This document shows positions 1 to 34,334 of a stretch of 34,334 nucleotides of DNA, piece by piece. Both the position numbers and the translations under genes were made by a program. This DNA is from Chloroflexota bacterium (GTDB lineage Bacteria > Chloroflexota > Chloroflexia > Chloroflexales > Chloroflexaceae): assembly GCA_030550625.1 (NCBI GenBank), contig JAUQOZ010000258.1, positions 1 to 34,334 of the forward strand, read 5' to 3'. Position 1 is the first letter of the stretch. The number at the start of each line of letters is the position of its first letter. The notes beneath the pieces were generated by a model, which saw only the letters and a program-made list of their open reading frames with translations, did no database searches and was not told the DNA's origin.

Positions 1-195
1 AGGTGGCGGCGGGCCGACGATGAGAGGGAGAAAGACGCGCGGTATGGTTTGCGTGAGAGTGCTGCCAGTGGTTGTAGGGGTCGGTAACGGTTCACGATTT
101 GTTGGCGAGATGACCGCAATGCTTGGTGTATACGCGCAAGTAGCGAGCATGACGGTGAGACAGAGACCAGCAACAAGGCGAAGCAAGGCTTGCAT
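1..195 (-). CDS. Secreted protein, N-terminal 65 residues only (runs off left edge)
   Basis: An open minus-strand frame starts at the ATG at 195-193 and runs without a stop to base 1, so only the N-terminus is in the window. A purine-rich AAAGGGA lies about 5 bases upstream of the ATG. The first ~25 residues form a signal peptide: MQALLRL, then a hydrophobic core. The core ends LATC; Thr at -1 is unusual for a lipobox, so signal peptidase I or II are both possible. A short Pro/Thr stretch (LPTPTTTG) follows, then RVFLPLIVG and a proline run. The V-F-L-P-L-I motif resembles PVYIPLV in the exported protein at 26123; I recall similar motifs in many Chloroflexota surface proteins (from memory, not checked). 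Function unknown; exported location is the only firm inference. Confidence 0.7.
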   Translation of the reverse strand, partial: MQALLRLVAGLCLTVMLATCAYTPSIAVISPTNREPLPTPTTTGSTLTQTIPRVFLPLIVGPPPP

Positions 196-301
196 TGGCG
201 TCCCTTTACTGAAGCTGCTTCTGGCTCGTATGAAGCGTGTTGGATGGAGCTGCATGCTGGAAACACCTTTATTGTAATCGGAATGGGTGAACAATTGGGT
301 T

Positions 302-314
302 AGTACTATAGTAC
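302..314. promoter_or_regulatory. Palindromic operator-like element, copy 1
   Basis: The sequence AGTACTATAGTAC contains the perfect 12-base palindrome GTACTATAGTAC (303-314). The same 13 bases occur at 25749-25761, also in an AT-rich divergent spacer upstream of a plus-strand gene. Similarity continues to the right (CTATTCGATcTTG here, CTAGCGATtTG there). It lies between the putative minus -10 (276-271) and plus -35 (379), a sensible place for a regulator site. The regulator is unknown. Confidence 0.4.
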
Positions 315-378
315 CTATTCGATCTTGAAGTTATTCTTTTATTGTCTAATCTCTCGCTTCTTTTTATTTGCAAAAGGC

Positions 379-406
379 TTGACATATTGATTTTTTGTGG
401 AATGAT
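379..406 (+). promoter_or_regulatory. Sigma70-like promoter of the 537 gene
   Basis: A perfect -35 TTGACA (379-384) is followed by a 16-base spacer and the -10-like AATGAT (401-406). A TGn extension (398-400) sits immediately before the -10. Transcription would start near 413, leaving a leader of about 120 bases before the ATG at 537. This is the best promoter match I found in the window. Confidence 0.55.
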
Positions 407-536
407 CATGAAATAAAGTAATAAAAAGTATTTAAAAGTTCATAAATCGTTTATATTTCTTTTGTTAACAATATTTAGTAAAATTATTGCTTCTGATTTC
501 ATGTGCTAGAGTGCAGAGTTCAGCAAGGAGGGGGCA

Positions 537-2060
537 ATGAACGAAGCACTTTATGCTCGTAAGGGGTTCTCTGTTCAGTTTTTTGTGCTAGTTATATTAA
601 CGACATTTCTTGCCTTCTATAATCTGGCCGGTTATCCAGCTTTTACCGCTCTCGATGAAGGGTTTCGGCTCTATTTCATCAGAGATGTGGTTCAACACAG
701 ACGATGGGCAATATTGACCCAAGAAGGCTTTCAAGCGTACTGGCGTGATTCTACCGGCCCAGTAGTCTTATTGCCGATAATGGCACTATTTCAGCTATTT
801 GGTCCCTCGCTACTGCTGGCCCGTTCAGTGATGGCGGTATTGTTACTCATAAGCGCTGGAGCTGTTTATCTCTACACCAACTATTGGTATAGCCATCGCG
901 TTGCTTTGTTAGCCACACTGTTATTTCTTATTGGTGGCCCGGAATGGTTAAACAGTGTCACAATGGGACGGTGGGTGTACGGTGAAGTGCCTGCGCTAGG
1001 TTTCTTTCTCCTAGGATGTTGGCAATGGTCACAGGCATTGGCCGGAAGACGGGGGGCGTTAGCTCTTGCCAGCGGCGCGTTTGCGCTAGCTGTGCTAGCG
1101 AAAGATTTGATTGCGCCAATGATCATCATGGCACTGCTTGTACTCTATGGTGCAAGCGCTGTTCGCGCTGTTGATCGGCTCTCATTTCGCTATATATTGT
1201 GGCCATCGCTGGCATGCTTGGTCGCATGTATTGCTTGGAGCTGGTTTCAATCCTACGCTAGCTCGGTTAGCGCTATGGTTGTTGGATCGCACAATGATAT
1301 TGTGCAACTGTCGTTGAGCCGGATTGTAGTCTTATCGCTGCATAGCTGTATGCAGAATCTCAAATTTCTGCGGGATAATGATGTCTTGTTGTTGCTTCTA
1401 TGTGTCGTGTATATGGCATTTCTGCGCCAGCCTAGCGATAAACCCGGACGGTTAATCGTGCCCGTGTTTGTATTGGTTTGGACATTTTGGTATGTCTTTT
1501 TCTCAATTGGCTGGCCTCGGTATGCGTATCCAATATGGGCCTTGAGCAGCATGCTGCTGGCAGTCGCTCTAGCAGATCTATGGAAGTGGATTAAGCGTTT
1601 GATGGAGGCGCAATATTTCATCCATCAGGCTGCCAGTATAATGTTTATCACTCTCCTCTTTGGTTTCATAATCATGTGGCCACTCCAAAACACCATCCGT
1701 CGTTTGTTTGAGCCGGCTGATGATGCGGCGCGTATCATGGCATTGTACATTGATACCTATATTCCTCCCAATGATCGGATAGTTTCCGGGCAGTGGGAAG
1801 TTCATTTTTATGGAAAACATCTCTTCGTGCCAATCCCTGATGAGTATTACAATGCAAAAATTGCCGCTCAGACGCATCGTTCATTCCAAGTATCGCATTT
1901 TCGTACCATGCATGATTTAAATGCAATGTATATCCTTGATGGATCCGAGAATAGAGCAACAGAGATGGTATCTCCAGTCGAATTAATGCGCAACTATGAC
2001 ATAGTATTCGCCGCTGGCGAATATTGTTTATACCGGTTACGCCCGCAACGGGCGCCATAA
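537..2060 (+). CDS. ArnT/PMT-like membrane glycosyltransferase (GT-C fold)
   Basis: This 507-residue polytopic protein starts at an ATG with a strong ribosome site, AAGGAGG at 525-531, 5 bases upstream. The first membrane segment (about residues 12-32) is followed by an external loop with the acidic pair D40-E41 (ALDEGFRLYF). That is the placement of the catalytic Asp-Glu in ArnT/PMT-type enzymes, which transfer sugars from polyprenyl-phosphate donors on the outer face of the membrane. Around ten hydrophobic helices follow, then a soluble C-terminal part from about residue 395. Acceptor and sugar cannot be read from the sequence. It is transcribed alone and converges on the next gene with only 4 bases between stop codons. 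Family assignment is fairly secure; the specific subfamily is not. Confidence 0.75.
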   Translation: MNEALYARKGFSVQFFVLVILTTFLAFYNLAGYPAFTALDEGFRLYFIRDVVQHRRWAILTQEGFQAYWRDSTGPVVLLPIMALFQLFGPSLLLARSVMAVLLLISAGAVYLYTNYWYSHRVALLATLLFLIGGPEWLNSVTMGRWVYGEVPALGFFLLGCWQWSQALAGRRGALALASGAFALAVLAKDLIAPMIIMALLVLYGASAVRAVDRLSFRYILWPSLACLVACIAWSWFQSYASSVSAMVVGSHNDIVQLSLSRIVVLSLHSCMQNLKFLRDNDVLLLLLCVVYMAFLRQPSDKPGRLIVPVFVLVWTFWYVFFSIGWPRYAYPIWALSSMLLAVALADLWKWIKRLMEAQYFIHQAASIMFITLLFGFIIMWPLQNTIRRLFEPADDAARIMALYIDTYIPPNDRIVSGQWEVHFYGKHLFVPIPDEYYNAKIAAQTHRSFQVSHFRTMHDLNAMYILDGSENRATEMVSPVELMRNYDIVFAAGEYCLYRLRPQRAP

Positions 2061-2064
2061 TCCT

Positions 2065-3735
2065 TCATTCCTCCTTGCGTACCCGATACACCGAAACCGT
2101 CGCATTTTCATACACCGCCTCTAGTGCTGCCGCTCCCTGCCGGCTGAGCTCGGCTCGCGCTCCGTCACGATCGCGCATGACCACATACGAAACGCTAAAC
2201 TCATCCAACAGTTGCCGGCGTTGGCTGGTTGGCGTTGTTGGATCGAGGACTATCCGTGCGTTGTCGCGTTTGGTGAAAAAGTCGAGCGTTCCTGCCCAGT
2301 GGGCAATATATGCCCTTGCATCGCTCCATACCGGCACAAACTGGCCAAATTCGATGTCTGCCAGCACTACATCGGCACTCGTCGTATGCTGTTGCAGCCA
2401 TTGCAATGCCGCGATTTCGTCGTTGGTCAGGTAGTGCGGTTGCTCGTAACGGGCGAGGTAGACGAAGCGCCAGCCTTGGATGTACACGCTCGTTACAATA
2501 CTTAAGCCAAAGACGGCGGCGAGCCCAAGCGCAAGCGCATACCTGCCCCGCCGGCGCAACGCCGGGATGAGCTGTTCGTCGATAAACCGGGTGGCGAGCA
2601 GCGCCATCGGCACTTGCAGGCCGAGCAGCATGTGAATTTGGAATTTGAGCGGCAGATACATCAAGAGAAAGTGAACCACAAACCACGCCGCAATCAAGAT
2701 ATCGCGATCATCGGCGCTGCGGAACATACGCCAGCGGAGGCCGGCAAGGGCGAGCAAGAGCGGCACACCGAGTAAGATCACCAGCAAGGCTGGGTTGGGG
2801 GTAAACACGCCGGCATTGTCAAACTGTTCCAGCTTGCGCCCCCACGTTGGTTCGTTAGCGACCAGATAGGCCAAATAGAGCGCCCCCGGCGCGGAAAAGA
2901 TCGCCAGTATCACCCCTTGCCGGAAGAGCAGGCCGGGGAAGCGCCGGTCTCGCCACCAGATCAGTAGGCCAAATAGGCCCAAGGCACTATAGACGATGAG
3001 TAAGTCGTAGGCATGTTGCAGCGCCAGCAGCGCCCCTACGATCCCAGCGGCGACGGCGTAGCGCAACTGTTGTTTGCGCCACCCTTGCCACATCAGGCTG
3101 AAAATCGCGATGATCAGAGCCAATGCCATCGTGAAGTGCGGGAAGGCTTGCATGATCATCAACGTGTTTGGTTCTACGGTGTAGATACTGATGGGGAATG
3201 GTGCGTCTGGCAAGTTGGCGATATATTTGACAACGACCCAGATCACACCGAGGCCGCTGCTGGTACAGATCAGCCAGAAGGCGATCTGGCGTTGGCGTGG
3301 TTGATCCACCATGAGTTGCAAAAAGATGAGCAAGCTGCCCAAGAGCGAGAGGATCGCCACTAGGCGCAAGATAGTGTAAGCAGTAATGTACGATACTCCG
3401 GTGATGACACTAAAGCGAGCCGTAACCCACCACAGCAAGTTGAAAAACGCCGGTTCGTTTGCTTCTGGTGTTAGCCGGTTTGCCGCGAGGTCGGCATGCG
3501 TAAAGCTGCGCATCCACGCGAAATATTGATTATGATCGGCGATGCCATCAACCACCCCCATAAATTGGCGATCGGGCGGCGCCGTCACAAAGGCAAATAC
3601 AATCGGCGCCCAGATTACCATCATCAGTCCCAACATGACGATCCCGTAGAAGCGCCATTCGGCGGTATCGATCAGCCATCGCCGTTGGGGTTGCTGTCCG
3701 GCGGTCGTTAATGTGCTGGGTTGGGTAACAGCCAT
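2065..3735 (-). CDS. Polytopic membrane protein, probable GT-C glycosyltransferase
   Basis: A 556-residue protein with a cytoplasmic N-terminus, a first membrane helix at about residues 31-50, and an external loop rich in acids and aromatics (FMGVVDGIADHNQYFAWMRSF). At least ten further hydrophobic segments and a soluble C-terminal region of about 120 residues follow. This layout matches GT-C enzymes such as PMT or ArnT relatives, but I do not see an unambiguous DD or DE catalytic motif, so the enzymatic role is inference. AGGAG lies about 7 bases before the ATG. It is the last gene of the long minus-strand series, 15 bases after the BNR-repeat protein. It probably works on the outer membrane face on the same glycan. 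Confidence 0.6.
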   Translation of the reverse strand: MAVTQPSTLTTAGQQPQRRWLIDTAEWRFYGIVMLGLMMVIWAPIVFAFVTAPPDRQFMGVVDGIADHNQYFAWMRSFTHADLAANRLTPEANEPAFFNLLWWVTARFSVITGVSYITAYTILRLVAILSLLGSLLIFLQLMVDQPRQRQIAFWLICTSSGLGVIWVVVKYIANLPDAPFPISIYTVEPNTLMIMQAFPHFTMALALIIAIFSLMWQGWRKQQLRYAVAAGIVGALLALQHAYDLLIVYSALGLFGLLIWWRDRRFPGLLFRQGVILAIFSAPGALYLAYLVANEPTWGRKLEQFDNAGVFTPNPALLVILLGVPLLLALAGLRWRMFRSADDRDILIAAWFVVHFLLMYLPLKFQIHMLLGLQVPMALLATRFIDEQLIPALRRRGRYALALGLAAVFGLSIVTSVYIQGWRFVYLARYEQPHYLTNDEIAALQWLQQHTTSADVVLADIEFGQFVPVWSDARAYIAHWAGTLDFFTKRDNARIVLDPTTPTSQRRQLLDEFSVSYVVMRDRDGARAELSRQGAAALEAVYENATVSVYRVRKEE

Positions 3736-3750
3736 GCTGTGCTCCTGTGA

Positions 3751-5403
3751 TTATTGTTGGCGCGCTCGGATCGCGATAATCACACCGCCAATGATGCTAA
3801 TGACGATGATAGTCAATGCCAGTGCCATTCCAATCGCCTGTAATCCATTCAACTCCCAGCGCATCGGCTCTTGCAAGGCTGGCGCATTGCGTGCTTCGTC
3901 CGGCAACGCTATCGGTGTGGCGATGGGCGCAACCGCAATGCCGGCTGCTACGGTGGGGGTGGCCGGGATTGGGGTGGGGGTAAAGAGCGGTAAGCCGGGC
4001 CGGGCCGGCAGATTGAGTTTGGCGGTGCTGTACCAGATTTGGTGGATTGGTCGCTCGTTATCTTGGTTGCTCTCAAATAGCTGCGACCGGGTAAACCAGA
4101 CGGCGTGCAGTTGGTTGCCGTTGTAGATCGCCAACCGCGGCAATTCTGGATACAGTTCGTTTTGCATGATAATCCGCGGCGGTAGCCAGCGTGTGCCATC
4201 AAACGTCATGTGAATCAGCGCCGGTGGAGTGTCGGTATTGGCTACTCCCGTAAATCCAACCATCAACAAATGGACATTGTCGGCGCTATCGGTGGCTAGA
4301 CTGTAGTAGTCAAGGTTGTTGTCACTGATATTGCGGGCGCGCACATAAGGAATTTCAGTTGCCGGCAGCCATGTGTTGCCGCCATCAAGCGATCGTTGGA
4401 AGTACACCCGATCGTTGCGTACGCCGCGATAGACTACTGATGGATTCCCTGCTGAATCGACGGCAATCGCTGTTTGTTGCACCGCTTCAAGGGGTGGCCC
4501 GTTCGCGACGTCATTGGTTCGCAGATCATTGCCTAGCTGCTGGCGGATAGCCTGCACAGCGGTGGGAGGCAAACTGAATTTGACCGGATCAGTCCACGTT
4601 ACGCCGCCGTCGTCCGATCGGCGGTAGACACCGTAGTGCGGTTGGCCCTGTCCGGCGTACCAGTCGGCCCCTTCGTCCCAGACAATGTGGATCCGGTTGA
4701 AGGTGTCGACGCGCACCTGTGGCCGGTTTTCGCCATCGGCGCTCTGCGAGAGATTGACTACTGGCGACCACGTGGCGCCGTTGTCGGTCGAGCGACGGTA
4801 AAAGAGTTCACCGCACCCATAACAGCGCGGGTTCGTGTTGTCGGTCACAACATCGCTCCAAAAGGCGTGTAATCCGCCGGTCTGATCGGCAGCCAGTGCG
4901 AGGTAGTAGCCGGTATCGTTAAGCACTCGCCCCTCTGACCACGCTTGCGGTTTGAGAGCGTTGTTCCAATAGGCATGAGTGTAGAGGATGCCGGTGCCAG
5001 CCCGGTAGATCAGGTGGAGATTGCCATCACGTCCGAGGGCGATCGCGGTTCGCACCGTATAACCGCCAGTTCCCGGCGCAATCAGTTCACGGGCCGGTTC
5101 CCACGTACCATCGGCATTGCGGCGCCAGTACATCAGCAAGTCAATCGTACCGCCTTCACGTTGGTCAACGATCAAGCCGCCATACCAGACTGCATGAACG
5201 CTGCCATCGGGGCCAAGGGTCATATCAGGCAGCCATGACCATCCATAGCGGCGCTCGAGCTGTTCAATCGGTACTTGGCCGTATTGCAGCGGCGAGATTT
5301 CAATCGGTGTTGACCATAATCCTTGCCCGTAAGCAGAGGTATGAGCACCGGCTATGAATAGGATCGAGACCATCGTAACGAAGAGAATGAGCCGTGACTT
5401 CAT
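3751..5403 (-). CDS. Exported BNR/Asp-box beta-propeller protein with C-terminal membrane anchor
   Basis: This 550-residue protein begins with a signal peptide (residues 1-26, ending SAYGQ). Its middle carries three Asp-box motifs of the form S-x-D-x-G-x-T-W at about residues 205-212, 263-270 and 338-345, plus less perfect blades, the signature of a sialidase-like six-bladed propeller. A Pro-Thr stalk (about 473-485) leads to a single membrane helix at about 521-545 and a short basic tail, so the propeller should sit outside the cell, tethered. A CYGC pair at 194-197 could form a disulfide. I do not find the arginine triad or FRIP motif of true sialidases, so glycan binding is as likely as hydrolysis. 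Its ATG overlaps the stop of the Wzy/WaaL-like gene (ATGA), implying translational coupling and related function. Confidence 0.7.
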   Translation of the reverse strand: MKSRLILFVTMVSILFIAGAHTSAYGQGLWSTPIEISPLQYGQVPIEQLERRYGWSWLPDMTLGPDGSVHAVWYGGLIVDQREGGTIDLLMYWRRNADGTWEPARELIAPGTGGYTVRTAIALGRDGNLHLIYRAGTGILYTHAYWNNALKPQAWSEGRVLNDTGYYLALAADQTGGLHAFWSDVVTDNTNPRCYGCGELFYRRSTDNGATWSPVVNLSQSADGENRPQVRVDTFNRIHIVWDEGADWYAGQGQPHYGVYRRSDDGGVTWTDPVKFSLPPTAVQAIRQQLGNDLRTNDVANGPPLEAVQQTAIAVDSAGNPSVVYRGVRNDRVYFQRSLDGGNTWLPATEIPYVRARNISDNNLDYYSLATDSADNVHLLMVGFTGVANTDTPPALIHMTFDGTRWLPPRIIMQNELYPELPRLAIYNGNQLHAVWFTRSQLFESNQDNERPIHQIWYSTAKLNLPARPGLPLFTPTPIPATPTVAAGIAVAPIATPIALPDEARNAPALQEPMRWELNGLQAIGMALALTIIVISIIGGVIIAIRARQQ

Positions 5404-6812
5404 AGCGCCTCATTCCTCTGCGCCAATTGGCGGACGCTGATCAGCAGTCCCACAAATAACCAGCTATACATCGTGTATTTGTAGCCAGCAACTGTCTGAT
5501 TGTACAGAAATGGCAATATCCAATCTCCCAGCATCATAGAGCATTGGGCGGCAATCCAGCCGGAAGTTGCCACAATTGCAGTCGTGCGCAAGATACCCGG
5601 TGGCGCAAGGTGAATCGTGCGCCAGCCGTACCAGAGGCTGGCGATGGCGAACCAGATCCAGATGCTAAAGCCAACGACACCAAATTGCGCCAAAATATCG
5701 AAATAATTGTTGTGGGTCGAGCGAGCATCATAACGAAAGTAGGTCATATTGTAAGGAGCATAGCCGGCGACGCCGGTGCCGAACAGCCAGTGCTGCTGCA
5801 CAACCCATAGATTGCGTTGCCAGATTTCTAAGCGTCCCAACCCTCCCTCTTCAATATTTTGGTTGATCACCTGATCCATATGAACTTTGCCCGGCCCAAC
5901 TGCTAAATTTAAAACTACAACTGCCACTAAGATGAAAAAGACGCGGCGGGAGGCAAAGAAGGCCATTGCCAACAAGCCCACGATGGTCGGCAACCAACCT
6001 GAAACCCAGAGTGAATTGCGCACTGCTACCAGCCAGAGGTGCCACACTAAGAAAGCGCTGCCAGCTAGTCGCCAACCCCAGTGGACGTTGGATTGCAAGT
6101 AGATGATGCCGGCAAGTGAGAGGCAAAACCATAAGCCCCACAAGCCAGCATCGGTGAGGAAGACATGATTAATGTTGAAAATCTGAGCGATGGTCATTAA
6201 GCCGCCGCAGACAATAAACATGCCTAAATAGGCTTTGATCTGCCATTCATGCTGAATAAACCGTCCAACCAAGAAGGGTATGCTCAGGAGACCGAGAAAT
6301 GATAACAACGATGCAATCTGGGCAAAGCGAAAGTTGCCCATAACCCGCCAGTTAAGAATAGGATCGGCCCACAAGATGCCCCATAGCACAGAGAAGATGC
6401 AGATGAACATGAACGCCAGCAGTGGTTTGTTGAGCGGCGACGGCACGAGTTGCCACGTTCGTCGTGTGATCATCGCTAAGATCCAAATCCCGCTGAGGGC
6501 TAGCGTTAGTAACATGCTGATCGGCAGCTCGCTGCCGTTGCCTGCTGGCACAGAGATTGGCCGCATCGCAAGGCCGGTGAGCGGTAAGATCAACACAAAC
6601 CACTCAAACCGGTAGAAGAGTAAGGTGAGTCCGATCAGGCTAAGTGGCAGCGCCAGCAACGCTAACCCGATCAGTTGCCGATCGGTGCCGAACATTGCGC
6701 CGATGGCGAGGCTGTACACGGCTAACCCGCCGACTACCCCGCCGATGATCAGCGGGCGTGGCAGGCGTTCGAGCCAGTGTGGGGTTTCGATGTGGCGCAG
6801 AAAAGAAAGCAT
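5400..6812 (-). CDS. O-antigen polymerase/ligase family membrane protein (Wzy/WaaL-like)
   Basis: A 470-residue protein of about twelve hydrophobic helices. The large external loop near the C-terminus carries the family hallmark: an Arg-containing segment (GRLEIWQRN, about 326-334), GTGVAGYAPYN, then STHNNYFDILAQFGVVG, with H367 in the conserved S-H-N-x-x-L/F-x-x-x-x-x-x-G pattern of Wzy_C proteins. Such enzymes polymerise lipid-linked oligosaccharide repeats or ligate them to an acceptor outside the membrane. Polymerase and ligase cannot be told apart by sequence alone. In a locus with a flippase and a co-polymerase, polymerase is a natural guess. The ribosome site is weak (AAGG about 11 bases upstream). 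The stop overlaps the next gene's start by 4 bases. Confidence 0.8.
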   Translation of the reverse strand: MLSFLRHIETPHWLERLPRPLIIGGVVGGLAVYSLAIGAMFGTDRQLIGLALLALPLSLIGLTLLFYRFEWFVLILPLTGLAMRPISVPAGNGSELPISMLLTLALSGIWILAMITRRTWQLVPSPLNKPLLAFMFICIFSVLWGILWADPILNWRVMGNFRFAQIASLLSFLGLLSIPFLVGRFIQHEWQIKAYLGMFIVCGGLMTIAQIFNINHVFLTDAGLWGLWFCLSLAGIIYLQSNVHWGWRLAGSAFLVWHLWLVAVRNSLWVSGWLPTIVGLLAMAFFASRRVFFILVAVVVLNLAVGPGKVHMDQVINQNIEEGGLGRLEIWQRNLWVVQQHWLFGTGVAGYAPYNMTYFRYDARSTHNNYFDILAQFGVVGFSIWIWFAIASLWYGWRTIHLAPPGILRTTAIVATSGWIAAQCSMMLGDWILPFLYNQTVAGYKYTMYSWLFVGLLISVRQLAQRNEAL

Positions 6813-6879
6813 AGCTGTTATTGCCTTAGTTTCCCTATTGTCATGGCGCGCCGTGCAATCGATCTTGTCCTGTCCCCGT

Positions 6880-6915
6880 CTTCCTCTCCCAGCGGGGGAG
6901 GGCTGGGGTGGGGTC
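6880..6915. repeat. GC-rich dispersed-repeat-like hairpin element
   Basis: Between the polymerase-like gene and the preceding GT2 gene lies a C-rich then G-rich block. CCTCTCCC (6883-6890) and GGGGGAGG (6894-6901) pair around AGC with one wobble or mismatch, followed by GCTGGGGTGGGG. Elements of this kind recur as short intergenic repeats in many bacterial genomes (recollection, not checked). It lacks a T run on either side, so I do not call it a terminator. Confidence 0.45.
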
Positions 6916-6931
6916 TATCGCATTGCTATCT

Positions 6932-7873
6932 TTAAAACCGCTCCGGCGCTATCGGTTGTTGCACCCGCCGCCCAATTGCTGCCCACAGCAGGCCGCCATC
7001 GCGCACAAATTGCTCGCCAGTGGGATGGTGGCCGCCGCCGGCAGCTACTAAGACGCTGCCAATCGTGATCTTGCCGAAAAAAATGATTTGCAATCCTATT
7101 CCTAACAGCAACGCCGCGGCTTGGCCGTAGTGTTTGGCGAAGAAGCGCAGTTTACTGAAGTACAGCTCGGCCTTCATGCGCGTGACCGCTTGTTTACTGC
7201 TCTGGCCGCCAAAATGGATGATCGAGGATGAAGGAAGATAGCAGATCTGCCAGCCGGCCCGCTTGATCCGGTAGCACCAGTCTACCTCCTCAGTATACAT
7301 AAAATAGGATTCGTCCAGCAAGCCGACTTGTTTCACCACCTCGCGCCGCAAGAGCATAGCCGCGCCATCGAGCCAGTCGGTTGCGTATGCCGTTGCGCCG
7401 TCTTTGCTTGGGTACCGCCGCCGCCACCGGATCTTTTTGCCGGTCAATTCGGTGAGCAGGTTTGGGAACATTGCCCACGATGGTTGCAACGATCCATCAG
7501 CGTTGAGTAATTGCGGCCCCACGACGCCAACTTCGGGGTGAGCGTCGAGGAAGCGCACCAGCCGGGTGATCGACTCAGGTTGGGCAATGGTGTCGCTGTT
7601 GAGCAGGAAGACGTATCGCCCGCTGCTGGCCCGGATAGCCTGATTGTTGGCAGTAGCAAAACCGCGGTTGTCGGGGTTGGCGATGATGAAAACGTCGGGG
7701 AAGGCCGCGGCTACCGCCGCGACGCTGCCATCACGTGAGCCGTTGTCAACCACCCAGACCTCGGTTTCGATGCCGGCGGCAGCCGCCGGTAGCGCCGCTA
7801 GACAGTCGAGCAGCAATTGGCGGGTGTTCCAGTTGACAATAATAATGCTTACATCAGGCACGGGCCATGTCAT
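6932..7873 (-). CDS. GT2 family glycosyltransferase, rhamnosyltransferase-like (WbbL type)
   Basis: A 313-residue GT-A enzyme. DVSIIIVNWNT opens the nucleotide-binding fold, VVDNGSRDGS follows at about 41-50, then NPDNRGFATANNQAIR and LLNSDT, with the metal-binding Asp at position 94 (NSD in place of DxD). DGAAMLLRREV, then LLDESYFMYTEEVDWCYR, is typical of dTDP-rhamnosyl and related transferases. A hydrophobic stretch near the C-terminus suggests membrane association. I chose the ATG at 7873 because AAGGA lies 9 bases upstream. A TTG at 7897 would add eight residues but has poor spacing. It overlaps the end of the upstream GT4 gene by 20 bases. Sugar specificity is not determinable from sequence alone. 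Confidence 0.8.
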   Translation of the reverse strand: MTWPVPDVSIIIVNWNTRQLLLDCLAALPAAAAGIETEVWVVDNGSRDGSVAAVAAAFPDVFIIANPDNRGFATANNQAIRASSGRYVFLLNSDTIAQPESITRLVRFLDAHPEVGVVGPQLLNADGSLQPSWAMFPNLLTELTGKKIRWRRRYPSKDGATAYATDWLDGAAMLLRREVVKQVGLLDESYFMYTEEVDWCYRIKRAGWQICYLPSSSIIHFGGQSSKQAVTRMKAELYFSKLRFFAKHYGQAAALLLGIGLQIIFFGKITIGSVLVAAGGGHHPTGEQFVRDGGLLWAAIGRRVQQPIAPERF

Positions 7874-9071
7874 AGCGGAGCTTCCTTGGTTGGGCAACTT
7901 CTTCCAGCATATCGTTTAAGCGTGGCACAATCACCCGCCAATCGTAGCGCGCTGCTACCGCCTGTTGTCCAGCTTCGCCAAGCCGGCGGGCGAGCGGCGG
8001 GTCGGTGAGTAGACGGCTGGTAGCGCGGGCGAAATCCATCGGTGTATCAGCCAGCAGCAGGTGTTTGCCGTCAATCAGCTCTAGCCCTTCCGCCCCTTTG
8101 CTGGTGCTGACCACTGGCACCCCTAACGCCAGCGCTTCGAGAATCTTCAGCCGCGTACCGCCACCCTCTCGGATCGGCGTTACTTCCACTGCATGGCGGG
8201 CAATCACGTCACGGATGTCGTCCACGTAGCCGGTATACTCAACCCCCGGCACGTCCGGCAGCGCTGCGCGTTGCTCATCGGTGACTCTGCCGGTGATGCG
8301 GAAGCGCGCTTGCGGATGGCGGGCGCGGATCAATGGCCAAATAGAGCGCAGGAAGTAATCGACTGCGTCGAAATTGGCGCTGTACGAGAGCGCGCCGGGG
8401 TAGATCAGCGTGTCAGGTTCGGGCCGGTAGCCGTAAGCGGCGCAAGCGACGCTATCAACCCCGTTGGGAATGACCGTGATGATCGGATGTTGTGACCCGG
8501 CGATCTGGCGGGCGAGTTCCGCTTCTCGTTCAGAAACGGTAGTGACCGCCGCAAACGCCGGCAAGATCGTTGATACGTAGCGGCGATGCTGGGCAGCCGT
8601 CAGCAGACTGCGCAACCGGCGCAAGCCAGATTGGTGGCGATAATCTTCAAAGATGGAAGCGAGCTCCAATTCTTCCAGCACCAGTGGCGTATCGCGCACG
8701 AGGCAGGCATACGCGGCAACATCAATCTGCATCGCTAACACTACATCCGGTTTCCAGCGACTTGCCGCTGTTATCACCGCCTCGGCAAAGGCGGTGCTCC
8801 AGCGCACCCGCACCGACGCCGGCTTCGAGCTGGTGATGCTGCCTAACCGGTCGCTTAAGGTCAGTGGCCGATCGGGTCGCTCAAAGGCTTGCCACGTGCG
8901 GCAGAGCCGGCTGATCTCGCTGGCTTGCACCGCAGTGGCCGGCCCTTGGCTAAAGGCCAGCAGGTGTAGTTCGTGCCGGGCCGCTAAGCCGCGCAGAATC
9001 GCCATCGCTCGCAAGCGCGAGCCGTTGTCGTCGGGTTCAGGCCACCACGTTGAGAGGATGAGGATGCGCAT
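7854..9071 (-). CDS. GT4 family glycosyltransferase
   Basis: A 405-residue GT-B enzyme. The N-terminal domain begins ILILSTWWPEPDDNGSRLRA, with the usual glycine/serine loop. An inter-domain segment has AAVTTVSEREAEL then VIPNGVDS. The donor domain has LIYPGALSYSANFDAVDYF and the E-x7-E region EGGGTRLKILEALALG, followed by VPVVSTSKGAEGL. This matches the GT1/GT4 superfamily, closest in feel to transferases found with exosortase/EPS clusters. AGGA lies about 7 bases before the ATG. It would add one sugar from a nucleotide donor on the cytoplasmic side. Its 3' end overlaps the GT2 gene, indicating coupled translation. Confidence 0.85.
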   Translation of the reverse strand: MRILILSTWWPEPDDNGSRLRAMAILRGLAARHELHLLAFSQGPATAVQASEISRLCRTWQAFERPDRPLTLSDRLGSITSSKPASVRVRWSTAFAEAVITAASRWKPDVVLAMQIDVAAYACLVRDTPLVLEELELASIFEDYRHQSGLRRLRSLLTAAQHRRYVSTILPAFAAVTTVSEREAELARQIAGSQHPIITVIPNGVDSVACAAYGYRPEPDTLIYPGALSYSANFDAVDYFLRSIWPLIRARHPQARFRITGRVTDEQRAALPDVPGVEYTGYVDDIRDVIARHAVEVTPIREGGGTRLKILEALALGVPVVSTSKGAEGLELIDGKHLLLADTPMDFARATSRLLTDPPLARRLGEAGQQAVAARYDWRVIVPRLNDMLEEVAQPRKLRYDMARA

Positions 9072-9087
9072 GGCGTTGTCCTATTGT

Positions 9088-10275
9088 CTATGCTGCTTCA
9101 GTCCATGCTGCCAATCGCTTGTGCCGCTCTACAGCCGCATAATAAGCCGTGAACGTTTGCTGCGCGGCTCGCTGCCATGAAAATTGTTGCGCACGCTGCC
9201 AACCCGCTTGTCGCAATCGTTCGGCTGCCATGGGGTCACTTAATACTGTTGTGAGATGATGGGCCAAGGCTTGTTCGTCTTCCGCGTCACCGATCAGACC
9301 GGCATCGCCTACGACTTCCGGGATAGCGCCGCGATCAGACGCAATCACCGGCGCGCCGCAGATCATCGCTTCAAGGATCGGGATCCCGAACCCCTCAAAC
9401 CATGATGGAAAGACAAACGCCGCCGCCATCGTAAACAGTGCAATGAGATCAGACCGTGGCGGGCGCAAGAGCAGACGAGCATACCCCGCCGCTACCGCCT
9501 CGCGCACGGCTGGCCACGGTTCACGGCGAGCGAAAAAGACAATTTCATACCGCTGCCGCAGCGATTCCGGCAAGAGCGGCCATGCGCGCGCGAGTACTGC
9601 CGGGTTTTTTAACCCATCGGCTAGTACAAACGGGCGTGTCAGTCCATACCGTTCCCGCACTTCGGCTAAGACCTGCTCATCAGTAATCCGGCGGACATCG
9701 GGTGGGGGGCCGTGCGGAATGACGCTGATCGCATCGGCATCATACCGGCAATAACGCAGAATATCGCGTTTCGCATGCTGCGAAACGGTCAACAATCCGT
9801 GCGATCGGCTTACTGCTCGTCGCGTCATCAAATGGAGATACGTCATCATCGTGATTGAGCGCGGATCTTTGTTGTGGCCGGCAATGATCTCATGCCACGG
9901 CATGACGTTAATCGCATCGTGCAGGGTAATGATGGTGACGGCGTTACGTGGCCCAAACCCATAGTTGGCCGGAAAATGAGCGATATTAATCCGGTCGGCA
10001 GTCATTGCGCGGCGCAAACCAACCAAGTCATTCTCGATACTCGATAGGGCATTGCGGTACGGCAAGGTGCGGAGCGTGACATTGGCCGGTAGATCGCTTA
10101 ACTCAAACGGCGCTTTGCGGTCGGCGTACAGCACAAATTGCGCATTGCTGCCGGCAATGAACAGTGCTGGCAACAGATGCTTAAGATAGGTATGAATGCC
10201 GCCGACCAATCCATGCGAGAGGTAGCGAGCGTCAATCCCGATCCGTAAGGTTTGTTTGCGCGTTGGCTGTTCCAT
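9088..10275 (-). CDS. GT4 family glycosyltransferase, mannosyltransferase-like
   Basis: A 395-residue GT-B enzyme starting LRIGIDARYLSHGLVGGIHTYLKHLL, typical of bacterial mannosyltransferases of the MtfB/WbaZ type. NAVTIITLHDAINVMPWH and LLTVSQHAKRDI lie in the middle. The donor site is FPSWFEGFGIPILEAMICG, then APVIASDRGAIPEVVGDAG, with the two conserved glutamates of the E-x7-E motif. The ribosome site is weak. The start follows a short repeat-like spacer (10286-10327) after the upstream GT2. It is 16 bases from the next GT4, so the two are surely co-transcribed. Mannose is a guess from similarity of style, not proven. Confidence 0.85.
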   Translation of the reverse strand: MEQPTRKQTLRIGIDARYLSHGLVGGIHTYLKHLLPALFIAGSNAQFVLYADRKAPFELSDLPANVTLRTLPYRNALSSIENDLVGLRRAMTADRINIAHFPANYGFGPRNAVTIITLHDAINVMPWHEIIAGHNKDPRSITMMTYLHLMTRRAVSRSHGLLTVSQHAKRDILRYCRYDADAISVIPHGPPPDVRRITDEQVLAEVRERYGLTRPFVLADGLKNPAVLARAWPLLPESLRQRYEIVFFARREPWPAVREAVAAGYARLLLRPPRSDLIALFTMAAAFVFPSWFEGFGIPILEAMICGAPVIASDRGAIPEVVGDAGLIGDAEDEQALAHHLTTVLSDPMAAERLRQAGWQRAQQFSWQRAAQQTFTAYYAAVERHKRLAAWTEAA

Positions 10276-10285
10276 ACCTACCGGC

Positions 10286-10327
10286 TTTTATCCGTGCGAA
10301 TCCTCGCACCCGTGCTAATCCGTGTCC
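10286..10327. repeat. Short ATCCGTG-type dispersed repeat
   Basis: The 79-base gap between two glycosyltransferase genes contains the iterated phrases ATCCGTGCGA (290-299), ATCCTCGCACC (300-310) and ATCCGTGTCC (318-327). An internal hairpin is formed by GTGCGA and TCGCAC around ATCC. On the minus strand this reads as a CACGGAT iteration, which I recall as a widespread short intergenic repeat in bacteria. No gene fits here. Confidence 0.4.
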
Positions 10328-10354
10328 TATGACTCGCCTCTTGCCTAACGATGC

Positions 10355-11272
10355 TTATCTCCCCGCCACTACTCCCGGCGCTGGCCCAAACCGTCCTCGC
10401 CAGAAATCAAACCACCCCAACCCCATCCCGATCCGGCCTTTGCGTGTCCGCCACTTGGGGCGCAGCCACAGACTGAGGTAGGTGCGCAGGTCTTGCAGAA
10501 TGAGCGCATCGAGCCACGTGCGCCAGTTGGCTCGTGTGGCTCGTAAGAAGAGCAGCCGGTTGCGGGTCATATAGTAAGCGAGATATTCGCGGTCAAAGCG
10601 GGCGTTGAGCGGAATCTTATGCCAGACCTTGGCTGCCGGGGTGAAGTAGCAAGAGTAGCCGGCCCGCGTGGCCCGCACACACCATTCGGTCTCTTCAAAG
10701 TACATAAAGAAGCGTTCGTCGAGCAGGCCGACCTTGTCTAGCGCCGCCACCCGGATCAACATCGCGCAGCCGGTGATGAAATCAACCGCGCGGGTTGGAT
10801 ATTGGCCGTGATCTTCCTCTTCGCCGGCCATGCGACAAATGCCGCGCCGCCAGTCAATGTAGCCACCCGCCGACCAGACCCGCTGGGGTGCGTCGTAGTA
10901 GTAGATGATTGGCCCCACGGCGGCGATCGCAGGGTCAGCCTCGGCGGTTGCTACCAGCCGTTCGAGCAGATCTGGCGCTACTTCGGTATCGTTGTTGAGC
11001 AACAGCGCATAGTCGTAACCATGCGTTTGCGCATAGCGTAAGCCAACGTTGTTGCCGGCGGCAAAGCCAAGGTTTGCCCCATTCTCGATCACGATCGCTT
11101 GGGGGAACGCGCTGCGTACCTGTGCTGGGGTGCCATCGCGGGACGCATTATCAACCACCACGACCTCGTACCGCTCAGAGGGATATTCCAATTGGTAGAG
11201 TGAAGCGAGGCAGGCCAAGGTGTCGGCGATGCCGTTGTAAGTCAGCACAATAATGGCGACGCGCGGCTTCAT
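10355..11272 (-). CDS. GT2 family glycosyltransferase, rhamnosyltransferase-like
   Basis: A 305-residue GT-A enzyme. VAIIVLTYNGIADTLACL opens the fold, then VVVDNASRDGT, ENGANLGFAAGNNVGLRY and LLNNDTEV, with the metal-site Asp at 95. ITGCAMLIR and LLDERFFMYFEETEWCVRATRAGY follow in the same arrangement as the GT2 at 6932-7873. The two are paralogue-like but clearly diverged. The C-terminal ~60 residues hold a basic amphipathic segment rather than a clear membrane helix. The stop of the upstream GT4 and this ATG share one base (TGATG), so translation is coupled. Confidence 0.82.
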   Translation of the reverse strand: MKPRVAIIVLTYNGIADTLACLASLYQLEYPSERYEVVVVDNASRDGTPAQVRSAFPQAIVIENGANLGFAAGNNVGLRYAQTHGYDYALLLNNDTEVAPDLLERLVATAEADPAIAAVGPIIYYYDAPQRVWSAGGYIDWRRGICRMAGEEEDHGQYPTRAVDFITGCAMLIRVAALDKVGLLDERFFMYFEETEWCVRATRAGYSCYFTPAAKVWHKIPLNARFDREYLAYYMTRNRLLFLRATRANWRTWLDALILQDLRTYLSLWLRPKWRTRKGRIGMGLGWFDFWRGRFGPAPGVVAGR

Positions 11273-12594
11273 CAGACCCTTCCTCGCACGGCGCCGCGCC
11301 GCTCGAGCAACGCGGTGTAGTGGCCTAACAATGTCTGCATTTCATCGTCGAACGATAATGGTGGTTGAATCCCATCCCGCAAGCGCTCCAACAAGCCCTT
11401 TTCTGTCCGCAACCGCTGTATCTGACGGGCCAAATCGCGGCTGTCGTTCGGCGTGAAGTGCAAACCGTCAACTCCATCGCGCACCAATTCAGCCATGCCG
11501 CCCAATCGCGACGTAATCACCGGTCGTCCGGCGGCATGCGCTTCCATAATGCTGAGCGGGCTGTTCTCGTACCAGATCGATGGCACGACCACCACGTCAA
11601 TTTTGCTTAAGACGCTTGGCAATTGGTCGTGGCTAAACGTGCCTGCCAGATGGATGTGCGGGTTGTCGCCGATCAGCCGGCGCAGATAGCGGGTATACGC
11701 TGGATGTTGCTCAGTATTGCCGAAGATGGCCAATTCAGCGGTCACATCACTGTGGGGCAGGCTCTTCAGCGCGGTAATCAGCACATGCACGCCTTTATGC
11801 GGTGCGATCTGGCCGATGTAGCCGAGCCGTAAGATCGATCCTGATTGGATAGGCGGGATGTTATGCAATCGTTCGTGAGCGATGCCTAGCCGTACCACTT
11901 GGATTTGTGGCAGTTGCTTGCCAAAGAAGCCAGCCAGAAAACGTGATGGCGAGATGATCAAATCTACTTTGGCTAGCGCGTCTCGTAATGTATCGCGCCG
12001 AGTCTGTTGCTCTTTCCTGCCATTATTACCGGCTAGTTTTATCCATGCCTTCCCGGCCCAGCCGCCGCTGATCTGTTCCGGCAAGCGGTAGCGTCGTTGA
12101 TCGAGTTGCAAACACCATGCGCACGCGGCAGGATCGTCCGGCGGTTGCTGGCAGAGCGAACCATCGCCGCGCAACAGGGTGATGCGCGGGCAGAGGAACC
12201 AGTAGTCGTGGAGCGTTACGACAGTAGGAATGCCCAGCGCATGCGCCGCCGTGATCGCGCCGGCGCCGATGAGATAACCGCTGTGCAGATGCATAATGTC
12301 TGGCTGCCAAATGCGCATCCGTTCGTGCAGCCACGCCTCGATCGCCGGGTTGGCATAGCTCCAGTTGGCCGGCGCATCACGCAAGCCAAGGTGTAAGCGC
12401 CACACCGGGATCCCTTCGTAGCGATCGGGTTCGGCCCGCACCCCGAAGGGTTGGGTGTCCGCGAGCGTCTCGACACAGACGACTTCGGCCTCGTGACCAC
12501 GCCGCAACAACTCGCGCGCCAACCGCATCGTGTACAACTCAGCTCCGGCGCTGTATTTAGGAGGGAAGTGATGGACAGCGAGCAACACACGCAT
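11272..12594 (-). CDS. GT4 family glycosyltransferase with Cys-rich insert
   Basis: A 440-residue GT-B enzyme beginning LLAVHHFPPKYSAGAELYTMRLARELLRRGH. After TVVTLHDYWFLCPR it has a four-cysteine stretch (C in FLCPR, SLCQQ, AACAWC), as seen in a subset of GT4 enzymes that may bind a metal. LGYIGQIAPHKGVHVLI and PSIWYENSPLSIMEAHAAGRPVI form the donor domain with its paired glutamate region. Its ribosome site AGGAGG overlaps the TAG stop of the flippase gene 12 bases upstream, a coupled arrangement. It adds one sugar on the cytoplasmic face. Specificity cannot be predicted. Confidence 0.85.
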   Translation of the reverse strand: MRVLLAVHHFPPKYSAGAELYTMRLARELLRRGHEAEVVCVETLADTQPFGVRAEPDRYEGIPVWRLHLGLRDAPANWSYANPAIEAWLHERMRIWQPDIMHLHSGYLIGAGAITAAHALGIPTVVTLHDYWFLCPRITLLRGDGSLCQQPPDDPAACAWCLQLDQRRYRLPEQISGGWAGKAWIKLAGNNGRKEQQTRRDTLRDALAKVDLIISPSRFLAGFFGKQLPQIQVVRLGIAHERLHNIPPIQSGSILRLGYIGQIAPHKGVHVLITALKSLPHSDVTAELAIFGNTEQHPAYTRYLRRLIGDNPHIHLAGTFSHDQLPSVLSKIDVVVVPSIWYENSPLSIMEAHAAGRPVITSRLGGMAELVRDGVDGLHFTPNDSRDLARQIQRLRTEKGLLERLRDGIQPPLSFDDEMQTLLGHYTALLERRGAVRGRV

Positions 12595-12606
12595 GATGCC
12601 TTCCTC

Positions 12607-14052
12607 CTACCGGCGCGCCGCCAGCAAATTGCGCACAAAGGAAGCCTCTTCCCCACCGATCACCCGTAGCCCAATCAGTAAGCCGCCATAGATTGCGCCG
12701 CCGCCGCCAATGACCAGCAAAACTGGCCATTCGCGGGCCATATAGACCACAATGGCCATCAAGCCTACCGCAATCGCCGCTCGCCCGATCGGTTGCCAGC
12801 GCATCAGACGTAGTTGGTCGCGCAATAGCCACACATATTGCACTGCCAACACTGCTTCGGTTAGCACCGTAATGATCGCTGCCGCTGGTGCGCCGTACCG
12901 TGGTGTAAAGATAAGGTTCGCCGCTACATTGACGGCGCTGCTGACCATGATGGAACGCGCTACCAATGCCTCGCGGTCGGCGATCACAACCACATAACCG
13001 AGGAATTCGGTCAGGAACATCAGCGGCAATGTCCAGATGAGCAAGGCGAGTAAGGGCGCGCTGGCTGCATAGGCTTCGCCAAACAATAGCTTGACAATCG
13101 GTTCGGCGAGAATAAAGCCGCCGGCGGTAATCGGTAAGGCCACGATTAGTAAATAGCTCAGAATACGTTCGTAAATGCGCGGGAGATTGCCCGGATCGAG
13201 CTTGGCCTGCCGTGACAGGGAAGGGTACAACGCTGTATTGAGCACGTTCGAGAGCGTGACGAGCGCAAAAATAAGATTGTAGGCTGCGTTATAGTAGCCG
13301 GTAGCCGTATCGCCAAAGCTCACGTTCAGAACAACCGTATCAAACCGGTACGACAGGCCGAGCGTCAACCCAATCACCCCAAATGGAAAGGCAGCGCGTA
13401 ACAAGCGAAGCCAACGATCACGCTGCCAATGCCCCGGACGGATGCCCAAGCGCCACAGCGCTCGCACAACCAGCATCGTCATAGTTGCCACGCCGATCAT
13501 TGTGGCAATGATCAATCCGTAATAGCCAAAGCCGAGCCAAAGCGCCAATCCGCCGAGCGTCACGAAGATCAATTGGTTCACGACTTGCATGCCGGCAGTG
13601 AGGTCAAGCCGTTCGTAGCCGGCTAATATCGCTTCGCTGCTTCCATGCACGGCGTAGATGAGCAGCGTGATCCCGTTGAGGGCAATCGCGCCAATCATCA
13701 ACAAGGGCCGTCCGGTGAGGATAGCGGCGCTGACCACCATGATCCCGGCAATCAAGGCTAGAATGAGGCGCAGGCCAAGCACATCGGCATAGAGATTGCG
13801 AATCCGCTCAAGATGATCCGGTTCGCTCCGTAACCTCGCGACTTCACGCACCGTATAGGGCGCTAAACCGAGATCGGCAATGAACAGAAAGACGCTGCCA
13901 AAGCCGATCACCGCGGCATATTGGCCAAAATCAGTTGCACCCAACTGGCGTACAATCAAAATTGAAAAGCTAAACGAGAGTATTTTGATCGCCAACTGTG
14001 CGATCATGCCGGCAACTGAATTGCGCAGTACGGTGCGGGCAAGTGCGCTCAT
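12607..14052 (-). CDS. Wzx-type polysaccharide flippase (MOP superfamily)
   Basis: A 481-residue protein with about 14 hydrophobic helices. The start is typical of PST/Wzx transporters: ALARTVLRNSVAGMIAQLAIKILSF, then VRQLGATDFGQYAAVIGFGSVFLFIADLG, the usual gly-rich junction between helices 1 and 2. FPFGVIGLTLGLSYRFDTVVL begins the second repeat half. Such proteins move lipid-linked oligosaccharide from the cytoplasmic to the outer leaflet. It starts four bases inside the end of the upstream GT4 (ATGA) and is followed closely by another GT4. Being surrounded by glycosyltransferases supports a glycan substrate rather than drug efflux. Confidence 0.88.
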   Translation of the reverse strand: MSALARTVLRNSVAGMIAQLAIKILSFSFSILIVRQLGATDFGQYAAVIGFGSVFLFIADLGLAPYTVREVARLRSEPDHLERIRNLYADVLGLRLILALIAGIMVVSAAILTGRPLLMIGAIALNGITLLIYAVHGSSEAILAGYERLDLTAGMQVVNQLIFVTLGGLALWLGFGYYGLIIATMIGVATMTMLVVRALWRLGIRPGHWQRDRWLRLLRAAFPFGVIGLTLGLSYRFDTVVLNVSFGDTATGYYNAAYNLIFALVTLSNVLNTALYPSLSRQAKLDPGNLPRIYERILSYLLIVALPITAGGFILAEPIVKLLFGEAYAASAPLLALLIWTLPLMFLTEFLGYVVVIADREALVARSIMVSSAVNVAANLIFTPRYGAPAAAIITVLTEAVLAVQYVWLLRDQLRLMRWQPIGRAAIAVGLMAIVVYMAREWPVLLVIGGGGAIYGGLLIGLRVIGGEEASFVRNLLAARR

Positions 14053-15158
14053 AACATTGTACCTGCCATCATCAAAGACAGCTTGGTTTTAGGTTCTGCC
14101 ACCATCCACTGTACCAACTCTTCCACTCGCATCAACCACTGATCAAGCGTAAACCGCTCTTCCATCAACTGGCGTCCGGCCTGCCCCATCGCTTCCGCGC
14201 GGTCTGGGTTATCCCAGAGGGTGGCAATCGCCGCCGCCATCTGTTCGGCATTGCCCGGTTCAACCAGCAGCGCCGTTTTACATTCAATCACATATTCGCT
14301 TAGCCCCGGACGGCGGGTGGCGATCACTGGTCGCCCCATCGCCTGCGCCGCTTGCACCGAGGTGCAGCCGGCGCTCCATTGGGTGCTGGCCTTGATCGGC
14401 ACCACCACGATCCGGCTTTCCGTGTAACAATTGCGTAACCGATCCGGCGGCACAAATGGTTGCAGGCTGATATTGGCCGGCAGCTTCTCGTTTTCGTGCC
14501 CCGCTTTTCCGCTCACCCAGCTACTCCCGACCCGTAGGTGGCAAGGAATGTGTGGCAACCGCCGCATTGCTCGAATCAAGGTTGGGTAGTCGCGATGCGA
14601 GAGGCCAAGACTCTGCACAACGCTGGCCGGCGACGTAACCGGTTGTGGCCGGTAGAAATTGGTATCAACCGGGGTATGCAAGGCGACCACTCGTTCTGCT
14701 GGCATCTTCAGTGCTTGTCGCATCCCGTCCGCCTCGGCTTGGCTAATCGCTGCTGCTACATCCCAGCGCCATTGCAAGCCCAACCCTTTGATCAAACGTA
14801 ACTTCTGCACCGACATACCGTGGTGGAAGATGACCAGATGGCGCACGTTGCGGGGCAGTACGAGCGCCAACGGTATCCCTACCCGCTCGGAAAGACTAAT
14901 CACCGCTTGGTATCGTTCGCGCCGCACCAGTTGCACAACCTGCCATGCCAACCGTAAATCCATCCGTAGCCATGCCTCTAGCCGTTGTAGCATCGGGTTG
15001 GCGTGAACGATGCCGTAATCGATGTGCTGGCTGCCAAAGCGGGTTGATAGTTCGAGGTAATCAACCCGCTGGTGTTTCCCATCGCGCACTGCTGCCGCTA
15101 GCTCCGGCGCTGGCGCGTTGGTTGCGATAATTAACGTGCGTGGCAGTTGATCGTTCAT
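14049..15158 (-). CDS. GT4-like glycosyltransferase
   Basis: A 369-residue GT-B type protein. The N-terminal domain is divergent (LPRTLIIATNAPAPELAAAVRDG). The C-terminal domain has AISQAEADGMRQAL, LHTPVDTNFYRP and VVVPIKASTQWSAGCTSVQAAQAMG, then RPVIATRRPGLSEYV, where a Gln/Ser occupies the place of the usual first glutamate region. That makes it a less standard GT4. The ribosome site is poor (AGGG about 8 bases upstream). It is the first gene after a 224-base gap, so it may begin a separate transcript of the cluster. Its stop overlaps the flippase start by four bases. Confidence 0.75.
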   Translation of the reverse strand: MNDQLPRTLIIATNAPAPELAAAVRDGKHQRVDYLELSTRFGSQHIDYGIVHANPMLQRLEAWLRMDLRLAWQVVQLVRRERYQAVISLSERVGIPLALVLPRNVRHLVIFHHGMSVQKLRLIKGLGLQWRWDVAAAISQAEADGMRQALKMPAERVVALHTPVDTNFYRPQPVTSPASVVQSLGLSHRDYPTLIRAMRRLPHIPCHLRVGSSWVSGKAGHENEKLPANISLQPFVPPDRLRNCYTESRIVVVPIKASTQWSAGCTSVQAAQAMGRPVIATRRPGLSEYVIECKTALLVEPGNAEQMAAAIATLWDNPDRAEAMGQAGRQLMEERFTLDQWLMRVEELVQWMVAEPKTKLSLMMAGTML

Positions 15159-15382
15159 CGTTTATACCCTATCACTATCGGCTGACAGCCTGCTAAACGA
15201 AAAGCATTGGCTAGATGACGCCATTGTCATATCGGTTCAGCTTGTATACCTCCTTCTGTAGAGATGGATATGGACTGCGGCTGCCAAGCTGCAGCAATCC
15301 ACATGATGGTACCGCCAGTCACGCTGCTCAGGGCGGATACGATCGCTTTGCGTGTTAGCGCGCAAGAGTGTAAAGTGCTTCT
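15159..15382. other. Intergenic gap, possible internal operon boundary
   Basis: A 224-base spacer between the DUF1624 gene and the GT4 gene, both minus strand. A small inverted repeat, TGTAAAG/CTTTACA around TGCTT (15369-15387), overlaps the DUF1624 stop codon. On the minus strand CTGTCA and TATAAA are 16 bases apart, but TATAAA ends two bases before the ATG, too near for a normal promoter. No gene is visible. Confidence 0.5.
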
Positions 15383-16549
15383 TTACAGATAGCTTAGCAC
15401 CCGCGGATACCGCTTGCGTTGCCGGCGGTACCAGTAGCCGAGCGGCGCCAGCACGGCGATCCCAATCAGCCACGCGCTATATCCCCAGATGATGCGCGGC
15501 CCGCTCAGCGGTAGTTGGTTCATGACGAGGGCGATAAGGTGGTAGATGATGATGTGGGTGACGTAGAAGAAGAGCGAGACCTGCCCGACCATTGGCAGCC
15601 AGCGCAGCCAGCCGGTGGTGAAGAGTTGTGGGGTGGCGTATGCCCATGCGAGGATCAGCGCCGCAATGCCGAGGTTGAAGGCGAAGTAGCTCAGGCTAGG
15701 CGGCGCTTTGCTCATGATCAGCAGATGGGCGGGACTGTTGCCGATGGCGTGAAATGGGCCGAGATCGCCGAAGCCGCCAATGGCTCTGAGCGTAACCCAG
15801 AGGATGAGCAACCCGAACCCAATCTGCACCCAACGTTGCGGCTGGCGCAAAGCCGGGTGTTCTTGCCAATGCCCCAGCGCATACCCCAACCAGAGCAGCG
15901 GCCCCCATCCCAATACGGCAAAGCCAATCGCCGGGTTCGTGTCGTAGCTATACGTCAGCCAGAACGCTTGCCAGAAGGATTGCGGCGCATTCGCGGCGAG
16001 GTCGCTCGCCATCGCTCCAATCCATGCTTGATGAATCAGCAAGGTGATGATAGCAACGATGCCGATTTGGCGTGGCGTTAAGAAGTGCCGCAAGCCGGCG
16101 AGGATGATCATCGCCGCGGCGATGCTGGTCAACACATGCACGTAGGGCGTGGCGCCGCTCCAGAACCACGCGCAGACCGTCAGATCGAGGGCGAGAATGA
16201 CCAGCGCCCGGATGAGCATAAATCTGGTGGTGACTTGCGGCGGTTGGCCGCGCCGGGTCTGTGCCGCAGCGTAGAGCGCCAAACTATAACCACCCAGAAA
16301 GAAGAAGATCGGCGAGGCGAGATTGGTAAGCAACCCGCTCAGCCAGTACGCGGGGCTTTGCAACACCACCGGCTGGCCGCCATACGACTCGGCCTGTAGC
16401 CCGGCCCCCACAAAGAAGGCGCTATGGTCGAGCGCCATCAAGATCAGCGCCACGCCGCGCAGTGCATCGATCGCGACTATGCGCGCACTGCTGGCGCTGC
16501 GCTCGGCAACGGTTGGCTGCGCTTCGGCGACAAGACTGGCAGTGCGCAT
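15383..16549 (-). CDS. DUF1624 / HGSNAT-like membrane acyltransferase
   Basis: A 388-residue protein of about ten membrane helices. The N-terminal signature RIVAIDALRGVALILMALDHS is the catalytic-domain opening of the heparan-alpha-glucosaminide N-acetyltransferase-like (DUF1624) family, with the conserved D-x-x-R-G and D-H pair. Family members are thought to move acetyl groups across the membrane onto amino or hydroxyl groups of external sugars. Here it may acetylate the glycan. I placed the start at 16549 because AGGAGG lies 6 bases upstream. An ATG at 16567 would put that ribosome site inside the coding region and reach into a hairpin repeat. The 146-base gap before it holds that repeat pair. 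Confidence 0.75.
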   Translation of the reverse strand: MRTASLVAEAQPTVAERSASSARIVAIDALRGVALILMALDHSAFFVGAGLQAESYGGQPVVLQSPAYWLSGLLTNLASPIFFFLGGYSLALYAAAQTRRGQPPQVTTRFMLIRALVILALDLTVCAWFWSGATPYVHVLTSIAAAMIILAGLRHFLTPRQIGIVAIITLLIHQAWIGAMASDLAANAPQSFWQAFWLTYSYDTNPAIGFAVLGWGPLLWLGYALGHWQEHPALRQPQRWVQIGFGLLILWVTLRAIGGFGDLGPFHAIGNSPAHLLIMSKAPPSLSYFAFNLGIAALILAWAYATPQLFTTGWLRWLPMVGQVSLFFYVTHIIIYHLIALVMNQLPLSGPRIIWGYSAWLIGIAVLAPLGYWYRRQRKRYPRVLSYL

Positions 16550-16566
16550 AGGCTTCCTCCTTCGCA

Positions 16567-16632
16567 TGGAGTGCGGCAGTTTTACTGCCGCGCGCTATCT
16601 ATACCTCTGGAGTGCGGCAGTTTTACTGCCGC
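16567..16632. repeat. Tandem pair of 25-base hairpin repeats
   Basis: Two identical 25-base units (16567-16591 and 16608-16632) are separated by 16 bases. Each contains the perfect inverted repeat GCGGCAGT / ACTGCCGC around a TTT loop, an 8-bp stem. They lie just before the DUF1624 start and after the 827-residue gene. They look like REP- or MITE-like units, or an RNA-stability or partial termination device within the operon. No coding frame explains them. Confidence 0.7.
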
Positions 16633-16695
16633 ACCCTATCATCATCCGACCGAACCAGCGTTGCTTATCGTGAACAGCTCCGTTCCCGACAGCGA

Positions 16696-19179
16696 TCATC
16701 TTGCGACTGGCCTCACTGGTGCATCAGCCGCAGCGTTCGCTGGTGCATTGACGGTTGCCGGATCGCGCACTGCTACCTTCCACAGCGCGCCGCCAACCAT
16801 CGCCGCCAACGCATAGCCGGCGGCGCCGCTTAGCATTGCGGTGGTGAAGTTGCTCGCCATGCTGACCACGATCACCAATACTGATCCCAGCACCGAGAAG
16901 ACGCCGTTCATTCCCCATGCCCAGACCACGAGTCCCGGCGCGCGCGCATTGAGTTGGCGCAAACCTGCCGGGAAGGGGAGGCCGAGCATCGTGGCCAGCG
17001 GCGCGATGATGAAGATGCTGGCGACGATCCGCGCCAAATCAGGCCAGTGCATCCACGCTGCGAAGATCGGCGGCAGCGCAACGATATAGATTGTCGTCAG
17101 CGCCGCAATGCTGATCAATGCCAGCCGTAACCTGTTGGCGGTTCTAATGCGTTTGCTGCCCAACAGGCTGCCTAATGCGGCAAAGGCCAGCATACTAGCA
17201 ATGGTCGTGGTTGTCGCATGGATCGGGTAGCCGATAAAGAGCGTAAAGCGCTGGATCAGTACGATCTGAATGAACATATAGGCGGCGCCAAGCAAGCTGA
17301 AGTAGGCCAACGTAGAGATGGCGCCGGGCATGCGCAGGCCATCGCGCTGGTAACGCGCCAACGGTAACACAATGAACGCTACCGCTGCGCCAAGCGCGAA
17401 GATAGCCATGGTCAACAAAATCAGGTTGCCGATCGGAAAACGGTTGAGCCGCCCTTCATAACTGCGATCGAAGTGCAGGTTTTCCCAACGGAAGTAGTTG
17501 TAGAAGAAGGGGTTGTCATCGGTCACTGGGAAGATTTGAAATGGGTAGGCTCGCTCAAAAGCCCGTGGATCGGCAGCGTGCAAGTAGTCGGCGAAGGGAG
17601 TATTCAACCGTACCAACGGGTCGTGCAGCATCGTGAAGTTGTTCGCCGCACCCCACGCGCGCAGCCGTTCGATCTGTTCCGGCTGGAACGGCGACCGGCT
17701 GACCAGCAGCGTGGCATTGATCCCGCTCTCGTTGGCGATGATCGCAATATGCGTCGCCGGATTGCTCACCCCCATCCGGCGCAACGCTTCCGCCGCCAGT
17801 CCGGTTAAGCGCAGCATCTCGCGCGGCGGACTGTTGACATCACGTGTCCACGAGAAGATGCCGTTTGGGGTGAGTGCGTTCAACGCTTGTTCGAGCGAAT
17901 CAACCGTATAGAGGTATGACTCGGCGAGCACGTAGGCTCCGCCCGACAATGCCGCCAAGTTGTCGAGGCCGATGCCTTGAATGATGTCGTATTGCTCGGT
18001 TGTGCGACTAAGAAAACTGCGTCCTTCGGCGACGATCAACTCGGTTGAGGGGTGCTCAGCGAGCCGGCCAGTGTAATCAGCGTAACGATCTTGTAAGAGG
18101 CTCACGATCGTTGGGTTGAGTTCGATCGCAGTGATCTGTTCGGCGCGGTAGAGCCGGGCCAGCAGAATGTCAAGCCCGCCCCCTACCCCAATCAGCAAGG
18201 TGCGTGGACGCTCGTTGCCGAGCTGGTAGGCGGCGCTGATTACCGCGTGGTCAAGGAAGCGGAAACGTTCGAGATCGGTATCACTGCCATCAAACCGGTA
18301 CATCCCGGTCATCGACGTGCCGTCAATCGTCACCAGTTTCAGCGGCAGCTCTGGCCGGTTGTCTAGCGGGTAGCTTGAACTGACCGCGCCGACGATCATC
18401 GGTTCGGTGACAGTGATCTCTGGCATCACATCCACCCGCCCAACTGGATCCCAGCGGGTGAATTCAGGGCCGGTTCCTTGCACCTGCATCGCCCAACCCA
18501 GCTCTTTCGAGCCGGGTACGGCAAGGGTGGGTGGCCGCGCGATCAATGCTACCAACACCAGCGCTTCCGCGCCAATGATGGCCGGCAAGAGCCAACGCTG
18601 GCGTGGTTGGGCTTCGTAGCCGAGCAGCACTGCCGCCAATGCACCGATCAAGCCGATCAAGGCAATGACTGCCGGGCCGCCGATCGTGTGGATCACGAAC
18701 AAGACCGTCATTGTGGCGATGCCTGCCCCCAGCATATCGGCAAAATAGAGCCGGTGGGCAGCGCCGGCCCAGCGCCCAAAGATGGCGGCAATCACCAGCC
18801 CGCCGGTAAAGAACGTGCTGAATAGACATATAAAGTAGATGCCGAGGCCGATGATCGTCCAGCCGAGCTGCGCTGCGCGCAGTGGATCGATGGCGATGGT
18901 CGTAATCGCAATCAGATTGCTCAGACTGGCAAGGCTGAAAAGCAAAGCCAACGTGCCCAGACGCTGCTGGAGCTTATCAGGCCCCCAACGGCGCACGGCA
19001 AGGAATGTTCCGGCTGCTCCGCCGCCGAGCAAGGCGATACCGATCACCATATAGGTGAAGTGGTGCCAGATCATCAACGAAAAGATGCGGGTGAAGGTGA
19101 TTTGGAGGGCGAGAATACTGCCGCTCAGCAGCGTGAGGCCGAGGTACTTGCCGATCGATTGCAAAGGTGGAAACGTCAT
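16696..19179 (-). CDS. Large membrane protein with spermidine-synthase-like methyltransferase-fold domain
   Basis: An 827-residue protein in three parts. Residues ~10-215 hold about seven membrane helices. Residues ~240-560 form a Rossmann domain with RTLLIGVGGGLDILLARLY (glycine loop 331-335), AIELNP (acidic residue E353) and VAEGRSFL (384-390), as in spermidine synthase-like proteins. Residues ~590-810 are again membranous. True aminopropyltransferases carry an Asp-rich motif after YDxI; here that stretch is YDIIQGIGLDNLAALSGG, without the catalytic Asp-Ser/Ala-x-Asp. Polyamine synthesis is therefore unlikely and speE would be a misnomer. A role in modifying or sensing something at the membrane is possible. 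It is followed 28 bases downstream from the deacetylase-like gene. Confidence 0.7.
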   Translation of the reverse strand: MTFPPLQSIGKYLGLTLLSGSILALQITFTRIFSLMIWHHFTYMVIGIALLGGGAAGTFLAVRRWGPDKLQQRLGTLALLFSLASLSNLIAITTIAIDPLRAAQLGWTIIGLGIYFICLFSTFFTGGLVIAAIFGRWAGAAHRLYFADMLGAGIATMTVLFVIHTIGGPAVIALIGLIGALAAVLLGYEAQPRQRWLLPAIIGAEALVLVALIARPPTLAVPGSKELGWAMQVQGTGPEFTRWDPVGRVDVMPEITVTEPMIVGAVSSSYPLDNRPELPLKLVTIDGTSMTGMYRFDGSDTDLERFRFLDHAVISAAYQLGNERPRTLLIGVGGGLDILLARLYRAEQITAIELNPTIVSLLQDRYADYTGRLAEHPSTELIVAEGRSFLSRTTEQYDIIQGIGLDNLAALSGGAYVLAESYLYTVDSLEQALNALTPNGIFSWTRDVNSPPREMLRLTGLAAEALRRMGVSNPATHIAIIANESGINATLLVSRSPFQPEQIERLRAWGAANNFTMLHDPLVRLNTPFADYLHAADPRAFERAYPFQIFPVTDDNPFFYNYFRWENLHFDRSYEGRLNRFPIGNLILLTMAIFALGAAVAFIVLPLARYQRDGLRMPGAISTLAYFSLLGAAYMFIQIVLIQRFTLFIGYPIHATTTTIASMLAFAALGSLLGSKRIRTANRLRLALISIAALTTIYIVALPPIFAAWMHWPDLARIVASIFIIAPLATMLGLPFPAGLRQLNARAPGLVVWAWGMNGVFSVLGSVLVIVVSMASNFTTAMLSGAAGYALAAMVGGALWKVAVRDPATVNAPANAAADAPVRPVAR

Positions 19180-19207
19180 GCCGTAGCTCTCTTTACTGAT
19201 GAACGTA

Positions 19208-21160
19208 TCACGAGGCGTAGTCGGCGATCAACTGCTGTTGTCCGCTGGTTAGCCTGATCACCCGATATGACCTGCCGGCAATTTCACGCCGTTGCGTGGC
19301 TACTTCGCTATCCGCGAGCCTGACCGTGCGCAACCGCGCGTTGCGGTGTTGATCTGGGAGCAAGACTGTGAGCGGCAAGGGTGTTGATGGTAGTGTGATC
19401 GTCCCTCGTAGTCGTTGCCCGTTCCATTCGATATGGCTGAGATCACTTGCATTGCGCGCTTCAATGAAGCGCAACCACCGTTCAGCGGCGATGATGGGCA
19501 TGTTGGCGCTAGCGGCGTAGCTTAGTGTCGTATCAAGCCAGCGTGCCACTTCGCCGGCGATCGGATCGCCGAGCAAGAATGGATCAACGTGGCATTGGAG
19601 ACCTAACGCTGCCGGGTAGCGATCGATGCTGGCTGCAATTTGACCAATCGTCTGATTGGCTGCGGTGGCGCCGTCAAGCCCCACCTCATAGCCGGTTTGA
19701 AACACCGGCATCAGATGTTCATCGACCAGATGGGTAGCTTGCTGATACACATCGATGATCGTGCCGTCTTCGGCGACAAACCGCATCGGCAAGCCGCTGC
19801 CATTCAAATACCCCATCGTCCACGTACCGTCGGGTTTACGCACTGCCGGGCCGCTGTGGTAGTGATCGAGGTTCATCCGAATGCCGTACCGCGCTTGCAC
19901 AATCGCATTGTCTACCCAGCCGTGCCACAGAATGCGGTGGGTACGCACGGTTGGCGGCAGCGGCCCGTAGCCAAGCTTGAGAAATTCGCTCCAGTGCCGG
20001 TAATAGCCTTCTTCCAGCCCATCTTCGACATACGGATGCATCCCGAATTCGTGGCCGCGGTCGCGCCAAGCAGCAACATGATGCGGCCCCGGCAGCGGAT
20101 CGTCTCCGCCGAGCGCTGAGCCGATCAGTGGCGTTCGGCTGAGCGTCCAGCGCAACTTGCGCGCTAATCGTCCGCTGGCGTTCGCTGGCGGCGGGGTGTA
20201 GTAGATCGAAGCGGTGCCGCTGTGCCGTTCGACGATCGCTAACAACTGTTCGATATGGCTCACCCGGCTGCCATGCGCGTCGCCAGTGGCAATGATCACA
20301 CTGGGGGCATTGTCGGGAAGGTACCAGAGCCGAGGGAGCGGCAGCGGGCTGATCTCGTCAATGACCCGGCTCAGCAAGCGTTGATGCTCATCGGCTTGCG
20401 GAATGGCGATGCGTTCAAGATCGATCCATCCCACAAAGAGATCGCTGGCGCGGAGACCTTCCATCAGGTCACGTTCCTGATTGGCCCACGCCGGGTTGCC
20501 CTGCCGGATGAGGGCAATCGTCTGCGCCAGATCGAACGTCCAGAGCGCAGCAAAGCCCTGCCCGAACCGGTGAATGGTTACAAGCGGATCGCCATTGCTC
20601 GCAGTCGCAAGCGCCTCTGCCCCGCGCAATTCAACCCGGTCATACACGGTATGGATCTGGAGCGGCCCGGCAATGCCGGTTGCTGGCGCTGGATGGCATG
20701 TATCATCAATCTGGCTGGCGCCGAGATACCTGACGCCCAACACCTCGGCTAACGCCGGATCGGGGCGAATCGCCACTAAGCCGCCGCCGGCGCTGACAAA
20801 TTGGCGCAGCCATCCTTGACTACCCAGACTGAGGGGTGTCGATCCCAATACAATAACGGCGGCGGTGATGGGGCGATCTAGTTGGCGCAGGCTGATCTGG
20901 CGTAGGCCCAAAAACCCTTCTGCGCGCAGGATCTCGCCGAGGTACGCCGTAAAATCAGGGTGCGGCGCCGGATCGGCGACCAATGCCAATGGCGCAAAAC
21001 CGTTGGCAGGCGCTAATGAAACAGGTGGCGGCGGCGATGTGGTTGGCGCCGGCAGAGGCCATTGTTCGGCGCCATAGGCTACGATGCCTCCGAGACCTGC
21101 AGCGGCGAGGGTGCTGGTCAGAAACGCTCGTCGAGTGACAGGTCGCTGCAAGTAGTGCAT
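19208..21160 (-). CDS. Tat-exported polysaccharide deacetylase-like protein
   Basis: A 650-residue protein with a twin-arginine signal (TRRAFLTS at 9-16, then a hydrophobic stretch), predicting folded export. A proline-rich linker follows. Residues ~55-240 look like a class-I glutamine-amidotransferase-like or ThuA-like alpha/beta domain (AVIVLG, GGGLVAI, FGQGFAALWTFDL). Residues ~285-560 resemble a NodB-type barrel: ATGDAHG with D294 and H296, GHEFGMHPY with H370 and H375, RTHRILWHG, and NLDHYH. These could be the Asp/His metal ligands of a deacetylase. It would act on the glycan outside the membrane. The ATG follows the previous stop by six bases with no clear ribosome site, so it relies on coupling. 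Family call is moderate. Confidence 0.65.
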   Translation of the reverse strand: MHYLQRPVTRRAFLTSTLAAAGLGGIVAYGAEQWPLPAPTTSPPPPVSLAPANGFAPLALVADPAPHPDFTAYLGEILRAEGFLGLRQISLRQLDRPITAAVIVLGSTPLSLGSQGWLRQFVSAGGGLVAIRPDPALAEVLGVRYLGASQIDDTCHPAPATGIAGPLQIHTVYDRVELRGAEALATASNGDPLVTIHRFGQGFAALWTFDLAQTIALIRQGNPAWANQERDLMEGLRASDLFVGWIDLERIAIPQADEHQRLLSRVIDEISPLPLPRLWYLPDNAPSVIIATGDAHGSRVSHIEQLLAIVERHSGTASIYYTPPPANASGRLARKLRWTLSRTPLIGSALGGDDPLPGPHHVAAWRDRGHEFGMHPYVEDGLEEGYYRHWSEFLKLGYGPLPPTVRTHRILWHGWVDNAIVQARYGIRMNLDHYHSGPAVRKPDGTWTMGYLNGSGLPMRFVAEDGTIIDVYQQATHLVDEHLMPVFQTGYEVGLDGATAANQTIGQIAASIDRYPAALGLQCHVDPFLLGDPIAGEVARWLDTTLSYAASANMPIIAAERWLRFIEARNASDLSHIEWNGQRLRGTITLPSTPLPLTVLLPDQHRNARLRTVRLADSEVATQRREIAGRSYRVIRLTSGQQQLIADYAS

Positions 21161-21166
21161 AGCGCG

Positions 21167-23134
21167 TTACATGCGCCGGCGACGACCGGCGATTGTGCGT
21201 CGCCGGGCCGGCGGTGTTGCGGCTGTCGGCTTGGCGGCATGCTTCTCTGTTTGTTGCGAGACTGCCGTCCGCACCGTCTCGCCTAAGGCGCGCTCCTTCA
21301 GCCCATTACTGTGCTGTTCGTTGCTAGACGGCGCCACCACGACGGCCTGATGTTCAGTCACTGGCGGGGTCACGATCACGCGCGACGGTTCAGCGACTGG
21401 GGTCACAATCACGCGCCCAGCAACCGGTTCGGCGCGAACAAAACCGTCATGATCCACCGCTGGATCGAGCGTTGGCGCAGACACGCTGTTGGCAGCCTGC
21501 TCTTCCGATGGTGCCGTTACTGGTTGCCCCTTGCCGGGATTAAGCAGCCGCAACGGCACATCGCTCAAGAACTGGCGGAGGTTAGGCAATGGCAAGCGTG
21601 GTCGATCGGTTTGCCCAGCCAACGTACGTTCTTCAGTTAACATTACCGCGCCAAGCACACTATCGCTCCGTTTCAGCGTTAGTCGCTTGAGACTTTGTTG
21701 GATGTCGCGGCTGCTGTCTTCAGCCGGTTTGAGCGCCAGCACAACCCCATCAACCATCGGCGCCAGCAACGCAGCTTCAACGCCACTAAGCGTTGATGGG
21801 CCATCGAAAATGAGGATATCAGCCGCGCGTTGCAGTCCCTCGACCAATGCCGGCCATGGTTGCGATGGCGGCAAGGGGCGGCCATCTTCGCCAGTATTGC
21901 GGGCCAACAACAACACATTCTTCATCGGCGTGACCCGCAAACTCGACCAAACTTGCGCTTCGCCATCGATCATAATCGGTTGTAGCACCGACTCGGGATT
22001 GCCGAACAGTTCGCTCAATGCAGCCTGCTCAGTTTCGGCATCAACCAGCAATACCCGATAGCCCGATAGCGTGTAGCAATGGGCCAGATCGATGACCAAC
22101 GCGCTTCGTTCATGTGACGGGCGCGGCCCGCTGACCATCAAAATGCGAGCATTGCGGGGCAAGCCGGCCAGCACAATTTGGGTGTGGGCCTCTTTCACGG
22201 CGCTAGCGCGCATGCGCGCTTCATCTTCGCTCAAGCCAATCAATGGCCGCTTGCCGGGCACTGCGCCGAGGAAGTTGAGACCAAACCGGCTGCGTAAATC
22301 GTTATGGTTGCGCCAGCGGGTGTCAATCGCTTCGAGCACAAATGATGCCATTAGTCCTAACAGCAACCCAGCCAACCCAGCCACGGCAACTGTCAGGTTG
22401 CGCTTGTTCGGCAAAGGCTCTCCCGGTACCTTCGCAGCTTCAAAGACCGCGAGACTGTTAACCATGCTGGTGTTTTGCAGCCGTAACAACTGGGTATACG
22501 CATTTTGCGCCGTATCGCGGGCCAGTTCCAATTCTTGCAGCCGGTTGCGCGCCTCGCGGAGATCGGTGGCGCTGGTGGCCTGTGCGAGCAGTTCGCGAGT
22601 CTGGTCGATCTGGCGTTCGAGCGCCGTGATCTCGCGTTGCGCGCGATCAATCTGCTCATTCAGCAGGTTTCGCTGCGCTGCGATATTTTCAGGCGAATTC
22701 GGGCCGAATTGGATCAACTCGGTGGCAATTGCATCGGCGATGGCTGCTGCGCGCTGCGGATTCGTGTCGGTAATGGTAATCTCTAGCAAACTGGCCTGCC
22801 GGTTGACACTCGTTGCCAGCATGTAATCTCTGATCACTGGCCATGGGAAAGGTAAGCCAAGCTTTTCAACCACGGGGGCTAAAATGATCTCGCGCTTGGC
22901 CATTTCACCGTAGAAGCTGGCTACGGTATTGGTCAGGCCGATCATCTGTGGATCAGGCGCGGCTGTCGAGAGCGTATCGCCGACGCGCAGGGTGCTCCGG
23001 CTGATATAGTAATCAGGCTGACGCATGGCAAAGATCAGCGCACCGCTGGCGGCGAGGAGAGCGGCGAGCAGGGCAACCCACCACCAGCGCAGCATAATGC
23101 GAATGTATGACCAGATGTCGCTCCATGTGAGCAT
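21167..23134 (-). CDS. Wzz/BY-kinase-like polysaccharide co-polymerase with inactive kinase domain
   Basis: A 655-residue protein. Helix 1 (about 15-37), an external Wzz domain with coiled coil (about 150-220), a P-G-E-P-L-P-N motif (238-243) and helix 2 (about 246-270) define the chain-length-regulator part. The cytoplasmic domain keeps the Walker A'-like VLLVDAE (361-367) and Walker B-like ILIFDGPS (440-447). However, the Walker A site reads SGPRPSHERS (335-344), lacking the P-G-E-G-K-S/T glycine and lysine. The C-terminal tail has no tyrosines and ends in an Arg-rich RRRTIAGRRRRM. A fold-retaining, non-phosphorylating co-polymerase is inferred. AAGGAG lies about 8 bases before the ATG. Position just before the transport and synthesis genes suits control of chain length. 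Confidence 0.8.
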   Translation of the reverse strand: MLTWSDIWSYIRIMLRWWWVALLAALLAASGALIFAMRQPDYYISRSTLRVGDTLSTAAPDPQMIGLTNTVASFYGEMAKREIILAPVVEKLGLPFPWPVIRDYMLATSVNRQASLLEITITDTNPQRAAAIADAIATELIQFGPNSPENIAAQRNLLNEQIDRAQREITALERQIDQTRELLAQATSATDLREARNRLQELELARDTAQNAYTQLLRLQNTSMVNSLAVFEAAKVPGEPLPNKRNLTVAVAGLAGLLLGLMASFVLEAIDTRWRNHNDLRSRFGLNFLGAVPGKRPLIGLSEDEARMRASAVKEAHTQIVLAGLPRNARILMVSGPRPSHERSALVIDLAHCYTLSGYRVLLVDAETEQAALSELFGNPESVLQPIMIDGEAQVWSSLRVTPMKNVLLLARNTGEDGRPLPPSQPWPALVEGLQRAADILIFDGPSTLSGVEAALLAPMVDGVVLALKPAEDSSRDIQQSLKRLTLKRSDSVLGAVMLTEERTLAGQTDRPRLPLPNLRQFLSDVPLRLLNPGKGQPVTAPSEEQAANSVSAPTLDPAVDHDGFVRAEPVAGRVIVTPVAEPSRVIVTPPVTEHQAVVVAPSSNEQHSNGLKERALGETVRTAVSQQTEKHAAKPTAATPPARRRTIAGRRRRM

Positions 23135-23149
23135 GAACGTCGCTCCTTC

Positions 23150-24718
23150 TTAACTGGATGCCGGCAAGATAACCAGATCGCCCGCTTCCAGCCCGCTCAC
23201 AATCTCTACTTTGCCATCGACAATCAGCCCAAGTTGCACGTCAACCCGTTGGGAGCCGTTCTCGGTTGGCACCAAAACATGCGGGCCGCCATCGCGCCGG
23301 ATGGCTTCGATCGGCAGCCAGCGCACCCCTTCGCGTTGGCCAAAATCGATCGTTACCAGTGCCGGATCGCCAACCACAAGAGCGAGATCGCCGGCGTTGT
23401 ACGTGATATGCAATTCTGGCGCTTGCAGCGGGTTGTTCATCGTCGTCGTTTTGCGCACCACGCCGGTAAAGGTGCGGCCGGGATAGCGCACAAACGTGAT
23501 GCTTACCGTGGCGCCATTGGGGATCCGTTCGACATCCTCGGCGCTCAATCCGCTGACGGTAATCTGCAACCCAGAGTTGTCCATCAGCCGTAATACCGGA
23601 ACTTCGGCTTGCACCGGAAAGCCCACCAAGGCGTCAACCGCTGTGATCGCGCCGTCAAAGGGCGCATAGATCCGGCGGGCCTCGATTTGACGTTCAATCT
23701 CTTTGATGGCCAGTTCCGAAGCGGCTAGGCTCTTGACCAGCATTGGATCGGGGGTAAGACGCTGGCGAGCGGCATCGAGTTGGATCTGCGCCTGTTGCAC
23801 CGCTCGTTGGGCGGCAGTCACTTCGACCTGATCGGGCCCGTTAATCAAGCGATCAAGCCGGGCGCGGGCTAACTCTACGTCGGCTTCGGCGGCTTGTACG
23901 GCGGCGATTTCGTTGCCTCGTGCGGTGTCGTATTCAATCTGGGCGAGTGCAACCGCACTTTCCGCGGCCCGCACGGCGGCTGCCAACTGATCGACCAGCG
24001 CGCGCACTTCTGGCGTATCTTCAACTTCAAGTCGGGCGCGGGCCTGCTGATAAGCATCTTGCGCCCGTTGCAATTCGGCTTGCCGGTCGAGCAGCGCCCG
24101 CTCGGCGCGTGTCTTCACCGCCGAAGCATCATTGCGGGTGCGGGCCAGCGCAGCTTCGGCCCGTTGCAGGGCGGCGCGCGCTTCGGCAATCGCAGTTGCC
24201 GAAGGCGGAGTGGTCAATGCGTTCAGCCGGTCACGGGCCGAGGCCAGCGCTACTTCGGCAGCGCGCACGTCGATTTGCGCCCGTGCGGTTGCTTGCTCGA
24301 TCGCGCGGCGATCTTGTTCGGCATTGATCCGCGCTTGCCGGAGTTGATCTTCTAAGGTGCCGAGATCGATCTCGGCCAGCAATTGGCCGGTGGTAACTTG
24401 CGCGCCAACTTCAACGTACAGATTGCGTAAAATGCCGCTCTGCCGGAAAGCGAGATCGCGTTCGAGCACCGGTGTGACCTGCCCGCTCAGTTCGCGCCGG
24501 TCATCGAAGGCGCCGATCGCCACGGCGACCGTGCGGAGCTGGGGCGGCGCCGCAGTGGCGGTTGGCGCTGCCACGACCGTGGTTGGCGTGGGGGCCGGCG
24601 GTGTCCATGGCTCTGGCGTCGGCGCGCCAACCAGTGAGCCAATGCTACAGCCGCTCAAGCCAATCGCGAGGCCCATCGCCAATGCGCTGCGAACGGCAAT
24701 CTGTACGTGACGCTCCAT
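23150..24718 (-). CDS. Lipoprotein HlyD/MacA-family membrane-fusion adaptor
   Basis: A 522-residue protein with a lipoprotein signal (LSGC, lipid-attachment Cys24) and a Pro-Thr linker (about 33-58). A first lipoyl half follows (GILRNLYVEVGAQVTTGQLLAEID), then a very long Ala/Arg/Glu coiled-coil region (about 108-345), the second lipoyl half (IYAPFDGAITAVDALVG) and beta-barrel domains (VSITFVRYPGRTFTGVV). This is the adaptor architecture of MacA/HlyD systems that bridge an inner-membrane transporter to the outside. No ABC or RND transporter is adjacent, so its partner is elsewhere or it serves the glycan machinery directly. GAGGA lies four bases before the ATG. It is 13 bases after gmhB and 15 before the co-polymerase, clearly one operon. 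Confidence 0.82.
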   Translation of the reverse strand: MERHVQIAVRSALAMGLAIGLSGCSIGSLVGAPTPEPWTPPAPTPTTVVAAPTATAAPPQLRTVAVAIGAFDDRRELSGQVTPVLERDLAFRQSGILRNLYVEVGAQVTTGQLLAEIDLGTLEDQLRQARINAEQDRRAIEQATARAQIDVRAAEVALASARDRLNALTTPPSATAIAEARAALQRAEAALARTRNDASAVKTRAERALLDRQAELQRAQDAYQQARARLEVEDTPEVRALVDQLAAAVRAAESAVALAQIEYDTARGNEIAAVQAAEADVELARARLDRLINGPDQVEVTAAQRAVQQAQIQLDAARQRLTPDPMLVKSLAASELAIKEIERQIEARRIYAPFDGAITAVDALVGFPVQAEVPVLRLMDNSGLQITVSGLSAEDVERIPNGATVSITFVRYPGRTFTGVVRKTTTMNNPLQAPELHITYNAGDLALVVGDPALVTIDFGQREGVRWLPIEAIRRDGGPHVLVPTENGSQRVDVQLGLIVDGKVEIVSGLEAGDLVILPASS

Positions 24719-24731
24719 ATCTTCCTCTTAC

Positions 24732-25334
24732 TTATTGTGGCAAGACAAATGCGCCGGGTAGCGGCAGTGTTGCAAACGGAGCACTCACTGCCTCTTCGGC
24801 CAACATCCAGCGCACCGCACCTAAGAGATCGGGGGCGATGAATGACGGCTGGTAGCGCCGCAATTCCGGCTTCTGTAATTCGCTAGCGCCACGCCCTGTC
24901 TTCACAAGGATGGTCTGGCATCCCATGCGCTGCCCTGCTGCAATATCGCTGAGCGCATCGCCGACAAGGTATGCCTCGCGGCAATTGATCCGGTGGCGGG
25001 CTGCCAGATCCTCCAACATCCCCGGTTGGGGTTTCCGGCAATGGCATTGCTCGTCGGGACGGTGCGGGCAGTAGCGAATGTCATCAATCTGCGCGCCGTG
25101 GTAGCTGGCGATGTCGCGCAAGCGGGCGTGAATCTGTTCAAGGGTTTCGACCGACATCAATCCACGCCCAACCGCTGCTTGATTGGTGACAATAAAGATG
25201 CGAAAACCGGCGTTGGTCAGGAGACGGAGCGCAGTGAGCGCGCCCGGTAGAAATTGGAATTCCGACCAATCTTTGACGTGGTCTGGCCGGTTGTGATTAA
25301 TGACGCCATCACGGTCGAGAAAGACAGCGCGCAT
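24732..25334 (-). CDS. gmhB: D-glycero-D-manno-heptose-1,7-bisphosphate 7-phosphatase
   Basis: A 200-residue HAD-superfamily enzyme of the usual GmhB length. FLDRDGVIN supplies the nucleophile D7 and acid/base D9. IVTNQAAVGRG is motif II. The zinc-binding loop is CPHRPDEQCHCRKP with C89, H91, C97 and C99, and GDALSD (125-130) provides the Mg-binding acids. GmhB removes the 7-phosphate of heptose bisphosphate, a step toward ADP- or GDP-heptose. Histidinol-phosphate phosphatase is the main alternative, but the glycan context and the heptose kinase gene at 33015 favour GmhB. It leads the long minus-strand series with an extended -10 promoter just upstream. I see only a G-rich AGGGGGG as ribosome site. 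Confidence 0.85.
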   Translation of the reverse strand: MRAVFLDRDGVINHNRPDHVKDWSEFQFLPGALTALRLLTNAGFRIFIVTNQAAVGRGLMSVETLEQIHARLRDIASYHGAQIDDIRYCPHRPDEQCHCRKPQPGMLEDLAARHRINCREAYLVGDALSDIAAGQRMGCQTILVKTGRGASELQKPELRRYQPSFIAPDLLGAVRWMLAEEAVSAPFATLPLPGAFVLPQ

Positions 25335-25359
25335 GAGCCCCCCCTAGCGCTGTAACGAG

Positions 25360-25368
25360 ATTATAGCA
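25360..25368 (-). promoter_or_regulatory. Extended -10 promoter of gmhB operon
   Basis: Read on the minus strand this is TGCTATAAT, a perfect TGn plus TATAAT. No good -35 is seen 16-18 bases upstream, which extended -10 promoters can do without. Initiation near 25353 leaves about a 20-base leader before the gmhB ATG. It could drive the whole long minus-strand gene series. Confidence 0.5.
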
Positions 25369-25618
25369 CGTAGTAGGTTGCAGGCTACGATGATAATGCT
25401 ACAGTACACCTTGTGGCTGAAGATCTGCTAACAGAGGTAGGAGCGAATTGTGACAATGCTGTCATCTTAGTCTGAGATGCTATAGCTATCAAAGGTTAGT
25501 TGGGATGCCTAGTTTGTTGTCTAAACCTTGGGATCCTACAATAAATGAGGTTATATGTCATAAAGTGCGTCTGGCGCCGCGCGTCGAGTCTTTTTGTAAA
25601 TTGTTGATAATTGTGATG

Positions 25619-25646
25619 TTGGTTTTTTGATTCTGTTAAGTATAAT
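25619..25646 (+). promoter_or_regulatory. Candidate plus-strand promoter in AT-rich spacer
   Basis: TTGGTT (25619-25624) and a perfect TATAAT (25641-25646) are 16 bases apart. If used, the leader before the GTG at 26123 would be about 470 bases and would include the palindrome at 25749. The AT richness makes chance matches likely, so this is tentative. Confidence 0.3.
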
Positions 25647-25748
25647 GATGTTGATTTGTGTGTGGTGATTTTTGTAAAATTTTTATGTTTAAAATATTAC
25701 TTTGTGTAAACAGTGTTGTTGTCAAGATAATATAAAGAGTGAAAAGTA

Positions 25749-25762
25749 AGTACTATAGTACT
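25749..25762. promoter_or_regulatory. Palindromic operator-like element, copy 2
   Basis: AGTACTATAGTACT is a perfect 14-base palindrome and shares its first 13 bases with 302-314. The right flank also aligns with that copy if a few bases are gapped. Both copies sit in AT-rich spacers 5' of lone plus-strand genes. It is probably a dimeric regulator's site; the regulator is unknown. Confidence 0.4.
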
Positions 25763-26104
25763 AGCGATTTGCTTCTGCACGCAGATTACAATGATCACAT
25801 CTTATGCTTTCATTGTCGCTAGATAACTATATGCAATCAGCGTGGTTGGCAATAGAGATTCTTATAAGGTGTTGAACCATCTTTCAAGCAAAGCTAACTA
25901 CCGCTAGCTCATGCCATGCATTCGTCGTTGCATGCATCGCGCTATTTCTCACACCTCGCGACCTTAACACTGCCTGCTACGCCTAATACTGGTCTCATCT
26001 GGAGCCATTGACTAAGATGCGGTATTCACGGATTGGCCCTGTCATCCGCTCAGCTTCTAGCGTCAAGCCTCATAGTGGATGAGTAAGTTGGCCGTCCAAC
26101 CAAT

Positions 26105-26117
26105 CCTTATAAGGAGG
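26105..26117 (+). promoter_or_regulatory. Ribosome site overlapping a palindrome, sets GTG start
   Basis: AAGGAGG (26111-26117) lies five bases before the GTG at 26123 and decides that start. Its left part is half of the 10-base palindrome CCTTATAAGG (26105-26114). CTTATAAGG also occurs at 25861-25869. A protein bound here, or pairing with the upstream copy, could limit translation; this is speculation. Confidence 0.55.
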
Positions 26118-26122
26118 CTGCT

Positions 26123-28447
26123 GTGTCACAGAGGAAATTCTGGCAGTACACACTTCGTCTATTCACGATTGCGCTCATCATCGCTACCCTTCCACTATTC
26201 ATGCCATCAGCGCGTAGTGTGGCCAGTTCTTCCTTTCCTGTCTATATACCGCTCGTGTCAAAGCAGATGATGCCGCCGATCGTGTTTGTCTCGCGGCAGA
26301 TTATGCCTCAAGGCAGCATCTACTGGAACGTGCCCAAGGGTTTGGCGGGTGTTGGCCCGTATAGCCGGTTTGCGGTGGCGGCGCCGGGCAAGTTGATGGT
26401 GCTGGAACCCGATGGCCGCGTGCGGGTGTTGATTGACGGCGCAAACCCCGCTTCCACTGCGCCCTATAACTTGATCGATGTTAATGCGCCCGACGTTTCG
26501 TATGACGGAACGACGATTGTGTTCGCCGGTCTCCCGCAGGGACGGTATGAGTCAGGAGCGCTTACCAATCCGGGGGCTTGGCGCATTTACACAATCAAAG
26601 CGGATGGCAGCGGTCTGCGCCAAGTTACAACATCAGACCAACGTCTTGACCTCACCCAGTTCGGCCCCGCAGCCGGCGGTTTAGCCGCTTATGACGATAC
26701 TGATCCGGTGTGGTTGCCCGATGGCCGGATTGTCTTCTCTTCGACTCGCTGGCCCGCGTATGCCCATTACAGTGGCGTTCGCGCCTCTAATCTGTTCGTG
26801 GTTAATGCCGATGGCAGCAACATGCGCCGGATTACCTCAGAGCGGAATGGGGCCGATCGCCCGTTGGTTGATCCAATCACGGGCAAGATCGTCTATGCGC
26901 GCTGGTGGCGCAATCACCGCTTCCCTGTCAATGATATGTCCACCATTCTCGATCCCAACGGTGGCTATATTCAACGCGACGGATTAACTGCTGATCGGAA
27001 TAATCCGGTTGGTGGCGAGACCATGTTTCGCAATGCTTGGCAGGCGGCCACGATCAATCCAGACGGGACTGAGTTGGCGATGTGGGCTGGCGCCTTCCGC
27101 AACGAAGAAGCCAATCATGTTTATGGCGGCGCTTTCACTCCAGAAGGGGATCTGATTGCGAACTATTTTCCGATGTACAACATGACGGAAGCTGCCGGGT
27201 TTGGCGGCTTGCGCCGCTACCGTCGCGGCGCCGGCGGTTATACGCCGCTGCTGGGGGTTACGACCTTGACCTTCGACTACGTCAATCCACGAAATCCAAC
27301 CTCGTTCGGCATTTTCAAAGGGCAGTATGTGACCGATCCCGATGTGTCGAACAACTGGATGGTGGTGTCGCTGGCGCGTGACATTGGCCAAGACTATGGG
27401 CTGTATCAAACCCAGATCGATGGATCGGGCCTACGCCTGCTCTACGATAACCCCGGCACTGCCGAGGTGCGGGCCCGTTTCCTCGCGCCGCGTCCGTTAC
27501 CGCCAATCATTCCCGATCGCATTACCCAAGTGCCGAGTCTCCTGCCGCCGACCGCAGCCGGGCCGTATGACAACGATGGCACGTTTATCTTTGACGCGCT
27601 CAATGTGTATGCCAACGGCCCCGTCGATATGGACATTGTGAACGCGCCGCCGGTCGGCTCTGCCCGCACCATTCGCTTTTTCATCGATCATCAGCGGACG
27701 AGTCCGGGGTCATTTCCGAATCTCGACTGGCCTATCCTGCTCGGTGAGCTGGCAGTGCAACCGGATGGTTCGGTGCGCAACCCAAATGCGCCGGCGAATG
27801 TGCCACTCTTCGAGCAACTGCGCGGGCCAAACGGGAGGGTGCCGCTGACGGGGATGCGTTCCGATCCGGATGGCGCAGCCCATGTGGCCGGAATGAATTT
27901 TGGCCGTCCGGGGGAACGGCAACGTTGTGTCGGTTGTCACGCCGGCCATACGCTGATACCGGTGCCGCCAACCGATGAAGCGGCCCGGTGGAGCAATCTA
28001 GCGCCGGGAGCGACGATCAGAGTCTCTTCGGCGCTCGATTCGCGCTATGTGAGCGGCCTAACCGATCGGCGCGTGATGAAAGGCGAAGTATGGCAGTATT
28101 GGCGGAGCGCTGCGAATCAAACCAGTGGGCAGTGGGTGACGTTGACCTTCCCGGTGCCGGTCTCGGTGCGACAGGTGCGTCTCTACAATCCGCGCAGCGC
28201 ACCCAACACCGATCTCCAAGTGCATCAGGCGACGGTGCGCCTCTTTAGCGATGAAGCTGGAACCATCGAGGTGGCCCGGCAGACAGTTGGGCGGCTCAGT
28301 ACCTTTGGTACCAGTGTCGAGTTTGCTGATGTTCAGGTGCGTGTGGTGCGGGTCGAGATCGACCGGGTCAGCGGGCGGGTCGATGGGGTGACGTGCGCGA
28401 GTTTGGCCGAGATAGAGGTGATTGCGCGCGGCGAGGCGGGGAATTGA
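26123..28447 (+). CDS. Exported HzsA-like PD40 propeller protein with CxxCH haem motif and discoidin-like domain
   Basis: A 774-residue protein read from a GTG. Residues 1-34 are a signal peptide, then PVYIPLVSK. Residues ~48-480 show TolB/PD40-type blade motifs: PDVSYDGTTIVFAG, DDTDPVWLPDGRIVFSSTR, NLFVVNADGSNMRRIT, and AATINPDGTELAM. IRFFIDHQRTSPGSFPNLDWPILLGELAVQPDGSV then leads to RQRCVGCHAGH, with a haem c motif C602-x-x-C605-H606. This order matches hydrazine-synthase-alpha-related proteins, which occur far beyond anammox bacteria. Residues ~623-774 (NLAPGATIRVSSALDS, VRQVRLYNPR, VRVVRVEID) resemble a discoidin/F5-8C sugar-binding domain. A surface-attached monohaem protein is inferred. 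True hydrazine chemistry is not implied: there is only one haem site and no companion subunits. Confidence 0.75.
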   Translation: MSQRKFWQYTLRLFTIALIIATLPLFMPSARSVASSSFPVYIPLVSKQMMPPIVFVSRQIMPQGSIYWNVPKGLAGVGPYSRFAVAAPGKLMVLEPDGRVRVLIDGANPASTAPYNLIDVNAPDVSYDGTTIVFAGLPQGRYESGALTNPGAWRIYTIKADGSGLRQVTTSDQRLDLTQFGPAAGGLAAYDDTDPVWLPDGRIVFSSTRWPAYAHYSGVRASNLFVVNADGSNMRRITSERNGADRPLVDPITGKIVYARWWRNHRFPVNDMSTILDPNGGYIQRDGLTADRNNPVGGETMFRNAWQAATINPDGTELAMWAGAFRNEEANHVYGGAFTPEGDLIANYFPMYNMTEAAGFGGLRRYRRGAGGYTPLLGVTTLTFDYVNPRNPTSFGIFKGQYVTDPDVSNNWMVVSLARDIGQDYGLYQTQIDGSGLRLLYDNPGTAEVRARFLAPRPLPPIIPDRITQVPSLLPPTAAGPYDNDGTFIFDALNVYANGPVDMDIVNAPPVGSARTIRFFIDHQRTSPGSFPNLDWPILLGELAVQPDGSVRNPNAPANVPLFEQLRGPNGRVPLTGMRSDPDGAAHVAGMNFGRPGERQRCVGCHAGHTLIPVPPTDEAARWSNLAPGATIRVSSALDSRYVSGLTDRRVMKGEVWQYWRSAANQTSGQWVTLTFPVPVSVRQVRLYNPRSAPNTDLQVHQATVRLFSDEAGTIEVARQTVGRLSTFGTSVEFADVQVRVVRVEIDRVSGRVDGVTCASLAEIEVIARGEAGN

Positions 28448-28465
28448 CCCACCGGTTGTTGCGTA

Positions 28466-28516
28466 GCGTGATGTGGCTGATTAGTTGTCCTCATCCGGTC
28501 ACATCACGCCGGTTTT
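28466..28516. terminator. Hairpin terminator between convergent genes
   Basis: GCGTGATGTG (28466-28475) pairs perfectly with CACATCACGC (28500-28509), a 10-bp stem extendable by wobble pairs, around a 24-base loop. GG then TTTT (28513-28516) follows. It lies 18 bases after the stop of the 774-residue gene and 33 bases past the end of the opposing gene, so it may serve the plus strand mainly. The loop is longer than usual. Confidence 0.5.
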
Positions 28517-28548
28517 GCTATCGAGCCAGCCCAAGAATCGCGGCCAGC

Positions 28549-29886
28549 TTAGCATTTCAGCGCCGGCCTTACGCTGGCCAGATTGAACCAACGGCGCCGA
28601 TACAGCGTGCGGTTTGACTGGAAGACAAGCGCAGCGATAAAACCGAACAGGATCACCAGCGCAACCAACCGCACATCAGCAAAAAAATACTCGCGCAGAT
28701 AGTCGCCGCTCAAGAACCACCACCCGCGCTTAAATTGCCACTGTCCTAAACGATTGAGGGTAAGGTTCTCAAATGCGATCAGCATGTAGCTGATCGCGAG
28801 CACGATAGCGAGTGGCATGGTGCGCCGGGCATTCAGGTGTACCAAATAACCGGCTGTCACCGCCACAACCAAAAGTGTCCAAACGAGGTGGTGCTCCCAC
28901 GTGATGGGTGAGAGAAGGTGCATGCCCAGCACCCATAGCCCGAACAGCAGCCCAAATGTGGGATCGTTGGTGCTTCGTTGTGGCAGACTGCACAAACCCA
29001 AGACACTGAGAACGATCAGAGTTGCCAGCCAGCGCAATCCCGGCTCAAGGGGTGCAATGTTGAGTGCGCCGGTGAGCCGGTGCAGAAAGGCGGCTGGCGA
29101 AGCGTTATCGATCCAATCCACTTGGATCGGAATGCTGTTCATGAGACTGACATTAATGAAACCGGCAAGCGATTGCGGCCCCGCCACAAGGGCAGTGAAC
29201 ACGGTGAGCAGCGCAAGTGATGCTGCAAAGCCCCAGATGGCCTTCCATTGGCGTTGAAATACAAACAAGCCGATCAAAAGCAATGGACTGATCTTGATCA
29301 TTGCGGCAATCCCGATCATCACGCCGGCCAGAAACATCCGTTGCTGGAAGGCGCTGGCAAACGCAGCGGTGATCAGCAACAGGATGAGAATATTGATCTG
29401 CCCAATATCAATCGAAAGATAGAAGGGGTACATATTTCCAGCAAGGATAACTAATATGGGCAGCGACCAGCGTTGGAACATCGGTAAACTCTTGCTCAGC
29501 AGCAGCAGTGTTCCGGCGAGGAAGATCTGGTTGATAACGACCCACACCTTGTACGCGAGCGGGTATGGCAAAGTGCTGAGCGGGGAAAGAACGATCGCTA
29601 AGAGGGGTGGGTAAAGGTAGTATTGTACTTCAGGATAAGCGACTGACGAATGGGCTGCGGTGAATTGCAGCGCTCTACGATGGTCATACATGTCCTCGCC
29701 GGCGCGCAGCATCGCCGCGGCAATGTAGTAGGTCTGAAAATCCCCGCCTTGGCTGAGGCTCCGTCCCATGATCGGCAGGGCAACGCCATCAACCGCATAG
29801 CGGGTAATGGAAAACACGAGGACAAGCGTCACAAGAATCGCACAGATCCGCTCTCCCTGCCCTAACGCGCCGTGCTGATCGCTCAT
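28549..29886 (-). CDS. GT87-like (DUF2029) polyprenyl-phosphate-dependent mannosyltransferase
   Basis: A 445-residue protein with about ten membrane helices. After helix 1, the external loop reads GRSLSQGGDFQTYYIAAAMLRAGEDMYD, the GT87 signature with its conserved Asp, followed by YPEVQYYLYPPLLAIVLSPLS, the aromatic Y-P-P motif typical of the family. GT87 enzymes, such as the actinobacterial alpha-1,2-mannosyltransferases, use polyprenyl-phosphate-mannose on the outer membrane face. AAGGAGG lies about 6 bases before the ATG. It is the last gene of a three-gene operon that begins with a synthase-like GT2 able to make such a donor, which supports the assignment. Confidence 0.78.
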   Translation of the reverse strand: MSDQHGALGQGERICAILVTLVLVFSITRYAVDGVALPIMGRSLSQGGDFQTYYIAAAMLRAGEDMYDHRRALQFTAAHSSVAYPEVQYYLYPPLLAIVLSPLSTLPYPLAYKVWVVINQIFLAGTLLLLSKSLPMFQRWSLPILVILAGNMYPFYLSIDIGQINILILLLITAAFASAFQQRMFLAGVMIGIAAMIKISPLLLIGLFVFQRQWKAIWGFAASLALLTVFTALVAGPQSLAGFINVSLMNSIPIQVDWIDNASPAAFLHRLTGALNIAPLEPGLRWLATLIVLSVLGLCSLPQRSTNDPTFGLLFGLWVLGMHLLSPITWEHHLVWTLLVVAVTAGYLVHLNARRTMPLAIVLAISYMLIAFENLTLNRLGQWQFKRGWWFLSGDYLREYFFADVRLVALVILFGFIAALVFQSNRTLYRRRWFNLASVRPALKC

Positions 29887-29926
29887 CGTCTCCTCCTTGA
29901 GTGATGGAGAATCTCTGACAGCGGCT

Positions 29927-31525
29927 TTACCGGTCAGCGTAGAGCGCCAATTGCTCGAACTGGCGGTTGGCGCAAGCGAATGCCGGTTGCTGGCGGAAGC
30001 TGTGCAATGCGGTGTGCGCTACGCCGGTGTGGGTGAAAAACCATGCCTGCTGAGCTGGCTCGTAAGCATCCAGATCTTCAATGAAGACCCGGCCACCGCT
30101 TGTTTGCCGCGCACGGATCACATCTGCGATGGCCGCAACGAGGGCGTTGTCGCCGTTGACCCGCGCTGAGAGATCGATCAAACTTACGGTGTCGCATCCG
30201 TAGAAATAGCTGAGATATCCGCCAAACGACCAGTCGGTTTCCAGAAAAACATCGCCTGCGCGCAGATGCTGGGCCACGCATGCCGCCTGTTCGATATTGG
30301 GATTTGGCACGGTCGCGCGCGGCCAAATAGCGGCCTGAAAGTTTCCCAGCCCAATCAAGAGAATGCATGCGCCGGCGAGGATGATTGTTGGGCGCGACAG
30401 CGCCGGCGAACCCCAAACGACGGCAATAGCGGCGGCGAGGAACAGATTCGGAACCACCAACCACTTTGGTTCGTAGGGATCCCACCAGATGATGAAGGGC
30501 AGAAAGATCGCGTAGGTGGCGCCGATCCACCCGAGTTGCCGGTACGGCAGGTGACGCCAGCGCACTGCGTGCCAGATCGACATCCCTGCTAATCCCATCA
30601 GCGCCAGCAGGCTCAGCAGGGCAGGGATTTTGTCGATCGGCAATGAACCGCTGAGCAAATGCCGCAATCCGAGCCCGCTCCATAGGGGGATGATGCTGGC
30701 GATCGCACTGATTCCCGCCGGTACGATGCGATCCGGAGACCATGTGCCCCAGACCGGCAGGCGCGCGCCGCCATAGTTGGTTAGCCAGCTTATGATCGCG
30801 GCAAGATCGCGATGGCCATAAACGAAAAACGCAACTGACAGGTAGCACAAGCTGAGGATTACGCCGCATGTGCTTGCGATGACGGCAACCGCGCTGAGCC
30901 GGTCGCGGAACGGTTGCTCGCGGTGGTTTACCAACGGGCTGATGGCGATCATTGGCACGAGGAACACGCATGCTTGCCATGTGAGAATGGCAAGCGCACA
31001 GCAGAGGCCGGTGAGCAGGCTGGCGGCGATTCGAGGAGGATACAAGCTGCTGGCGAAGGCGCCTGCGCTAAACGCTGCTGCCAATGGAATGTAGTAGATG
31101 TCGGTGCTAAAACTCCACTGCGCCCAAGAGAGGGCTAAAAACGCGCTACCGAGCAGCGCGCCGCTTGCAGACGCCGATAGTCGCTGCAAGGCAAGGCTAG
31201 CCATGCCAATAGTCGCTGCACCCGCTAGGGCGGTGATGAACGTGAGGATCGGATCAACCGGTCCGGCATAACCCAACGTTTGCGCCGTTATATAGGCGAG
31301 TCGCCCAATGATGCCGTAGAGCATGTGGTTCGGACGGAAGATATCGTGGCCGCCGCGTGCGATCGCCATCGCTTCGGCGACGCCGTTCAAGTCGTGCTGG
31401 ATGGAACCGAACGGCAGGTACAGCACGAGACCGCTCAGCAACCCACCCCAGAACCAGTGCCATGGCGAGAGTGACACTTGGCGCTGACCAGTATCTAACA
31501 GGTGATCTGCATGTAAGGTGCTCAT
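29927..31525 (-). CDS. Polytopic membrane protein, probable GT-C glycosyltransferase
   Basis: A 532-residue protein with about twelve hydrophobic helices and a soluble C-terminal ~110 residues. The first external loop reads FGSIQHDLNGVAEAMAIARGGHDIF then RPNHMLYGIIGRL. An acidic loop followed by H-x-L-Y-x-x-x-G-R-L is reminiscent of TMEM260/DUF2723-type membrane mannosyltransferases, but the match is by eye and weak. The start overlaps the stop of the synthase-like GT2 by four bases (ATGA) and the next gene is 40 bases on, so the three are one operon. Using the same polyprenyl-phosphate sugar as its neighbours is inference. Confidence 0.6.
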   Translation of the reverse strand: MSTLHADHLLDTGQRQVSLSPWHWFWGGLLSGLVLYLPFGSIQHDLNGVAEAMAIARGGHDIFRPNHMLYGIIGRLAYITAQTLGYAGPVDPILTFITALAGAATIGMASLALQRLSASASGALLGSAFLALSWAQWSFSTDIYYIPLAAAFSAGAFASSLYPPRIAASLLTGLCCALAILTWQACVFLVPMIAISPLVNHREQPFRDRLSAVAVIASTCGVILSLCYLSVAFFVYGHRDLAAIISWLTNYGGARLPVWGTWSPDRIVPAGISAIASIIPLWSGLGLRHLLSGSLPIDKIPALLSLLALMGLAGMSIWHAVRWRHLPYRQLGWIGATYAIFLPFIIWWDPYEPKWLVVPNLFLAAAIAVVWGSPALSRPTIILAGACILLIGLGNFQAAIWPRATVPNPNIEQAACVAQHLRAGDVFLETDWSFGGYLSYFYGCDTVSLIDLSARVNGDNALVAAIADVIRARQTSGGRVFIEDLDAYEPAQQAWFFTHTGVAHTALHSFRQQPAFACANRQFEQLALYADR

Positions 31526-32325
31526 AGCGTCCGGCCTTTCTCAGCGCTGAGGCTGGAATCTGCCGGTTGCAACAGCGGAGCCTGATAAGCTCCCCGCCAA
31601 TCGTTGAACCGGACCCGCAGCACATCGCGCAGGTTTCGCCATGAGTCGCGCACCGGATCAACCTTCGTTTCGGCGCCGTAATGCCACAAGACCGGCACTT
31701 CAGCGATGCGATACCCACGCTGGCGCGCCAGAAAGAGGAGTTCGACATCGTAGGCGGTGACGGCGGCTCCCTGTACAATCGGCGCATCATCGCCGTATAT
31801 GCGCACGCGCCGGAAGAGATCGTGGGCTACTGATAGCCGCAACGCTTTAAACCCGCATTGGGTGTCATTGATTCCCGGCAGGGCGATCATCTGCACTAGC
31901 AGATTAAAGATGCGCCCCATCAAATGGCGGTGGAATGGTTCATCGTACCGCTGCGCGCCGATCCCTTCCCGCGACCCGATCACGACATCGAATCCAGCGT
32001 TGAAATAGGGCCATAGTTTTTCCCACTCCTCGATCGGTGTGGCCAAATCGGCGTCGCACAACAGCACATACTCGCCGCGCGCAGCGAGTGCGCCGGCGCG
32101 CACGGCAAACCCTTTGCCGCGATGCTCGCAGCGGAGCACATGGACGCCGGCATAGCTTGCAGCGAGGCTGGCAGTGCCATCAGTGCTGCCATCGTCAACA
32201 ACGATGATCTCGGCGGGGAAGGATTGCTGGGTGAGGTGGGCACTGATGGCAGCTAAAGTGGTTGGCAAGCGGCGGATTTCGTTGTAAGCGGGGATGACGA
32301 CCGATAGAAAAGGTGTTGCGGCCAT
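31522..32325 (-). CDS. GT2 polyprenyl-phosphate hexose synthase-like (DPG/DPM family)
   Basis: A 267-residue soluble GT-A enzyme. LSVVIPAYNEIRRLPTTL, VVDDGSTDGT, HRGKGFAVRAGALAARGEY and LLCDADLATPIEEW (metal motif D91-x-D93) are followed by GSREG and GINDTQCGFKALR, the diagnostic C-terminal region of dolichyl-phosphate glucose/mannose synthases. It has no added membrane domain. The reaction would be transfer of glucose or mannose from a nucleotide sugar to polyprenyl phosphate, giving the donor for GT-C enzymes. AGGAG is 6 bases before the ATG. As first gene of the operon with two GT-C-like proteins, it likely supplies their donor. Confidence 0.85.
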   Translation of the reverse strand: MAATPFLSVVIPAYNEIRRLPTTLAAISAHLTQQSFPAEIIVVDDGSTDGTASLAASYAGVHVLRCEHRGKGFAVRAGALAARGEYVLLCDADLATPIEEWEKLWPYFNAGFDVVIGSREGIGAQRYDEPFHRHLMGRIFNLLVQMIALPGINDTQCGFKALRLSVAHDLFRRVRIYGDDAPIVQGAAVTAYDVELLFLARQRGYRIAEVPVLWHYGAETKVDPVRDSWRNLRDVLRVRFNDWRGAYQAPLLQPADSSLSAEKGRTL

Positions 32326-33014
32326 ACATCACTCCTGTGGGTGAACGGGAAGAGTGATCTGGTGGCACGGTGGGGTGGGAGTGTGAGAGAGAGGTAGGTG
32401 ATTTTTTGGTATTGTGAGAATAATCACGAAAGATTATTTTTGAATGAAAAAAGAATGATTTTTGATTAAAATATAGATATAAAAATATATAAAAATTACT
32501 TTCCTTTAAAAATGTATTTTTATAAATTTTATACATTGGAACTACATCGCGATTCCTAGTCTGTACAGTTCATTCGGCAATAGCACGGCTTTCTCGGCTA
32601 GTCAGAGCAAGGCGCCATGCCTTCAATCTATAGCGGTGATACATTCTGCGGGGTTGGACGTTATTGAGCAGGTAAGCATTTGGTTATAGAGCGCATTGCG
32701 CATATCGCTCTTCCATCAGGCCGGGAAGGTTTTTCCGCTGATGGACAGCAGATGGCTTGCGCCGCAGCCAAATGACCAATGGCGTGCTGAGGCTTTACAA
32801 TGCCTTCTGCTGTCGTCGCTTGCGTGACGTAAACAAATTGCTATCTTCTTTGCGCTCATTAATGAAGTTTTTGTCATCCGCTTGCAATTCGCTCGGATTA
32901 TACTGAGGCAGTATTGATTGACAGGTAAGACCGTGCTTCTCAGGTGTTGTTCTGCCATCAGCAGAGTGGTTGAGAACGGTGGAATGCTCACGCTAAACCA
33001 CAAGGGGCAATGCT
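32326..33014. other. AT-rich divergent intergenic region
   Basis: A 689-base spacer between the synthase-like GT2 (minus) and hddA (plus). Bases 32395-32545 are extremely AT-rich. It carries a CRP-like palindrome (32413-32428) overlapping a weak minus-strand promoter: TTCAAA at 32444-32439, a 16-base spacer, TATTCT at 32422-32417. AATGTAT/ATACATT arms occur near 32511-32540. The right half is of ordinary composition. I see no convincing gene; an AAGGGG ribosome site (33002-33007) precedes hddA. Confidence 0.55.
32413..32428. promoter_or_regulatory. CRP/FNR-like operator candidate
   Basis: TGTGA-N6-TCACG matches nine of ten specified bases of the classic CRP site TGTGA-N6-TCACA. It covers the candidate -10 of the three-gene minus operon, so a bound protein would be expected to repress. 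Other lineages' CRP/FNR-family proteins bind related sites; the regulator is not in the window. Confidence 0.3.
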
Positions 33015-34013
33015 ATGATCATCTCACGCACGCCGTTGCGGATTAGTTTTGCCGGTGGCGGCAGTGATTTGCCGGCCTTCTACCGCCATGAACCGGGGGC
33101 AGTGGTGAGTACAGCGATCAACAAGTATATCTACATCACCGTCAACGAGAAGTTTGACCATCAGATCCGGGCCAGCTATTCAGTAACCGAGATTGTTGAT
33201 CAGGTGGATGACCTCAAGCATCAACTGATCCGGGAAGCGTTGCGTTTGGTGGGGCGGCAGCATTCGATCGAGATTACCTCGATCTCCGATATTCCCTCGC
33301 AGGGCACTGGTCTCGGTTCATCGAGCACTTATACCGTGGGTCTCTTGAATGCGCTCTACGCCTTTATTGGCCGCTTTGCCGGCGCCGAACGGTTGGCCCG
33401 CGAGGCGTGCATTATTGAGATTGAGCGTTGTGGCGCGCCGATCGGGAAGCAAGATCAATATATTGCTGCCTATGGCGGGTTGCAATTCATTCAATTTAAC
33501 CCTGATGAGACGGTGTTTGTTGACCCGATTATCTGCCGTGCTGAAACGAAGCAACGCTTGCAGCAACGGTTGATGATGCTGTACACCGGTGCTACCCGCA
33601 AGACGAGCGATGTGCTGCGCGAGCAGCGCGAGAATACTGAGCGTGATGAATCGCGCCGCCGGCATTTGCGCCGTATGGTGGAGTTGGCGCATGATCTGCG
33701 CCTTGCCCTGCACCACGATGACCTCGATGCGTTCGGCGAGATTTTGCACGAGGGCTGGATGCGCAAGCGCGAGTTGGCGAGCGGCATTTCGACGCCGCAG
33801 ATTGATGATTGGTACGAGCGGGCGCGGGCTGCCGGCGCGATCGGCGGCAAGATTCTCGGCGCTGGCGGGGGCGGGTTTTTGCTGGTCTATGCGCCTGAAG
33901 AGCGCCATGACGCCATCCGGGCGGCGTTGCCCGAATTACGCCATGTGCCCATGCAATTTGAGCCGCAAGGTAGTAAAATAATCTACGTGGAAGAGCGGTC
34001 GTTGGATTCGTGA
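33015..34013 (+). CDS. hddA: D-glycero-D-manno-heptose-7-phosphate kinase (GHMP family)
   Basis: A 332-residue GHMP kinase. It opens IISRTPLRISFAGGGSDLPAFY, has the ATP-binding glycine/serine motif GTGLGSSST at 97-105 (preceded by DIPSQ), then GAPIGKQDQYIAAYGGLQFIQF and the C-terminal KILGAGGGGFLLVYAPE. The full pattern, including D-x-P-A-F-Y and IGKQDQYIAAYGG, fits HddA enzymes, which phosphorylate C1 of heptose-7-phosphate in the GDP-D-glycero-D-manno-heptose pathway. Fucokinase or other sugar-1-kinases are the alternatives. AAGGGG lies 7 bases before the ATG. With gmhB in the same window, two pathway steps are present; the isomerase GmhA and guanylyltransferase HddC are not seen. Confidence 0.85.
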   Translation: MIISRTPLRISFAGGGSDLPAFYRHEPGAVVSTAINKYIYITVNEKFDHQIRASYSVTEIVDQVDDLKHQLIREALRLVGRQHSIEITSISDIPSQGTGLGSSSTYTVGLLNALYAFIGRFAGAERLAREACIIEIERCGAPIGKQDQYIAAYGGLQFIQFNPDETVFVDPIICRAETKQRLQQRLMMLYTGATRKTSDVLREQRENTERDESRRRHLRRMVELAHDLRLALHHDDLDAFGEILHEGWMRKRELASGISTPQIDDWYERARAAGAIGGKILGAGGGGFLLVYAPEERHDAIRAALPELRHVPMQFEPQGSKIIYVEERSLDS

Positions 34014-34054
34014 TTCGTCACGCGGCCAACCCTCGCTTCCAATGACCGGGGGGG

Positions 34055-34081
34055 AGCGAGAAGCGCATTGAGCTTCTCGCT
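34055..34081 (+). terminator. Hairpin after hddA (terminator or leader structure)
   Basis: AGCGAGAAGC (34055-34064) pairs perfectly with GCTTCTCGCT (34072-34081) around GCATTGA. The T tract after it is poor (GGGCTTCTATTT), so termination may be partial. It lies 42 bases after the hddA stop and 26 before the next start. A small GGAG-GTA-CTCC hairpin then covers the next ribosome site. Confidence 0.45.
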
Positions 34082-34106
34082 GGGCTTCTATTTAGGAGGT
34101 ACTCCC

Positions 34107-34334
34107 TTGGGTCATCGCTTCTTACGCTTCGGTCTGGTCTCCCTCATCGTCCTAGCCCTCATCCTTCCCCTCGCTATCACCACCGCTAACAATCCACCCT
34201 TCCGCCAATGGTTGCCCGCCGTCTTCGCGCCATCCGGCGAACCCCAGTATTGGATCAATGCGCCCTATTTTCCGGTGGCCAACGTCACCAATGACCGCTT
34301 CGATGAAATGGCGATCTTCTGGTTTGGTCAAGTC
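34107..34334 (+). CDS. Exported protein, N-terminal 76 residues only (runs off right edge)
   Basis: An open frame starts at TTG 34107 with a strong ribosome site, TAGGAGGT at 34093-34100, 6 bases upstream, and runs to the last base without a stop. There is no usable ATG or GTG near, so the TTG start is chosen from the ribosome site. The product begins GHRFLRFGLVSLIVLALILPLA, a signal peptide or membrane anchor, followed by LPAVFAPSGEPQYWINAPYFPV and FDEMAIFWFGQV. I do not recognise the family from this portion. Export is the only supported inference. It follows hddA by 93 bases and may be in its operon if the intervening hairpin is read through. Confidence 0.65.
   Translation, partial: MGHRFLRFGLVSLIVLALILPLAITTANNPPFRQWLPAVFAPSGEPQYWINAPYFPVANVTNDRFDEMAIFWFGQV

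Follow-up and report, generated by a model that had tools for sequence, protein, structure and literature searches.

Hydrazine synthase is the signature enzyme of the ammonium-consuming anammox bacteria. It was once regarded as having arisen with no relatives, until recent work reported distant ones (PMC12758564, PMC10732223). At the haem alphaI site of its alpha subunit, HzsA, the histidine of the CxxCH motif (His587) binds zinc while Tyr591 binds the haem iron (PMC12607021). A 2025 survey of HzsA homologues found Tyr591 to be missing, with a two-residue gap, in clades I–III, and clades II and III to be without the alphaII site as well (PMC12758564).

An HzsA-related protein of 774 aa is encoded in the window described here (the whole stretch of 34,334 nt that was analysed), which comes from a Chloroflexus-type genome and reads as a surface-glycan locus. 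A relative of the same genus (G207) carries the locus, which is also present in C. islandicus. The gene (start codon GTG) stands alone on the forward strand, with a gene for a GmhB-like phosphatase on one side and genes for membrane proteins on the other. The features referred to below are:

24732–25334, reverse strand: GmhB-like HAD phosphatase, bordering the variable site on the left (homology by reading; synteny)
26111–26117, forward strand: ribosome-binding site AAGGAGG ahead of the GTG start (sequence)
26123–28447, forward strand: HzsA-related protein with a single haem motif and a DUF7402 tail, 774 aa (ORF, Pfam, predicted fold)
26123–26227, forward strand: predicted N-terminal signal peptide, residues ~1–35 (read by eye from the sequence)
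26255–27493, forward strand: beta-propeller of PD40/TolB type, residues ~45–457 (TolB structural match; PD40)
26264–27979, forward strand: HzsA-homologous core, residues 48–619, equivalent to HzsA 54–600 (VIA-align; profile match to 5c2v_A)
27737–27940, forward strand: match to PF18582 (HZS_alpha middle domain), residues 539–606 (Pfam)
27926–27949, forward strand: haem-site motif CVGCHAGH, residues 602–609 (alignment)
27995–28420, forward strand: DUF7402 discoidin/lectin-like domain, residues 625–766 (Pfam, E = 9.9e-10; Foldseek)
33015–34013, forward strand: GHMP (sugar) kinase, bordering the variable site on the right (homology by reading; synteny)

The first-pass annotation had described an exported propeller of HzsA-like type that carries a single c-type haem motif and a discoidin-type tail and lies in a glycan locus, and the ORF, the Pfam matches and the structural model agree with this description, export being read from the leader. 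The leader has a basic start and a hydrophobic core (residues ~11–30), reads by eye as a Sec signal peptide, and formed a helix (residues 2–26) in a first model of the protein. The CVGCH motif lies at exactly the residues originally given (602–606); it is the sole CxxCH of the protein and is followed by G608 and H609. Of the profiles that had been proposed, PD40 scored above its cut-off (22.3 bits), while PF18582 reached 24.2 bits against a cut-off of 26.6 by hmmscan (28.7 bits with neighbouring pieces) and was matched by 21 of 51 family members at E 0.01. F5_F8_type_C remained below its cut-off on the tail, where DUF7402 was found instead (39.1 bits, cut-off 27), and DUF7402/discoidin-like describes the tail better than a strict F5/8C label would. 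A survey of homologues detected DUF7402 in 42 of the 51 members scanned. Thirteen of the 51 carry a T9SS sorting tail, which would place those members at the cell surface. The segment SPGSFPNLDW, also singled out in the original description, is present as part of the HzsA-type middle domain, although its conservation is only partial.

The fold was predicted by AlphaFold2 for residues 45–774. An earlier model built from nine sequences was poor (pLDDT 57) and was replaced by one from an alignment of 70 sequences (pLDDT 94.2, pTM 0.94), in which both the propeller and the discoidin-type fold are present, as had been anticipated. The best-matching solved structure is HzsA of Kuenenia stuttgartiensis (PDB 5c2v_A; Foldseek E = 2.2e-21), to which VIA-align superposed 433 residues with a Z-score of 34.3, an rmsd of 2.9 Å and 19% identity. 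The aligned region covers the propeller, the middle domain and the haem alphaI site, and stops just past the latter, leaving the alphaII cytochrome domain of HzsA without a counterpart; the DUF7402 tail stands in its place. Consistent with this, a sequence profile matched 5c2v_A collinearly (E = 4.6e-15), with CvGCHaG aligned to CSGCHYG, whereas a search of the PDB with the single 774-aa sequence returned no match. TolB came next after HzsA (Z ~25–26 over residues 1–413 of the model), and shares the propeller fold of such PD40 proteins but has neither the haem site nor the lectin tail. The predicted tail resembles CBM32/CBM47, F-type lectin and other discoidin modules, among them the fucose-binding lectin modules 3lei and 2j1r (Foldseek TMt 0.72–0.73, 21–26% identity), a likeness of fold.

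Around 90 relatives were found in Chloroflexota, Bacteroidota/Ignavibacteria, Planctomycetota, Acidobacteriota, Eisenbacteria, Gammaproteobacteria (two Tahibacter isolates) and a few other groups, one scan of genome contigs returning 96, of which 80 were kept; none was found on viral contigs. Four contigs labelled as other phyla (L059, L070, L074, L075) carry members 57–65% identical to the 774-aa protein, and matches of this identity labelled Gracilibacteria, Phycisphaerales and Myxococcaceae may be misbinned Chloroflexota contigs or reflect recent transfer. The motif CxGCHxGH (C602, G604, C605, H606, G608 and H609) is invariant in all 70 aligned members, which answers the question of CxxCH conservation raised by the first-pass annotation. 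As the pattern used for the family scan was itself based on the motif, invariance was checked again on members recovered in other ways (including those with CIGCH, CMGCH and CHSGH), and since it extends to homologues found without using the motif, this is not a chance motif.

The family differs from HzsA within and just beyond this motif. Five HzsA sequences found in this analysis, called true from their motif, length, second haem motif and duplicate copies in two genomes rather than from a named record, read CxGCHxGSYRGR. All five have tyrosine at the Tyr591 column, where the 774-aa protein has T610 and the family T, S, V, A or M, and the Ser590 column is occupied by the invariant histidine (H609). 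Unlike clades I–III of the survey, the family shows no gap in this region of our alignment but has a histidine instead. HzsA-like proteins of Planctomycetota and Desulfobacterota (clades I–IV of PMC12758564; L144–L172) share the core and the first CxxCH, but lack the invariant histidine three residues after CxxCH, and most of those examined have a second CxxCH ~35–100 residues later, where the 774-aa protein has only one. Absence of alphaII alone is not unique, since clades II and III also lack it. For tree reconstruction, the tail and the residues after CxxCH were left out, and 33 family rows were compared with HzsA and 18 HzsA-like proteins; the family rows fell on one side of a branch with SH-aLRT 99, in a quick search with some long branches and one flagged long-branch join among the outside rows. 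As judged from this tree, the CxGCHxGH proteins used make up a single clade, to which neither true HzsA nor the two-haem HzsA-like proteins belong. The clade is widespread and apparently undescribed; the library searched contained no paper on DUF7402 or on HzsA-like proteins of Chloroflexus.

We favour, with a probability of roughly 0.6 for structure and localisation taken jointly, an exported mono-haem c protein of the HzsA fold that is held at the surface or in the periplasm by its lectin-like tail. Counted in its favour are the fold and profile matches, the invariant motif, the clade, DUF7402, the leader, the T9SS tails of relatives, a cytochrome-c assembly family (PF01578) in the genome, and the lack of any CCP_MauG match (PF03150, gamma-type) in the same genome, which is 99.75% complete. 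The leader would export the protein, haem c would be attached covalently at C602 and C605, H606 or H609 would ligate its iron, taking over from the HzsA tyrosine, and the tail would bind sugar and so keep the protein at the envelope or matrix. At a guess, some small molecule such as NO, hydroxylamine or peroxide reacts at the haem with no gamma-type diheme partner involved, a chemical step that we regard as doubtful. For the clade as a whole, with histidine in place of the HzsA tyrosine, glycan-anchored surface haem chemistry on small nitrogen or oxygen species is a tentative proposal, the odds being against it; if true, the active-site fold of hydrazine synthase would have a use independent of anammox. 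Counted against the favoured reading are the marginal PF18582 score, just under the cut-off, the lack of a conserved operon pointing to a reaction (none was found across 78 loci), the lack of a single conserved distal ligand, and the fact that H606 and H609 could form a zinc site with the two cysteines.

The haem could instead serve a surface electron-transfer cytochrome with bis-His or His/Met ligation and no enzymatic activity. Several residues suit such a role: the single haem motif is accompanied by the invariant H609, by histidine at residue 587 in 57 of 70 members, and, at residue 591 (11 before C602), by methionine in 44 of 70 or histidine in 3 of 70, where HzsA has tryptophan. No distal ligand is fully conserved in the 70-member alignment, however, and a conserved redox partner is lacking, CxxCH-bearing ORFs occurring near only 5 of ~78 loci, so that this alternative is possible but doubtful. 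A MauG/CCP neighbour was seen only at L077 and L112. At the former, in a Planctomycetota MAG (L077:483-5190), a gene 185 bp upstream on the same strand encodes a protein of 692 aa whose C-terminal domain is CCP_MauG, and the pair resembles the HzsA/fused beta-gamma pairs described in PMC12758564.

The motif may also be read as binding zinc through C602, C605, H606 and H609 rather than haem, in which case the protein would be a propeller of structural or adhesive function that bears a lectin tail. All four possible ligands lie within eight residues and are invariant, the equivalent His587 of HzsA binds zinc (PMC12607021), and the haem ligand Tyr591 is lost in the family. Yet the site shares its ancestry with one at which covalent haem is proven, glycine at the third place of CxxCH recurs in every HzsA and in nearly every HzsA-like protein compared, and the protein, judged by its leader, is exported in an organism whose genome encodes the cytochrome-c assembly family. 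We therefore consider zinc binding unlikely.

The first-pass annotation had further proposed that the tail docks the protein onto the polysaccharide of this locus, and this part was not supported. A haem-based sensor or adhesin dedicated to that polysaccharide would fit the position of the gene, which lies within a surface-glycan locus not only in the window but also in C. islandicus and a Roseiflexus MAG (L048; there it adjoins other genes of a related locus), and the glycosyltransferase (GT) or Wzy genes that lie nearby in a number of other lineages. However, the HzsA-like gene occurs in only three of eight Chloroflexus genomes, whereas the HlyD-like gene that lies nearby in the locus has a close orthologue in all eight. 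In four of these genomes (L216–L219, from G118, G052, G206 and G134) gmhB and the GHMP kinase gene adjoin, with ~180–200 bp between the matches, as an empty site. Others carry between one and four genes in the variable site (25334–33015 in the window): three further genes accompany the HzsA-like gene in C. islandicus and the window, while in one MAG (L047) it lies between gmhB and the GHMP kinase gene without them. In one further locus (L215, genome G086) the sequence after gmhB matches the two membrane proteins of the window in fragments, with no HzsA-like gene before the contig end, possibly a partial loss. Since the flanks adjoin without it in four genomes, the HzsA-like gene is optional cargo.

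Matches to glycan genes numbered 22 among the 223 ORFs within 6 kb in Chloroflexota-type loci, 4 among the 92 lying beyond 6 kb and 7 among the 337 of other loci (near-identical loci included); outside Chloroflexota, 1–3% of nearby ORFs matched such genes. These counts indicate no general link of the family to glycan genes. The link of the HzsA-like gene to the glycan locus is thus weak, being that of an optional gene most of whose relatives elsewhere lie outside glycan loci, and a dedicated sensor or adhesin is quite improbable. The gene has either been acquired by loci of this kind on more than one occasion or travelled along with them, and a functional tie may exist.

That the protein is a true hydrazine synthase alpha subunit, signifying a hidden anammox-type activity in Chloroflexota, is suggested by the HzsA fold and haem alphaI motif but is next to impossible as far as sequence can say, given the single haem motif without alphaII, the missing Tyr591, the absence of a gamma-type (HzsC-type) diheme gene, the separate clade in the core-only tree, an NCBIfam hydrazine_alpha score of 18.4 bits against a cut-off of 800, and the loss of key residues in other HzsA homologues too (PMC12758564).

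The CxGCHxGH clade is large, spans many phyla and includes cultured isolates (Chloroflexus islandicus and Tahibacter), and its members carry a single haem motif and, for the most part, lack a gamma-type partner in the vicinity. They therefore offer a simple model, amenable to expression, in which to learn the role of the HzsA haem alphaI fold outside anammox and, perhaps, in the time before it.

Some neighbouring and related genes deserve mention. The largest linked neighbour group is a T9SS-tagged Ycf48-like (PSII_BNR) propeller in Ignavibacteria, whose gene adjoins the HzsA-like gene, mostly divergently, at loci such as L086, L088, L089, L092, L094 and L097–L099; it was rejected as a family member, having clustered with the family only through the common sorting tail. 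A different HzsA-like group in Planctomycetota (L162–L166) has the motif CGGCHAH, with histidine two residues after CxxCH, and a second CxxCH. Elsewhere in the window, nt 3751–5403 encode a BNR/sialidase-like repeat protein with a C-terminal membrane anchor, a similar protein of which adjoins the HzsA-like gene in L057, and nt 16696–19179 encode a membrane protein that reads as having a spermidine-synthase-like domain.
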